NCBI GenBank assembly: GCA_024276425.1
Contig: JAJRXF010000202.1
Coordinates: 1 to 64,000 of the forward strand
Reading direction: 5' to 3'
DNA length: 64,000 nucleotides
Origin: Actinomycetes bacterium
Lineage (GTDB): Bacteria; Actinomycetota; Acidimicrobiia; Acidimicrobiales; SZUA-35
The stretch's first letter is position 1. The number at the start of each line of letters is the position of its first letter. Positions 1-64,000 of the stretch are shown here, one piece after another. The notes beneath the pieces were generated by a model. The model searched no databases, was not told the DNA's origin, and worked only from the letters and a program-made list of their open reading frames with translations. The position numbers and the translations under genes were made by a program.

Positions 1-291
1 GAAAGCTTCTCCAAGCTCTTCCCCAACCGAACATTGGACCCCATCAGGTTCCGGTTGGCGTTAAACGCCATAACATTATTATTGATTCGCATTGCTCTCG
101 ATTTCCTTCCATGAGAGAGCGGATTCGGATCACCGATGCCGTCCTATGTGGCTTTCGGCGACACTCGGTCCAATCCATTGGTTTTGTTTCATCACCCGAG
201 TTGTCATCTGTTAACGGCACAAGCGATGAAGACCTTGATCAACAATCGCGATGAATCTCGATGCTTGTCGTGATGTAGTGCTCGTACCCAA

Positions 292-329
292 AACCAGGCG
301 ACGGAGGCCTGAGCCTCCGTCGCCTGGTT
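292..329 (-). terminator. Rho-independent terminator of the minus-strand flagellar operon
   Basis: Perfect 17-bp inverted repeat aaccaggcgacggaggc-ctga-gcctccgtcgcctggtt. On the minus strand it is followed by a short T run (GGTTTTGGG). It lies just downstream of fliL. Confidence 0.8.
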
Positions 330-379
330 CCAATTCGTCCCGATCCTGCCACCTTCAGTCGAGCAGTTGGTGGCCGTCT

Positions 380-850
380 CTACTGCATTACGAGACTCGT
401 GAACAGAACACGAACTACCTTCTCATCGTCATAGGCTTCTCGCATGAGCATGGAAAGTTCCTGTTTGATCTCGGTCTTGCCTGCTGCAGAACGAAGATCT
501 TCGGCATCCTGAGCCGACAAGTACCCGACCGCCACATCTTGAGCAATGGCCGCTTCGGCGGCGAAGTCCGCCGCCAGGGTTCCTTCTTCAAGCACGATCG
601 CAACTCCGACCCTCAAGTAACCAACATCAGGGTCCTCCAAGTTCAGCACGAGTTCGTCCAGTTGATAGATCTCACCCTCGATGAGCTCGGCATCTATCGG
701 CTCAGCCAGCATCTCCGTCTCTGCTGGGGCTGGCTTTAGAACAAAATTGTAAACCGCTCCGAGCGCCACGACGCCAATGATGATGAACTTGAGCTTGCCA
801 CCACCACCTTCTTCTTCCTCTTCTTCCTCTTCAGCCTTCTTCTTCGCCAC
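380..850 (-). CDS. fliL: Flagellar basal body-associated protein FliL
   Basis: Acidic N-terminus, single TM (LKFIIIGVVALGAVYNFVL), FliL-like tail (YQLDELVLNLEDPDVGYLRVGVAIVLE). GTG start at 850 behind a GGAGGAGG RBS; follows motAB. Confidence 0.85.
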   Translation of the reverse strand: MAKKKAEEEEEEEEGGGGKLKFIIIGVVALGAVYNFVLKPAPAETEMLAEPIDAELIEGEIYQLDELVLNLEDPDVGYLRVGVAIVLEEGTLAADFAAEAAIAQDVAVGYLSAQDAEDLRSAAGKTEIKQELSMLMREAYDDEKVVRVLFTSLVMQ

Positions 851-1871
851 GGTTGGCCTCCTCCAGATTTTCGGGGTCTCGATTTTGTGCGTTCGACGGG
901 ATGTTGTCGACCCGACCGGGTTCGGCCTCGCTCGCGCCGGCTGGAGCGATGCCAATAGGATCGCCAATGGGGTCTAGTCGGCCCGGGCCGATGGTGGGAT
1001 CGCCAACTCCCTCAACGGAATCAAGCGGGTGCTTTCTTGATCCGCCAACGATGTCTTTGGGGATCGCGTTGATGAGATCGAGATCACTCTCAAGCAAGCC
1101 ATCGACCAGGATCACCAGTTCTACGCGGCGATTAGCCTGCCGGCCCTCCGGGGTCTCGTTTGACTCTCGTGGGACGGTATCAGACAGCCCTATTGCATGA
1201 AGACGAACCTCTTCCACCTTCCCCCGATCCGTCAGCCAGACCACGACTGTTGCGGCACGAGCCCCAGACAGATGCCAGTTCGAGACCCACCTGCGCCCGG
1301 TCGGACGGCTGTCAGTATGACCTTCGACATCAACAAAGTTGTCGAACCTCTTGAGGGCCTCGGCCGTTTCACTCAGGACAAGGTCGGCATCACCAGTCAA
1401 CTGATCCGAGCCACTTTCGAACAACAAGCGACTTTCGAAACGGACAACAATTCCTCTTTCGTTGATCTCTACTCCGACGAAATCGGCAAGTCCGGCCAGT
1501 TCGTAGGTGGCCTCTAGATACTCCATCACCTCAGCAGCATTATCAGCCGTCACGCTCGGCTCACCCTGCAGAGCGTCCTCTACTGAACGCATCAACGCCT
1601 CAACCTGAGATGCCGGAACCGCCCCGAGGCCAATCTCAGGGGCAATTCCCTGACCATCACCGAGAATGCTAGAGGTGTTGTCTGTCACCGGGTCAGCCAC
1701 GCCAAGGGCAGCAACGACGCCAACCTTGAAGTCAAGAAACTTCTCTTCGTCGACCAGGGCAAAGGCAAACATCATGATAAAAAACGCCAACAGCAGTGTC
1801 ATGGCATCGGCGTAACTCGCAAGCCATGAATCATCAACTTTGGGATCTTCTTCGACTTCCTTCTTCGCCAC
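831..1871 (-). CDS. motB: Flagellar motor stator protein MotB (OmpA-like C-terminus)
   Basis: N-terminal TM with WLASYADAMTLLLAFFIMMFAFA; OmpA-type peptidoglycan-binding region (VEGHTDSRPTG...NRRVELVI). Confidence 0.93.
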   Translation of the reverse strand: MAKKEVEEDPKVDDSWLASYADAMTLLLAFFIMMFAFALVDEEKFLDFKVGVVAALGVADPVTDNTSSILGDGQGIAPEIGLGAVPASQVEALMRSVEDALQGEPSVTADNAAEVMEYLEATYELAGLADFVGVEINERGIVVRFESRLLFESGSDQLTGDADLVLSETAEALKRFDNFVDVEGHTDSRPTGRRWVSNWHLSGARAATVVVWLTDRGKVEEVRLHAIGLSDTVPRESNETPEGRQANRRVELVILVDGLLESDLDLINAIPKDIVGGSRKHPLDSVEGVGDPTIGPGRLDPIGDPIGIAPAGASEAEPGRVDNIPSNAQNRDPENLEEANRGEEEG

Positions 1872-1916
1872 ACGTCCTCCTTACCGCTCCTTGTCCGCTG
1901 TCTCCTGGGGTTGCCC

Positions 1917-2705
1917 CTAGGCACTCTTCTCGCCCAGGACCTCTTCTCGGCGACTAGGCGGAAGGAACGAGACCAACTTCCCGGCAACATTGCGGGGGTT
2001 CGCTCCCGCTTGGATGGCGAGAATGCCTTCGATCATGAGTTCCCGACTCGCTACCTCAAGCTCGGAGAGCTTGCGCAAGCGTGAAGCAATCGGGGTGAAG
2101 AAGTAGTTGGCAATGAACGCACCCCACAGGGTGGTCAGGAAGGCCACAGCCATAGAAGGACCCAGAGTCGATGGGTCATCCAGTTTTCCCAGCATGTCGA
2201 CCAGTCCAATAACGGTTCCCACCATGCCGAAGGCCGGGCCGTATCCAGCGCATGTGGCAAAAAAGGCCGCACCAGACTTGTGGCGCCCCTGCATCTTGAA
2301 AACATCGAGTTCCAGCATGTCGCGAAGTTCGTCCGGATCGGTCCCATCCACAGCAAGCTCAAGACCGTTTCGGAAGAACGGATCGTTGATTTCGTCAAAC
2401 CTGGCTTCTAGGGCGAGCAAGCCCTCCTTGCGAGCGACATCGGCGAAATCGACCATCTGTTTGATAGTGATGGCCGGATCCTCACCTGGCCCACCCGTGA
2501 GTGCCTTGATCAGCCCCTTGGGAAAGGCCAGGGCTTGATCCATTGTGCCCGAGGCGGCTGTAGCTCCAATAGCACCGCCGACAACCAGCAAGATTGAGGA
2601 TGGAGAAGAAAAGAACAGGGGGAACGGATTGATGCCAGACATGAAGGCAGCAACAAAGGTGGTCGCCAACGCAAAGGCAAGACCAGCGAAAGTGATGGGA
2701 TCCAC
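1917..2705 (-). CDS. motA: Flagellar motor stator protein MotA
   Basis: MotA-like sequence (GGAIGATAASG, GYGPAFGMVGTVIGLVDML, FLTTLWGAFIANYFFTPIASRL); adjacent to motB. Confidence 0.93.
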   Translation of the reverse strand: MDPITFAGLAFALATTFVAAFMSGINPFPLFFSSPSSILLVVGGAIGATAASGTMDQALAFPKGLIKALTGGPGEDPAITIKQMVDFADVARKEGLLALEARFDEINDPFFRNGLELAVDGTDPDELRDMLELDVFKMQGRHKSGAAFFATCAGYGPAFGMVGTVIGLVDMLGKLDDPSTLGPSMAVAFLTTLWGAFIANYFFTPIASRLRKLSELEVASRELMIEGILAIQAGANPRNVAGKLVSFLPPSRREEVLGEKSA

Positions 2706-2995
2706 TAGCGGACTCCGTTCTCGTCAAGAGGAGTGACCGGGGCAATCTCTCCGTCATCGCTGACCAGGTGGAGGTCGGCCGGAGGAGGCGTCGATATGTT
2801 GAGAACCTCAGATCGGGCTGCGACCAAGGCCCGATAGCAGACAATCTTCTCCACAATGTCATCAATTGTTTCCAGGACAAGAACCTTCTTGCCATCAATC
2901 AAGGTGACCACCGTGTCTGGGGTTTCCTCAATACGCTCGATCAGATCAGGATTCAAGGCAATACAACTGTGATTCAATCGACTCAGCGTGATCAT
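2705..2995 (-). CDS. flbD: FlbD family protein
   Basis: MITLSRLNHSCIALNPDLIERIEETPDTVVTLIDGKKVLVLET matches the FlbD pattern; directly upstream of motA. Confidence 0.88.
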   Translation of the reverse strand: MITLSRLNHSCIALNPDLIERIEETPDTVVTLIDGKKVLVLETIDDIVEKIVCYRALVAARSEVLNISTPPPADLHLVSDDGEIAPVTPLDENGVR

Positions 2996-3095
2996 CGTGT
3001 TCGCCCCTTCTGGGCCTGGGTCATCATTGTCCGCAGTCTCGGCCGCTGGCCTCCTGAGATGAGGAACTGACCCCAGGTCTTGTGGTCCTCTCCAG

Positions 3096-3998
3096 CTACC
3101 GCAGGAAGTCCAGAAGCGAGGTGTTCAAACCCCGAGATGTTGCGCTGAGTGTCGCCCGATAACTTGCCTCGGCCGAGGAGAGTCGAATCACTGCCTCCGC
3201 CAGGTCAACATCCCGTAGTTGGGAGACCCGAGTGCTCACGGCAATGACCTCGGCGCCGAGTCGGTCATCAATCGAGTCGAGTTGCTGACTGACCGCCCCG
3301 ATCCGGCCCTCTGCGCTGGCAATCCGGTTGGCAGCAGTATCCACACTCTCCATACCGCGGCGGATCTCACTGGTGTTGCCCGCTTCTACCGCATCGGCCA
3401 AGGCGTTTATGATCTGAAACAGGTCACCGTTCAAAGCATCGACCCCGTCGGCAATACCAAAAACCTCGGGTCCGGTGCTGTTTACCTCAACAACCTGTCC
3501 AGTATCGATCGATCGCCGAGCGATGCCGAAGTCACCCTGGTAAGACCCATCGGATGCATAAGCGTCGCTAGAGTCTGTGGTGCCGCCAAAGACGGGTCGA
3601 CCCAGAACCTTGGTGTTGGCCAACCCAAGGAGACTTTCCGCAATTGCCCGAATATCGAGAGCAATCGTAGCCAATTGCTCGGGTCCATTAGTCTCGTTTG
3701 CACCCTGTACAGCCAAAGTCCGGGCCCTGGTCATCTCCCGGCTGATCGATTGCAAGGCTTGGTCCGCGGTATCGACCCAGAGCCGACCATTCTCGCTGTT
3801 TCGCTTGAATTGTTCCACCCGCTCCAACCTTCTCGTGTGACGAAGCAACTTGGAGGCATCGGTTGGCTGCTCCGAAGGGCGCTGAAACCTTTGACCCGTC
3901 GATATCTGTTCTTCGGCTTTGGCCAGTTTCTTCCGCCCTACCTCAATTCTCTGAGCACGCTGAGTATTGAGCCTGGTATCGGTGATTCGACTGATCAT
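3096..3998 (-). CDS. flgL: Flagellar hook-associated protein FlgL
   Basis: Flagellin-like N-terminus (MISRITDTRLNTQRAQRIEVGRKKLAKAEEQISTGQRFQRPSEQP) and C-terminal helix; follows flgK. Confidence 0.88.
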   Translation of the reverse strand: MISRITDTRLNTQRAQRIEVGRKKLAKAEEQISTGQRFQRPSEQPTDASKLLRHTRRLERVEQFKRNSENGRLWVDTADQALQSISREMTRARTLAVQGANETNGPEQLATIALDIRAIAESLLGLANTKVLGRPVFGGTTDSSDAYASDGSYQGDFGIARRSIDTGQVVEVNSTGPEVFGIADGVDALNGDLFQIINALADAVEAGNTSEIRRGMESVDTAANRIASAEGRIGAVSQQLDSIDDRLGAEVIAVSTRVSQLRDVDLAEAVIRLSSAEASYRATLSATSRGLNTSLLDFLR

Positions 3999-4012
3999 GA
4001 TCTTCTTGCCTC

Positions 4013-5410
4013 CTAGCGACCGACGAGTCCAGTACTCATGAGGGTTTGCAACATCTGGTCGGCCGCGGTTATCAGGCGAGCGGCAGCCTCATAGGACCGC
4101 TGGGCCGTAATCAACTCGGTCAACTCCTGGTCGAGGCTCACTCCCGAACTCGTATCGGCTAGGCCAGTCGCGTAGTCGGCTGAACTCTTGGCGGCAAGAG
4201 CCCGTGAGGATGCCGCCGACACTCGAACAGAAAGTGAATCAATGAGCTCACTTACCGCGCCGGTGGGACCGTCCGGGTCATCCCCAAGATTGGCCAAGGC
4301 ACGGGCGTTGCTTTCGTCCAATGCTCCCGCTCCGACGCTGCCCGCCGCCAGTCTCTCGGGATAGCCATCAAGATCGTCCGACAGGCGAATATCAACGGCT
4401 CCCGTCGGGACAGTGAACAAGTCATACCCGGTTGCTCCACCTAGCCCAACGCCCGACCGATGCAAGGCGTTTACGCCATCGGCAATCGCCACCGCAAGAT
4501 TGTCCAAGGCTTCACGATCTCCTCGGATCAAGGAGTTGGCCGCATGAACAAGCCCGCCAAGAGACCCACCGCTGGGCTCCAACACACGACCATCTGAAGC
4601 AACCACGCCAATGACGCTCAGCCCGGTGCTGTCAGTTGGTGGCGCTGGCTCAACCTGAAAGGTGATAGATCGGCTGCGCCCCTCGGCTACCAACAGGTAT
4701 CCATCAAGGGTGATGGATACCTGCCCGTCGCCCTCTGGTTGAACATTCACGCCAACCAGCGTCGAGAGCTCATTGATCATCTGACCCCGCTGGTCGAATA
4801 GTGCATTGGGGGATGCTCCCGAAGACTGAGCACCAATGATTTGTTGATCGAGTGCTGCAATTGAGCTAGCAAGCTCATTGACCCGCGAGACTTGGACCTC
4901 TGCGGTGGCCAACTGTCCCTGATGGAGAGAATCTAGTTCTTTGGCTGCGGACTGCATGGATCGGGCAACGGCGTCCGCTCGCTCCAATGTCACCCGGCGA
5001 ACGCCGAGATCTTCGGGCAAGTTGGCAAGGTCATCAAATCCATTCCACATGGCATCAAGCTCGGCGCGTATGCCACGGTCGGACAGACCGCCGATGGCAT
5101 CCTCGACCTGGAGCATGATGGAAGCCTCGGTTTCCATCTGTTTGGCAACCGAAACCGATCGTCTTGCATTTCCTTCCAGAATCGAGCTTCCTGCCCGGTT
5201 TATGGCCTTGACCTGCACCCCTCCACCCGTATCAAGACGTCCAGACCAAAAGCCAACGGTCCGAGGAGCCGCAAGGCTCTCAAGTTCAACGCTTTGACGG
5301 TGATAACCCGGCGTATTGATGTTGGCGATGTTCTCACTCACCACGTTAATTCGCCGCTGGTAGGCCAACAGGGCTGAGTACCCGGTGCTTAGACCGGAGA
5401 AGTTGGACAT
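4013..5410 (-). CDS. flgK: Flagellar hook-associated protein FlgK
   Basis: N-terminus SGLSTGYSALLAYQRRINVVSENIANINTPGYHRQ; C-terminus SYEAAARLITAADQMLQTLMS. Confidence 0.93.
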   Translation of the reverse strand: MSNFSGLSTGYSALLAYQRRINVVSENIANINTPGYHRQSVELESLAAPRTVGFWSGRLDTGGGVQVKAINRAGSSILEGNARRSVSVAKQMETEASIMLQVEDAIGGLSDRGIRAELDAMWNGFDDLANLPEDLGVRRVTLERADAVARSMQSAAKELDSLHQGQLATAEVQVSRVNELASSIAALDQQIIGAQSSGASPNALFDQRGQMINELSTLVGVNVQPEGDGQVSITLDGYLLVAEGRSRSITFQVEPAPPTDSTGLSVIGVVASDGRVLEPSGGSLGGLVHAANSLIRGDREALDNLAVAIADGVNALHRSGVGLGGATGYDLFTVPTGAVDIRLSDDLDGYPERLAAGSVGAGALDESNARALANLGDDPDGPTGAVSELIDSLSVRVSAASSRALAAKSSADYATGLADTSSGVSLDQELTELITAQRSYEAAARLITAADQMLQTLMSTGLVGR

Positions 5411-5413
5411 CAG

Positions 5414-5905
5414 CTATACCTGGCCATCAAACAACATGCCCCCACCGCTGGCGGAGGAAACTCGATTGCCCGATCCGTCATAGGCGTCGTCGGTGCGTCC
5501 GGTCAAGAGGTCTGCCAACTGGTTTAGTGCGGTCTGGCTCTGTTCAATTGTTCGCTTATTTCTGGCTGAAAGCTCCTGAATTCGTGCAATCTTGGCAACA
5601 AACCATTGTTGGTGATCGGCAAAAACCTCATCCCACGGTTCCTCGACAATCGAGACCAAAAGAGTGAGATCGACAGAAACTCCACGATCGCTCAGCAAGA
5701 CCTCACGCTGGAGATTGATGTAGGAAAGCGAATCTGCAGTCTCCTCCAGTAGGTCGGCCACATGATAGAGAAGCTGATCTTTGCCAGCCGTAGCCAACAA
5801 CAGTTGTGTCTCGAGCAGAAATTCCATGCGCTCTAGTTGACGACGGTACTGCCACAAGATGTCGGCTATTCGGGCGGCATCGGAGCTTGGCAAAGATTCA
5901 ACCAT
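5414..5905 (-). CDS. flgN: FlgN-like flagellar export chaperone
   Basis: Helical ~160-aa protein immediately upstream of flgK in the same operon; call leans on position. Confidence 0.6.
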   Translation of the reverse strand: MVESLPSSDAARIADILWQYRRQLERMEFLLETQLLLATAGKDQLLYHVADLLEETADSLSYINLQREVLLSDRGVSVDLTLLVSIVEEPWDEVFADHQQWFVAKIARIQELSARNKRTIEQSQTALNQLADLLTGRTDDAYDGSGNRVSSASGGGMLFDGQV

Positions 5906-5963
5906 GCTGCCAGTATCGACACGGTCCGTCTTCCTATTAGGGCTCTGGACCTACTTCGAATGG

Positions 5964-6791
5964 TTAGCCGACCTTGGATTCCATTAGCCTGGTTCTCCAG
6001 GTGCTGGCCCCGCGAAGAGAGTCATTGAACTCCCGTTGGCGCCGCGTCGGCCGCTTCTCTTCGCGAAACTCTCCTTCGGCGTACTGACGGAGCATTCCCT
6101 CCCGCATCATCCGAGTAGCCTCCTCCTTAAGCTGAGATGCCCGCGACTGGGTGACTCCCAGGGTTTCTCCGAGCTCTGTCATCGAGCGACCCTCAAAGAA
6201 AAAACCGATCACTACAAGCCGATGCCGCTCAGGAAGAAGCTTGACCGCGTCTCTGAGATACCCCAGCATCTCTTGATGATCAAGGCGCTCATCTACTGGT
6301 GCAAGGCGAGACATCACCGTGGCCGAGAGTGGGACGGAGGTCTCGGCGTCCGAAACCGGTCGATCAAGGGAGTCAATGTCAGCTTGGGCTAGATCACGCT
6401 TGGATTGATCGATCTGGGAAGGTTTGACTTCGAGCAGGTGAGATAGTGCTTCACGGCTTGGTTCAGAGCCAGTGCGGCTCGTCATCTGGTGCTCGGCCTC
6501 ACGAACTCGCCGTTCGAGAGCACGCACCGAGCGGGGCGCCCAGTCGTCTCGCCGAAGCATGTCGATGATTTCCCCTTCTATCCGATGACCAGCAAAGGTT
6601 GAGAACGCTCGTCCGGCATCCGGGTCGAACCGCCTTGTCGCATCGATCAGGCCAATCATCCCGGCTTGAACCAGATCGTCGCGGCTATGAGTTGCAGGAA
6701 ATCGAGCAACCAACCGGTTCACGATGTGCTCAACCAGTGGAATATTCTTCTCTACGGTTTTACGCTCAGTTGATGTGAGTTGCAGGTCCAT
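5964..6791 (-). CDS. fliA: Flagellar/sporulation-type sigma factor (FliA/WhiG family)
   Basis: Sigma-70 regions 2-4: HIVNRLVARFPATHSRDDLVQAGMIGLIDATRRFDP...FSTFAGHRIEGEIIDMLRRDDWAPRSVR. Start at MDLQLTS behind AAGGAGG. Confidence 0.92.
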   Translation of the reverse strand: MDLQLTSTERKTVEKNIPLVEHIVNRLVARFPATHSRDDLVQAGMIGLIDATRRFDPDAGRAFSTFAGHRIEGEIIDMLRRDDWAPRSVRALERRVREAEHQMTSRTGSEPSREALSHLLEVKPSQIDQSKRDLAQADIDSLDRPVSDAETSVPLSATVMSRLAPVDERLDHQEMLGYLRDAVKLLPERHRLVVIGFFFEGRSMTELGETLGVTQSRASQLKEEATRMMREGMLRQYAEGEFREEKRPTRRQREFNDSLRGASTWRTRLMESKVG

Positions 6792-6993
6792 CGACAACGT
6801 TCCTCCTTGATGTCGCTCACCCCCAGTCGGCTGTCGCATGTCGCAGTTAAGACATGAAGGGTATTTCTTCACGATTCTTGTCGCAGCATGTGCTTAGGTT
6901 CCTTCCTAAGACCCTTCCTTGGCTCCTTTCTCAAGCCTCTTGCTGGCCAGGTTTCCTTGGCCGGTTTCTTCGGAGTTCACGAGCCTTCCTCAT

Positions 6994-7941
6994 ATGACTA
7001 ACCAAGCATCCGACCCTGCGGGCGTGCCAGATGGGGAACCCAAAGAAGCTGAAGTGGACAACTTGTTTCAAGCCCGCGGACTGACTGTTGGCCGAGCCGC
7101 GCTCTTCCAACAAGCAGCCGATACTTGCGGAGTTCGCTACGCCGACGAGCTAGACCGCTGGATGTCGGATTTCAGTGTGACCGCAGAACCAATCCAACAG
7201 ATCTCCCTTGAAGAGCTTGGAGACAAATCGGCGAGGCACATAACGGTGGTCGACTGCGACGACGGTGTGTCACGCGGGCTTATTGCGACAGATCTCGACC
7301 TAGCCCTCGGCCTCTCCACCCTCCTCCTTGGTGGAAGGCCGGGGGACTATGTCGATGCGCGACCTTTGACTGCGTTAGAGGCCGGTGTGCTCGAGCAGTT
7401 GTTGCGACCCCTTATTGGCCTCATGGTCGACGCATACCGCCTGAATCCCGTCGAGATCGAAGGCCATGTCTCCGACACGTTCCTCCTCCCGGACCTCGGC
7501 GATGAACCAGCACTGGAAGTCCCAATCAGGATTGAAGGGGCTCAGCTCGAAGGAATGATGTCCTTTGGTCTCTATATGTCGAGCCTCCAGCGTTTCAGTG
7601 AGAGCGTTGACCGACGCCTCGCAGGCAATGCGGGCGGTCGACGGTACCGACAAAACTCGGTCACTCAGCGAGCCGTCCAGCCGGTTCCACTCGATGTCAC
7701 CGTCGGTTTTGACCCAATGCCGGTTGCTGCCGGTGACCTGGCCTGTCTCCAACCGGGGGATGTCCTGCGAACCCGCCATCCAGTCACACGCGACCTCGTT
7801 GCACGAGTCGGCGACTCCAGCATCCTCATGGTCAAGGTAGGCCGACTTGGGAAACGACTGGTGGCCGAGGTTCTTGGACCAGTGGTTGAGTCTCAGCCAA
7901 CCGCTCCTGCAAGCTTTGCCACCGCACAAGGAAGATCATGA
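6994..7941 (+). CDS. fliM: Flagellar motor switch protein FliM
   Basis: FliM-like middle domain plus SpoA-like C-terminus; first gene of the fliMNOPQR run. Start taken at ATG 6994. Confidence 0.82.
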   Translation: MTNQASDPAGVPDGEPKEAEVDNLFQARGLTVGRAALFQQAADTCGVRYADELDRWMSDFSVTAEPIQQISLEELGDKSARHITVVDCDDGVSRGLIATDLDLALGLSTLLLGGRPGDYVDARPLTALEAGVLEQLLRPLIGLMVDAYRLNPVEIEGHVSDTFLLPDLGDEPALEVPIRIEGAQLEGMMSFGLYMSSLQRFSESVDRRLAGNAGGRRYRQNSVTQRAVQPVPLDVTVGFDPMPVAAGDLACLQPGDVLRTRHPVTRDLVARVGDSSILMVKVGRLGKRLVAEVLGPVVESQPTAPASFATAQGRS

Positions 7942-8630
7942 GTATCACCACGACCGTGTCTGGTCTCACCGAAGCTCTTGCCGAGACACTAACGGCACTT
8001 GAACTAGGAGCTGAGCCGACTGACGTTGGTGACCTTACAACTGATCTCGCCAGCCCACTTATAACTGCCGACCTAAGCGAGCCAGGGGCCAATGAGCCCG
8101 AACTTGTCGTCGCTGTTCGAGACGATCTTGGCGATGACGGCGAGAAGTTACTCGATGCACTAACAGGCGCATTTGTCGGCGATCTCACCGCAAATGCCGC
8201 ACCCCCCGTCGGCAAAGTTACCGACATCCTCGATCGCTTCAGCGTCCCGACCTCGGCTATTCGAATCGAGAAGGATGGAACAACGGTTGCGGTAGTGGTC
8301 ACGGGCGGCGACCGACGGGCCGAAGCCCACGTTTCGAGCCAAACAGACTCTCCATCAATTCTGGCTCCTCCGGCCGTCAATTCCAGCCTGGACATGCTCC
8401 GAAACGTCGAACTCACGGTTTCGGTCGAACTAGGCCGGACATCGATGGCCTTGGCCGACGTCGTGCGCCTCGATATCGGATCAGTGATAGAACTCGACCG
8501 CGCCACTGGTGCTCCGGTTGACGTCCGAGTCAACGGCACGTTGCTTGCCCGCGGGGAAGTCGTCGTCGTCGACGATGAGTACGCCGTCAGGGTGACTGAG
8601 ATCATCGACCCGGCGCACGAGGGCCCATAA
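7938..8630 (+). CDS. fliN: Flagellar motor switch protein FliN
   Basis: SpoA domain at the C-terminus (LRNVELTVSVELGRTSMALADVVRLDIGSVIELDRATGAPVDVRVNGTLLARGEVVVVDDEYAVRVTEI). Confidence 0.92.
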   Translation: MSITTTVSGLTEALAETLTALELGAEPTDVGDLTTDLASPLITADLSEPGANEPELVVAVRDDLGDDGEKLLDALTGAFVGDLTANAAPPVGKVTDILDRFSVPTSAIRIEKDGTTVAVVVTGGDRRAEAHVSSQTDSPSILAPPAVNSSLDMLRNVELTVSVELGRTSMALADVVRLDIGSVIELDRATGAPVDVRVNGTLLARGEVVVVDDEYAVRVTEIIDPAHEGP

Positions 8631-9229
8631 TGGGTGGGGTCTCAACGATCGAGCTAGTCGCTCGAATGATTGGCTCTTTGCTGGTCATTGGCGGCCTCCT
8701 ATTGCTCGTTCAACGACTTGGCAAGAATCGCCTGGGCGGACTGGGCCGTGGCGGCTCGCCCACGCTCACCGTGACGTCTCGCAAACAACTCGGACGTGGG
8801 AGTTCAGTTGCTCTTGTGCAAGCTGGCCAGCGCAACTTCCTCCTGGGGGTGACGGAAAACTCGATCCGCCTGCTGGCCGAAGGCAACGATCTTGCGACCA
8901 ATCCCCTCCAGGAAGCCGACTCCAAAGCAGTGCCTCCAACACGGAGTCGAACGAAGTTGCGGAGCAGGAAGAGTCCACCCGACCAACAACGACAAACCGG
9001 TCAATCTCAGGCTGAATTGTCAACCCAGCTTGCAGCCATCAACCGGAGTTGGATTCCTCCCACAGCCGAGGTCGACCGATACAGCGACGAACCAAACCAC
9101 GAACCCACCAGCATGGCACGGAAGCCACGCCGCAAAACCTTGAGGGCCAATCGCTCGGCCCCGAGTCCGATTCGTTCAGGGACGAGTGCACTAGATGCTC
9201 TCCGAGAAATGACGGTCCGAAAGGGCTGA
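8630..9229 (+). CDS. fliO: Flagellar biosynthetic protein FliO
   Basis: N-terminal TM and FliO-like segment (VTSRKQLGRGSSVALVQAGQRNFLLGVTENSIRLL) between fliN and fliP. Confidence 0.78.
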   Translation: MGGVSTIELVARMIGSLLVIGGLLLLVQRLGKNRLGGLGRGGSPTLTVTSRKQLGRGSSVALVQAGQRNFLLGVTENSIRLLAEGNDLATNPLQEADSKAVPPTRSRTKLRSRKSPPDQQRQTGQSQAELSTQLAAINRSWIPPTAEVDRYSDEPNHEPTSMARKPRRKTLRANRSAPSPIRSGTSALDALREMTVRKG

Positions 9230-9254
9230 CAGCTCGGAGGCGGAGGCCTCCCGC

Positions 9255-10205
9255 ATGAAACTGCTTCGCCGCCGAATACGGCAGTGGATCTCCTTCATAT
9301 CAGCAAGCCCACGGCGGCCATGCGCTGCAAAGCTCGGCGCGCCCCAACAACTCGGCGCGCCCCTACTTGGGAGTCGAAACACAGCCTTGGTGGCGGCCCC
9401 GATTATTGCCCTGGTCATGAGCACCGTACTGCTCCTCCAACCATCCCCCGTTGACGCTCAGGTCCCTCCATCGATCCCAGTTCCCGAGGCTCCTGTCCCC
9501 GGTGGAAACCAGCCAACCACCCCCATCGACGGCGGTGGAGCAATACAGATCGATATCGGGACTCCAGGCTCGGAGCCTTCCCAATCGGTGATCCTCATCG
9601 TCGGGCTCGCCGTGCTCTCCTTGGCCCCATCACTGGTCATCATGATGTCTGGTTTCACTCGAATCGTGATCGTGCTCTCACTTACCCGGAACGCCTTGGG
9701 CCTCCAGGGTGTACCGCCGAACCAGGTAATAATCGGTCTCTCCCTTTTCCTCAGCATCTTCGTTATGACTCCCGCACTGACCCAGATGAACGATGAGGCC
9801 CTGCAGCCATACCTCGACGGGGCCATCACTCAGGAAGTTGCCCTGGACCGGGCCACCGTTCCGGTCAAGACGTTCATGCTCGCACAGGTCCGCAATGACG
9901 AACTCGAACTGATGCTGTCGGCCAGCAATATCGACAAGCCGGAGGTTCCCGAAGACATCGCCATGACCACCCTCATCCCGGCCTTCATGCTCTCCGAGCT
10001 CAAGACCGCTTTTATTATCGGATTCGTCGTCTTCGTTCCCTTTCTCATCGTCGATATCGTGGTCGCTGCCAGCCTCATGTCATTAGGCATGGTGATGCTG
10101 CCACCAATCTTTGTTTCCCTCCCATTCAAACTGCTTCTCTTTGTCATGGTCGGAGGGTGGTCACTCATTGTGGAGACCCTCCTAACCAGTTTCGTGGTCG
10201 GGTAG
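9255..10205 (+). CDS. fliP: Flagellar biosynthetic protein FliP
   Basis: LSLAPSLVIMMSGFTRIVIVLSLTRNALGLQGVPPNQVIIGLSLFLSIFVMTP, a canonical FliP pattern. Confidence 0.95.
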   Translation: MKLLRRRIRQWISFISASPRRPCAAKLGAPQQLGAPLLGSRNTALVAAPIIALVMSTVLLLQPSPVDAQVPPSIPVPEAPVPGGNQPTTPIDGGGAIQIDIGTPGSEPSQSVILIVGLAVLSLAPSLVIMMSGFTRIVIVLSLTRNALGLQGVPPNQVIIGLSLFLSIFVMTPALTQMNDEALQPYLDGAITQEVALDRATVPVKTFMLAQVRNDELELMLSASNIDKPEVPEDIAMTTLIPAFMLSELKTAFIIGFVVFVPFLIVDIVVAASLMSLGMVMLPPIFVSLPFKLLLFVMVGGWSLIVETLLTSFVVG

Positions 10206-10214
10206 GCCTTGACC

Positions 10215-10481
10215 ATGGACGAAGCTGTTGTCATTGAGATCGTCACGTCCGCCATGTGGACCGCAGCCAAAGTCGGTGCGCCCATCCTGCTCACAGCCAT
10301 GGGAGTAGGGATTTTTATCGGCCTATTCCAGTCGATCACCCAGGTTCAAGAACAGACCTTGGCTTTCGTGCCCAAGTTCATTGCCGTAGGCCTGGTCATC
10401 GTGGTTTCGGGCAACTGGATGATGCAGGAATTGATCGCGTTCACACGCGATGTGATTCTCCGGATCCCCCAATACCTGTGA
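10215..10481 (+). CDS. fliQ: Flagellar biosynthetic protein FliQ
   Basis: Two-TM ~89-aa protein (PILLTAMGVGIFIGLFQSITQVQEQTLAFVPKFIAV) between fliP and fliR. Confidence 0.93.
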   Translation: MDEAVVIEIVTSAMWTAAKVGAPILLTAMGVGIFIGLFQSITQVQEQTLAFVPKFIAVGLVIVVSGNWMMQELIAFTRDVILRIPQYL

Positions 10482-10491
10482 GCTCGGTTGA

Positions 10492-11265
10492 ATGAATCTG
10501 GCAGTCGACCCCGGAATCTTGCTGAGTTTCGTACTCGTTACGACGCGCCTGCTCGCCGTGTTTACACTCTCACCTCCCTTTAGCGGAACCCTCGTTCCCA
10601 ATCGTATTCGAGTCGGTCTGGCCGTCGCTCTTGGCCTGTCGGTAGCTCCAGGTCAGCCCATCATCCTCGAAGCAGGAGTGGGCGAGTGGTCAACAGGGAC
10701 ACTGGTCTCAGCAATTGTCTACCAGGTCGCCGTCGGAGCTCTTCTTGGCTTTCTTGTTCAACTCCTAATGTCGACGCTACAAATTGCGGGTGCCATGGCG
10801 GACTTCAGCGGCGGTCTCTCCAGCGCTGCCCTGTTCGACCCCTTTACCCAGTCGAATTCAGCCCCAATGGGACGTCTCTATCAACTCATTGGGGTGACCG
10901 CGCTCATTGTTATGAACGGCCACCTAATGATCGTTCGAGGGGTGCTCCGCAGCTACGAGGCGGCGCCAGTTTCAGGGCTTCGAGCCGATGCGATCGCTCC
11001 GGTACTATCCGACGGCATTGGGCAACTCATGGTCGCCGCCGTCGAGATCAGCTTTCCCATACTCGTCGCCCTCAGTATGACCGAAGTTGTTCTGGCCTTG
11101 GCAACCCGAGCCGCCCCAAAGATGAATATCATGGTCATCGGATTTGCGGTCAAGGCCTTGGTCCTCATTTCGCTCTTTAGCGTGGCCCTACCGCTGCTAA
11201 CCAAGGCGGTTGGCACCCTCGTTTTTCGAGCCCTCAGATGGGGCCTCGCGCTCGTAGGGGCCTGA
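10492..11265 (+). CDS. fliR: Flagellar biosynthetic protein FliR
   Basis: Multi-TM FliR pattern (PPFSGTLVPNRIRVGLAVALGLSVAP; GGLSSAALFDPFTQSNSAPMGRLYQL) between fliQ and flhB. Confidence 0.92.
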   Translation: MNLAVDPGILLSFVLVTTRLLAVFTLSPPFSGTLVPNRIRVGLAVALGLSVAPGQPIILEAGVGEWSTGTLVSAIVYQVAVGALLGFLVQLLMSTLQIAGAMADFSGGLSSAALFDPFTQSNSAPMGRLYQLIGVTALIVMNGHLMIVRGVLRSYEAAPVSGLRADAIAPVLSDGIGQLMVAAVEISFPILVALSMTEVVLALATRAAPKMNIMVIGFAVKALVLISLFSVALPLLTKAVGTLVFRALRWGLALVGA

Positions 11266-11266
11266 G

Positions 11267-12478
11267 ATGGCTACAAGCAATAGCGGAGAAAAGACGGAAA
11301 AGCCGACACCGAAGCGTCTCAGTGACGCCAGAAAGAAAGGTCAGATACCTCGCTCAGTTGATCTGGTTCAATACGTCGTTCTTCTAATTGTCACCTATCT
11401 CATTCCTCTAACACTTCGTCGCATGTTCGCGGCGATCTCATCCGTCGTAGCCGCTGCCAATCAGGCGGCAAGCACCGGTGACCTCGAAGCAACCCTGCTC
11501 ACTCTCAAGCCTGCGATTCCTATCACCGTAGTAGCGCTCGCACCCCTACTGGGCACGGTCATGGTCGTGACCTGGTTTGGATTGGCTGTTCAGGGTGGGG
11601 TCGTCATTACTTCAGACCCATTGAAGCCAAAGCTCAGTCGAATCTCGATGAAAGAGGGAACTAAACGGCTCTTCTCCGCTCAACCCCTCGTAGACACCAT
11701 CAAGTCGTTTTTGCGCTTGGTTGTTCTTGGGATTCTGATGACCAGCCTAGTCAGCGAGGTGTTGCAGCGTCACGCCAACGGCACCAGTAGCGATGTGGCA
11801 AAAACGCTTCCTCTCCTCGGAGACGCGATCATCAATTTGATTCGTCTCGCCGCCATTATCGGCATCGTGATTGGCCTTGGCGACTATGCCTTCCAACGAC
11901 ACAAAACCAACAAGCAACTCAAGATGAGCAAGTACGACATCAAGATGGAACAAAAGGGGGCCGAGGGTGACCCAATGGTGCGGGCACGTCGCCGGGCCGC
12001 CCACCAGAAGCTTAGCCAAAACCAAATGCTCAACGAGGTCAGTGAAGCTGCGGTTGTGATGGTCAACCCAAGCCACGTCGCTGTGGCAATCAAATATTCC
12101 GGAGATGGGGTTCCCAAGCTCGTGGCCAAGGGTGGCGACGAGTTAGCCCTTCGAATTCGAGAACGTGCTCTTAGCAGCGGAGTTCCAGTGGTGGAGGTAC
12201 GACCACTCGCTCGGTTCCTCCATGACCATCTCGATGTTGGAGCCGAAATCCCCGCTGCCCTCTATGAGGCCATCGCAATAGTTCTGGCCTTTGTCATGCA
12301 GAAACCGAAGGCCTATTTCGACAACACCATCCGCCGTGTTCGGGTTCCCGAAGCCCGTCTTCTCCAGGCCCGCATTGCTGTGGACTCCAGAGAAGAGGGT
12401 TCCGGCTTCTCCAACCAGAAACCCTCCCGAACCGTGCCAGGGAACGAGAACGGTCCCCGGCCGGGCCCAGCCTCATAG
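11267..12478 (+). CDS. flhB: Flagellar export protein FlhB
   Basis: GEKTEKPTPKRLSDARKKGQIPRSVD N-terminus; autocleavage region VMVNPSHVAVAIKY. Confidence 0.95.
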   Translation: MATSNSGEKTEKPTPKRLSDARKKGQIPRSVDLVQYVVLLIVTYLIPLTLRRMFAAISSVVAAANQAASTGDLEATLLTLKPAIPITVVALAPLLGTVMVVTWFGLAVQGGVVITSDPLKPKLSRISMKEGTKRLFSAQPLVDTIKSFLRLVVLGILMTSLVSEVLQRHANGTSSDVAKTLPLLGDAIINLIRLAAIIGIVIGLGDYAFQRHKTNKQLKMSKYDIKMEQKGAEGDPMVRARRRAAHQKLSQNQMLNEVSEAAVVMVNPSHVAVAIKYSGDGVPKLVAKGGDELALRIRERALSSGVPVVEVRPLARFLHDHLDVGAEIPAALYEAIAIVLAFVMQKPKAYFDNTIRRVRVPEARLLQARIAVDSREEGSGFSNQKPSRTVPGNENGPRPGPAS

Positions 12479-12549
12479 CTCCAGACCCAGTGCCGAAACT
12501 GTCAACGTTCTAGGTCTTTGTCCAGGATGGGCAAAGCCAGCTGCCAAGG

Positions 12550-14637
12550 ATGGCAGGATTTTCGCGAGGCAGTGTGACTAACGCAAGATCTGGTGGTGCC
12601 GTACTCTCAGCTGGCGTCATCTCCGTAGTTGCCTTGATGGTGATACCGCTCCCCGGAGTGGTTCTCGACATGCTCCTCTCGCTGAACATTGCCTTCGGCG
12701 TGCTTTTGTTGTTAACGACCATCCTGACGCTGCGGGCCCTAGACATGGCGGCGTTTCCATCCTTGCTGCTTATCGCCACCCTGTTCCGCCTCGCTCTCAA
12801 CGTCAGCTCCACCCGTCTCATTCTCAGTACCGGCGGCGCTGGAGGCGTCATTGAAGCCTTCGGTACCTTTGTTGTTGGCGGCTCTGTAGTCGTTGGCCTT
12901 GTGGTATTCCTCATTCTGGTCGTCATCCAGTTCGTTGTGATTACCAATGGCGCATCTCGTGTTGCCGAAGTCGGTGCCCGGTTTACTCTGGATGCTCTGC
13001 CAGGAAAGCAGATGGCGATTGATGCTGATCTTGCAGCGGGCCTCATCGACGAGGAGCAGGCCAGGACACGCCGCCAAGAGGTAAGTCAGGAAGCCGACTT
13101 CTATGGCGCAATGGACGGGGCGTCGAAATTTGTCAAGGGTGACGCGGTTGCCGGCATTCTCATCACTCTTATCAATCTGGTTGGCGGACTGGTTATCGGT
13201 GTTGTTCAACTCGGCATGCCCTTTGGTCAGGCAGTTAGTACCTACTCAACGTTGACCGTCGGAGACGGACTTGCATCCCAGATTCCTGCTCTTTTGATCT
13301 CGATCGCCAGTGGCATCATCGTGACCCGGGCCACTGGCGAGAACGACCTCGGCCACGACGTCATGAGCCAGATCACCAGACAGGATCAGGCCCTGCGCAT
13401 CGGGGGACTTACTCTCATCGGACTAGCGTTGGCTCCAGGAATTCCTATCCTTCCATTCGGGACGGTCGGCCTGATCATGTTTGTTATTGGACGTCGACTC
13501 GCCGCCAAAGCCCTCGTGGCCGTTGAGGAACGAGAGGAGGCCCAAGAGATCGCCGAGGAGATCAATCCGGACGATCCGAAACAGCTCGCGGTCGATATCC
13601 GACCCGAACCTCTCGGACTCGAACTAGCCGTCGACATGGTCGACCTCGTCGACACGGCATCCGGTGGCGACCTACTCGATCGGGTCCGGGCCTTGCGGCG
13701 AAAGATTGCCATGGAGATCGGCCTCATTATCCCACCGGTTCGGACTCGCGACAATATCGATCTTGGAAACGGCGAGTACGTGATCACCATTCATGGGGTG
13801 GAGATGGCCAGAGGCCAAGCACCCACCGGACACATTCTGGTCATCGCCGATGACCTCAACCGCCTTCCTGGTCAGGAAACAGTCGAGCCCGTCTTTGGGC
13901 TTCCAGCCAAGTGGATCACAATCGAGCGGCGGGCCTTGGCCGAGGCCATTAACGGCACCATTGTCGACCGGGCATCGGTCATCACCACCCACTTGGCCGA
14001 GATGATTCGTCAACATTCCGCTGACCTGCTCAGCCGCCAAGAGGTGAAAGAACTTGTCGATCTCGTTCGCCAGAGCGACCCCGCTGTGGTTGACGAACTG
14101 GCCGCCTCCGATCTCACCATCGCCGAAGTCCATCGGGTCCTCCAGGAACTTCTGGCCGAACAAGTTCCGATCCGCGACATCGTTCGGATACTCGATGTTC
14201 TTGGTGAACGATCAAGGGTCACCCGCGAGATGCCGGACCTCACCGAGGCGGTTCGTACTGCGCTCGGTCCATCAATTAGTGCGGGGATTGCCGATGCCGA
14301 AGGAACCCTGGGAGTCATCACGCTTGACCCGAGCGTTGAACATCTCCTGGCCGCAGCATTGCAGTTCGGCCCCTCCGGCCCCGATTTTGCCCTCGAACCC
14401 GAGATCATGCATGAGTTAGTTCTCACCGTGGGCGACCGGGTCCGCGAAGCCGAACAAAACGGGCATCTTCCAGTGATCCTGACCTCCAAGGCTCTTCGAA
14501 GGCCGCTCCGTCAACTTCTCCTCCTCACCGACAATTCTGCCCCCGTGCTCGCCATGGATGAACTCGGACCACAAGTACGCCTCGAACAACTAGGGACGGT
14601 AAGCCTTGAGCAAACCACAGCACTACTCGGGTCCTGA
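12550..14637 (+). CDS. flhA: Flagellar export protein FlhA
   Basis: Multi-TM N-terminus (FPSLLLIATLFRLALNVSSTRLIL; FTLDALPGKQMAIDADLAAGLI) and long cytoplasmic domain. Confidence 0.96.
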   Translation: MAGFSRGSVTNARSGGAVLSAGVISVVALMVIPLPGVVLDMLLSLNIAFGVLLLLTTILTLRALDMAAFPSLLLIATLFRLALNVSSTRLILSTGGAGGVIEAFGTFVVGGSVVVGLVVFLILVVIQFVVITNGASRVAEVGARFTLDALPGKQMAIDADLAAGLIDEEQARTRRQEVSQEADFYGAMDGASKFVKGDAVAGILITLINLVGGLVIGVVQLGMPFGQAVSTYSTLTVGDGLASQIPALLISIASGIIVTRATGENDLGHDVMSQITRQDQALRIGGLTLIGLALAPGIPILPFGTVGLIMFVIGRRLAAKALVAVEEREEAQEIAEEINPDDPKQLAVDIRPEPLGLELAVDMVDLVDTASGGDLLDRVRALRRKIAMEIGLIIPPVRTRDNIDLGNGEYVITIHGVEMARGQAPTGHILVIADDLNRLPGQETVEPVFGLPAKWITIERRALAEAINGTIVDRASVITTHLAEMIRQHSADLLSRQEVKELVDLVRQSDPAVVDELAASDLTIAEVHRVLQELLAEQVPIRDIVRILDVLGERSRVTREMPDLTEAVRTALGPSISAGIADAEGTLGVITLDPSVEHLLAAALQFGPSGPDFALEPEIMHELVLTVGDRVREAEQNGHLPVILTSKALRRPLRQLLLLTDNSAPVLAMDELGPQVRLEQLGTVSLEQTTALLGS

Positions 14638-16324
14638 GCTGGGAGCGCTCCTTGCGCAAGTTCGAAATGAGCTTGGTGAGGACGCAACTATTCACGAGGC
14701 CAACAAGGTTCGAATCGGTGGAGTCGGTGGGTTCTTTGCCAAGGAGTCCTTCGAGATCACCGCATCAGAAATAGTGTCGTTGCCTGAGGACTCTCAACCA
14801 GCCTCCGTCGACGATGGTCCAACAAACCGTGAGGGTCTACACAGCGAGCAAAACAAGCCTGCTTGGCCCATCGCAGACCAAGCAGAATCCGATCCACTCG
14901 AGCCGTCTAGTGAGATTGGCGATCTCGCATCGTCGAGAGAAATACCCGGAACCCAAATCGCGCCACGGCCGCGAATTTCACCAATTAAGGGACGAGAGCT
15001 TTCTCCCCCTCCAGCCAGACATGGTGGGCAATCAGCCGACCAAACAGCCAACCAAACAGCCAACCAAACAGCCATCACATTCAACTTTGACCGCCTGGGA
15101 CCAAGTTCAATCCCCTCAAGGCTGCAGAGCTCCAATCCCTCAAGTTCTCGTGATCCAGTTCCAACTCCTGGTCCGCTCCGCAGCGGGCTTCATGCCTCCG
15201 GGGGCCCATCGACGAGTGTCGGGGAGCTTGTGGCCGACGCTTTGATGGAACGGGCCGAGCTTGTCAACGCGCTAGAGCACCTCGAATCAACCGAACAAAT
15301 GGTCAACGAATACCACCGGGAGGAGCACCGCCTCGACCCTCGAAACGCGGGGCTTGGCGACTCACGCTCACTCGATCCCGGCCTTCTTGAACCAGGCTCA
15401 ATACCAGGCGGCGACACTCAGTCCTTCGACGAGATTCTTGATCGAAATCTCAGCGATCCCTATCTTGATGAGGCCTACAACGACCCGGGCCTCGGCGCAA
15501 CTTCGGACGAGACCAGTTTGGCCCAGACGACCGCTGAGGCTGTGGCGGAACGGATTACTGCTCAGAACCACGAAACAGAACTTGTCGAGGGGGCAACGAA
15601 GAGCGAACAGACGAAGAGCGAACAGACGAAGAGCGAACAGACGAAGAGCGAACAGACGAAGAGCGAACAGACGAAGAGCGAACAGATAGAGACTCAGGAG
15701 ATCATCGAACCAGCCGGCCCTCGCGAACGACCAGACTTTTGGACTCGCCTTGCCCTCGCTCAAGAGGAGGTCTCCCTCTATCAACCCCCAGGCTCCAATG
15801 TGACAGCCATTCTTGGTCCTCTCGAGCTGTCACTTCCCATCGCACGCCGTTGCCAGAAAGAAGAATGGATCGGAGTTGAGGATCTCGCAGTGCTCAGCGC
15901 CCGTCCCGCCATTCCGGGGGTCCCCAGCTGGCAGACGGTCGCAAAGGTCAATGACCTGCATTGGGTCATGAATGAGTGGCGCGCTACTCAACGTCGCGGG
16001 CTTGTTGTCGTCGACACCGGAACCCTTGAGGAGGCCACCTTGGGTCAGCTCATCGTGGAGCTGCGGACAAATGGTGCAGAACTGGTTCGTATTGTTCTGC
16101 CACCCGGTGTCCCAATCGAGACCTTCGTGCGAATGGCTCTGCGCCTAGACCATTCGGTGAGCGAGACCATTCCCGGGCACCTCGCTGTAGATCTTCCCGA
16201 GGGAACATCTCCTCAGGACGTGCTCGTTGTCCTCGACCTCGGGATCGCCATTGGCAGTATTGCTGGCTCACCACTTAGTGCAGAGATGCTCGTGGCTCTA
16301 CGAAGTGAAGTCAGCGGTCCGTAA
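14606..16324 (+). CDS. FlhF-like protein with degenerate GTPase region (no recognisable P-loop)
   Basis: N-terminus LGALLAQVRNELGEDATIHEANKVRIGGVGGFFAKESFEITA resembles the FlhF N-domain. The C-terminal region keeps an SRP-GTPase-like order (ILGPLELSLPIARRC / VVVDTGTLEE / VRIVLPPGV) without the G1 lysine motif. Located directly after flhA. Confidence 0.65.
   Translation: MSKPQHYSGPELGALLAQVRNELGEDATIHEANKVRIGGVGGFFAKESFEITASEIVSLPEDSQPASVDDGPTNREGLHSEQNKPAWPIADQAESDPLEPSSEIGDLASSREIPGTQIAPRPRISPIKGRELSPPPARHGGQSADQTANQTANQTAITFNFDRLGPSSIPSRLQSSNPSSSRDPVPTPGPLRSGLHASGGPSTSVGELVADALMERAELVNALEHLESTEQMVNEYHREEHRLDPRNAGLGDSRSLDPGLLEPGSIPGGDTQSFDEILDRNLSDPYLDEAYNDPGLGATSDETSLAQTTAEAVAERITAQNHETELVEGATKSEQTKSEQTKSEQTKSEQTKSEQTKSEQIETQEIIEPAGPRERPDFWTRLALAQEEVSLYQPPGSNVTAILGPLELSLPIARRCQKEEWIGVEDLAVLSARPAIPGVPSWQTVAKVNDLHWVMNEWRATQRRGLVVVDTGTLEEATLGQLIVELRTNGAELVRIVLPPGVPIETFVRMALRLDHSVSETIPGHLAVDLPEGTSPQDVLVVLDLGIAIGSIAGSPLSAEMLVALRSEVSGP
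15041..15074 (+). repeat. 12-bp tandem repeat, ~3 copies (aaccaaacagcc; QTAN)
   Basis: accaaacagcc-aaccaaacagcc-aaccaaacagcc read directly, inside the FlhF-like linker. Confidence 0.85.
15596..15685 (+). repeat. 15-bp perfect tandem repeat, 6 copies (acgaagagcgaacag; TKSEQ)
   Basis: Six identical consecutive 15-mers counted in the sequence, inside the FlhF-like linker. Confidence 0.97.
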
Positions 16325-16731
16325 TGGCAAAGAAGACATCTTCTAACAAGGGAGCGAAAGGCACGAAGGGTAAGAAGGCTGCCAACGAATCCGACTCGGT
16401 TGAGCCAAGCCGGATCGAGCTCGTCGTGGCCCCAACACGGACCCAAGCACAAACCGGTCGGATTGGACTCGGACTTATTCTCGCAATTCCAGTCGGCTGG
16501 AGTCCACTCGATGACGCCTTCGCTGGTCGCGGGCCCTACGAGGTCTCGATGGCAAAGTTCCTGCTGGTTGTAGCCGCCTGCGTAACTGGAACCACCGTGA
16601 TCGGCCGAATCCTGGACCTTGCCTCCAACAATCCGACCCCAACGCCTCATGACCAAAACGGCTCCTCCGACAACACGTTAGAGGGCACCGGGTCTCCAGA
16701 CTCTCTCTCGTTCTCGGCACCCGACCGTTGA
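16324..16731 (+). CDS. Hypothetical membrane protein in the flagellar operon
   Basis: Basic N-terminus and two hydrophobic stretches (IGLGLILAIPVGW; FLLVVAACVTGTTVIG). Start overlaps the upstream stop (TAATG). Confidence 0.6.
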   Translation: MAKKTSSNKGAKGTKGKKAANESDSVEPSRIELVVAPTRTQAQTGRIGLGLILAIPVGWSPLDDAFAGRGPYEVSMAKFLLVVAACVTGTTVIGRILDLASNNPTPTPHDQNGSSDNTLEGTGSPDSLSFSAPDR

Positions 16732-16814
16732 CCGGATCAGCTTCGGAGAACATGCGATCGATGACGTCCAGCACCGGAAGCACCCGATCCAAGCGCGAAG
16801 GAGCTAATCTCCAG

Positions 16815-17246
16815 ATGATGATGGTTGAATCGACCCGCTTTGGGACATTCGAACTCGCCGAAGACCGCGCTCTGCGATTCTCCGATGGCCTTCTTGGTCT
16901 TCCGGATTCGACGAGCTACGCGCTGATCGAGGTAGAAGACTCACCCTATGCGTGGCTACAAAGCCTCAACGAGCCCGAGTTGGCCTTCTTGACCACCTCT
17001 CCGTGGGACTTCTACCCCGACTACGACCTCGAAATCAACGAGGAGGACCAACGCCTCCTCGATCTCAACACCCCAGATGCGGCCGAGGTCCTGGTTCTCC
17101 TGACCGTTCACCGGCAAGAGAACGAAGCAGTCGACATTACCGCCAACCTCCTGGGCCCGATCGTGGTCAACTCCGATACACGCGCCGCACGACAGGTGAT
17201 CCTCGAAGGATCGCCGTACTCCACCCAAGAACCCCTGGTCGCCTGA
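16815..17246 (+). CDS. fliW: Flagellar assembly factor FliW
   Basis: VESTRFGTFELAEDRALRFSDGLLGLPDSTSYALIE...ANLLGPIVVNSDTRAARQVIL; directly precedes csrA. Confidence 0.94.
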   Translation: MMMVESTRFGTFELAEDRALRFSDGLLGLPDSTSYALIEVEDSPYAWLQSLNEPELAFLTTSPWDFYPDYDLEINEEDQRLLDLNTPDAAEVLVLLTVHRQENEAVDITANLLGPIVVNSDTRAARQVILEGSPYSTQEPLVA

Positions 17247-17473
17247 TGCTCGTACTTTCTCGTCGCGAAGGTCAATCCATCATGATCGGCAACGACGTCG
17301 TCGTGACCGTGATCGAGATCCGGGGAGAACATGTTCGAATTGGAATCGATGCTCCACGAAGTGTCACCGTTCACCGCGAAGAGGTAGCAGCAGAGATTCG
17401 CGCGGCTAACAAGGCGGCCCGCGTCACGACCGACCTCGACCCGACTTCTCTCCCCCAGCCAAAGCCTCGTTAA
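17246..17473 (+). CDS. csrA: Carbon storage regulator CsrA
   Basis: MLVLSRREGQSIMIGNDVVVTVIEIRGEHVRIGIDAPRSVTVHREEV. Start overlaps fliW stop by 1 nt (TGATG). Confidence 0.97.
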   Translation: MLVLSRREGQSIMIGNDVVVTVIEIRGEHVRIGIDAPRSVTVHREEVAAEIRAANKAARVTTDLDPTSLPQPKPR

Positions 17474-17487
17474 TCAAGGACACACAC

Positions 17488-20400
17488 TCAGGCATTGGCA
17501 CGTCCGAGAGACGCCGCCAGGCCAAGCGAAGCAAGTAGGGCCAGCGAATCTGGCTCGGGTGCAAGGCCAGCATCTCCAAGGGAGTCCCGAAGGATTCTGC
17601 CTGCCTCCCTGGCTGCGCCCCGATCTTCCAATCCGAGGAAGGCGCGGACTCGACAGCGATGTGCTCGCTCCAACAATGGCTCATTCGAAAGTGCCTTCGA
17701 CGCGTACTGCATCGAGGCCTCGGGCTCACCCTTGGCCAGGAGCAGTTCTGCTACTCTGGCACACGCAAGGGCAGCAGCCGACCTGAGTCGGATTCGTTCG
17801 AATTCGGCCCATGCGTCATGGGAGCGAGCCTCCAGATAGTCTCCACCAAATAGATCAGCGGCTTCCCGGTAAAGTTCTAGTGCCTGACCAGGGATTCCTC
17901 GCTCGTCGGAGCGGCGAGCTTCGCTGATGAGATCGTCGAATTCGACCACATCAATGACTATTCGGTCTCTTCGGAGATTTAGTGTCGGGCCCTCAGCATC
18001 CATAAACCAGGGGGCACCGCCGGAGGGGCGATCAGGTTCGAAGACCGACAGAAGATGTCGAAGGTTCACTCGGAGATTCGATTGAGCCTTATCTTCGCTT
18101 CGGTCCGGCCACAGCGCGGCAGCGATTTCGCGGCGAGAGACACTGGGGTGATGTACCAAATAGCCGCACAAGGTCCGCACACGTTCCCTCCTCACCCAGT
18201 CCTCAGATTCGATCGGGTCTCCGTCCCGGTAGAGCCGCATTGCTCCAAGCACGCAGAGACGCAGCCGGTACTTGGGTGATTCCTGGATACTACTCAGCGC
18301 AGACTTGGCCATCTGGGCCACGGGTAAGCCGCTCTTGGTCAAGCCGGCGAGGAGCTGTCTTGGTGGGGTAAGCCGTTGGGCAGGTTCATACCGGTCGGAA
18401 TCGAGTTCGATGCCCGCTCCAAGTGCCATCTCAACCAAGTGAGGCACCGCAATATTGGCTCGAAGAACCCCGATTTGGCGCCAGTTTAATCCTTGTAGGG
18501 GTAGTCGATTACCACTCTCTCGGAACTGAACCAGAGCCTGAGATGCCGAGATCACCTGAGCAAGGGACGGCCCAAACTTTAGCGAATCCAGAAGTGGACG
18601 GGTCTCTGGGCACAGCACATAAAGCGGGCTGAGTACATGCATATAGGGACGCGGTGGCCACTGTCCCAACGGAATACGGTCGAGGACTTCTCGCAGCATC
18701 TGGCCTGCCGTTTCCTCCTCACCCTCGGCCAGCGCAATGACGGCGTCTCCAACATCTAAGTAAGCCGCCATGAGGATGCCAAGGTCCGAATCGAGTATTC
18801 GTCTGCCGTCCCGAGCAAGGCTCTTTGCTTCTGATAGGTCTCCACATGCGAGGGCAACTGTTGAACTCATGGCAATGGCATGCAAGCTCTGAAACGACAT
18901 CTGTTGACGACCGATGATGGACATGAGTTCTCGAGCAATCGAAAGGGCAACCGGTGGTGCAATGTCGCCTCGAAACCAAAGAGCCAGCCCCAACTGAAGG
19001 TCGACCACTCCTTCAGAGACTGAGGCTTCAAGGTCGGCGGACGTTGTGGTGAGTTCGCCCGCGAGTTCGGGGTGCCCGGCATCTATATACAACTGGTTAC
19101 TGAGCATTTCAGATCGCACCGGGCCAAAACCTTTGAAATCCTTCAGCATCTGCATGGCACGTTGAGGGTCACCTCCAACCAGGGCTCGGTAGGACTCAAA
19201 TCGTGCCGCCATGGACTGGGCCAATGCCAGCCCCTCCTTGGCCAACTCCACTGCCCGCGGGTACAGGTGGGGGGCTGGAGGCAAGCCATCCTTCACCCCA
19301 CTGACCTGAGAGGCTAAAAGCAAAGCCTGAATCTCGAGCTGAGGCAGGCCCTCCTGGCGAAGGGCGCGTGCCGCTTCTTCAAACGCGGGTTGGGCCCGCC
19401 ACTGATGACGCAATTCCAACTCCGAGAAGGCCTCAAGGAGCTTGGCCACGCCCTTATCCGTCATCGAGGGTGGGAGGAGTCGGTGAAGCTGTCGAGACTC
19501 ATCTACCCTGGATCGGGTTAGGGGTCGGAAGCACATGGCGACCGCCGTCCGCTCAAGACCCGGTAGATCACCAGCTAGGGAGAAGGCCGTGCCAGCAGCG
19601 ACGAACTCCTCTCGCCGGAGGAGGCACTCTGCTCCGCGTACGAGGGCTTCGCTTTGTTCCTCAGCCGAAAGTGTTCGGGTGAGAACCGGTCTCCAAAGCT
19701 CGTGCAACTGCCAAGTTCCGTCGTCGCGAACCATTGTCAAAGGCAGGCCATCCAAGAGCTCGGTCGTGGTTAAACCGGTGCCGGCAACCGCCTCCAGGAG
19801 TTCTTGGTCGAAGTAAGGCAGGGTCGAAACCAAGGCCAAGGCGCGGCGTTCGTGCTCGGGCCGCTGGTCCAGGACCTCTTCCGAGAGGAAATCTACCGCG
19901 GCCTCCCGTCCAGCATCGGCCACAAGCATCACTACCGCAGGCCAACGAGGTTCATCAGGAGAGATCTCCGATGAACGACTGTGTTCTCGTCCTAGGGCCT
20001 TCAGTTCACGATCGTCGAAACTGAGCGCTTCACTGCTGATCTCTACCAATTCCGCTGACGCCCGGAGCTTCGAGAGCGGAAGAGGTATCGGCTGACGCGA
20101 TGCCAACAGGAGGTGGCCGTTCCCTGGCAATCCTCGCACGAGTCGGGCAACCAGTTCCAGGCCGGTCGACCCTGGACTCAGCTCATGGAGGTCGTCAAAG
20201 ATCAAGACGACGTCGAAGGGTGCGAGATTCCACACCACCTCCACAATCACTTCGGCCATATCTGCATGAGGCGAGGGGGGGTCCGCCCCAAGTGACTGAA
20301 GAACTGCTCGTCCCAAGACCGACGCATCGGAATCCGCGGCCTCGCAGCCAATCCAAACGTCCTTGCCAATGGGGACCAACTCGTTCTGCTCGATTGCCTG

Positions 20401-20616
20401 GGCAAGCAGAACGGTTTTGCCAAAACCTGCTGCGCCAACGACGGTCGTTAGCCGGACATCAAAACGCCGTGCCAGAATTTCAAGAAGTCTGGGACGAAGA
20501 AGTAGACCTCTTCCACGAACCGTGGGAGCGAGTGTGCGGAACGGGCCCACTACGGCGACCCGAAGAACGCCGTTCCAACAATCATGTTGCTCCCTCCGCG
20601 CACCAACCTCGGCCAC
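17488..20616 (-). CDS. Large transcriptional regulator: MalT-like ATPase with C-terminal SARP/BTAD domain
   Basis: Walker A GAAGFGKTVLL, Walker B VVLIFDDLHEL, TPR-like middle, C-terminal LCVLGAMRLYRDG...LCGYLVHHPSVSRREIAAALWPDRSEDKAQSNLRVNLRHLLSVFE. Confidence 0.85.
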   Translation of the reverse strand: MAEVGARREQHDCWNGVLRVAVVGPFRTLAPTVRGRGLLLRPRLLEILARRFDVRLTTVVGAAGFGKTVLLAQAIEQNELVPIGKDVWIGCEAADSDASVLGRAVLQSLGADPPSPHADMAEVIVEVVWNLAPFDVVLIFDDLHELSPGSTGLELVARLVRGLPGNGHLLLASRQPIPLPLSKLRASAELVEISSEALSFDDRELKALGREHSRSSEISPDEPRWPAVVMLVADAGREAAVDFLSEEVLDQRPEHERRALALVSTLPYFDQELLEAVAGTGLTTTELLDGLPLTMVRDDGTWQLHELWRPVLTRTLSAEEQSEALVRGAECLLRREEFVAAGTAFSLAGDLPGLERTAVAMCFRPLTRSRVDESRQLHRLLPPSMTDKGVAKLLEAFSELELRHQWRAQPAFEEAARALRQEGLPQLEIQALLLASQVSGVKDGLPPAPHLYPRAVELAKEGLALAQSMAARFESYRALVGGDPQRAMQMLKDFKGFGPVRSEMLSNQLYIDAGHPELAGELTTTSADLEASVSEGVVDLQLGLALWFRGDIAPPVALSIARELMSIIGRQQMSFQSLHAIAMSSTVALACGDLSEAKSLARDGRRILDSDLGILMAAYLDVGDAVIALAEGEEETAGQMLREVLDRIPLGQWPPRPYMHVLSPLYVLCPETRPLLDSLKFGPSLAQVISASQALVQFRESGNRLPLQGLNWRQIGVLRANIAVPHLVEMALGAGIELDSDRYEPAQRLTPPRQLLAGLTKSGLPVAQMAKSALSSIQESPKYRLRLCVLGAMRLYRDGDPIESEDWVRRERVRTLCGYLVHHPSVSRREIAAALWPDRSEDKAQSNLRVNLRHLLSVFEPDRPSGGAPWFMDAEGPTLNLRRDRIVIDVVEFDDLISEARRSDERGIPGQALELYREAADLFGGDYLEARSHDAWAEFERIRLRSAAALACARVAELLLAKGEPEASMQYASKALSNEPLLERAHRCRVRAFLGLEDRGAAREAGRILRDSLGDAGLAPEPDSLALLASLGLAASLGRANA

Positions 20617-20737
20617 TCCTCACCACGGGTCAACGGCAGACCGACCGCGAGAACAGCACCTGCTTAAGCTCTCGATCCTAGTTGCAATCCAGCCGACCCC
20701 CAATTCCATCGACGGCAATTCAAGTCTCAGCAAGAAA

Positions 20738-21364
20738 CTACTTTTCGAGTTGCAACTCCTCGGAGCAATTGAGGATCTCCGGGCGCTTCCCACAGGTGAC
20801 GCCAAAGCTCTCATACTCACTACCAATTGGCGCCCGTTCCCAGAGCTCGTCGCAGGCCACACCATTTCCCACCTGACATTTTCCCCAAAGGATGTCGAGT
20901 TCGAAATCGTCGCCCAGGGAGAAGGGAGTGTTGTCAAAGGCAAGACGCTCCGGCTCAGACACCTCTGGGTTTACCAACGCATCAGCGGTGACACAGTTTT
21001 CGATTGCCTCATCAACAATCAGTTGATCAGCGGGATCGCGTTCCTGATCGGGGCGGACCACAGGGAGATCGAATCGTTCGGCCCAACCAACAACACATGT
21101 TGTTACCGCTTCGTTCAAACCAAGATCGGCGAAACTGTCAACCATGGTTTGACGATCGGGGCCCGCAGCTTCGACCACGGGCCTCGAACAGGCCGAGACG
21201 ACGAGTAGTCCAGCCATCAGAAACCAAAGCGTGCCTGCAGAGCCCCATGATCTTGCGCTCAAGCCGTCTCGAACCCTATTCGGACATTGCCTCGACTTAT
21301 ACGACGGATCCAAATCAGTCCCTTCGACCGAGCTATCTGCTGGCTGGCCGCAGTTCTGGGCCAA
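20738..21364 (-). CDS. Putative lipoprotein of unknown function
   Basis: Hydrophobic N-terminal segment with lipobox-like LLVVSACS; no recognised domain; start uncertain. Confidence 0.55.
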   Translation of the reverse strand: MAQNCGQPADSSVEGTDLDPSYKSRQCPNRVRDGLSARSWGSAGTLWFLMAGLLVVSACSRPVVEAAGPDRQTMVDSFADLGLNEAVTTCVVGWAERFDLPVVRPDQERDPADQLIVDEAIENCVTADALVNPEVSEPERLAFDNTPFSLGDDFELDILWGKCQVGNGVACDELWERAPIGSEYESFGVTCGKRPEILNCSEELQLEK

Positions 21365-21434
21365 CAGACCTATCGGCCAAACGACTGGGAAATCAACCCG
21401 ATGCCGACGGAAGAGGCGATGGGGGGGCCTGGGG

Positions 21435-22859
21435 CTAGCCCAGCGTCTGGATCACAATGTCAGCGACCGCTGCTTCCACCAGGCTGCCAGACCCTTCGTC
21501 GGCTGCTTCCACCAGAAGATAGATGTCCTGGCCCGCATAGCTTGAGAGATCGAACGTCTTGGTTTTCCACTTAGCCTCTTTGATTTTTGCCTTGCCCTTC
21601 TTGAATACAAGGGTCTCCGTGCCGTTCTCCGTGACGACCGACAGTCGGAAGTAATCTGCGGTAGTAGCGTTCTGCAGGTAAGCGAAGTAGTAGCTGAGAG
21701 TCATCTCTACCTGCTCACCAGCCGGAAGACTGATCCGAGGGGAAAGGGCGCTGGTCCTTCCACCATCGACATCGTTGGCTCCGGTCCCTGAACCTCGAGC
21801 ACCCGTGGTGATTACCCCTGGGGCTCCGCTCGGTGTGTAGCCAAGTTGGGTGTCGTTTCCATTCCATGAGGTTGCCTCGGGTACCGAAATATCCCACTGG
21901 CCTGTCGTTGCAGTATCGGTGCCTTCGGAGTTGATGACCCAGTCTCCGGGACTAACGGCACTGTCATAGAGGACTTCCGGCCCCCCGCCAGGTCCGGTCG
22001 TGGCACCCTCTTCAACGGTGATCACCCGTTCGACCGTCGTACGCAAGGGCGTGATTCCGACGAAGTAACTGGCCTCAACCAGAATGGTGTAGTCACCTGG
22101 CTCAACGTCTTGACTAGACAAGCGAATGGCGGCACGATCGCGGTCTTGGGCCGCCAGGTTCCGACCAAGACTTGGTCGAGAGTGATCGCGCTCGGCCGGG
22201 TAAGCGACGGTGAATGGACCGCTGTCAAGCACTCGAAGCTCAACATTGCTTGAGTTAGCAAGGCCCTCAAGGTCAACGGAGAACCATGCTGTTTCAGTCC
22301 TGGCCAAGTTTCCAAGTTGACCCCCACCAAGAGCCAGTCCTTGTCCAACAAAGGGAGTCTCGTCGATGGCTACTGGCAACACAACGGTCTGGGTTACCGG
22401 TCCGGTGTCTGAGACATAAGAAAGGGTGATGTTGAGGACCCTGGGTGCGGGTGCCAGCGGATCGACTCGAACTCGGATAGCCGTGTAGTCAATCTCATAG
22501 ACCGACAGGGTGTCATCCCGAGAAAGGCTCGTAAAGGTTCCCGTGTTCTCGGGATAGCCAATCTCGATCCCATCCGAGGCAATCGACGTTACCTTGAATT
22601 CCCGCGCCTCCGAGTTGCTAACCGTCCAAGGTACGGCGATCCACGCGTCCTGTCCTGGATAGATTGATGGCGTCGTTCCTTCTAAGAGAGTGACAAGCGC
22701 ATCTCCAGATCCGGTGTCTTGGACAACACCTTGGGCGAGGGCTGGGGTGGCCGTCATCAGAGTCGATCCGGCGGCAAGGAGGGCAATTCGTTTTCTCACC
22801 CTTAGCTCTTCGGCCACTACCGTCGACTTCATTGAGCAATCCGTCGTAGAGTGATTCAT
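21435..22859 (-). CDS. Secreted protein of unknown function with C-terminal beta-sandwich-like domain
   Basis: Signal peptide (RKRIALLAAGSTLMTATPALAQ), long beta-rich region, C-terminal MTLSYYFAYLQNATTADYFRLSVVTENGTETLVF. Confidence 0.65.
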   Translation of the reverse strand: MNHSTTDCSMKSTVVAEELRVRKRIALLAAGSTLMTATPALAQGVVQDTGSGDALVTLLEGTTPSIYPGQDAWIAVPWTVSNSEAREFKVTSIASDGIEIGYPENTGTFTSLSRDDTLSVYEIDYTAIRVRVDPLAPAPRVLNITLSYVSDTGPVTQTVVLPVAIDETPFVGQGLALGGGQLGNLARTETAWFSVDLEGLANSSNVELRVLDSGPFTVAYPAERDHSRPSLGRNLAAQDRDRAAIRLSSQDVEPGDYTILVEASYFVGITPLRTTVERVITVEEGATTGPGGGPEVLYDSAVSPGDWVINSEGTDTATTGQWDISVPEATSWNGNDTQLGYTPSGAPGVITTGARGSGTGANDVDGGRTSALSPRISLPAGEQVEMTLSYYFAYLQNATTADYFRLSVVTENGTETLVFKKGKAKIKEAKWKTKTFDLSSYAGQDIYLLVEAADEGSGSLVEAAVADIVIQTLG

Positions 22860-22874
22860 TTGACCTAGCGAGGC

Positions 22875-23612
22875 TTAGTCGGTTTCGCCGACCAAGCGCA
22901 ATCCAACCGGAAGTCCTTTCGTGATCGAAGTTGGCAAGTCGACGATGAACTCAGTGAGATGACCAGGGAAAACGTGCTCAGAAACGAGTATCGGCTTACC
23001 AGCTAAACTGAATGTGGTTCGACGGACAACTAGCACGGCGCTTGTCTCAGATACGCCAAGCAACAACGCGTCTGTAGGTCCAGCGACCTGGGCTCCAATC
23101 GACTGTTTTGCACCGCCGATTGGGACCTCTAACAACTCATAAAAGCTGGCTCGCTCAACGTCGGACCTTGACAGCTTGGCACCAAGATCTTCTCGGCACC
23201 ACACGGTTACCCTGGCAAAAGGTTCACCGTCGGCCAGATTGACTCGTTTTACTTCAAGAACCTTCTCACCAAGAAGGGTGCGAACGTGCTCGGGAGCTAA
23301 GGCGAACTGGAAATCAAGGATTGCCCGTTCGGAGTTGCGACCGGCTTGAGCCAATTGCTTTTCGATAGTTGACAATCCCGTGAGTGGTTGCGCCACTCGA
23401 TCGGCTGCGGCAAACCAGCCAAACCCCTGACGGGAGTCAACCAGACCTTCCGAGCGCAACACTTCCAACGCCTTTCGAATGGTGACACGGCTCGCGCCGA
23501 AGAGTTCTCCCAAGCCAGCCTCACTAGGAAGCAGTTTGCCTGCGGCGAACTCACCAGAAGCGATGCGCTTCCGGAGATCTTCAGCGATTTGATGATAGCG
23601 GAATGTTCTCAC
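22875..23612 (-). CDS. GntR family (HutC-like) transcriptional regulator
   Basis: N-terminal wHTH ([64 protein letters not shown]) and UTRA-like ligand domain. Confidence 0.93.
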
Positions 23613-23661
23613 TTGTATTATAGTTGTATCAGATCATCCACGAAAGAGACAGGCACCCCTC

Positions 23662-25941
23662 ATGGCCGTAGGACCGGAAACCCCGATCGAACTCATCAAC
23701 CAGGTGTACGCAAACCTCGACCAACGAGTCGGGGCAATGCGCGACCGCCTAGGCCACCCGTTGACCCTAACCGAAAAGATCTTGGCCAATCACCTTGACT
23801 CCCCCGACGCCGAAGTTGAACGAGGCGAAAGTTATGTCGACTTCCGACCCGACCGAGTGGCCATGCAGGACGCCACCGCCCAAATGGCCTGGCTCCAGTT
23901 TGATACCGCGGGGCTCACCGAGGTCCAAGTTCCAACCACCACCCATTGCGACCACCTCATCCAAGCCAAGGTCGAAGCCAAGCAGGATCTGCTGCGGGCC
24001 ATCGACACCAACGAAGAGGTGTATGAGTTCCTATCATCCATCAGCGCCAAGTACGGCGGTGGCTTCTGGAAGCCAGGCAGCGGCATCATCCACCAGGTTG
24101 TGTTAGAAAATTATGCCTTCCCCGGTGGCATGATGATCGGTACCGACAGCCACACCCCCAACGCTGGTGGCTTGGGCATGATCGCCATTGGCGTCGGAGG
24201 AGCCGACGCCGTCGATGTCATGACCGGCTTCCCCTGGAACGTGAGATATCCCAAGATCATCGGCGTCAAGCTGACCGGAACACTAAGCGGCTGGAGCGCT
24301 CCCAAAGACGTGATCCTCAAGGTGGCCGACATCCTGACCGTGAAGGGTGGGACCGGCGCCATTGTTGAATACTTCGGTGACGGAGCACAAAGTCTTAGTG
24401 CCACCGGCAAGGCCACCATCTGCAATATGGGAGCCGAGATCGGGGCAACCACCTCACTCTTCGCCTACGACGAATCCATTGCCCGTTACCTGCGTAGCAC
24501 CGGGCGCGGGACGACCGCCGATGCTGCTGATGCTGTGGCCAGCCACCTTCGGGCCGACGACGAGGTCCTTGCCAGCCCGGCAGACCATTATGACCAGGTC
24601 ATCGAAATTAATCTCGATGAGCTTCGCCCCCTGATCAATGGTCCACACACTCCAGACCTGGCCCGGGAAGTCAAGGATCTAGGGGCCGAAGCGGCCGAGA
24701 AGGGCTGGCCAATGGAGATCAGCGCCACCCTGGTTGGCAGCTGCACCAACTCTTCCTATGAAGACATTACTCGGGCCGCCTCCATTGCCCGAGAAGCCAA
24801 GGCCAAGGGACTGGAACTCAAGACCAAGCTCCTCATCACCCCCGGGTCCGAGCAGGTTCGGGCCACTATCGAACGAGATGGACTGTTGGCCGATTTTGAG
24901 GCTCTCGGCGCCATCGTGTTGGCCAATGCCTGCGGACCCTGTATCGGACAGTGGGATCGATCAGATGAGCGAGAGCCCGGTATCCCCAACATTGTTGTCT
25001 CCTCCTACAACCGTAACTTCCCCAAGCGCAACGACGGCGACGCCGCCACCCTGGCCTTTGTTACCTCACCAGAAACTGTCATGGCCCTAGCCCTGGCTGG
25101 CCGAGTCGACTTTGATCCAATCGACGGCACGCTGACCAACAATGCCGGCGAAGACGTCTCGCTGTCGGTCCCAGAAGGCATCGAGTTGCCGCCGAAGGGA
25201 TTCGACCCGGGCGAGGAAACCTTTGTTGCTCCACCCGCAGACGGTTCTGCCATTGAGGTGGCGGTCTCACCCACCTCAGACCGGCTCCAACTACTCACCC
25301 CTTTCCCGGCCTGGGATGGCAACGATTATGAGAACCTGCCAATCCTGGTCAAGGCTCAGGGCAAGTTCACCACCGACCATATTTCAATGGCGGGGCCGTG
25401 GCTCAAATATCGAGGGCACTTGGAGAACATCTCGGGCAACCTCTACTTGGGGGCAGTCAATGCCTTTGAAGGGTACGAGGTCGGCTACGGCAAGAACCAG
25501 TTGACCGGCGAGACCGACAAGTTCCCCTCGATCGCCAAGTCCTACCACGAAGCTGGCCAGCCCTGGGTAGTCATCGGCGATGAGAACATGGGTGAAGGAT
25601 CCAGCCGCGAACATGCAGCCATGGAGCCACGCTTTCGACTGGGACTAGTAGCCATCGCCCGCTCCTTCGCTCGCATCCACGAGACCAACCTGAAGAAGCA
25701 AGGCATGGTGCCCCTCACTTTCGCTGACCCGGCCGACTATGACCGAATTGGGGAAGACGATCGCATCGCGGTGCGCGGACTTGGTGAGTTGACCCCAGGC
25801 AAGCCACTCACCGTCGAGGTTACGACCCCAGAGGCAGAGACCTGGAGCTTTGAGGGAAACCACACATTCTCGCTCGCCCAAATCGAGTGGTTCCGCAAGG
25901 GGTCGGCCCTAAATGTGATCCGCCAAAGTCTCGACGGCTAG
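23662..25941 (+). CDS. Aconitate hydratase (mitochondrial ACO2-like type)
   Basis: [88 protein letters not shown]. Confidence 0.95.
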
Positions 25942-25950
25942 CAAGTCCAC

Positions 25951-26883
25951 TTAGTTGATCTCGCCAGCCCAGGGCGGGTCAGCTCCCGGGCGGCTCACCG
26001 TGATAGCGGCAACCCGAACGGCAAACTCCAGTGTTTCTTGCCACCAGGCCAGGTCCAGCGCGGAAACATCTCGAAGGCGCCGATCACGCGAACCAACACC
26101 CTCTGAGCCAGCATCTTCTGAGCGAGGGGCGGGTCCGGCCTGATCCAGTCGAAACAGAACAGCACCACTGAATGAGTCACCAGCCCCAACGGCATCGACG
26201 AAATCTGCCTCGACTGCGGGCACGATGACCTGATCTCCATTGGCCAGAAATGCTTCGACTCCGTCCGCACCAAGGGTTCGCAAAACCACCTTAGGGCCCC
26301 GGTCCAGAAGTTGGCTCGCGCTGACACCCATCCAGTCCAGGTCTTCGTCGCTACCTTTGACAATGTCCGCTCGGGCTAACCAGCGATTGGCGTAACTCCA
26401 CCAGCGATCCCGATCTCCTATGATCTGAGGCCGCACGTTGGGATCGAAGGAAACCAGGCTCGCGGCCAACTCCGGTGATTCAATCCAATCAGCCAACACG
26501 TCTGCGGTGGTTCCTCGAAAGAACCCCAGCGTGCCACCGTGCACAATATGGGGTCCGGAGTCGAACGCCGATGCGTCAAGCACCGACATCGAAGCGTCAG
26601 CGGTGCCCTCGCCTTCGAACCGGAACGATTGCACAGGAACCGTGGTGACGATGGCCCGCGCCGTAGGTTCTGGCCCTCGCTGAGCCGCACGCAAGTCGAC
26701 CCCTGAGGCTCGTAAATGGGCCCAGATCTGATCGCCCGCCTCATCGGTTGATAGTCGACCAAGGAATGCTGTCGGTGACCCCAGGCGCGCGGCAGCGACT
26801 GCGACATTCATCGGCCCTCCGCCCGGAACGACCTGGCCAGTCGGCAAGACATCGACCAGCGCCTCGCCGCAGGAAATGATCAT
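25951..26883 (-). CDS. PfkB family carbohydrate kinase (fructokinase-like)
   Basis: CGEALVDVLPTGQVVPGGGPMNVAVAAARLG; VDAVGAGDSFSGAVLF. Start overlaps the upstream gene stop by 4 nt (ATGA). Confidence 0.9.
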   Translation of the reverse strand: MIISCGEALVDVLPTGQVVPGGGPMNVAVAAARLGSPTAFLGRLSTDEAGDQIWAHLRASGVDLRAAQRGPEPTARAIVTTVPVQSFRFEGEGTADASMSVLDASAFDSGPHIVHGGTLGFFRGTTADVLADWIESPELAASLVSFDPNVRPQIIGDRDRWWSYANRWLARADIVKGSDEDLDWMGVSASQLLDRGPKVVLRTLGADGVEAFLANGDQVIVPAVEADFVDAVGAGDSFSGAVLFRLDQAGPAPRSEDAGSEGVGSRDRRLRDVSALDLAWWQETLEFAVRVAAITVSRPGADPPWAGEIN

Positions 26884-28265
26884 GCCGGGAAGGTGGCCGC
26901 GAGCTCTGTCTTGGTTGGACTTTTTTGATTGGCTGCCTCGGCTGGGAGGAGGGCCTGGATCTTTTCCATGAGTTCGACAATGGCCTTGTCCATGTCGTCG
27001 CTTTGAGGATGGAAAGCTCTGCCGACTCGCACTCGAATGAGCGGAGGATCCGCCAGGTTCAGCAGGTATGGAAGTTTGCGATTTCGGGGCCAAGCCTTTT
27101 CGGTTCCCCACAACGCCATCGGAACCAATGGCTTTCCGGTCTCGATGGCAAGCCGCACAGCCCCATAGCGCCCCTCGAGCTTTGGTTCGAAAAACTTGAG
27201 ACCTCGTGGAATCGTTCCTTGAGGAAAAAGCGCTATCAACTCACCGGCTCGTAAGGCAGTTGAGGCCTGTTTGGTCGAGTCGCTGGCATCACCTTCTCGG
27301 TCGACCCGGATTGCGCCAAGGGAACGCACAATGGGTCCAACCACGGGGGCATCCGTAACCTGCTTCTTGGACAAGAAACGTGCCGGTCGACCGGCTTTGG
27401 CTGCGACGAAACTGACCACGAGCGGGTCGACATAGCTGCGATGGTTCGACGCCAAGATTGCGCCGCCCTCGGCCGGAATGTTGTCGATACCTTCCATATC
27501 GAACTTCATCCACGGGATGAATTCGGGGCGAACGAGCTGGTTCACCACATCCTGGGGCTCAACGCCCAGCAGCTTTGGCACCCCGGGTGGAGCATCAAAC
27601 CAGATTGTCTCCCAACCTCGCAATTTGGCATAGGCAAACATCCGCGGATCCGGGTTCACGGCCACAGGGTTGCCAACGGCGCAAAGCATGGGAATGTCAA
27701 AGAAGCTGTCCGAGTACGCAAAACTATTGTCCAGGTCCACTTGGTTGGCCTTGGCCCAAGCGGCAACTTCCCGAGCCTTGCCCCGGTTCCAGACAAATTC
27801 CCCATCAATGGTCCCGTCAAAGGTGCCATCATCCCCAATCCGGTATTGGGTGGCCAAGATGTCATCCAGGCCGAGGAGCTCAGCGAAAGGACGAACCAAA
27901 TCGATCGGGGTAGTGGTAGCCAGCACCACTGCCCGGCCCTTTGTCTTGTGGTCCTCTATCATTTCGCGGGCGAAGGGCTCGACGGCCGCGACAAGTTCCT
28001 CGGCGACCGACATGGCCGCGGCGCGGGTGGCCTTGACCGACCAGCCCTTGGCTGCCCTGGCTCCCTGTCGGGTGAGCGCCATCGAGGGCAAGGTCTCGCC
28101 AATCACATTGAAGACGCCAAAGATCAGACCCTCCCCCGGGATGGGCTTTTCTCGCACCAGCCCGTGCTCCCGTAGGCCCTGAGTTAGTATTGGACCGCTA
28201 GCCCCGCGCAGCAGGGTTCGATCAAGATCGAAGAATGCGGCCGCCCCGGTCATTGACGTAGACAT
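26880..28265 (-). CDS. HAD-IB family hydrolase fused to PlsC-type 1-acylglycerol-3-phosphate acyltransferase
   Basis: N-terminal AAFFDLDRTLLRGASG (HAD); C-terminal ASNHRSYVDPL (HX4D) and FPQGTIPRG (PlsC). Confidence 0.92.
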   Translation of the reverse strand: MSTSMTGAAAFFDLDRTLLRGASGPILTQGLREHGLVREKPIPGEGLIFGVFNVIGETLPSMALTRQGARAAKGWSVKATRAAAMSVAEELVAAVEPFAREMIEDHKTKGRAVVLATTTPIDLVRPFAELLGLDDILATQYRIGDDGTFDGTIDGEFVWNRGKAREVAAWAKANQVDLDNSFAYSDSFFDIPMLCAVGNPVAVNPDPRMFAYAKLRGWETIWFDAPPGVPKLLGVEPQDVVNQLVRPEFIPWMKFDMEGIDNIPAEGGAILASNHRSYVDPLVVSFVAAKAGRPARFLSKKQVTDAPVVGPIVRSLGAIRVDREGDASDSTKQASTALRAGELIALFPQGTIPRGLKFFEPKLEGRYGAVRLAIETGKPLVPMALWGTEKAWPRNRKLPYLLNLADPPLIRVRVGRAFHPQSDDMDKAIVELMEKIQALLPAEAANQKSPTKTELAATFPA

Positions 28266-28320
28266 GAAGCGACTCTATGCCAGTAGTCGCTCACTGCCCA
28301 TAGGCACAGCGACACTCCAA

Positions 28321-28447
28321 TACTAAAACGAACGAGACCGACTGCCAGGCAGCCGGTCTCAAGGGCGAGCCGGCACGAGGGGGACCGACCAGTTCGCCTG
28401 GAAAGCGACTCCTACGAGGGGGACCGAGGAGCCACTGTCGTTATGCC
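28321..28447 (-). ncRNA. Candidate 6C-type small RNA (two C-rich hairpin loops plus terminator); boundaries approximate
   Basis: Minus strand: CTCC-TCGGTCCCCCTCGTA-GGAG, then CTGG-TCGGTCCCCCTCGTG-CCGG enclosed by GGCGA/TCGCC, then GAGACCGGCTGCCTGGCAGTCGGTCTC followed by GTTCGTTTTAG. Two near-identical C-rich loops and a terminator match the actinobacterial 6C architecture. Confidence 0.72.
28334..28360 (-). terminator. Intrinsic terminator of the candidate 6C-like RNA
   Basis: Inverted repeat gagaccg...cggtctc with inner ctg/cag pairing; on the minus strand followed by GTTCGTTTTAGTATT. Confidence 0.65.
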
Positions 28448-28470
28448 ACGACAGTAGAAGATTCTTTATC

Positions 28471-28494
28471 ATCTGTCCACTAGCTTGGACAGAT
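28471..28494. promoter_or_regulatory. Perfect 9+9 palindrome (atctgtcca-ctagct-tggacagat), candidate LysR operator
   Basis: Read directly; ~70-90 bp upstream of the lysR-type gene in the divergent intergenic region. Confidence 0.6.
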
Positions 28495-28560
28495 AGTTGC
28501 CATCTTCTTTATAGATGGGCATATCGCTCTCACCGTGCAGGTGTGCCATCATTGCGGTTG

Positions 28561-29496
28561 ATGGATCTGCGCCAACTCCAAGCCTTTCTCGCCGTGGTCG
28601 ATCACGGCGGCTTTACCGCCGCGGCCCGGGCCACCCATACCGTGCAGTCCAATATTTCCACCCATGTTGCCCGCTTGGAGCGAGAGCTGAATGCCACCCT
28701 GGTAGACCGGTCCTCCGGGAAACCAACGCCCGAAGGCGAAGCCGTTCTCGCTCGCGCCCGTCGAATTCAAAGCGAACTCGCCGCCCTCGAAGCCGATGTT
28801 TCCTCTCTCCAGGGTGCTCCACGCGGAACAGTGCGTCTTGGGATCATCGGGACTACTGCGCGCTGGATCACTCCCCTGCTTGTCAATCGCCTTCACGCCA
28901 TGGCGCCAGACATTCACCTCGTGGTCGCTGATGGAACAACCTCCTCCCAGACCCTCCGCATTCTGGAGGGCGACCTTGATCTTGGCCTAGTTAGTCTTCC
29001 TGTCAACGACGCCGAAATCCGAACCTCGGCACTTTTTGACGAGGATCATGTCGTTGTCGTTCCCGCCAGCCATCCATTGGCAACCCAGCCAGGCACCATC
29101 TCTCTAGCTGAACTGACCGAATACGAACTGCTCATGGCATCGCCTGGCACCGCCTTTCGACACGAGGTGGACGCCGCCTTCCGGGCCCAAGATTTACGGC
29201 CACGGGCTAAGTTTGAAGTTGATGGGCTTCGTCTACTTGCATCCTTGGCCTTCCAAGGATTTGGTGTTGCCATCGTGCCAGCAACCGCAGCACCCGGTTC
29301 CATCGGTGGCGAATGGGTGAGAATCGAGGTGGATGGCCTCGGACGTCGAACCGTTGGCCTGGCCACACGCCGCCGAGCAATGCTGTCCGTCGCCGCTCAG
29401 ACCACAGCAAATGTTGTGCAACACATCATCACCCATGAGGGCCCGGCCCTCATGGGGATCCATCTGCATACCGCTACGACATACCCAAGTCGTTGA
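28561..29496 (+). CDS. LysR family transcriptional regulator
   Basis: MDLRQLQAFLAVVDHGGFTAAARATHTVQSNISTHVARLERELNATLVDR N-terminal wHTH plus substrate-binding domain. Confidence 0.94.
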   Translation: MDLRQLQAFLAVVDHGGFTAAARATHTVQSNISTHVARLERELNATLVDRSSGKPTPEGEAVLARARRIQSELAALEADVSSLQGAPRGTVRLGIIGTTARWITPLLVNRLHAMAPDIHLVVADGTTSSQTLRILEGDLDLGLVSLPVNDAEIRTSALFDEDHVVVVPASHPLATQPGTISLAELTEYELLMASPGTAFRHEVDAAFRAQDLRPRAKFEVDGLRLLASLAFQGFGVAIVPATAAPGSIGGEWVRIEVDGLGRRTVGLATRRRAMLSVAAQTTANVVQHIITHEGPALMGIHLHTATTYPSR

Positions 29497-29560
29497 CGGG
29501 CAATCAAAGATCCCCTCACCGAAACGCCACAACCATCGATCTGGCGGCTACAACAGTGGT

Positions 29561-30907
29561 ATGACGACGACGGTCTCGCTTCGCTCCGAGACAAGCGACA
29601 ACGCCTCGGCAACGGTGACAGACCTTGAGGGCCGTCTGGTCATGCTGGTCGACGTTGGTGCAGGACCGAACCGAGGCGCACTCACCCCGAGCGATGCCGC
29701 CATCCTCGAGGAGGCCTTCCGCTCAGCACGCCAACAGCGCCTCCCTATTATTACGGTTTTGAGCACCAGCGGCGTTTCGGTCGGACATGGAATTGCCTCA
29801 GTCGCCGGTTGGGGCCGGGCGGCCAAGGAACTGGTTAAATGCTCCGGCGTCGTTCCAACCCTTTTCGCCGCTTGTGGACCGGTTTTGTCTGGGCCGGCCT
29901 TTCTCCTAGGGATTGCCGACGTCACCGTATTCACCAAAGACGCTTACGCCTTTGTCTCAGGACCACAGATGGTCCAATCCTTCACCGGGGTTCCCGTCAC
30001 GACACAAACCCTCGGCGGTGCCGACGCACACGCTCGCTCTAGCGGTTTGGCTTCACTCATCGTGGCAGACAGGCAAGCCGCCATCGAAGCCCTATCGGCT
30101 GTGCTATTCCATCTACCAGACCATGTGGATGCCTTCCCTCCTTTGATCGACACCGACGATCCGACCGATCGTCCGGCCATGGTCGCGGCCACTACCATCC
30201 CCGATCACGCCACCGGCAGCTATGACGTCAGAGCCATCATTACCGACATCGTTGATGACGGTGAGTTTCTCGAACTCCGGGCCATCTGGGCCCCCAACCT
30301 CGTCACCGGATTTGCCAGCATCGACGGACACTCTGTTGGGATTGTTGCCAACCAGTCTCAGGCTCTGGCCGGATCCATCGACATTCCCGCCGCCCAAAAA
30401 GGAGCCCGCTTTGTCGCCATGTGTGATGCCTTCGGGATTCCTCTCCTCACCTTGGTCGATACGTCCGGGTTCTTGCCCGGAAAGGATCTCGAATGGCGAG
30501 GCATGATTCGTCATGGCGCCCAACTCGCCTTTGCCTACTGCCGAGCCACCGTCCCTCGAGTTAGCTTGATTCTGCGAAAGTCCTACGGTGGTGCCTACAT
30601 CGTGATGGACAGCCGCTATATCGGAAACGACTTAATGTTGGCCTGGCCCTCGGCTGAAGTAGCGGTCATGGGGGCGAAAGGTGCGGTCGAAATACTGCAT
30701 CGATCCGCAACTCCGGAGGAACGCGAGCTCATCGAAGCAGAATACGAGGCCAAGCACCTCACCCCCTATCCAACCGCCGAGCGCGGCTCGATCTCCGCTG
30801 TTATCGAACCCCAGGACACCCGCAAAGAACTGGCCTCCGCCTTCAATCTGTTGGCGTCAAAACGCGAACGCTTGCGACCACGACGCCACGACAACAGCCC
30901 GCTTTAG
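29561..30907 (+). CDS. Acyl-CoA carboxyltransferase domain protein (AccD/PccB-like)
   Basis: DIPAAQKGARFVAMCDAFGIPLLTLVDTSGFLPG; LRKSYGGAYIVMDSRYIGNDLMLAWPSAEVAVMGAKGAVEIL. Confidence 0.88.
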   Translation: MTTTVSLRSETSDNASATVTDLEGRLVMLVDVGAGPNRGALTPSDAAILEEAFRSARQQRLPIITVLSTSGVSVGHGIASVAGWGRAAKELVKCSGVVPTLFAACGPVLSGPAFLLGIADVTVFTKDAYAFVSGPQMVQSFTGVPVTTQTLGGADAHARSSGLASLIVADRQAAIEALSAVLFHLPDHVDAFPPLIDTDDPTDRPAMVAATTIPDHATGSYDVRAIITDIVDDGEFLELRAIWAPNLVTGFASIDGHSVGIVANQSQALAGSIDIPAAQKGARFVAMCDAFGIPLLTLVDTSGFLPGKDLEWRGMIRHGAQLAFAYCRATVPRVSLILRKSYGGAYIVMDSRYIGNDLMLAWPSAEVAVMGAKGAVEILHRSATPEERELIEAEYEAKHLTPYPTAERGSISAVIEPQDTRKELASAFNLLASKRERLRPRRHDNSPL

Positions 30908-31064
30908 TCTGGTCAGTATCGGCGCGTTCATGATGGAAGACAACAACTTGGTTCTGGATTCCACAGACTGTTGCAAGTCCGATAGATTTAGAAACACGGA
31001 TCCGCTTACACACAACGGCGTGTGAAGCCCATCCCATCCGCATCTTTATAGGAGTCACAGCGCC

Positions 31065-32348
31065 GTGAGCGATACCGCTAGGGAAACCGTCACCATTACC
31101 GACAACCGCACGGGAGAGAGTGTCGAAGTCCCGATTGAGAATGGTGGAGTAGACGCCAAGGCCTGGGGCAAACTCATGCCCGGTGTGTGGTTCAAGGATC
31201 CGGGGTTCAGTTTCACCGCCTCGACCGAATCCCAAATCACCGACCTCGACGGTCTGAACGGGATCCTCCGATACCGGGGCTACCCCATCGAGCAACTGGC
31301 AGAGAACTCCACGTTCCTTGAGGTTTGCTACCTCCTTTTGAATGGCGAACTCCCCAACCAAGCCCAGGCCGACGCCTGGATCCACGACGTAACCTTCCAT
31401 ACCTTCATTCACGAAAACATGCGTAAGCGCTTCATGGAGGGTTTTCATCACGATGCCCACCCCATGGGAATGCTGGTGTCCGCTATCGCTGCACTAAGCA
31501 CGTTCTACCCCGAAGCCAAGGAAATCGACGATCCAGAAAACCGATACAAGCAAATCAACCGGCTCATTTCCAAAACACCGACCCTGGCAGCCATGGCTTA
31601 TCGAGCCAGCATCGGTATGCCCTTCGTCTACCCCGATAACCAACTGAGCTACTCGGAAAACTTCCTCTCCATGATGTGGAAGATTGCCGAACCTCGCTAC
31701 GAACCCGACCCGATTCTGGCCAAGGCCTTGGACGTCTTGTTGATCCTGCACGCGGATCACGAACAAAACTGCTCCACCACGACCATGCGAGTTGTTGGAT
31801 CGTCCCACTCTGACCCCTTCAGTTCCGTGGCTGCGGCTACCGCCGCCCTCTATGGACCCCGTCATGGAGGAGCAAACGAACAGGTCATCCACATGCTGAA
31901 TGACATTGGCAGCTACGACAACATCCCCGCCTTTATCGACTCGGTTAAGGCTGGAGAAGGCCGTCTTATGGGCTTTGGCCACCGGGTCTACAAGGCCTAT
32001 GATCCTCGGGCTCGCATCGTGAAGGGTCACGCCGACAAGGTATTTGAGGTAACGGGTAAGAACCCACTCCTCGACATCGCCCTCAAACTTGAGGAGATCG
32101 CCCTGGAGGACGACTATTTCAAGAGTCGCAATCTCTATCCCAATGTCGATTTCTACACTGGACTTATCTACCAGGCCATGGAGTTTCCCATGGACATGTT
32201 CACCGTGCTGTTCACCATTGGGCGGATGCCGGGATGGCTCTCACACTGGCAGGAGTCGCTAGAGCAGGAGGCTCGTATCAGCCGACCCCGCCAGGTCTAC
32301 ACCGGTCTCGGAGCCCGAGACTATGTGCCCATGTCCGAACGCTCCTAG
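31065..32348 (+). CDS. gltA: Citrate synthase
   Basis: LNGILRYRGYPIEQLAENSTFLEVCYLLLNGELP; ILHADHEQNCSTTTMRVVGSSHSDPFSSVAAATAALYGPRHGGANE; MGFGHRVYKAYDPRA. Confidence 0.96.
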   Translation: MSDTARETVTITDNRTGESVEVPIENGGVDAKAWGKLMPGVWFKDPGFSFTASTESQITDLDGLNGILRYRGYPIEQLAENSTFLEVCYLLLNGELPNQAQADAWIHDVTFHTFIHENMRKRFMEGFHHDAHPMGMLVSAIAALSTFYPEAKEIDDPENRYKQINRLISKTPTLAAMAYRASIGMPFVYPDNQLSYSENFLSMMWKIAEPRYEPDPILAKALDVLLILHADHEQNCSTTTMRVVGSSHSDPFSSVAAATAALYGPRHGGANEQVIHMLNDIGSYDNIPAFIDSVKAGEGRLMGFGHRVYKAYDPRARIVKGHADKVFEVTGKNPLLDIALKLEEIALEDDYFKSRNLYPNVDFYTGLIYQAMEFPMDMFTVLFTIGRMPGWLSHWQESLEQEARISRPRQVYTGLGARDYVPMSERS

Positions 32349-33334
32349 GAATCCGAATTCCTGAGATCGATCACAATCTTGCCAATATTGGCGTTGGACT
32401 GCATGTAGGCGTGGGCCTCAGCGATCTGGTCGAAGCCGTAGCGGGAATCAATGATTGGTCGGAGAGAACCATCAGAGAATCTTGGCAGAAGTTCGACTTT
32501 CACCCGTTGTGCCAACCGGATCTTTTCCTCAAGGGGTCGGGAGCGAAGCGTGGTGCCAATGATGGCCGCCCGCTTCATTAGGAGCAGGCCCAGGGGCAGA
32601 TCGACTCGACCTTCGCCCATCACTCCCACCTGAATGATTTTGCCGCCAACCCGCAATGCTTTGATGTTTCGTACGGTGTACTCGCCTCCGACGACATCAA
32701 GAACGACATCAACCCCGTTGCCTCCGGTTGCCTCGACAACGGCATCGGCGAAATCTTTTGCGGTGTAGTCCACGACAACATCGGCCCCAAGTTCCCGACA
32801 AGCCTGAACCTTGCCGGAGGATGTCGTAACAATGATCCGGGCACCAATAGCCTTGGCAATCTGGATGGCTGCTGTTCCAACTCCGGAGGCCCCAGCGTGG
32901 ACGAGGGCCCAGCGGCCGGAGGTCAAGCCACCCTGTACAACCAAGGCATCAAAGGCTGTCATGAAAACCTCCGGAATAGCTGCCGCGTCGGCAAAATTGA
33001 CTCCCTCAGGGATGCCAAGAACAGTCCGCTCGTGGGTCGAGAGCTTCTCGGCGTATGCCCCTCCACCAACGATGCCCATTACCTGGTCACCTCGCTCCCA
33101 AGAAGTGACCCGCGATCCCACCGACACGATGGTTCCCGCATACTCCATGCCCGGGATCTCATGCTCCATAGCTGGGCCGGGATAAAGGCCCATTCGCTGC
33201 AAGATATCTGCCCGATTCAATGCGGTGTGCGCAACCTGAACAACGACCTCTTCGGGCCCCGGAGTTGGATCCGGTACCTGTTCGATGGTTAGGACTTTGG
33301 GTTCTCCATACTCAGTTAGAACGACAGCTCGCAT
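32345..33334 (-). CDS. NAD(P)H:quinone oxidoreductase-like zinc-independent MDR protein
   Basis: VVQVAHTALNRADILQRMGLYPGP; ALVHAGASGVGTAAIQIAKAIGARIIVTTSS. Confidence 0.92.
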   Translation of the reverse strand: MRAVVLTEYGEPKVLTIEQVPDPTPGPEEVVVQVAHTALNRADILQRMGLYPGPAMEHEIPGMEYAGTIVSVGSRVTSWERGDQVMGIVGGGAYAEKLSTHERTVLGIPEGVNFADAAAIPEVFMTAFDALVVQGGLTSGRWALVHAGASGVGTAAIQIAKAIGARIIVTTSSGKVQACRELGADVVVDYTAKDFADAVVEATGGNGVDVVLDVVGGEYTVRNIKALRVGGKIIQVGVMGEGRVDLPLGLLLMKRAAIIGTTLRSRPLEEKIRLAQRVKVELLPRFSDGSLRPIIDSRYGFDQIAEAHAYMQSNANIGKIVIDLRNSDS

Positions 33335-33366
33335 GCCACGGACCCTACCTACTACGTTGCCCCATC

Positions 33367-34503
33367 ATGGAGTTTCGTCTTACACCCGAGCTAGTCACCC
33401 TTTCCAATCAAGCCCGCTCCGTTGGGGAGGCAGCAGCATCCAAGCGGTCGTTTCGCGAGGATTCCTGGCTAGTGGGATCCGACCGCGAATTCTCCTTGAC
33501 CTTGGCCGAACGTGGCTGGATCGGGATGACCTGGCCAAGGGAAGTAGGTGGCGGGGGCCGGTCCGCCCTTGAGCGGTTCGTTGTGATTGAGGCACTTATC
33601 TCCGTTGGAGCTCCCGTCGCGGCCACGTGGTTTGCCGATCGACAAATCGGACCAACACTCCTCCAATTCGGAACCCCCCAACAACAACAACGTTGGTTGC
33701 CCGGAATCATTGCTGGAACCGATATGTGGTGCATCGGCATGTCTGAACCAGACGCTGGTAGTGACGTAGCCGCCATCCGAACCAAGGCCGTAGCGGATGG
33801 GGACGACTGGATTGTTTCTGGCGCCAAGGTCTGGACCAGTGGAGCAGCAGACGCTGACTGGATGTATCTCGTTTGCCGAACCGATCCAGCAGCTTCGCCC
33901 CATCGTGGGCTGAGCGAGTTTGTACTTGACATGACCACACCCGGTATCGAGGTGACACCAATCACCGATATGACAGGGAATCAACATTTCTGCCAAGTCA
34001 CTCTCGACCAGGTGCGTATACCTGGGTCAAATTTGTGTGGAGATCTCAACGCAAGTTTTCAACAGATCATGCGCCAAATGGAACACGAACGAGGAGGAAT
34101 CGACCGGCTGGTCTCTAACCGAAATTTGTTTGAGCACGCCCGGGATCGATTCGGCCGCAACCTCGATGGGCTCAGCATCCACCAGCGGCACCTTCTTCGT
34201 CAACGTCTCGCGAAGGCGGAATCGCTGTACACCATCGGCCGACACATGATTCTGGTCGAAGTTCTCGGTCAGTCTCCACCCGGTTGGTCAGCGATAACCA
34301 AGACGTTGGCCACCGAATTCGAGACCGAGGTTGCAAACCTGTGTGGTGATCTTTTCGGACCGTCAACCATGCTCTGGAATCGCACGAGTCGAAACATTTG
34401 TTACGCCCCCGGCTACACCATCATGGGAGGGACAACGCAAATTCTGCGCAACATTATCGGTGAACGGGTTCTCGGACTGGCCCGCGAGCCGCGACTCGTC
34501 TAA
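33367..34503 (+). CDS. Acyl-CoA dehydrogenase family protein
   Basis: WCIGMSEPDAGSDVAAIRTKAV; MQMEHERGG region; GYTIMGGTTQILRNIIGERVLGL. Confidence 0.92.
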   Translation: MEFRLTPELVTLSNQARSVGEAAASKRSFREDSWLVGSDREFSLTLAERGWIGMTWPREVGGGGRSALERFVVIEALISVGAPVAATWFADRQIGPTLLQFGTPQQQQRWLPGIIAGTDMWCIGMSEPDAGSDVAAIRTKAVADGDDWIVSGAKVWTSGAADADWMYLVCRTDPAASPHRGLSEFVLDMTTPGIEVTPITDMTGNQHFCQVTLDQVRIPGSNLCGDLNASFQQIMRQMEHERGGIDRLVSNRNLFEHARDRFGRNLDGLSIHQRHLLRQRLAKAESLYTIGRHMILVEVLGQSPPGWSAITKTLATEFETEVANLCGDLFGPSTMLWNRTSRNICYAPGYTIMGGTTQILRNIIGERVLGLAREPRLV

Positions 34504-34516
34504 GACCGATTCGATG

Positions 34517-35746
34517 TCATCGACTCACCGATCGCACTAGACCAATGTTCACGCCTCGGCCGGTAACTCTGGCCGTGATGCGTTGAGCCACATCCTCCAG
34601 CGGAAGCACCTCGTCGGCTAGTCCCTGCTCAACCACGAACTTGGGCATTCCCCAGACCACACTCGTTGCTTCATCTTGGGCCAGAATTGGGACACCAATC
34701 TCGGCCAGTTTCTTGCAACCGTTCAGGCCATCGTGACCCATGCCAGTGAGAATGACAGCCAACTGTCTCGATCCAAAAACCCCCGCAGCAGACTTGAACA
34801 AAACATCAACTGCTGGCCGACAAGAGTTGACCGGTGGACTGTCGTTCAATTTGATCGTGATCCGCTCGGCCACCTTCTTGACAACAAGGTGCCGCCCACC
34901 CGGAGCCAGGTATACCGTACCCGCCTCGGCAATCTGACCGGTTTCGGCCTCAACGACGGTCATGGCCGAGACCGAATCGAGCCTCTTGGCCAACATGGTG
35001 GAGAACTCGGCTGGAATATGTTGGACAACAAACATGGGGACGGTAAGGGGCGACGTTATTCCAGCGAACACAGTCTCCAGGGCGGCAGGCCCACCGGTGG
35101 ACGATCCAATCACCACCGCCTTTGGAAGGAGCATGGAGGTTCGTGACCGTTCGGCCAGCCGCTGAACGGCACTCAGATTCTCTGACACCCCGCTTCTGCT
35201 CTCGCTGGCCGAGATGGGGCGAGGCGAACCTCGAGTGAGACTCGAAACATCACGGTCTCTACGCCGTTGGGCCGCTCGTTCCCTTGCCGATGGCGGAACT
35301 GATGTTGGTCGCGGGGTTCTTGTTACCCGCTGCTGACCCCTCGCACCAAGCACGAGGAGCCGTTCGACCAATTCCTTGCGAAGGTCGGTTTTGGGTGTCC
35401 GTGGATCTCCCGACGAGGTCGGCTTACAGACATAGTCTGCGGCTCCTCGCGCCAACGCCTCCAATGTCGCCGCAGAACCTTTCTGAGTGAGTGAACTCAC
35501 AATGATGACGGGAAGCGAACTCTTCTCCTTCCGCAGAACAGAGAGAACATCGAGCCCATTCATTAGTGGCATCTCAAGGTCCAACGTCATGACGTCTGGG
35601 CGCAGTTCTTTGACTCCTTTGAGGCCTTCTATTCCGTTGACCGCGGTGCCGACCAATGTCAAACCTGGTGTGTCCTTCACGATGTCGCCCACAACTCGCC
35701 GGACGACGGCTGAGTCATCAACGACGAGGACACGGATATCAGTCAC
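34517..35746 (-). CDS. cheB: Chemotaxis response regulator / protein-glutamate methylesterase CheB
   Basis: Receiver RVLVVDDSAVVRRVV...MTLDLEMPLMNGLDVL; methylesterase VIGSSTGGPAALETVF, PAEFSTMLAKRLD, ILTGMGHDG. Confidence 0.96.
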   Translation of the reverse strand: MTDIRVLVVDDSAVVRRVVGDIVKDTPGLTLVGTAVNGIEGLKGVKELRPDVMTLDLEMPLMNGLDVLSVLRKEKSSLPVIIVSSLTQKGSAATLEALARGAADYVCKPTSSGDPRTPKTDLRKELVERLLVLGARGQQRVTRTPRPTSVPPSARERAAQRRRDRDVSSLTRGSPRPISASESRSGVSENLSAVQRLAERSRTSMLLPKAVVIGSSTGGPAALETVFAGITSPLTVPMFVVQHIPAEFSTMLAKRLDSVSAMTVVEAETGQIAEAGTVYLAPGGRHLVVKKVAERITIKLNDSPPVNSCRPAVDVLFKSAAGVFGSRQLAVILTGMGHDGLNGCKKLAEIGVPILAQDEATSVVWGMPKFVVEQGLADEVLPLEDVAQRITARVTGRGVNIGLVRSVSR

Positions 35747-35817
35747 CGGTTTCCTCCTGTAGTCCTACGCCATCAAAGACTCGGCCCAAGATCGTCCGCC
35801 ATTAGCCAAAGGGTCTG

Positions 35818-38502
35818 CTAGAGGCCTTCAAGATGACGGACTTCGGCCAGGGGGTCTCGTGGCCATGGTCGGAGATAAAGATCGATGTCGACCACGTGGA
35901 CCATCTCTCCAGCAACGAGAACCGGATTGCATCTGACTTCGGCCAAGTCGGGCGAAGCATCCGCTGCACTGGCTAAACCAGCGAGCAAGTGCCTCAAACC
36001 GAACCGAGCTGCCGTCGACGGAACCGCCTCAACTAGCCACGACTCACCAAGGAGCAAATCCAAAGCAGGTTCACTCGTCGGCAGAACGATTCTGGACTGG
36101 GTAGCAAGTGCGCCGACCGACGAACCACCAATCCCCACCATCAGACGAGCACCGTGATCAGAACTCTGGCGCAGGCCAACTTGAAGATGAGTTCCTGTTG
36201 GAACTGAGGTCTGAACAATGGCTGGAAGAAAACCTTTGCCGAAGGACCCCAACATTCGCTCAAAGGCTCCCGTCAGCTGATCGGCATTCTGTAGATCCAG
36301 GGCAACGCCTCCTGATTCACCAACGGAGCGACGAAGAAGGCCGCCTCCCTTGAGCACGACTGGATACCCGATCTCCTCGGCAAAGGCCACGACATCCTCG
36401 ACCGTGGTGGCCGCCCGAAACTCAACAATGGGCAGCTCGAGAGCAGCCAACAGCGCAGGCAGGTCTGGATCTCGAAGACTGAGATGTCGCGACGAGATGC
36501 CACCCAGCGCTCTATGTAGTGCGGGGTGGGCTCCGCCGCGCATATCGGAGGAGGCTTGGATTGGATCCCCACGACGCAGCGTTCGCCAGCAAGCGTGCTT
36601 GGCCATGCGCCCGAGAGCCTGGGCGGCCTCCTCCGGAAACGTGAATGCTGGAAGTCCCGGAATGGTTAGCAGGGTCGAGTCGACTAGTCCGGTAGCCACC
36701 ATGGGCTTGGGTACTGCCCGGTTTACTTGGTGAAGGAGTTCTGCCAGTTGCCCAATCGACACGTCAAGGGTCGGGACCAAAGCTAGAAGAACCGCATCGA
36801 CCTCATCACAAAATGCGGCGGCAACTACGATCTGCTCATAGGTTTGAGCGGTCGCCCCTTCGGGCAGCCGCATGGTGTCCAAGTCGCCAACCAGCACCAC
36901 ATCTGCTGCCGGAACTTGAGCAAGGCTACTAGGGACAACGGGCTCCAGCCCAGCCCGGCGACACGCGCCCGCCGCCAGCCTGGCCACCGAGGAGGTATTC
37001 GACACAATGGCGACGCGAGAGCCGAGTGGCATCGGCTGGTCAACGACAAGCCGACACTGTTGGGCCAATTGGGCCACTTCGTCCACAAGAATGATGCCCG
37101 ACTGGGCCAAGAGGTCGGCGAGTTCTTCGTCGTGCGGCGCAACAGCAATGATGGGCTTTTGGATCGAAAGATGCTGGGCAATGGCAGTAAAGTTCCGCAG
37201 GTTTCCGAAGTTCTCGAGATACAGGGCAACGACCTTGGTTCCATCGTCCTCGGCCCAATAGTGAAGGAGATCGTTGATAGATACGTCGGCCCGATTCCCC
37301 ACAGCCACGAAGGTGGACAGGCCAACGTCCAGACTCCTTAGTTGTTGGACCAGAGCGGCGCCGAGAGGTCCCGACTCGGACACCAGCCCGACAGTGCCCG
37401 CAGAGGCATCCATGGGTACAAAGACCGCGTTGACACAAAAACGTGGATCGGTATTGAAGAAGCCGAACGAGTTTGGACCAATGAGCCGCATGCCATTGTG
37501 GCGAGCGAGGGTGACCAACCTTTGTTCCATCCCTCTTCCTACCGGACCGGATTCGCGAAATCCGGCCGAGATAACCACAAGACCATGAACTCCGGCGGCA
37601 ACGCAGTCTTCCACCACGGCTTGCACCGAAGCCGCAGGAACAACAATCACCGCAAGGTCTATTGCTGGCGGTGAATCGGCGAGCTCCTCAGTCGGTACCA
37701 TAACTGGGACGTCGAGGATCGATCGGCGCAAGGGATGTCCCAGCAAAGATTCACCTTCGGCTGCCCCGTCATTAATCAGGTGAATCTCTCCAGGAAACGA
37801 TCCGCCAAGCACATTCCGGACTAGTTCGTGACCGACTGATCCTGGCGTTCTCGAAGCTCCCACAATGGCAATGGATCGAGGCTGAAGCAGCCGCTGAATT
37901 GAACGAGCCTGAGAAACTCGATCTCGAGTCTCAATCGCCGCATTGGCCTCATCGGTGACCGCGATTCCAAGGTCGACTTCGATCGCTCCATCCTCAAACC
38001 GAGTTGAAACTTCGAACCCCGCTCGACGAAAAACGCGGAGCATGTTGAAGTTGGCGGGGAGGACCGTTGCGGTAAAGCGATCCATACCGTTGCGCCTTGC
38101 CGCCGCCGCCAGATATTCCAGGAGCAGGGTGGCAAGCCCCTTGCCATGGTGAGCATCATCGGTGAAGAACGCTACCTCCCCCACCCGCTGACCCTGATGG
38201 CGGGGAGAATCCCAGCTCTCATATCGAGCAACAGCCACCAAGACGCCCCCGACAATGGCAACAAAGGCCATCCTGGCGTCGTAGTCAATGTTCGTGAAGT
38301 AGTCCAACTCCTTGTCAGAAAGTTCGGGCCGATATCGAAAGAAACGAAAGTAAACGCTCTCCTGGCTTTGACGCCGGTGGAAATCGTCCAGCATGGCCGA
38401 ATCCTCTGGTCGAATGGGTCGCACGCTGGCGGTTGAGCCATCGCTGAGGACAACGTCGGTCTCCCATTCCTGCGGGTAGGAAGGAGCCAAGGGTTCAGTC
38501 AC
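35818..38502 (-). CDS. GNAT acetyltransferase fused to NDP-forming acyl-CoA synthetase (Pat-like)
   Basis: N-terminal GNAT (ARMAFVAIVGG...HHGKGLATLLLEYLAAAARRNG), CoA-binding domain (SIAIVGASRTPGSVGHELVRN), C-terminal ATP-grasp (GYPVVLKGGG). Confidence 0.9.
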   Translation of the reverse strand: MTEPLAPSYPQEWETDVVLSDGSTASVRPIRPEDSAMLDDFHRRQSQESVYFRFFRYRPELSDKELDYFTNIDYDARMAFVAIVGGVLVAVARYESWDSPRHQGQRVGEVAFFTDDAHHGKGLATLLLEYLAAAARRNGMDRFTATVLPANFNMLRVFRRAGFEVSTRFEDGAIEVDLGIAVTDEANAAIETRDRVSQARSIQRLLQPRSIAIVGASRTPGSVGHELVRNVLGGSFPGEIHLINDGAAEGESLLGHPLRRSILDVPVMVPTEELADSPPAIDLAVIVVPAASVQAVVEDCVAAGVHGLVVISAGFRESGPVGRGMEQRLVTLARHNGMRLIGPNSFGFFNTDPRFCVNAVFVPMDASAGTVGLVSESGPLGAALVQQLRSLDVGLSTFVAVGNRADVSINDLLHYWAEDDGTKVVALYLENFGNLRNFTAIAQHLSIQKPIIAVAPHDEELADLLAQSGIILVDEVAQLAQQCRLVVDQPMPLGSRVAIVSNTSSVARLAAGACRRAGLEPVVPSSLAQVPAADVVLVGDLDTMRLPEGATAQTYEQIVVAAAFCDEVDAVLLALVPTLDVSIGQLAELLHQVNRAVPKPMVATGLVDSTLLTIPGLPAFTFPEEAAQALGRMAKHACWRTLRRGDPIQASSDMRGGAHPALHRALGGISSRHLSLRDPDLPALLAALELPIVEFRAATTVEDVVAFAEEIGYPVVLKGGGLLRRSVGESGGVALDLQNADQLTGAFERMLGSFGKGFLPAIVQTSVPTGTHLQVGLRQSSDHGARLMVGIGGSSVGALATQSRIVLPTSEPALDLLLGESWLVEAVPSTAARFGLRHLLAGLASAADASPDLAEVRCNPVLVAGEMVHVVDIDLYLRPWPRDPLAEVRHLEGL

Positions 38503-38565
38503 AGATCCGATGGTAGATCACTCGGGCTGCAATCCTGTCCCCAGCCCCAATACGCTGAGTAGTCG

Positions 38566-41238
38566 ATGCCGCATCTGTCCGAACCCCTCACCTTTCTCTT
38601 TACCGATGTAGAGGGCTCGGTTCGTTTGTGGGCCACGGACACTTCGGGTACAGCACGTTCGTTTGAGCGACATGACAAGCTCATACGCTCTACGATCACG
38701 CTCCACAATGGTCGCGTATTTGGCACGGCCGGAGACTCCTTCCGTGGGGCTTTCCTCAATCCTGAGGACGCCGTGGCTGCCGCGATCGCCTGTCAGGAGG
38801 GATTGGCAGCAATGGACTGGGGCGAAGGCCCCGCCCTTCGGGTTCGGATGGGCTTGCACCGGGGTTCGGCCACCGAACGAGACGGCGACTACCTAGGCCC
38901 AGTTCCCAACACTGCGTCCCGAGTCGAGGCTTTGGGTCACGGTGGTCAGATCCTGATGACCAGCGAGGTTGAACGAGCGATCGACGCTTCCTTTCTTTGG
39001 CTTGGCGAGTACCGACTTCGAGACGTTCCCGAGCCAGTCTCCATCTACCAGATCGGCGATGGTCACTTTTCTTCGCTTCGTCAAGTCAATCCTGCCCTGT
39101 CCTCTCTTCCGAATCTCTCCAACGAACTGTTTGGCCGTCAGCAAGAGGTAGCACAGATCCGGGAGCGATTGGCCTCAAGCAGTGTGGTGACCCTGACCGG
39201 GTACGGAGGGTGCGGCAAAACCAGGCTCGCCTTGGAGGTTGCCCATCAGGAGCTCCCAAGTCGACCCGACGGCTGCTACTTCGTCGACCTGTCGGCGGTG
39301 GTGGAACAGAGCGAGTTCCCGGTGGCGGTCGCGTCAGCAATTCGCTTGACCCTGACGGGTTCCGACCCTGTTCGCCAGATCCTTGAGTTCCTCACCAACC
39401 GGGACGCACTCATTGTCCTCGACAACTGTGAACACCTTGTTGACATGTGCGCAGAGTTTGTTCTTGAGTTTATGCAGCGATGCAAGGCCACCTTCCTGAT
39501 CACCTCACGTCAACGGCTTGACATCGATGGTGAACAGATCGTTCTGGTGACCCCTCTTCGACACGATGCCCCGGACTCACCTGCCGTTGCCCTCTTTAGC
39601 GACCGGGCAACCACCGCCAATCCCGACATTGATGCCTCGGATCTCGACCCCGAATTAGTCCAGGAGATCTGTTCTCGAATAGACGGGATTCCTCTTGCCA
39701 TCGAGTTGGCCGCCGCTCGGGTTGCTGTACTGTCACCGGCCGCGATCCTGGAACGAATGGAGGACCGCTTTCGTCTCCTGTCCGGCGGCAGGCAACGAAG
39801 AAAACGCCGGACTCTGGAAGATACTTTGGATTGGAGCTATGGGCTGCTCGATCCGGACGAGCAACAGCTTTTTCGCCGTTGCGGGGTATTCTCTGGGTCC
39901 TTCGGCTTGAACGCAGCCAGTTCGGTTTCGGGATTTGAGGAGTATCAGGTCATCGACCTCCTGCAGTCGCTGGTAGTGAAGTCCTTGGTAAGTTCTACCC
40001 GGTCTGAAGGCATCACACGGTTCCATCTGCTGGAGACCGTGCGGGCCTATGCCATCGATCGGCTGGACGAAAACGATGAACTTCACGAAGCACGCCAGCT
40101 GCATCTGTCCTTCTTTGGCAAAATGGCCCGGTCGCACTCTTGGGCGGAAGCATGCGATATATCTCGAAGTCGAGAACTCCGGATTGACTGGTCCAATCTG
40201 AGTGCCGCCCTGGAATGGGCGGCCACCACGGCGAGGTGGCGGCTTGCCGCAGACATGGCTTTTGGATGTCAGGGTCTCTGGGAGCACCAGGTCTCAGCCA
40301 CCGAGGGGCGTCGATGGATCACCCAAATCCTTGAAGAACTTGATTCGGACTCCGAGGCCAATGCCGAGGCCGATTCGGATTCCGAGGGGGAGTTCGCCAT
40401 CGATCTCCCTCGTCGAATCGATCAGCTCCGCCTCAACGTTGCGCTCTTGGCCATGCAACTGGATGACTTTAAGACGATGCACCACTACCTTTTGCCGCTG
40501 GACGAATCGGCGTCGCCCGTTCCAGCAGCCCAAGCTCTTGGTTTTCGTGCTTTCACTCGGATTCGACACAGCCGGACCGAGGCCCTTGATCTTCTTGAGC
40601 GGGCGGATGCCTTGGTTCGGCGCCACAATCTTGGCCCCGAAGCAGCTACTCCAAGTCTGTGGTCGAGGGGAACCCTTGCTCTGTACGACGCTCGGTTTCA
40701 CGACGCCATGCCTCACCTTGAGCACGCCTACCGTCTGGCGAGAACCGAGCAGGCGACAACAACGCACGGGGTAATCGCAGGCCTTGCTTGTGCCTCGAAC
40801 CTGGTGTTGCTTGGTCGCCCCAACAATGCCCTGGTTGTACTTGACAGTGGAAGCTGGGAGTCCGTTTGGGACTCCTCCGGCGTGGTGCGGGCCCTCGCCT
40901 TACTCGATCTCGGGAAGGCTTCGGAGGCGGCCACTCTCATAGTTGATTTTGCTCATCAGGCCCTCCTTGGCCGACTAAGTCGAATGTCCAATGATGCCCT
41001 CGTTGGATTCGCCGCGCTTGCCCTCAGCCGCGGTGAGCACGATCGGGCCTGGGAGTTGCTGATAGATGCCGTGACTCCTCGTACCCCAGCAAGCATAGGT
41101 CTGGCCGAGGGTTTGGCTGACCGCGTCGGCCGCGGAAACGAACTTCGGCAGCTGCACCGGAAGCGATCGGTCCCTTTGTCAAGCCTCGACGCCTCAGCGG
41201 CCTTGCGTCGCGAACTTAGCCGACTCTCTGGAGAGTAA
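38566..41238 (+). CDS. Class III nucleotidyl cyclase-like domain fused to STAND/NB-ARC ATPase and TPR-like region
   Basis: LTFLFTDVEGSVRLWATD...GTAGDSFRGAF; Walker A GYGGCGKTRLALEVAH; ALIVLDNCEHLVDMCAEF; IDGIPLAIELAAARV. Confidence 0.88.
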   Translation: MPHLSEPLTFLFTDVEGSVRLWATDTSGTARSFERHDKLIRSTITLHNGRVFGTAGDSFRGAFLNPEDAVAAAIACQEGLAAMDWGEGPALRVRMGLHRGSATERDGDYLGPVPNTASRVEALGHGGQILMTSEVERAIDASFLWLGEYRLRDVPEPVSIYQIGDGHFSSLRQVNPALSSLPNLSNELFGRQQEVAQIRERLASSSVVTLTGYGGCGKTRLALEVAHQELPSRPDGCYFVDLSAVVEQSEFPVAVASAIRLTLTGSDPVRQILEFLTNRDALIVLDNCEHLVDMCAEFVLEFMQRCKATFLITSRQRLDIDGEQIVLVTPLRHDAPDSPAVALFSDRATTANPDIDASDLDPELVQEICSRIDGIPLAIELAAARVAVLSPAAILERMEDRFRLLSGGRQRRKRRTLEDTLDWSYGLLDPDEQQLFRRCGVFSGSFGLNAASSVSGFEEYQVIDLLQSLVVKSLVSSTRSEGITRFHLLETVRAYAIDRLDENDELHEARQLHLSFFGKMARSHSWAEACDISRSRELRIDWSNLSAALEWAATTARWRLAADMAFGCQGLWEHQVSATEGRRWITQILEELDSDSEANAEADSDSEGEFAIDLPRRIDQLRLNVALLAMQLDDFKTMHHYLLPLDESASPVPAAQALGFRAFTRIRHSRTEALDLLERADALVRRHNLGPEAATPSLWSRGTLALYDARFHDAMPHLEHAYRLARTEQATTTHGVIAGLACASNLVLLGRPNNALVVLDSGSWESVWDSSGVVRALALLDLGKASEAATLIVDFAHQALLGRLSRMSNDALVGFAALALSRGEHDRAWELLIDAVTPRTPASIGLAEGLADRVGRGNELRQLHRKRSVPLSSLDASAALRRELSRLSGE

Positions 41239-41240
41239 GC

Positions 41241-42407
41241 TCAACCAACCCGATACTCGTGCTTGTCCAATGCCACTAAGGCAGCGGAAACAATATGGTC
41301 AGTATCGATCCCAACAGCATGGTGAAGTTGAGAAATGGTGCCGGACTGTCCGAACTCATCCACTCCGAGGGGGATCTGATTGCGGCCGGTGGCTGAACCT
41401 ATCCAGGAAAGGTGATGGCTCGACGCGTCGTGCACTGAAACAATCGGGTCATTGTGAGTGGGAGGAAACAAACGCTGAAGATGACCTGAGCCGAGGTCGT
41501 CCCCACCGGCAATTTCTGCCCGGTGGCCTGCCCTCCAATCGGAGAAGAGTCGGTCGGAACTGGTCACATTAATCAGAGTGGCGGCCACACCTTCTCCATC
41601 CAGTTCGCCAACTGCAGCCAGGGCCTCAGGCAGGACAGCTCCGCTAGCCACGATCGTGACCTGGGGGCGGGTGTCTGATGGTGGGGGTTCAACCAGCCGG
41701 TAGCCACCAGCCAGAACGCAGCGGCGCACTTCCTCGGCATCGCAGCCGTCGAGCAACTGGTCGAGGGGTCCCTGGTCTATTGGTCGGGTCGAAAGCCGCA
41801 AGTACAAACTGTTCCCTGTTGGTTCTGCCAGGCGGGCCAGGCCGTCGCAAAGTAGCCAGTCGACCTCCTGAGCAAAGCAGGGCTCGGCAAACTCGAGCCC
41901 GGGAAGTTCTGCTCCAACCGAGGGGGTTATGGTTGATTGATGGGCACCACCTTCTGGCGAGAGCGTGACGCCAGCCGGAGTTCCAACCAGAACAAAGCGA
42001 GCCCCGTTGTAGGCGGCGTAGACCAGCCCGTCGAGGCCTCGTAGCACGAAGGGGTCATACACGGTGCCAATTGGGAGCAGCATCTCACCGTGATGCTCAT
42101 GGGTTAGCCCGAGTTGGCTGAGCATCATGAAGAGGTTCATCTCGGAGATCCCCAATTCAATGTGTTGTCCACTCGGTCCAGGAGCCCAGCGTAGAAGGCG
42201 CTTCTCACCTCCGTGGGTGTTGATGTCCTGATGGGAGAAGACTCCGGTCTTGTTAATCCAACCGCCAAGATTGGTCGAAACCGACACATCGGGCGAGGTG
42301 GTCACGATCCGTTCACCATCACCAGCGACATCGGCGAGCGCGGTAAGAGACCGACCGAAGGCTTCCTGGCTGGATAGGGGTTTTGTGTTTCCGGAGGACC
42401 GCGACAA
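41241..42407 (-). CDS. Transketolase/2-oxoacid dehydrogenase E1-like, C-terminal half (split)
   Basis: GQHIELGISEMNLFMMLSQLGLTHEHHGEMLLPIGTVYDPFVLRG; adjacent to the N-terminal half. Confidence 0.8.
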   Translation of the reverse strand: MSRSSGNTKPLSSQEAFGRSLTALADVAGDGERIVTTSPDVSVSTNLGGWINKTGVFSHQDINTHGGEKRLLRWAPGPSGQHIELGISEMNLFMMLSQLGLTHEHHGEMLLPIGTVYDPFVLRGLDGLVYAAYNGARFVLVGTPAGVTLSPEGGAHQSTITPSVGAELPGLEFAEPCFAQEVDWLLCDGLARLAEPTGNSLYLRLSTRPIDQGPLDQLLDGCDAEEVRRCVLAGGYRLVEPPPSDTRPQVTIVASGAVLPEALAAVGELDGEGVAATLINVTSSDRLFSDWRAGHRAEIAGGDDLGSGHLQRLFPPTHNDPIVSVHDASSHHLSWIGSATGRNQIPLGVDEFGQSGTISQLHHAVGIDTDHIVSAALVALDKHEYRVG

Positions 42408-42416
42408 GGATTGGGT

Positions 42417-43661
42417 TTAAATTGGGATCGGCAGCTTCGGTCGTGGAGACGGCGGCAGATTGTTGATCTCGGCACCGAGAGAGGCGCAGAGTCGACCGGC
42501 ATCAGACGCGGGATCGAACCGGTCCCACTCTGTCTCTTCGGTCAACCCGTTCTTGTACCTCAGGTCATCAATTTGGCGTACGGTTAGCTGCACCGAGTGG
42601 TTCATGGGGTCTCCGGCTATTGGCAGTGAGAATCCCTTGATCGTGTAGGCGAAGACAACGCTCGGGCGGTCATGGATCAGGTCGCATTCGCGGAAGGAGT
42701 CGACCAGAAGCGGATAGTCATGACCCCCAAGATTGAAGGTCAATGGCCCGAGATCGGCGTCGGAAACCTCACCAATCAGGCGCCTGACTGCCTCATTTGC
42801 TCCCACCAGGAATCGCTGGCGCAGCTCGCTGGGGGTGAGGGGTAACATGGACTGATAGTGCTCATTGGTCATGGCGTCGATGTGTTGGCGCAGGGCTTCA
42901 CCATCGGTGCGATCAAATGCCGCCTGGAGGAGGTGCCCGTATTTGGCGTCGATGACATGCCATCCGGCATTGGCAAAGAAGTTCCGCAATCGTCCAGCCT
43001 GAATCTCGGGAATGACCCGGTCGAGGCTTTGACGATTGAGGTCGACAACGAGCGTGACGTTGCCGAGCCCATGGGTGTTGGGGTCAGCAATCGCTTCCCA
43101 AATGTTTCCTTCATCCAGTTCGGCATCGCCGACTGTGGCAATGAAACGAGCGCGTGGCCGAGGTCCGAATCGATTGTCGACATATCGGCGGGCGAGGGCA
43201 GAGAATAGGGGTGCGACCGCTCCAAGGCCGACTGACCCGGTCGAAAAGTCGGAAACGTCGGGGTCCTTGGTGCGCGATGGATAAGCTTGCAGGCCACCAA
43301 AGTCACGCAGTCGAGTGAGGTAACTCCGATCGAGTTCACCGGTGAGGTATTTGATGGCGTGATAGACCGGGGATGCGTGAGGCTTGACCGCAACCTTGTC
43401 CTCGCCGCCGATGTGGGCGAACCAGAGGGCCGTCATGATGGACACCATCGAGGCCGACGAGGCTTGATGCCCACCAACCTTGATTCCCCCAGCGTCACGT
43501 TTGTTGGCCTCATCAACCATGCGTACCGCGAGCCAGAGCACACGCTGTTCGATCTCGGTTAGCAACTCAATCGTCGGCTCCGGGGTGCGAGCCGACGCGT
43601 CATAGAAGGGCGCCATGTCGGGCAAATGTCCATGTTTCGATGGTGTCTCGGGTCCGGTCAC
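42417..43661 (-). CDS. Transketolase/AceE-like ThDP-binding N-terminal half (split)
   Basis: GGHQASSASMVSIMTALWFAHIGG...HASPVYHAIKYLTGEL...FIATVGDAELDEGNIWEAI...LVVDLNRQSLD. Confidence 0.82.
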   Translation of the reverse strand: MTGPETPSKHGHLPDMAPFYDASARTPEPTIELLTEIEQRVLWLAVRMVDEANKRDAGGIKVGGHQASSASMVSIMTALWFAHIGGEDKVAVKPHASPVYHAIKYLTGELDRSYLTRLRDFGGLQAYPSRTKDPDVSDFSTGSVGLGAVAPLFSALARRYVDNRFGPRPRARFIATVGDAELDEGNIWEAIADPNTHGLGNVTLVVDLNRQSLDRVIPEIQAGRLRNFFANAGWHVIDAKYGHLLQAAFDRTDGEALRQHIDAMTNEHYQSMLPLTPSELRQRFLVGANEAVRRLIGEVSDADLGPLTFNLGGHDYPLLVDSFRECDLIHDRPSVVFAYTIKGFSLPIAGDPMNHSVQLTVRQIDDLRYKNGLTEETEWDRFDPASDAGRLCASLGAEINNLPPSPRPKLPIPI

Positions 43662-43706
43662 GCCCGATTCTTACCTTGGATCCGCCGCCAAGGCAATCCC
43701 AACTCA

Positions 43707-43776
43707 CCACATGCCCAAAACCAAAGAACAACGGCCAACCAACCCGCCACATGCCCAAAACCAAAGAAGAACGGCC
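43707..43776. repeat. Direct repeat (ccacatgcccaaaaccaaagaa[c/g]aacggcc), two copies 40 bp apart
   Basis: Copies at 43707-43736 and 43747-43776; essentially identical apart from one base. Confidence 0.9.
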
Positions 43777-43790
43777 GAAGGCCGTTCTTC
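43766..43790 (-). terminator. Intrinsic terminator downstream of tRNA-Val
   Basis: gaagaacggcc-gaa-ggccgttcttc perfect 11-bp stem; minus-strand tail TTTGGTTTTGGG. Confidence 0.8.
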
Positions 43791-43792
43791 AA

Positions 43793-43864
43793 GGAACCCG
43801 AAGGGATCCCGGAACCCGAAGGGATCCCGGAACCCGAAGGGATCCCGGAACCCGAAGGGTTCCC
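43793..43864. repeat. 18-bp tandem repeat, 4 copies (ggaacccgaagggatccc; last copy ends ggttccc)
   Basis: Copies at 43793, 43811, 43829 and 43847; each can fold as a small hairpin. Confidence 0.95.
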
Positions 43865-43865
43865 G

Positions 43866-43939
43866 TGGGCCGTACAGGACTTGAACCTGTGACCCCTACC
43901 GTGTCGAGGTAGTGCTCTAGCCAACTGAGCTAACGGCCC
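43866..43939 (-). tRNA. tRNA-Val (anticodon GAC)
   Basis: GGGCCGTTAGCTCAGTTGGCTAGAGCACTACCTCGACACGGTAGGGGTCACAGGTTCAAGTCCTGTACGGCCCA folds as a cloverleaf; anticodon loop TCGACAC. Confidence 0.95.
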
Positions 43940-44016
43940 CGGCCAAACAAATGCTTGGGTGGTGAACGGAGAGGCTACCGGATATCAAGCCCTCCGCCAC
44001 CACACCAAGGTATACG

Positions 44017-44090
44017 AGCGCAGAGCGGGATTTGAACCCGCGAATCACGGCTTTGCAGGCCGCTCCCTTAGGCCGCTCGGGCATCTGCGC
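44017..44090 (-). tRNA. tRNA-Cys (anticodon GCA)
   Basis: GCGCAGATGCCCGAGCGGCCTAAGGGAGCGGCCTGCAAAGCCGTGATTCGCGGGTTCAAATCCCGCTCTGCGC plus discriminator U; loop CTGCAAA. Confidence 0.95.
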
Positions 44091-44229
44091 AGGGAAGCTA
44101 GGATCCTAGCCCTCCCGGCTGGTCACCCCACATGTTTGTTGACCAGGAGGCCACCCTCTTGCTTCCAGGGTCCCGGTCATAGACACTGACGGGGGCGCAG
44201 AACCGAGGTGCGACGCACCCAAGCCTCAA

Positions 44230-44267
44230 GAAGAGAGACCTTGTGACTGAAGAGAGACCTTGTGACT
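44230..44267 (+). repeat. 19-bp tandem duplication spanning RBS and GTG start of map
   Basis: gaagagagaccttgtgact repeated head-to-tail at 44230-44248 and 44249-44267. Confidence 0.95.
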
Positions 44268-45038
44268 ATCGATGGTGAAGAAGATGTTGTGGGCCTTCGT
44301 CTTGCTGGTGCGGCGGTGGCCGACGCCCGTGACAACGCCATCGCCGCGGTCGAGCCCGGAATCTCAACCGCAGAACTCGATTCCATCGCCGGTACGGTCC
44401 TGAGCCAACACGGCGCGGTGTCGGCCCCCAAGCTGGCCTATGACTTCCCCGGTCACACCTGCATCAGTGTGAACGATGCTGCCGCCCACGGCATTCCCTC
44501 CCGCGAGGTGATCCTCCGCGATGGCGATCTCGTTAACATCGACGTGTCGGCGGAACTGAACGGGTACTGGGCCGATACCGGAGCCAGTACTGCGGTTGGG
44601 GAGGCGAGTCCTACCATTGCCCGCTTGCTTGAGGCCACCAAACTGGCCCAGGCCGATGCCATGGCCGCCGCCAGGGCGGGCCGGCCAATCCGGCTGATTG
44701 GGCGAGCGGTTCAGAAACGAGCCGACGCCTACGGTTTTAGCGTTCTGGCCAACCTCAACGGACATGGAGTCGGCCGATTCATTCATGAGACTCCAGACAT
44801 TCCCAGCATCGAAATCCGTCGAAATCGAGAGCGGCTCGTCGAGGGCATGGTCATTGCGGTCGAGCCCTTCCTGTCGATCAGCGGTACCTATGCCATCGAG
44901 TCGGAGGATCGTTGGACTCTTCGCACCAACGACGCCAGCCTGGTTGCCCAATTCGAACACACCATGATCGTGACCAACCACGAGCCGATCGTGCTCACTC
45001 TTCCGGTGTCGTCGGCTCCGGAACTGACCAAAACTTGA
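44262..45038 (+). CDS. map: Methionine aminopeptidase
   Basis: ISVNDAAAHGIPSREVILRDGDLVNIDVSAELNGYWADTGAS; NGHGVGRFIHETPDIPS; GMVIAVEPF; VAQFEHTMIVT. Confidence 0.95.
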   Translation: MTIDGEEDVVGLRLAGAAVADARDNAIAAVEPGISTAELDSIAGTVLSQHGAVSAPKLAYDFPGHTCISVNDAAAHGIPSREVILRDGDLVNIDVSAELNGYWADTGASTAVGEASPTIARLLEATKLAQADAMAAARAGRPIRLIGRAVQKRADAYGFSVLANLNGHGVGRFIHETPDIPSIEIRRNRERLVEGMVIAVEPFLSISGTYAIESEDRWTLRTNDASLVAQFEHTMIVTNHEPIVLTLPVSSAPELTKT

Positions 45039-47283
45039 CCGAAGAAACCTTCCTGTTCAGATCCATGCGGAAGGTAGCAAGATCTTGGTAGTCAATGGGA
45101 TCTGTAGTCGTTGAGGGTCGTGACTCCAGATCGGTGAGAATTAGAGTCGTCTGGCCTTCTTTGTGGATAGCCCACCGTCCGTCATCTGAAACATCGAAGA
45201 GCGTCTGCCAGTTGGGCCCGAAAGAAACGCTCCGCCCGCCGAGAGTTTCGAGAAGTACCGAGGCTTCCGGACTGGTGAAGGTCAAAAGCCAGCGATCCGA
45301 ACCATAGAGCCCACCGATTCCAACTCCCTGTTGAGGCACCAGGCGATCAAGGGCAATCCACGTCTGGGGGTCTCGCCAAACAAACCCGCACCCAGCTCCC
45401 TGAGGATCTCCATTCTCGATCCGGTCTTCCTCGCATTCCCAAACCAAGGCGAGGCCCTCACCGACAACGACCGCGCTTCCGGCATATACAAGGTCGAGGG
45501 AGTCGCCGCCGTAACGATAGATTCCATCCAGGCTGCTGGCAAGCGGAGCCTCGCCTCCAGACTTCCAATGGAGGAGCCGATCCCCAAATGACTCCAGGAC
45601 CTCCATGCTGGTCAGATCAACCAAGGAAAGCTCGGTGGTAAATCCGGGGCCACCCGGCGATGAGGAACCCAACCACACCCGATCATTGGTGGGGCCCGGA
45701 AGGATGGCCAGATCATCGAAATAGTCCAGTTGTCTGGTCCACCTTCTTTGACCATCGGGGCTAATCACAGTGAGGTCATTTGCCGGGCTGAGGCCCACGA
45801 CTCCGGCCTCGTTGGCGAGAGCAATCTGGTTGATCCCTCCCAGTTGATAGGTCTCGTTGCTGGATAGGTTCAGGCTGGCCGCTCGACCCGTCCACTCCGC
45901 AACGACCACCGACAACCCCTCGGCCTGGGGTGGGCGATCGGATCGATCACGAAATCCTGGCAGGTCCAGCCGTTCGTCGCGAGTGGCCAAAAGGTCGGCC
46001 CGAAAAGGATCTCCCTGACCGAGCACTTGGGGCTCGCGAACCAGTCCAAAGAGCCGGTAGCTGTCGGGAACCGGGGTGCGAAACCGGTCACCCGTTGCTA
46101 AGCGTTGCATGACAAGCTCACTGGTGGAACTTCGGTCCAAATAGGTCAACCATCGTCCATCCCTAGAGATCAAGACCTCTCGAGCGGGGTCCTGGCCAAC
46201 ATCCAACTCCAACCTCCGTCCCGTGACTAGCTCAATCATCGCCAAGCGGCCGTTGTCGCGAACCAGCCAGCGCCCACTGCCTTCGATTTGCCACTGCCCG
46301 GAAGAAGCAGCAAGTTGAGCCTCCGATTCGGGCTCGGGTGCCGGCAGATCGAGTGGGCTCCAGTTGGATCGATTCAGCCAGTGGTAGCGACAGACCTCCT
46401 CACAGTTTCGTACCAGGGCCCGACCCCGGTCGGCGGCAACCAACTGGGCGTCGGCCACACGCCGAACCGAGTTAGGGGAGCCCGGGTCTAGCTCATACAC
46501 CCCGCCGAGCGGGCCATTTCCGATCGGAACCCCAGCCTGAAACCTCCACTCGATCTCAGAAGTCTCGAACTCCTGGACGATCTCGCCCCCGGAATAGTTC
46601 CTCAGTTGAAGCACTGTCCCCTTTGATGCTTCGGGGACAAACCAGAAGGTGTCATTGCTTCCAGAAGTAAAGGCCTGAGTCGAACCACTTCCAAGCCTCC
46701 TCGCTGGGCCGAAGACGAGCGCCTCTGGCTCAGTTATCGACGGTAACCCGGCAAGGGTGACCAGGTAGGAGGCCCCTCCCTCACCCTCGGTGATCAGGAA
46801 ATCGTCGGTGACCAAGGCGGTTTGGAGAAGTTCGTTCGCCAGACCATGGCTTTCCATCGATTCGAGGTCAACAACGACCGCCTTTTGGGGGTCGATACCA
46901 AGTACGGCCCAATAGCCGGTGACCGGCTTGGACTCACCAAGCTCGTTGGTTAAGGGGCTCAAGAGCGGTACAAAGCTTGCCGGTACAAGGGGCTCCTCCG
47001 ACACAACTGATGGAAGCGTGCTGGTTGAAGTAGGAGAATCTGCCTGGCTTGAATCTTCCTGATCACTCAGCGGCACACCACGATCGTTCCCCGCACCAAG
47101 TCGAACAGTAAAACCAAGAGCCGCCACCATCGCAAAGACCACCGGGCCAAACCGACGCCATACACTTCCGGAGTCGACCGCTCCCGAGCTGTGGGACTCT
47201 ATCTCTTGGACCTCAGGCGCTGGTTTGTGCGACGTCGGGGTAAGGAACTCGATTTCCGGTCCATCTCCCGCTGGCGAAGTCAT
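44995..47283 (-). CDS. Membrane-anchored protein of unknown function with two repeat modules
   Basis: N-terminal TM (RFGPVVFAMVAALGFTVRLG); repeated GxY...ALV-x2-C...W modules; paralogous to the next protein. Confidence 0.6.
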   Translation of the reverse strand: MTSPAGDGPEIEFLTPTSHKPAPEVQEIESHSSGAVDSGSVWRRFGPVVFAMVAALGFTVRLGAGNDRGVPLSDQEDSSQADSPTSTSTLPSVVSEEPLVPASFVPLLSPLTNELGESKPVTGYWAVLGIDPQKAVVVDLESMESHGLANELLQTALVTDDFLITEGEGGASYLVTLAGLPSITEPEALVFGPARRLGSGSTQAFTSGSNDTFWFVPEASKGTVLQLRNYSGGEIVQEFETSEIEWRFQAGVPIGNGPLGGVYELDPGSPNSVRRVADAQLVAADRGRALVRNCEEVCRYHWLNRSNWSPLDLPAPEPESEAQLAASSGQWQIEGSGRWLVRDNGRLAMIELVTGRRLELDVGQDPAREVLISRDGRWLTYLDRSSTSELVMQRLATGDRFRTPVPDSYRLFGLVREPQVLGQGDPFRADLLATRDERLDLPGFRDRSDRPPQAEGLSVVVAEWTGRAASLNLSSNETYQLGGINQIALANEAGVVGLSPANDLTVISPDGQRRWTRQLDYFDDLAILPGPTNDRVWLGSSSPGGPGFTTELSLVDLTSMEVLESFGDRLLHWKSGGEAPLASSLDGIYRYGGDSLDLVYAGSAVVVGEGLALVWECEEDRIENGDPQGAGCGFVWRDPQTWIALDRLVPQQGVGIGGLYGSDRWLLTFTSPEASVLLETLGGRSVSFGPNWQTLFDVSDDGRWAIHKEGQTTLILTDLESRPSTTTDPIDYQDLATFRMDLNRKVSSVKFWSVPEPTTPEE

Positions 47284-47304
47284 TGTAAATCGGCTATCGG
47301 CGCT

Positions 47305-48699
47305 CTATCCATCGGCCAGATCCGGCTCATCGAAAACGGTCTGGGGTAGGAACACAAGCGGCCCATTGGAGTTCCCCTCAAGATGAAAACGCTGCTCGGT
47401 AGCCAGGTGCAACAGTACCGTCTTGCTCTGGGTTTGGTCTACGTAGGCCAGCCACTGGCCGTCGGGGGAGAACGCTATCTGCTGGAAGGGCTCGGCCCCA
47501 GTCAACACAAACGTTTGACCGGTACGAATCTGGGTAATGGTCACTGACTGGGAGTCTGAGCTCCACAACCATTGACTGCTGGGATCGATTCCTGCCCCAA
47601 TCATCTCCAGACCGACCATTGCTGGATCCGGATAGTCCAGGGCGACCCCACGGGAACGATCAATCCAGTCGGTTCGGCACCGGAGTCGGTCATCACAGCG
47701 TCGCACCAGCATCAACGTGTTGTCGGCGGCGATGAGCCAGCCGTCGGTTATTCGCCGGACCCCCGACTCGGTCATCTCATAGACCCCCGATCCAAGAACA
47801 TTCCCCAACTGTGCCGATCCTCCAGTCATGGGCCAGAAGTCACGATCGAGCGTCTCCGAAACAAGGATGGTGGCACTGGGGATATCAACCAAGTGCCGCA
47901 AAGAAGCGAGGCCCCGGTCCCAAGGAGAAAACCAGATCTGGTCACGATCTGGTCCGGTTGAGATCAACCCGCCGGTTAACCCCTCGATGGTGATGGAGTC
48001 GGCCCCAAGGTTATCCAGTGGGAGGAACCGCGGGCTACCAGCGATGGTGGTTCCAACCAGGAAGTTCTCGGTAACAAGGAGTTGTTCTCCCACCATTGGG
48101 GCCACCTCGATCACCCGACCACTATCCAGGTCGATGACCCGAGAGGTTCGGCCGCTGGCTCCGACAAAGAGGGCGAATCCAATCGGCTCTTCCAGAATCA
48201 GGGCGGCCGGACGGTTAGATTCGTCCACCAACAGAACCGAATCTTGTTCACCCGACCCACTCACGCTGCCCTCACCGCGACCGCCCTCGACTGTGATCGT
48301 ATCGGCCGTGGCCGTATCTCCTGCGGTCGTATCTCCCGCGGTCGTATCGCCTGTGGCCGTCGATGATGGGCTGGGATCCAGTTCGACCGCTCTATCCCTG
48401 GCCACATCTTGGACCACCGATTCTGAAGTGCTAGTCAAGGACCACCCCACCAGTCCAACCACCAGCAGCGCAACTAGAGCCCACCAGCGGCTCATCTCCC
48501 TCGTCGTTCTTAGTGCTTCATCGCTTGACACCGCAAGGGACCGGCCAGGGTTGAGGCTGGCCTGGTCCTTGGCCCGTACCCCGCTTCCCGAGGTAGGCGA
48601 AAGCATTTGGAGTGTTTGTGAGCCACGGGCGACACCACAGGAGGAACAGAAGGCATCCGCCTCGAACACCTTGGATCCACACTGTTCACAAGCCGTCAC
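47305..48699 (-). CDS. Zinc-ribbon, single-TM protein of unknown function (paralogue of neighbour)
   Basis: N-terminal CEQCGSKVFEADAFCSSCG zinc ribbon, TM WWALVALLVVGLVGWSLT, GSGVYEMTESGVRRITDGWLIAADNTLMLVRRCDDRLRCRTDWIDR. Confidence 0.7.
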   Translation of the reverse strand: MTACEQCGSKVFEADAFCSSCGVARGSQTLQMLSPTSGSGVRAKDQASLNPGRSLAVSSDEALRTTREMSRWWALVALLVVGLVGWSLTSTSESVVQDVARDRAVELDPSPSSTATGDTTAGDTTAGDTATADTITVEGGRGEGSVSGSGEQDSVLLVDESNRPAALILEEPIGFALFVGASGRTSRVIDLDSGRVIEVAPMVGEQLLVTENFLVGTTIAGSPRFLPLDNLGADSITIEGLTGGLISTGPDRDQIWFSPWDRGLASLRHLVDIPSATILVSETLDRDFWPMTGGSAQLGNVLGSGVYEMTESGVRRITDGWLIAADNTLMLVRRCDDRLRCRTDWIDRSRGVALDYPDPAMVGLEMIGAGIDPSSQWLWSSDSQSVTITQIRTGQTFVLTGAEPFQQIAFSPDGQWLAYVDQTQSKTVLLHLATEQRFHLEGNSNGPLVFLPQTVFDEPDLADG

Positions 48700-48789
48700 G
48701 CGGCAATGATAGAAGGCTTGAGTGGGCCGCGGCGAGCGCGCTACCGATACAGGAGGCCAACCGGGACTCGCAACGCTATGGTTGCATGC

Positions 48790-49089
48790 ATGAACGAGAT
48801 CACCGTTCGACGAACCTTTTCCCTACCACCCCATCGGGTCTGGCCGTCTCTGGCCGACTTGGCATGTTGGTTAGAACCAGGACTGCGATGGAGAATCGAC
48901 GAGACCGACTCGGAAGCGGGGCGACGGCTGGTGGCCCGAGTCTGGGACCAGCCGGGGTCATCCAGTCTCATCACGATCGAACTCGATGGCGACGATCTCG
49001 GAGGCTCGGTCGTCACAATTGTCCAACAGCGCGACCGTCACTTTCGCGTCGACGCCTCCCTTACTGATCAGACCATGGTCGCGACATGA
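48790..49089 (+). CDS. SRPBCC-like protein
   Basis: MNEITVRRTFSLPPHRVWPSLADLACWLEPGLRW...; overlaps an ArsR gene, as often seen for SRPBCC/ArsR pairs. Confidence 0.6.
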   Translation: MNEITVRRTFSLPPHRVWPSLADLACWLEPGLRWRIDETDSEAGRRLVARVWDQPGSSSLITIELDGDDLGGSVVTIVQQRDRHFRVDASLTDQTMVAT

Positions 49090-49448
49090 CCAATCCCTCC
49101 TCAGGCGACCCGGGGAAGGTCTTCTTTGCCCTTGCCGATCCGACGCGACGTCGGCTGCTATCGATGCTGGCCGACCAGCCACAATCCGCATCGGCATTGT
49201 CACGCCAATTCGGAATGAGTCGCCAAGCCATTTCCAAGCATCTGAATTCTCTCGAAGCCGCGGCCCTGGTTGAGCCGACTCGTGTTGGGCGTGAGGTTCG
49301 CTTTGTGCTGCAGCCCAACAGTCTACGTTCGGCCCGGGAATGGATGGAACAGGCAACAAGTGCCTGGGAGAAACGCCTGGATCGACTCGAACTTGATGTC
49401 GTGGCCCGGTCTAGCCAAGCTGGGCGGCAGCCGCCTCAATCCCCTTAG
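49086..49448 (+). CDS. ArsR family transcriptional regulator
   Basis: KVFFALADPTRRRLLSMLADQPQSASALSRQFGMSRQAISKHLNSLEAAALVEPTRVGREVRFVL. Confidence 0.92.
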   Translation: MTNPSSGDPGKVFFALADPTRRRLLSMLADQPQSASALSRQFGMSRQAISKHLNSLEAAALVEPTRVGREVRFVLQPNSLRSAREWMEQATSAWEKRLDRLELDVVARSSQAGRQPPQSP

Positions 49449-50745
49449 CCAGGAACTCAACCTCGGGTGCGGCATCCCGATCTCCGGTGACACCAAAGTA
49501 AAACTGGTCTCGGTAGCTCATTACTCCGACGCTGATGCGAACTCCGGCCACCAGTGGAATGACTGGAATCACCGAACTGAGCGGCTGGTCCAGCATAGTT
49601 ATGGTCTCACGCGGGCCGGGCGCATTGATGGTAACGGTCTCAATCCCGTCCTTGTAACTTCCAACTAACGTCGCTGCCCTGGCTCCCAGGGCACAAAGGG
49701 TCGGAGAGGCCAAGCCTCGTAAGTTCATGAGCGCGTCTCCGGCAACGGCCCGGGCATGGTCGGGGTGACTTGCCGTTTGTTCCGCCAGTTTGGTCGCCAT
49801 TGATTGCAGGTTGGCCTCGCCCACGGGGAGGTGAGCCTCCAAGGCGGTTACTTCGTTGATGAAGGCGTCCGCCGAGGCGAGGGCGAGGGGAACGAGCGAA
49901 CGAACCGATTCAGGGACAGGGGTGTTGCTGTGCTCAAACATTGATCGGAAACCAGATGACACCAGGGCCAGAACCACATCATTGGTTGAGACCTCGTACT
50001 CAGTCCGTGCTTGACGGATGGAACCGGCCTCCACCACAGCCGGATACCACCGTCGGTGTGGTCCGAGTGCACGCCTGAGACCCGTTGAGGACTGGGTCGC
50101 CAAGAGGGACGAAGCTGCCTTGGCCATTTCTTTCCAGGGTCGCGTCAGAACTCGTTTCGCCATCCGAACCTGCTCAGCCGGATCCAGCATCAGATCGGTG
50201 AGGCCTGTCCCGAGTAGTTCGTTGCCGGTCGGTACCGGGTCCGGCGCCCAACGGTCGGCTGGTCGATGGCGCGGCATTTTCACCTGGTCGACCATCAAAG
50301 CCAACGGATCGGTGCCGGACACCCCGTCAATCATCGAATGATGAGCCTTGGACATGACCGCCCATTGGCCCTTAGGTAGCCCACTGACCACCCACATTTC
50401 CCACAACGGTTTTCCTCGATCAAGGCGCTGGGACAGGATACGACCGACGAGGGTGTTGAGCGAGGACAAATCACCGCCCCGGGGTAGACCAGTATGGCGA
50501 AGATGGTAGTCCAGGTTGAACTCCGGGTCATCCACCCAAACCGGTCGCTCGATGCGAAGAGGAACTTCCATGACCCGTTGACGAAGTCTCGGTACCAGCA
50601 CCACTCGAGCCGCTACTCGCTCTTGCACTTGTTCGAACGGTGGTTCTGGACCGTCAAAGACCGCAACAGTCATCATGTGCATGGCGCAAATCTCATCTTC
50701 GAGATGAAGAAACTTGGCGTCATCTGCAGTCAGGCGTTCGATCAT
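49411..50745 (-). CDS. Wax ester synthase / diacylglycerol acyltransferase (WS/DGAT)
   Basis: HHxxxDG motif (KAHHSMIDGVSG), PRLRQRV, DPEFNLDYHLRH. Start taken at MIERLTADDAKF. Confidence 0.93.
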   Translation of the reverse strand: MIERLTADDAKFLHLEDEICAMHMMTVAVFDGPEPPFEQVQERVAARVVLVPRLRQRVMEVPLRIERPVWVDDPEFNLDYHLRHTGLPRGGDLSSLNTLVGRILSQRLDRGKPLWEMWVVSGLPKGQWAVMSKAHHSMIDGVSGTDPLALMVDQVKMPRHRPADRWAPDPVPTGNELLGTGLTDLMLDPAEQVRMAKRVLTRPWKEMAKAASSLLATQSSTGLRRALGPHRRWYPAVVEAGSIRQARTEYEVSTNDVVLALVSSGFRSMFEHSNTPVPESVRSLVPLALASADAFINEVTALEAHLPVGEANLQSMATKLAEQTASHPDHARAVAGDALMNLRGLASPTLCALGARAATLVGSYKDGIETVTINAPGPRETITMLDQPLSSVIPVIPLVAGVRISVGVMSYRDQFYFGVTGDRDAAPEVEFLAKGIEAAAAQLG

Positions 50746-50752
50746 TGGTCGC

Positions 50753-51757
50753 TCACCATCCCGGGTACGGGACATCGTCAGGGGACGCCAACAAGCGTCC
50801 TGCCTCTCGAAGCACTTCGAGAGAAATTTGATCCTTGTGATCGAGGGATTCAGCCGCCGACGAACTGGAGGCGACGAGAACCGACACCACCTTGGTTGGA
50901 TCCATCGGGTTGACCCCCACGGCCTGGGAAACCGCATCATCGGGTTCCAAGAGCAACGTAGGGATCCCTGCTTGTTCTAGAGTCCGGATCTCCGATCGCA
51001 CTTGGATGCGCGGATACATCCTTATCGCAGATTTGAGCGGTGAGTGGAAACCGACGGAATCCAACGACATTGGTGAAAGAATCACGACAAGGTCCAGATC
51101 CATCTCGGCCAATAGTCCTGCGTTGGTTGCCGAACGCATTCCTCCGTCGACGAACCGCTGGCCATGAATGGCGACCGGCTGATAGAACGCTGGGATGGCG
51201 CAACTGGCCTCGACCGCTTTGGCCACACTCACCTCCATGGCATCACGACCGAATACAAACAGCCGACCTGTGCGTAGTGATACTGCCGTAATCCAGAGCG
51301 CCTTTTCTGGCCACTGCCCGTGATGAATGGCGCTGGCTTGCTCTCCAACGACCATGGTGTCCACCCGTCCGGCAGGCAATGCTCCGGCCAGGACCGTCAA
51401 CGGACGGATCCGAAGACCACGCATGAGTTCTCGGGCCACAAGACTCATCGATGCTGGTCCGAACCAGGCACCACCAACGAGCCGCTGGCCACGCCCGGAT
51501 ACCTGGCGGAGCCTGGCCATGCCCTCTGGGTCAGTGGTCACCGACATGATTCGATCGAGCAGCTCCCCGCAGGAGACATTGCCTCGAACCATGGCAGCAA
51601 TACCAGACCCCGCCGAGGTCCCGACAATAATTTCCGCCGTGCGTGGATCCCATCCGGTGGACTCCTCCAGTGCGCTTAGGGCGCCAGCGTGGAACGAGTA
51701 TCCAGCAATCCCGCCACCTCCGAGAACCAACCCGACCCTCGGTGCCCGCCTGGTCAT
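50753..51757 (-). CDS. Patatin-like phospholipase
   Basis: GLVLGGGGIAGYSFHAGAL, GTSAGS (GXSXG) and FVDGGMRSATNAGLL (DGG). Confidence 0.93.
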   Translation of the reverse strand: MTRRAPRVGLVLGGGGIAGYSFHAGALSALEESTGWDPRTAEIIVGTSAGSGIAAMVRGNVSCGELLDRIMSVTTDPEGMARLRQVSGRGQRLVGGAWFGPASMSLVARELMRGLRIRPLTVLAGALPAGRVDTMVVGEQASAIHHGQWPEKALWITAVSLRTGRLFVFGRDAMEVSVAKAVEASCAIPAFYQPVAIHGQRFVDGGMRSATNAGLLAEMDLDLVVILSPMSLDSVGFHSPLKSAIRMYPRIQVRSEIRTLEQAGIPTLLLEPDDAVSQAVGVNPMDPTKVVSVLVASSSSAAESLDHKDQISLEVLREAGRLLASPDDVPYPGW

Positions 51758-52155
51758 CAGTCTTCTTCGTTAGCTGCGAGGAACGACCGATACACACCGA
51801 GCAGGGCCTTCTTTTGGTCATCGTTCAACCCCGGATCGCAACGAATAGCACTCTCGGTGTCTGATGCATCGGGCTGGCTGCCAGCAGTCTCTCCGATCAG
51901 TCCCGCATAGGCCAACATCGTCTCGGCCTGAATGTTGAGGGCCTTGGCCATAGCCTTGACGACGCGAAGCGAGGGCTCATGGAGCCCACGCTCAATCTGG
52001 CTGACGTAGGGGTCAGACAGATTTGTCAACTTCGCTAGTTCTCGCTGAGACAGATTGGCTAGTTTGCGCTGAGTCTTGATGAACGCGCCAAGCCGACCCG
52101 ATGAGTCATCGGTTTCATCGCTCTTGGACTTGCCCTCGCTGTGCTTTTTGGTCAC
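51757..52155 (-). CDS. XRE family helix-turn-helix regulator
   Basis: LGAFIKTQRKLANLSQRELAKLTNLSDPYVSQIERGLHEPSLRVVKAMAKALNI. Stop overlaps patatin start (TGATG). Confidence 0.92.
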   Translation of the reverse strand: MTKKHSEGKSKSDETDDSSGRLGAFIKTQRKLANLSQRELAKLTNLSDPYVSQIERGLHEPSLRVVKAMAKALNIQAETMLAYAGLIGETAGSQPDASDTESAIRCDPGLNDDQKKALLGVYRSFLAANEED

Positions 52156-52191
52156 CAGGAAATCTCGATCGAAAGTCTTAACCCTAAGTTC

Positions 52192-52632
52192 TTACTTCTT
52201 CGTATCGGTGGAAACGGCCTTGGCCACAGTCTTTCGAGCAGGCTTTCTTGTGGCCCTCTTAGTCGAAGTCGCCTTGGCTGTGGTCTTCTTGGTGGCCGCA
52301 GTCTTGACTGTGGCCTTCTTGGTGGCCGCAGTCTTGGCCTGCTTTTTAGCTGGGTACCACACGCTTACTAGCTCGGTGGCGAACTTACGGTTTGCCTTGG
52401 TGGCCCGCTCAACGAGATCGAAATAGGTATCAACGGCGACAGACGGTGTTGGGATGCGGTCGGCGATGGAATCAACCAGGGGAAGGTCGGGAATCGTGGG
52501 GACTCGTTCACCAAACTTGTCATTGACCTGGGTGGCAAGCTTCTTGTTGGTTTTAAGAACTTGAGACTGGACCGATCCGATGGTTTCGAGAATCTGGTCT
52601 TGAACGGTTTCTATGGCTTCGAGGACGGGCAT
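52192..52632 (-). CDS. HBHA/phasin-like protein with Lys/Ala-rich tail (candidate lipid-droplet surface or DNA-binding protein)
   Basis: Helical N-terminal half, then KKQAKTAATKKATVKTAATKKTTAKATSTKRATRKPARKTVAKAVSTDTKK; adjacent to an XRE regulator. Confidence 0.6.
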   Translation of the reverse strand: MPVLEAIETVQDQILETIGSVQSQVLKTNKKLATQVNDKFGERVPTIPDLPLVDSIADRIPTPSVAVDTYFDLVERATKANRKFATELVSVWYPAKKQAKTAATKKATVKTAATKKTTAKATSTKRATRKPARKTVAKAVSTDTKK

Positions 52633-52662
52633 GATTTAAGCTCCATTTGTAGGTTACGCTAG

Positions 52663-52719
52663 TGCGAAATATAGTACGCATGCTCGTGAACAGCAAGGAT
52701 TTGCGAAGAATAGTTCGCA
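52663..52719. promoter_or_regulatory. Two palindromic elements: TGCGAAATATAGTACGCA (52663-52680) and TGCGAAGAATAGTTCGCA (52702-52719)
   Basis: Near-identical 18-bp dyads 39 bp apart in the divergent promoter between the HBHA-like and second WS/DGAT genes. Confidence 0.7.
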
Positions 52720-54272
52720 TGACAGATGGCACACGAAGCAAAACGATAAGTGAGCAGGCCACGATGAGCAGAGAGACTGACGGGGATCCAGAAAAGACAA
52801 CACCAGACCCCATGTCGGACTTTGAGACGCTCATGTGGAATTTGGAGGCGGACCCTTGGCTCAATCCCAGCGGCGCGCTGATTACTATCCTCGACCGACC
52901 GGTTAAGCCCACTCACTTCCGACGAAGCATCCAACAGGCAGTCTTTTCAGTCCCCCGGCTACGTCAACGGGTCGTCCCACCGCCGACCAAGCTTACGACA
53001 CCAGGCTGGGAAACAGACCCGGAGTTCGACCTGGATTACCACCTGAGGGCCCTCGCCCTGCCCTCTTCAGCCTGTTCTCTTTCCGATCTACTCTCGCTCG
53101 GGGCATGGCTCTACCAACAGCCTTACGACCGGTCTCGACCACTGTGGCAAATCATCACCATAGAAGGCCTGGAAGGCGGGAAAGGTGCCGTGTTTTGGAA
53201 ACTGCACCACACCATTGGCGACGCGACCACGATGATGAAAATGCAAGAGTTCTATATGCAGCTCAAACGCCGGGAGAAGCTGCCAGACAAGGTCAATCTC
53301 ACTCAACTCTTTGCTAAGGAGGTCGCCGCTCAACCCTCCCGAAGTCACAACCCGGTGGATGAGTTAGCCGAGACAGCGGCCTCAACCTTTGGTACCTTGG
53401 CAAAGCGGCAGACAAACCTCCTTCGGCGGGCCCTCGGAGAGGTCATGCTTTGGGGCGCCGACCCCGTTCGGGCCAAGGAGTTCGGCCAAGACACCATTCA
53501 CAAGGCAGCCTCCACCATCGATCAACTGCGCGGGGCCGGCACCGATTCCAGAACCGAGCCAAGCCATGCCGAAACCAACGGAGGCGGGTCCCCGCTCTGG
53601 CGAGCACGCTCGCGACATCGCCAGATTGAGGCTCTCCAGCTACCGCTGGATACGGCGAAGGCAACCGCCAAGACTCTCGGAGGATCACTAAACGACTTCT
53701 TCGTGGCGGGAGCTGTGATTGGTTCGCTGGCCTACCACACTCAACGCGATCAGCCAATCGACTGGTTGAATCTCAGTTTCGTCGTCAGCACTCGCAAATC
53801 AGACGATGATCGCGCCAATGCATTCACCCCAATGCGGCTCGAGGCCCCGGGGACCGAAATGTCCCTCACGGAGCGGTTCGGCGATCTGAAGACTCGAATG
53901 CGAACAAAAAAGGATGCGGCAAAGACCGGTGCTGGCATGTCCTCGCTAGCGGGGGCGGCCAACCTTCTGCCAGGATCCCTAGTCTCCGCAGTTGCACGCA
54001 AGCAAGCGGCAGGAGTCGACTTCGCCACCTCAAATTTTCGGGGTGCCCCCGTTCAAGTCTTCATTTCCGGTGGGAAACTAGTCCAGAACATCCCGATCGG
54101 GCCGGTGGCTGGAACCGCGTTCAACCTGACACTCATGTCCTACGACAACAGTCTGGATCTGGGGATCACCATTGACCCAGTAGCGGTGGAAGATCCCGCT
54201 GGCCTTCGCCTCTGCATTGAGCGGGCTTATGAAGATCTGACCCAAGAAGCAACCCAGATGGGCAACGGTTGA
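52719..54272 (+). CDS. WS/DGAT family acyltransferase, HHxxxDA variant
   Basis: LHHTIGDATTMM; SVPRLRQRVVPPP; DPEFDLDYHLRAL; C-terminal FNLTLMSYDNSLDLGITIDP. Start uncertain (52719 or 52764). Confidence 0.85.
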   Translation: MTDGTRSKTISEQATMSRETDGDPEKTTPDPMSDFETLMWNLEADPWLNPSGALITILDRPVKPTHFRRSIQQAVFSVPRLRQRVVPPPTKLTTPGWETDPEFDLDYHLRALALPSSACSLSDLLSLGAWLYQQPYDRSRPLWQIITIEGLEGGKGAVFWKLHHTIGDATTMMKMQEFYMQLKRREKLPDKVNLTQLFAKEVAAQPSRSHNPVDELAETAASTFGTLAKRQTNLLRRALGEVMLWGADPVRAKEFGQDTIHKAASTIDQLRGAGTDSRTEPSHAETNGGGSPLWRARSRHRQIEALQLPLDTAKATAKTLGGSLNDFFVAGAVIGSLAYHTQRDQPIDWLNLSFVVSTRKSDDDRANAFTPMRLEAPGTEMSLTERFGDLKTRMRTKKDAAKTGAGMSSLAGAANLLPGSLVSAVARKQAAGVDFATSNFRGAPVQVFISGGKLVQNIPIGPVAGTAFNLTLMSYDNSLDLGITIDPVAVEDPAGLRLCIERAYEDLTQEATQMGNG

Positions 54273-54294
54273 CAACCTCGGGTTGGGCAAGAGA

Positions 54295-54370
54295 TGGAGC
54301 GGACGACCAGATTCGAACTGGCGACCCCAACCTTGGCAAGGTTGTGCTCTACCAACTGAGCTACGTCCGC
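54295..54370 (-). tRNA. tRNA-Gly (anticodon GCC), CCA encoded
   Basis: GCGGACGTAGCTCAGTTGGTAGAGCACAACCTTGCCAAGGTTGGGGTCGCCAGTTCGAATCTGGTCGTCCGCTCCA; loop TTGCCAA. Confidence 0.96.
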
Positions 54371-54426
54371 AAGAGCCGAAATCATAACGCTGGATCGCCT
54401 CGGTCACACCATCTCTAAGTCTTCCT

Positions 54427-54648
54427 CTAGGTCTTCGGATTGAAATCGATGGAAAGGGTTAAGACGCCGTCCTCGAAACTGGCCGTCGCATCACTAATGA
54501 TGCTGAAGTCCATGAAGTCGTCTTCTGTCTGCTTGATGAACATCTTGCGCTCATCGCCACCAACCGGCGGAAGATTCCGCTTCTTGACCGCGGCGGCACG
54601 CTCGGCATAGCGCTTCAACATGGCGTCAATATCCAGGCCCTGAGTCAT
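54427..54648 (-). CDS. Small hypothetical protein
   Basis: 73-aa ORF with coding-like composition between tRNA-Gly and a membrane protein gene; no recognised family. Confidence 0.5.
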   Translation of the reverse strand: MTQGLDIDAMLKRYAERAAAVKKRNLPPVGGDERKMFIKQTEDDFMDFSIISDATASFEDGVLTLSIDFNPKT

Positions 54649-54681
54649 GAATCGGTGCTCCCTTCGTCTCGGTGAGTAAAT

Positions 54682-55008
54682 CTATCGCTTTCGAAGGGCC
54701 TCTGGCCCGGTGAGATTTAGCCACTCATCGACTGATACGCCATCCTCCTCGGCGTAGGTTGAAGCCAAATCCTCGGGCTCAGGAAGAGGCCTGGACACTC
54801 GCGGGTTGGCCCTCACTGTCACCGCCTCTGAGCTGCGATGATCCCGGTCACTACGATACCGAGGGTCCGTATAGCGCCAGTACCAGACAGTTAAAGCGGC
54901 CAGCAGGAGGGCCACAGCGAGCAAGGCAATGATTAACAGCGTGATCTGGCGACCGGTCTGATCGGTGCTGCTTGTTTGGGCAAAGATGGAGGCAAATCCC
55001 ACGGCCAA
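54682..55008 (-). CDS. Hypothetical single-TM protein
   Basis: TM ITLLIIALLAVALLLAALTVWYW followed by a charged tail. Confidence 0.6.
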   Translation of the reverse strand: MAVGFASIFAQTSSTDQTGRQITLLIIALLAVALLLAALTVWYWRYTDPRYRSDRDHRSSEAVTVRANPRVSRPLPEPEDLASTYAEEDGVSVDEWLNLTGPEALRKR

Positions 55009-55013
55009 TGAAT

Positions 55014-55826
55014 CTAGCCGCTGATTCGCTGGTGTAGGGGACAGGAATAGGTGGTTCTTCCACCAATTGTGCGCCGCTCCAACTCTGCACCATCTAGCGG
55101 ACAGTGCCCACCGCGAACTCGTGAGCCATGGAGTTGACCGGTGTGTGAACCCCCATCACGAAGAAAGTCGGATACGACCTCCCGAAGCTCGGCCAGAAGA
55201 ACGACCGCATCTTCGTTCGACACCGAACCGGCCGGTTGAGCCGGATCAAGGCGGGCCCGCCACAAGGTCTCATCGACAATGAGGTTTCCCACCCCTGCGA
55301 TTCGACGCTGGTCCAAGAGCCGAGTCTTTACCGCAACACGACCGGTCAACACCCTGGTCTGCAATTGTTCAAGACCGATGGCTAAGAAGTCGGGACCAAG
55401 GCGACCCTCGTCCGGATCGAGCATGATCCCGCCAAGACGACGAGGATCACGGACCCTGATGCTTCCGCCATCGACGAAATGTACCGTGAAGCGGTCCCAC
55501 TTCGGCTCATTGCGCTTCGAGGAGTATTCAAGATACTCAATTGAGGCCTCATCATCGACCAGTAGCCGCCCGGTCATACCAAATCGGAGACCAAGTCGAG
55601 GAGTTACCTCTGGCTCTCCTGGATCCGCACTCGTATCGAGGATCAAAAGCTTACCGAGCCGTCTCGCTCCAACAAGTTCCCGACCAAGTAGCGCGTGAGC
55701 CACAGATTCAGGGGTCGTGTCCCCCTTTAGGTACCATTCATCGGCGGCCTCGACCGCAGCTACCTCGCGGTTGAGGGCGACCTCGGCCGCTCGCCGATAG
55801 AACTCGATCTCGACACCTTCAGGCAT
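55014..55826 (-). CDS. Fpg/Nei family DNA glycosylase
   Basis: MPEGVEIEFYRRAAEVALN N-terminus, RLGLRFGMTGRLLV, RIAGVGNLIVDETLWRARLDP, C-terminal finger-like CPLDG...SCPLH. Confidence 0.88.
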   Translation of the reverse strand: MPEGVEIEFYRRAAEVALNREVAAVEAADEWYLKGDTTPESVAHALLGRELVGARRLGKLLILDTSADPGEPEVTPRLGLRFGMTGRLLVDDEASIEYLEYSSKRNEPKWDRFTVHFVDGGSIRVRDPRRLGGIMLDPDEGRLGPDFLAIGLEQLQTRVLTGRVAVKTRLLDQRRIAGVGNLIVDETLWRARLDPAQPAGSVSNEDAVVLLAELREVVSDFLRDGGSHTGQLHGSRVRGGHCPLDGAELERRTIGGRTTYSCPLHQRISG

Positions 55827-57026
55827 CTAACTCTTGCCGATTTCTGTTATGAATCGCTCGACCATGGGACCGAGTTGATCGAACTCAATCAAGAATCCGT
55901 CATGCCCATGGATCGACTCGATTACCTCCAGCCTCACCGGCACGCCAAGCTCTTCGAGAGTCCACTGCAGTTCGACCTGCTGACGTGGGTTGTAGAGAAC
56001 ATCACTGTCGATCGAGATGTCAAGGACTGGAACCTGAACGCGGGCTAAGGCAGCCGTAGTCCCACCCCGACCGCGTCCAAGGTCATGAAGGTCCATCGCC
56101 TTGTTGAGAACAAGATAACTATTGGCGTCGAAGCGTCGCGCCAGCTTGCGCCCATGGTGATCGAGATAGCTCTCAACTTGAAAACGGTCCCACAGACCAA
56201 ACCGGTCAAGTGGCTCAACAACTTCGCGACCAAACCTAGTGGCCAACGATTGGTCGGAACGATAGTGGAGTTGGGCAATCCGTCTAGCCAGCATCAGACC
56301 TTCGGTCGGCCCTTCACCGTCGCCAAGATGATAGTAGTCGCCGTTGTTCCAGCCCGGGTCCTGAGCAATTGCCAATCGCCCGACCTGGCTCCACCCAATC
56401 TGCAGCGGGCTGGCAGCTGCGGTGGTGGCAACAGCGATCAGGGACCGAACCCGATCGGGAAACATAACTCCCCACTCCAAGACCTGCATCCCTCCCATCG
56501 AGCCGCCAGCCACGCTCAGCCAAGCGGAAATCCCGAGGTAGTCCGAGAGCAGGGCTTGGGCCCGCACCATGTCGCGTATCGAAACCACGGGGAACCGAGA
56601 GCCGAAGGGTTCGCCGTCTTCTGGGTGGGGCGAAGCTGGACCGGTCGTGCCTTGACAAGACCCGATCACATTCGAGCAGACAACAAAGTATTGATTAGTA
56701 TCCAGGGGCTTTCCGGGCCCAATCATCTCGTCCCACCAGCCAGCCGTCGGTTGTCCCGGCCCAATTCCACCAGCCGCATGGGCATCCCCAGTGAGGGCAT
56801 GACAGACCAATATGGCGTTGCTGGCAGAAGCGTTGAGTGAACCCCACGTCTCATATGCCACCGTTATCGGTCCCAGTTGGCCGTTACCCTCCAAGGCGAA
56901 GGGGCGGTCCTCGCAAAAGGTGGCGAATTGCCTACCAGCGATTGGATCTCCTGGCCGCCATGCCGAACTCGGCCGAAGGGGTGACCCGCTGGCCAGCGGC
57001 CGCTGAAGTGGATGGTCACCAGACAT
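55827..57026 (-). CDS. metX: Homoserine O-acetyltransferase
   Basis: AYETWGSLNASASNAILVCHALTGDAHAAGG; VAGGSMGGMQVLEW; IDSDVLY; ESIHGHDGFLIE. Confidence 0.93.
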   Translation of the reverse strand: MSGDHPLQRPLASGSPLRPSSAWRPGDPIAGRQFATFCEDRPFALEGNGQLGPITVAYETWGSLNASASNAILVCHALTGDAHAAGGIGPGQPTAGWWDEMIGPGKPLDTNQYFVVCSNVIGSCQGTTGPASPHPEDGEPFGSRFPVVSIRDMVRAQALLSDYLGISAWLSVAGGSMGGMQVLEWGVMFPDRVRSLIAVATTAAASPLQIGWSQVGRLAIAQDPGWNNGDYYHLGDGEGPTEGLMLARRIAQLHYRSDQSLATRFGREVVEPLDRFGLWDRFQVESYLDHHGRKLARRFDANSYLVLNKAMDLHDLGRGRGGTTAALARVQVPVLDISIDSDVLYNPRQQVELQWTLEELGVPVRLEVIESIHGHDGFLIEFDQLGPMVERFITEIGKS

Positions 57027-57041
57027 GCATGGAGCCTACCA

Positions 57042-57076
57042 AGGCAATTCCCTACCAAGGCGGTAGGGAATTGCCT
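57042..57076. terminator. 15-bp perfect inverted repeat between methylase and metX genes
   Basis: aggcaattccctacc-aaggc-ggtagggaattgcct; no clear U tract on the minus strand, so terminator function is uncertain. Confidence 0.5.
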
Positions 57077-57095
57077 GACAGATTACCCTGACAGA

Positions 57096-58694
57096 TTACA
57101 ATGGGGGAAGTCTGTCCCGCCACCATTCATAGGTCGCAGTGGATCCCTCGTAGGCCTCGTTCATCAGCAACCCGATTTTCTCCACCCTGGCCCGAATCTC
57201 CGGAGCTGAACGGTCGTCACAATCCTGAACGAGCTGAGCAGCCTCTGCCCATTTTCTCTTGTTCCTGGGCCTGGGAATGCTCGCGACATCGCGGGCAGCA
57301 AGCTTTATGGCCGACACCGAAAGAGCGGTACCAAACCATTGACGGTAGGACCAAGCAACGACCGGGGGTGCCAACAAAACCGCTGCAACCCAGTCAAGGT
57401 CCTGGGGGTCCGCGAAGATGCAAAGCAGTGGGGTGACCGCCAGCATCGAACCGGTGCGATCGACAAAGGGCTCAAAGACTTTGGATTGGGTCGGCAGCAG
57501 GACCTTGGGTCGCAGCTGTTGTTGAAACCAATCGGAACCATTCTCCGTCGCAGGCTGAACCAGGGCAACGGGTTCGTGCCAGGATCTCTTTGCAAATCTG
57601 GTGGCCCGTGTCCCCCAATGACTCCTCAAGGGGTCAAGCGAGCCCACCGTGACCACTTTGGCCTCCACCTCACCATCTCCCACCAGCCCCACCTTGGACC
57701 GTTCAAGACATCGTTCTGCTAAGGCATAGTACTCGTCCCGAAACCCAGCGGTCGCTGACACCATTTCACCGAGAGGCTTCCCCATGAGACGAACGGCCGG
57801 GGCACCAAGGGCCTGAGCGGCCATCGAGGCCCACGAAGGGTGACCAACTCTCCCGACATCGTCGCCAAGTCCAATCTCCACCACATCACGGCCCGATGCA
57901 ATAATGGGAGGAGAAAAAGTAGTGCTGGTGCCGCCATGTTCATTCGCCAATTCAAGAACAATTCCGCACACACGAACATTGGCCTCAAAGAGCATCTCCC
58001 CCGTTGCCCATAGCGCCCTGACCGGTGCCACCTTGTCAATGGCCACTCGCAAGTTTGCAGTATCGCGAGAGGCCAGTATTGATTGAGGCAATACAAAAGC
58101 GACGCGTCCGCCTACCGTCGGACTCAACAGGTTGATCGCGGCCCAAAGATGCAGTCCGGCAAGATCGGTGTAGGGGCCAAAGATGTCGGAGTGTTTCGCG
58201 ACAAAACTCCTCGCAGACTCGGGGAAGACCGTCCCCCTCAGGGGTGTTGCAAACGGCGGATTCCCAACCACAAGTTGCGGGTGTGGAAACCCCCCAGGGA
58301 GTCCCTTCAGTGCGTCACCTAAGATGACCTGACCGACTAGACGACCTCCCTCCAGTCCACCGGGCCCAAGACCATGGCCCTGGGCCCACGCCACTAGCGC
58401 ACGGGAGGTTGCCCTGACTGCTCCCGCGTCAATATCGATGCCAAAGGTTCGAGACAATGCTTCCCGGGGCGGCAACCCAAGCTCGACCATTCGGTCCAGC
58501 GCACCGACAAGAAAAGCTCCACCACCGCAAGCCGGATCCAAGACAATTCCTGGAAGACCCTTGGCGTCTGGGATGGCTAGCCGAACTAAGCCCTCCACGA
58601 CCGAGCGGGGGGTATAGAACGCCCCCCTGCTCTTGCGGGATGCGGTTGAGGCCTCACGTTCATGGTCTCGACCTATCGTCCAAGCGTCTGACAC
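57096..58694 (-). CDS. N6-adenine DNA methylase-like protein (orphan)
   Basis: Motif I VLDPACGGGAFLVGAL, motif IV LVVGNPPF, RGAFYTPRSVVEGLVRLA N-terminal signature; no restriction partner nearby. Confidence 0.85.
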   Translation of the reverse strand: MSDAWTIGRDHEREASTASRKSRGAFYTPRSVVEGLVRLAIPDAKGLPGIVLDPACGGGAFLVGALDRMVELGLPPREALSRTFGIDIDAGAVRATSRALVAWAQGHGLGPGGLEGGRLVGQVILGDALKGLPGGFPHPQLVVGNPPFATPLRGTVFPESARSFVAKHSDIFGPYTDLAGLHLWAAINLLSPTVGGRVAFVLPQSILASRDTANLRVAIDKVAPVRALWATGEMLFEANVRVCGIVLELANEHGGTSTTFSPPIIASGRDVVEIGLGDDVGRVGHPSWASMAAQALGAPAVRLMGKPLGEMVSATAGFRDEYYALAERCLERSKVGLVGDGEVEAKVVTVGSLDPLRSHWGTRATRFAKRSWHEPVALVQPATENGSDWFQQQLRPKVLLPTQSKVFEPFVDRTGSMLAVTPLLCIFADPQDLDWVAAVLLAPPVVAWSYRQWFGTALSVSAIKLAARDVASIPRPRNKRKWAEAAQLVQDCDDRSAPEIRARVEKIGLLMNEAYEGSTATYEWWRDRLPPL

Positions 58695-58703
58695 CGCAAA
58701 CGA

Positions 58704-59855
58704 TCAGGAGATCCAACTAGCAAGGTTTTCGAGTCGCTCATCATTGGAGAAAACCTCGACGAGTGCGATATCGAGACCAAGTCGTTTCTGTAAACGCTTG
58801 ACCTCTAGTTCTTGGTCCCACAAAACCATGGTGACTGCGACGCCGGAGCCACCAGCCCGGGCGGTACGCCCCGACCGATGCAGGTACGTTTTGTGATCAT
58901 CCGGCGGATCAAAGTGAATCACAACATCCACGTCGTCGACGTGAATACCACGGGCGGCAACATCGGTGGCCACTAGTGCCTGTATCTCGCCCTTGGAGAA
59001 CTTGCCGAGTGCCTTTTCTCTTTGACGTTGGCGAAGATCACCATGAATTGGTTCGGCGTTGACGCCGAGGTCGGCGAGGTCCCCGCTGAGGCGATCACAC
59101 ATCCGCTTGGTGTTACAAAAGATCATCGTACGATTGGAACTCTTGACGATGTTGGCGACGACCTTGGAGCGATCCATGCGATGCACGGTCAAGAAGATGT
59201 GGGTCATCTGTTCGACCGTGACCTCCTTGTTTTCAACTTCATGCTTGACCGGATCGTTCTGGTATCTGGTGACAAGCGTGTCAATTGCGCCGTCGAGCGT
59301 TGCGGAGAACAGCAGGGTCTGGTGTTCTCCTTCAATCCGTCGCAGAATCCACTCGACCTGTGGCATGAACCCCATGTCGGCCATCCGGTCGGCCTCATCA
59401 AGCACGACCTTGTCGACGTCAGCCACCGAGACAACCTTGCGCTCAAGGAGATCGATCATGCGCCCCGGAGTAGCCACAATGACCTCGACGCCATTTTCGA
59501 TCGATCGAATCTGTTTGTCGATATCGGCTCCGCCATAGACAGCCAAGTACCTCAAACCAACCGCATCACAAAGCGGGGCCAACTCATCCATCACTTGGTT
59601 GGCCAGCTCGCGAGTTGGGACCAATATCAAGGCCTGAACCCTGCCACGAGGAGCATCAGCCAGGAGTTGAACGACTGGAATTCCGAAAGCTAGTGTCTTC
59701 CCCGACCCAGTCTGAGCCTTTCCGCATATATCGCGGCCCGCCAAGGCATCCTCAATCGATAGCTCCTGGATGGCAAACGCGTCCTCATAGCCACGTTCGG
59801 CCAGTGCCTCAATCAGGGCGGGAGCGACGCCCAAATCAGCAAACTTCCTACTCAT
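58704..59855 (-). CDS. DEAD-box RNA helicase
   Basis: GKAQTGSGKTLAFGIP, PTRELANQV, VLDEADRMADMGF, SATLD, HRSGRTARAG. Confidence 0.96.
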   Translation of the reverse strand: MSRKFADLGVAPALIEALAERGYEDAFAIQELSIEDALAGRDICGKAQTGSGKTLAFGIPVVQLLADAPRGRVQALILVPTRELANQVMDELAPLCDAVGLRYLAVYGGADIDKQIRSIENGVEVIVATPGRMIDLLERKVVSVADVDKVVLDEADRMADMGFMPQVEWILRRIEGEHQTLLFSATLDGAIDTLVTRYQNDPVKHEVENKEVTVEQMTHIFLTVHRMDRSKVVANIVKSSNRTMIFCNTKRMCDRLSGDLADLGVNAEPIHGDLRQRQREKALGKFSKGEIQALVATDVAARGIHVDDVDVVIHFDPPDDHKTYLHRSGRTARAGGSGVAVTMVLWDQELEVKRLQKRLGLDIALVEVFSNDERLENLASWIS

Positions 59856-59965
59856 TCAATAAACCTTGTTTCTTCGTTGATGCCCGAAGAGTAACGAGAT
59901 GATCGTCTCCATCGGTGTTTCTTCTGAGATCTGGGGTCTTCGTCCGTCCTTCCGCTAGTCAATTC

Positions 59966-60517
59966 TTAGCCGCCGAGGGCGGCGACCAGCGCCTCCGCTT
60001 GAGCAATGTCAGCCACCCGAATGGCCCCCTCGAACCCAGGAACTTCGATTTCTCCCTTCACCGCTCCCGAACGCGAGAGCCCAGGAAGAAAGTTGTCGGG
60101 GACCAGAACTTCTCCTGGCTTGGCCACATCGGCAAGGCGGGCGGCCAGGTTCACGGTTACTCCAATATGGTCGTCCCCCTCAAACAAGATGACATCCCCC
60201 TCAGCCAGCCCGGCATGAAGTGCTAATTCCACCGAGACCTCATCAAATCGACAACGTACCGCCAGGACGGTAGATGCCATCGAAACCGGATCGAGAGCCA
60301 CCAGCATCGCTCCATCACCGAGCCACTTGGCGATTCGAACGCCAGTTGTCGAACACACCGAACGCAGGGCCGCTCGAAAGAGCGACAACTGCTCAACAGC
60401 TAGGTCATCGCCCATGGCGTTGTTAAATGCGGTAAAGCCAGACAGATCTACAAACCCGAATGTCCGACGAACCCTGGTCGCGGACCCTGGTGAATAGATG
60501 GCGGGCTGGTGTGGCAC
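59966..60517 (-). CDS. Stand-alone class III adenylate/guanylate cyclase domain
   Basis: FGFVDLSGFTAFNNAMGD; RIAKWLGDGAMLVAL; GVTVNLAARLADVAKPGEVLV. Confidence 0.85.
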   Translation of the reverse strand: MPHQPAIYSPGSATRVRRTFGFVDLSGFTAFNNAMGDDLAVEQLSLFRAALRSVCSTTGVRIAKWLGDGAMLVALDPVSMASTVLAVRCRFDEVSVELALHAGLAEGDVILFEGDDHIGVTVNLAARLADVAKPGEVLVPDNFLPGLSRSGAVKGEIEVPGFEGAIRVADIAQAEALVAALGG

Positions 60518-61345
60518 CAGGCTACGTTAGTCGCCGTGGATCCTCTGCATCAGATCGACGAATGGCCTCCCGCCAATGCATCAGCCGGATGGATCACCTC
60601 CACCGGCCGCAGCGGACGGATTGGAGCACATGACCAGCCCTTTGCCATCGCTTCCATCACGAAGGCACTCTTCTCGTTAGGTATCCTGATCGCCCTCGAA
60701 GAGGGAACAATTCATCTCGATCAGCCGGCTGGTCCGAGTGGAGCAAGTGTGCGGCATCTTCTCGCTCATGCATCGGGTCTTGGATTTGACACCCAATCCA
60801 CCCAGGCTCCGGTTGGTGCCCGTCGAATCTACTCCAACGCCGGGTTCGATGTGCTCGCAGCAACCCTGGCCGAGGCCGCTCGGATGCCAGCAACTCAATA
60901 CTGGACACAAGCCGTTGGCGAACCGCTCGGCTTGGCCGACACGACAATCCCCGGATCAGTCGCCTATTCCGGAATCTCAACGCTAGATGACCTGCTGCTC
61001 TTCTGCTCAGAACTCCTCGCTCCGACCCTGCTATCGCCGGCCACGATGCTGGCGGCCCGGACAAGTCAGTTCCCCGAACTAGTCGGAGTGGTTCCCGGAT
61101 TCGGACGCTACGACCCCAACCCATGGGGGCTGGGTTTCGAAGTCCGTGGAACCAAGCACCCCCACTGGACGGGTTCCACCAACAGCCCCTCCACCTTCGG
61201 TCACTTCGGGGCTAGCGGCACAATGCTCTGGGTGGACCCAGACCAGGATCTCGCCCTTGTCTACCTGAGTGATCTCGACTTCGGCCCCTGGTCCAAGGAG
61301 CAATGGCCCAGATTCAGCGATGAGATGCTCAGAAGTTTCACCTAG
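60509..61345 (+). CDS. Beta-lactamase-fold serine hydrolase
   Basis: SITK (SxxK), RIYSNAGFDVLAA (YxN), TFGHFGASGT. Confidence 0.88.
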   Translation: MWHQATLVAVDPLHQIDEWPPANASAGWITSTGRSGRIGAHDQPFAIASITKALFSLGILIALEEGTIHLDQPAGPSGASVRHLLAHASGLGFDTQSTQAPVGARRIYSNAGFDVLAATLAEAARMPATQYWTQAVGEPLGLADTTIPGSVAYSGISTLDDLLLFCSELLAPTLLSPATMLAARTSQFPELVGVVPGFGRYDPNPWGLGFEVRGTKHPHWTGSTNSPSTFGHFGASGTMLWVDPDQDLALVYLSDLDFGPWSKEQWPRFSDEMLRSFT

Positions 61346-61439
61346 TGGGTCACCAGACCCGTCTTGCTTAAGAAGTCTCCCCGGCTGCCGAAGGTTTGCA
61401 CGAGGCAACTCCGTGCAAACCACATCCCACCACTTCGCA

Positions 61440-62411
61440 ATGGCACGCGCTCGACAAGCGCTAAAGGCCGCTGGCCTGCCCTTTGATGTCCCCCTCGAGC
61501 GGGCCAATAGCACGCGCAACGAAGTCTTCGTCTCCCCGGACCACGTCATCCGAATCAACCGGAACCCGAATCAACGCCTGCGGCGAGAGCTCATGTTGTA
61601 CCCCTCTCTCCCTCTACAGGACTGGGCACCCGTAGCTGTTCACGCCGGGGGCGAATACGGCTCGGACTTTCTTATTGTTGAACGCAAACCTGGCGAACTG
61701 CTATCTCGAGCCTGGCCCCGCATGTCTCGGGAGTCCCGTCATGACGCAATCCGCAAGCTGGCCGAGGTATTGACCCAACTTCATCAAACCGAAACCCCGG
61801 TGAGCATTCCACCCTTACACGTCGAGACCCACCTCCTTGATCCGCGAGCAATCTCACCAGTGCTTCCCACCCTGTTGAAAATCGACGAATTGTCACAGAA
61901 CCCTCTCCTTGATCAGGACATCCTGAACGGGGCGAAGGACATCACTCTTCGGGGGGCAGATGCTCTGGCCGACTTCCACCAGCGAACCTTGATTCACGGC
62001 GATCTGACATTTGAAAACATCCTCTGGGACGGAGCCAACGTAACTGGCTTGCTTGACCTCGAATGGTGTCGAGGCGCGTCTGCTGACCTGGATCTTGACG
62101 TCTTGCTCCGTTTCTGCGCCATCCCCTTCGCTCATGTTGCCGAAGACTATGCCAGCCTCACCCGGGCCCAGGATTATGAAGACGTTCCAGTTTGGCTGGC
62201 CGAAGAGATGCCGGAGTTGTTTAGCCATCCACATCTTCGGGACCGTCTACTGAGCTATTGTGTCTCCTTTGATGTCCGCGACCTGGCCGAGAACTTGCCG
62301 ACCCAGGGAGTTGAACTAGGGCCTCTTCACCCAGTTCGGCGCCTCACCAGCCTGGTGCGAACCGGGGCTCACGTCACTCGATTCATGGACCGGCTTCGTC
62401 TTCCCGTATAG
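61440..62411 (+). CDS. Aminoglycoside phosphotransferase (APH)-like kinase
   Basis: LIHGDLTFENILWDGANVTGLLDLEWCRGASADLDLDVLLRF (Brenner and DxD-type motifs). Confidence 0.88.
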   Translation: MARARQALKAAGLPFDVPLERANSTRNEVFVSPDHVIRINRNPNQRLRRELMLYPSLPLQDWAPVAVHAGGEYGSDFLIVERKPGELLSRAWPRMSRESRHDAIRKLAEVLTQLHQTETPVSIPPLHVETHLLDPRAISPVLPTLLKIDELSQNPLLDQDILNGAKDITLRGADALADFHQRTLIHGDLTFENILWDGANVTGLLDLEWCRGASADLDLDVLLRFCAIPFAHVAEDYASLTRAQDYEDVPVWLAEEMPELFSHPHLRDRLLSYCVSFDVRDLAENLPTQGVELGPLHPVRRLTSLVRTGAHVTRFMDRLRLPV

Positions 62412-62499
62412 TAAGGCTGAGCACCGCAGTCAGTCCTGAGCAGGGCCAAGTAGTGGAGGGTTGAGCACGCCGGGGAGACGTTGGCGCTAGCGTATTGGC

Positions 62500-63852
62500 G
62501 TGACGAATCTTGCAGCTTCCGATTCTCCTAAGGCAGAAACCACCATGGCGTGGGTCGTCAGCCCCGGAGGTCCGCTACGGGGTGATGTGGCCGTTCGAGG
62601 ATCAAAAAACGCCGTCACCAAGCATCTCGTCGCCAGCTTGCTCGGATCAACTCCGTCCATGATTAGCAACTGTCCCGATATCGGCGACGTCGAGATTACC
62701 GCCAGCATGCTTCGTGCTCTTGGCTGCGAGGTGGTCGCCGAACACAATCGGGTTACCGTCGACCCGCGACCACTGGATAGCCCGCGAGTTCCGCTGCGCT
62801 TCAGCGGAATGAACCGAATTCCAATCCTGATGCTCGGCCCTCTTCTTCATCGGGTCGGGGAGGCCTTTGTCCCCATGGTCGGGGGCGACGACATTGGCTC
62901 TCGCCCCGTCGACTTCCACGTTCATGCTCTCACAAAAATGGGGGCAGAACTCACGATGACCGAGGACGGTCTGGAGGCGAAGGCAACACGACTGCGAGGG
63001 GCCCATATCGAACTGCCCTATCCCTCGGTTGGCGCCACCGAAACCATCCTTCTGACTGCAGTACTGGCCGAAGGCCGGACCGTTCTTGATGGGGCGGCCA
63101 CCGAACCAGAGGTCATCGAATTGGCCCTCTTCTTGCAGCGCATGGGAGCAAGAATTGAAATGCGACCCAACCGCCGCTACATCATCGACGGTGTCGACCA
63201 ACTTAACGGGGCAAGCCATCACCTCAAGGGCGACCGCATCGAGGCATTCTCCTACCTTGTTGCTGGCCTGATCACCGGCGGCGAAGTTCGGGTACTTGGC
63301 TGCGCTCAAGATCGGCTGGTAACCGCAATCTCCACCTTGTATGGCATGGGCGCTCGCTTTGAGATTACCGATTCGTCCATTTCTGCTTGGGCCGACAAAC
63401 TGGTTCCCACCGCGGTTGAGACCGACACCCATCCCGGGTTCATGACCGACTGGCAATCACCGATGGTCGCGTTGTTTACCCAGTGTGATGGACTTTCTGT
63501 CATGTATGAAACCGTCTATGAAAACCGCTTCACCTACGTGCCTGCGCTCAACAAGATGGGCGCCCAAATCGAAACCTATAACACTCCTCTTGGTTCCATA
63601 GACAGCCGTTTCGTTGGTTCGTCGACACCGTGCTCGGTGGTCGTTCGCGGTGGTGCTCCTCTTCGGGGAACTGAGGTTGTCGTACCCGATATTCGCGGCG
63701 GTTTCGCCTACGTCTTGGCCGCGGCCGCGGCAAGTGGTCAAACAACCCTTACGGGGACCCACCACTTGGACCGCGGTTACAACCATCCAATCGAGAACTT
63801 CCAGGCCATTGGCTTGGAGATCGACCAAGTCAAGGTTTCAGCCGTCAGCTAA
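62500..63852 (+). CDS. murA: UDP-N-acetylglucosamine 1-carboxyvinyltransferase (MurA), Asp-variant active site
   Basis: VRGSKNAVTKHLVASLL; LMLGPLLHRVGEAFVPMVGGDDIGSRPVDFHVHAL; DIRGGFAYVLAAAAASGQTTLTGTHHLDRGY. Confidence 0.9.
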   Translation: MTNLAASDSPKAETTMAWVVSPGGPLRGDVAVRGSKNAVTKHLVASLLGSTPSMISNCPDIGDVEITASMLRALGCEVVAEHNRVTVDPRPLDSPRVPLRFSGMNRIPILMLGPLLHRVGEAFVPMVGGDDIGSRPVDFHVHALTKMGAELTMTEDGLEAKATRLRGAHIELPYPSVGATETILLTAVLAEGRTVLDGAATEPEVIELALFLQRMGARIEMRPNRRYIIDGVDQLNGASHHLKGDRIEAFSYLVAGLITGGEVRVLGCAQDRLVTAISTLYGMGARFEITDSSISAWADKLVPTAVETDTHPGFMTDWQSPMVALFTQCDGLSVMYETVYENRFTYVPALNKMGAQIETYNTPLGSIDSRFVGSSTPCSVVVRGGAPLRGTEVVVPDIRGGFAYVLAAAAASGQTTLTGTHHLDRGYNHPIENFQAIGLEIDQVKVSAVS

Positions 63853-64000
63853 GGCTTCCTCGGACTCTTCTGGTTTCTGGTCTGCGGACTCTTCTTGCTT
63901 CTGGTCCTCGCTCTGGGCAGGGGCAGAGCTGGCACGGCCCAGGATTATAAACCACACCAGACCAACAATGACTGCGGTTCCGCTCGTCCAGGTATTCACC
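63838..64000 (-). CDS. 3' end of a membrane protein gene (truncated by window edge)
   Basis: Minus frame reads ...NTWTSGTAVIVGLVWFIILGRASSAPAQSEDQKQEESADQKPEESEEALADG-stop; overlaps murA 3' end in convergent orientation. Confidence 0.55.
   Translation of the reverse strand, partial: VNTWTSGTAVIVGLVWFIILGRASSAPAQSEDQKQEESADQKPEESEEALADG

Follow-up and report, generated by a model that had tools for sequence, protein, structure and literature searches.

A probable self-contained neutral-lipid storage locus with a phasin-like coat protein and a candidate autoregulator in an Acidimicrobiales bacterium

What function unites two acyltransferases, a lipase, a DNA-binding regulator and a small lysine- and alanine-rich protein that are encoded side by side in an Acidimicrobiales draft genome of 3.95 Mb? 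A preliminary description of the window, by which we mean the whole 64,000-nucleotide stretch of DNA that was analysed, had read these genes as one module for the synthesis, mobilisation, coating and control of storage lipid, with an HBHA-like protein as the coat. The order of transcription on the minus strand is phasin-like granule-coat protein (52192-52632, 146 aa), XRE-family regulator (51757-52155, 132 aa, GTG start), patatin-like lipase (50753-51757, 334 aa) and, last in the operon, a wax ester synthase/diacylglycerol acyltransferase, WS/DGAT-1 (49411-50745, 444 aa), while WS/DGAT-2 diverges from the operator region on the plus strand (52764-54272, with a domain-consistent start at ATG 52764). 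A gap of 36 nt separates the phasin-like and XRE genes, the XRE stop codon overlaps the patatin ATG by 1 nt (TGATG), and 7 nt lie between patatin and WS/DGAT-1. A longer, 509-aa ORF for WS/DGAT-1 is an over-extension, and we place its start at ATG 50745. Coordinates, junctions and Pfam matches agree with the preliminary description on all five genes and their places, the divergent WS/DGAT included. In the flanks, a tRNA-Gly (gcc) gene found by ARAGORN lies directly downstream of WS/DGAT-2 (54295-54370, minus strand). At the other end, the plus strand at 48706-49448 carries an ORF whose N-terminal part resembles SRPBCC weakly, under the cut-off; it shares 4 nt with the start of an ArsR/SmtB-type regulator gene (49086-49448), and that gene in turn shares 38 nt with the 3' end of WS/DGAT-1.

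WS/DGAT-1 carries every feature by which a WS/DGAT is recognised, namely the WS_DGAT_cat (PF03007, 184.5 bits) and WS_DGAT_C (PF06974, 53 bits) domains of Pfam, an HHxxxDG motif in the form HHSMIDG, and a TIGR02946 score of 315 bits, above the cut-off, and its solved relatives 7nxg and 6chj are found at E about 1e-25. Both domains are also present in WS/DGAT-2 (PF03007, 137.3 bits; PF06974, 53 bits), which scores 217 bits against TIGR02946, under the cut-off of 310, possesses a variant active-site motif, HHTIGDA, in which the final glycine is replaced by alanine, and is 26% identical to WS/DGAT-1. Three WS/DGAT genes are found in the host genome as a whole. The patatin (PF01734, 70.2 bits) has a GTSAG nucleophile motif and a DGG motif. 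No match to class I/II PHA synthase (PhaC_N) or to class III PhaC was found in the host genome, which is 96% complete, and the stored product is therefore probably TAG or wax ester. The two WS/DGAT enzymes would make this lipid, and the patatin would free fatty acids from it. Taken with the evidence on the coat protein, gene neighbourhood and operators given below, we consider it fairly likely that the five genes make up a self-contained locus for storing neutral lipid (TAG and/or wax ester), with its own coat protein and autoregulator.

We name the 146-aa protein phasin-like by its build and context, not by an established family. A Pfam profile search returned no family match for it above any cut-off, public profiles gave no Phasin_2 match, and a PDB sequence search produced nothing usable. 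Two amphipathic helices, at about residues 2-43 and 63-92, have hydrophobic moments above those of shuffled sequence (p about 0.001-0.003) and are accompanied by a 53-residue Lys/Ala/Thr tail with a net charge of about +17. An AlphaFold2 model comprises the same two helices and a disordered tail, with a pLDDT of 70, best at residues 63-92, and a low pTM of 0.33. The family, 39 aligned proteins encoded beside XRE genes, is short and divergent, sharing a conserved helix (VDxxFDF...RxF) and a tail that ranges from absent to at least 50 residues; four of the 39 reach Phasin_2, all at E >= 0.017 and below the curated cut-off. Binding to a granule is consistent with the amphipathic helices and with the PhaC or WS/DGAT linkage of the loci, and the protein may coat the droplet via its helices while the basic tail may tether the droplet to DNA.

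That tail also invites a reading in which the Lys/Ala-rich protein belongs chiefly to the nucleoid, with the locus tying membrane-lipid remodelling, by acyltransferases and a phospholipase, to DNA instead of serving storage. Three family members match histone H1-like HC2 through the tail, and a sequence search for solved relatives of the patatin found PlpD alone. We nevertheless regard this reading as improbable, as many family members keep the helical core but have a short tail or none, and the PHA synthase genes linked to the pair in relatives speak for storage granules. The HBHA-like label of the preliminary description fared unevenly. The build (amphipathic helices and a Lys/Ala-rich C-terminal tail) and the position beside an XRE regulator, an adjacency seen in 48 loci, are indeed of HBHA/MLDS type, but the core is not: a profile-profile comparison (hhalign) of the tail-less cores with HBHA/MLDS gave a probability of 0.9%, on which we reject homology, and, over 80 named loci, the phasin-like and HBHA/MLDS core profiles do not pick out the same ones.

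Homologues of the XRE regulator occur in 125 of the 149 genomes of the order sample, and in the named collection many of its best relatives come from MAGs that bear the label Acidimicrobiia or Acidimicrobiales, a distribution that makes the lineage assumed for the window plausible. We classed 100 loci around XRE homologues, drawn from order, family and class searches, together with the window by the gene directly upstream, which was phasin-like in 48 of the 101, RsiG-like in 34 (assigned by profile, with PF22802 confirmed for two) and neither in 19. Linkage here means that a gene is present inside the fetched stretch around the XRE gene. WS/DGAT genes are linked to 15 of the 48 phasin-XRE loci and to none of the 34 RsiG-XRE loci (Fisher p = 2e-4). 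By chance alone, in a genome that has 2-9 WS/DGAT genes, one of them would be expected in any particular 14-kb stretch with a probability of about 1-4%. Patatin shows a similar split (14/48 versus 0/34) and accompanies WS/DGAT, being present in 11 of 15 loci with a WS/DGAT gene and 3 of 33 without (p = 2e-5). The complete same-strand order phasin-XRE-patatin-WS/DGAT recurs in eight loci (the window, L049, L054, L056, L073, L077, L236 and L243), of which L236 and L243 are named MAG loci. Of the five-gene neighbourhood expected at the outset, the four-gene operon is thus conserved in part of the lineage, while the divergent fifth gene occurs in fewer genomes. Counting against the storage-operon reading, 21 of the 48 phasin-XRE loci have no WS/DGAT and no PhaC_N linked to them. 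The weak phasin homology and low pTM of the coat protein, and the variant motif and sub-threshold TIGR02946 score of WS/DGAT-2, count against it as well.

The same survey bears on whether the phasin-XRE pair is instead a PHA-granule system that WS/DGAT and patatin adjoin merely as general lipid genes. PhaC or PhaC-like genes are linked to 15 of the 48 phasin-XRE loci and to none of the 34 RsiG-XRE loci, a count that falls to 12 of 48 for PhaC_N, as L053, L085 and L089 lack this domain and resemble class III PhaC below cut-off. The pair lies beside a PHA synthase in many relatives, including Mycobacterium sp. SM1 (L222), and the window XRE groups with PhaC-linked XREs. Against this stand the missing PhaC_N and class III PhaC matches in the window's own genome, on which we disfavour a PHA granule in the host organism, the mutual exclusion of WS/DGAT and PhaC_N linkage (together in 0 of 48 loci, p = 0.009), and the recurrence in eight loci of an operon with 1-nt and short junctions. 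A PHA-granule system at this locus therefore seems unlikely to us, though less so than the nucleoid alternative. Separately, in L085, L089, L227 and L229 patatin and a class III-like PhaC lie close together 4-6 kb downstream from the phasin-XRE pair, which suggests that the patatin may also serve polyester granules, and the phasin-XRE-PhaC cluster of L222 (7585-10280) is separate in kind from the Rv0474-HBHA pair.

The phasin-XRE loci share a candidate operator. A palindromic EM search of the 1100 bp upstream of the HTH at the 48 phasin-type loci yielded, de novo, the 18-bp palindrome TGC[TG]AA[CG]TATA[GC]TT[AC]GCA, with an EM score of 861 versus 390-405 for shuffled sequence. A site of at least 7 bits is found at 47 of the 48 loci, the motif having been built and counted on the same loci, and the palindrome is also present upstream at many named phasin-XRE loci left out of training; among RsiG-XRE loci, 33 of 34 were below the 7-bit listing threshold and L146 alone reached 7.0. 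The window contains two such sites in its divergent promoter region, the phasin-proximal O1 (52663-52680, TGCGTACTATATTTCGCA on the minus strand, 28.2 bits) and the WS/DGAT-2-proximal O2 (52702-52719, TGCGAACTATTCTTCGCA on the minus strand, 27.5 bits), both inside the stretch that had been proposed for EMSA (52633-52764). They lie 39 bp apart, and paired sites at 39-40 bp occur in at least nine phasin-type loci (the window, L049, L052, L054, L056, L058, L073, L077 and L088). Apart from O1 and O2, no site with two or fewer mismatches occurs in the 3.95-Mb host genome. Across 14 genomes, every exact consensus match falls at the phasin-XRE locus, with 6 of the 14 having no exact match and a reversed-pattern control returning zero matches. 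We therefore disfavour a wide XRE regulon, since the palindrome is confined to this locus. Gene families, conserved operon and locus-limited palindrome support the earlier proposal of one conserved, self-regulated neutral-lipid module. Within O1, a -10-like TATATT in the phasin direction, seen by eye, is consistent with steric control; overlap between operator and promoter rests on this by-eye element, as a sigma-70 scan of the intergenic stretch found no promoter.

The regulator itself comprises an HTH_3 domain (58.3 bits in Pfam) and a conserved C-terminal segment, has only HTH/XRE-type Pfam matches of weight, and gave no match to the PhaR DNA-binding domain. Its XRE homology and upstream palindrome support the earlier suggestion that it is homologous to regulators of the Rv0474/MLDSR type. 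Most regulator genes that neighbour HBHA/MLDS-type proteins, in Mycobacteriales, Streptomyces, Jiangella and others, are also closely preceded by a site that scores 11-25 bits with the motif, which was trained on phasin-XRE loci only; GTGCTTGCAATAGTTAGCAC in L200 is one such site. The half-sites of the motif resemble those of the palindromic box GNT(T/A)GCTNNTGCTANC upstream of mldsr-mlds, to which MLDSR was shown experimentally to bind (PMC5504291). Could the locus then be a plain member of the HBHA/MLDS-MLDSR system? The architecture is alike, the regulator families are homologous and a related palindrome lies upstream, but the core comparison and the separate loci marked by the two core profiles argue against it, the gene order is reversed here, with the coat gene first, and the window regulator falls outside the HBHA/MLDS-linked clade. 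The last point comes from a quickly built tree (111 XRE proteins and 120 columns, with many of its forks open), in which a branch with support 97 places phasin-linked XREs on one side and RsiG-linked and HBHA/MLDS-linked XREs on the other. We hold simple membership to be very doubtful, about on a par with the nucleoid reading.

Within the phasin side of this tree, where the window XRE groups with XREs linked to phasins and PHA synthase, parsimony counts seven changes between WS/DGAT and PhaC linkage. The starred branches alone account for at least three changes of the WS/DGAT label and at least five of the PhaC label, which in this count still took in class III-like cases. This suggests repeated exchange of WS/DGAT and PhaC, a pattern sensitive to poor tree resolution and contig ends. 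We lean slightly towards the view that phasin, XRE and operator form a cargo-swappable granule switch that evolution has joined time and again to PHA synthase in some cases and to WS/DGAT with patatin in others, which would leave chemically different storage bodies under a single kind of surface sensor. Four PHA loci (L084, L091, L095 and L097) even mirror the window topology, with a divergent PhaC followed by phasin, XRE and PhaC. In the paralogous branch, an RsiG-like gene (PF22802) immediately precedes the XRE gene in 34 of the 101 loci, including L063, L065 and L116, and the RsiG-like product carries the motif E-x3-S-x2-R-x3-Q-x3-D typical of the c-di-GMP-binding anti-sigma factor; this rsiG-XRE pair is conserved without the palindrome and may merit study.

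For the storage locus that we favour, a mechanism may be proposed from sequence and analogy. The XRE would bind the two 18-bp palindromes between the divergent genes, controlling both directions and therefore also its own synthesis. Lipid droplets sequester MLDSR in Rhodococcus (PMC5504291), and by analogy with this regulator, and with PhaR in PHA producers, the droplet surface may take up free XRE, such that titration would make coat protein and enzymes track the amount of droplet. The XRE may act in either sense, since MLDSR both activates and represses. Such a locus would provide a compact, testable circuit for the building and regulation of oil droplets beyond the oleaginous rhodococci, and its candidate operator is defined and occurs nowhere else in the host genome. 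It appears that the phasin-XRE pair can be reused as a control unit of storage granules, and two kinds of droplet or granule coat protein, both paired with one regulator family, can now be told apart. If the cassette senses the granule surface whatever its content, this would explain how a storage polymer could change without new control, and engineers of oil or bioplastic storage would gain a simple device.

Our search of the open literature found no description of an arrangement in which WS/DGAT and patatin are joined to a phasin-XRE unit, which is no proof of novelty, and several known systems share parts of the arrangement. WS/DGAT Kennedy-pathway clusters of Acidimicrobiia (PMC10351704) are lipid loci of the same class of bacteria, but contain AGPAT and acyl-CoA synthetase, and the text describing them does not mention the phasin-XRE-patatin arrangement. 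PhaR-PhaP systems (PMC12542648, PMC9049629) likewise combine a granule-coat phasin with a granule-binding regulator, although PhaR belongs to another protein family, the window product is probably neutral lipid, and the read-out of the granule surface is only proposed here. PhaF of Pseudomonas putida joins a phasin domain to a histone-like AAKP tail that binds DNA (PMC5658603), and so resembles the window protein in its helical granule-binding part and histone-like Lys/Ala tail; the two have no detectable sequence family match, and PhaF serves PHA where TAG or wax ester is probable here. Closest are MLDS-MLDSR of Rhodococcus jostii (PMC5504291) and Rv0474-HBHA of mycobacteria (L195-L200), in which an XRE regulator of the same superfamily shares an operon with a droplet protein that is small, helical and often rich in Lys, downstream of a palindrome with TGC/GCA ends, present in two operator copies in both Rhodococcus and the window. 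Unlike in these systems, the coat protein of the window is not homologous by profile comparison, its regulator derives from another XRE branch, the coat gene precedes the regulator, and the locus includes WS/DGAT and patatin.
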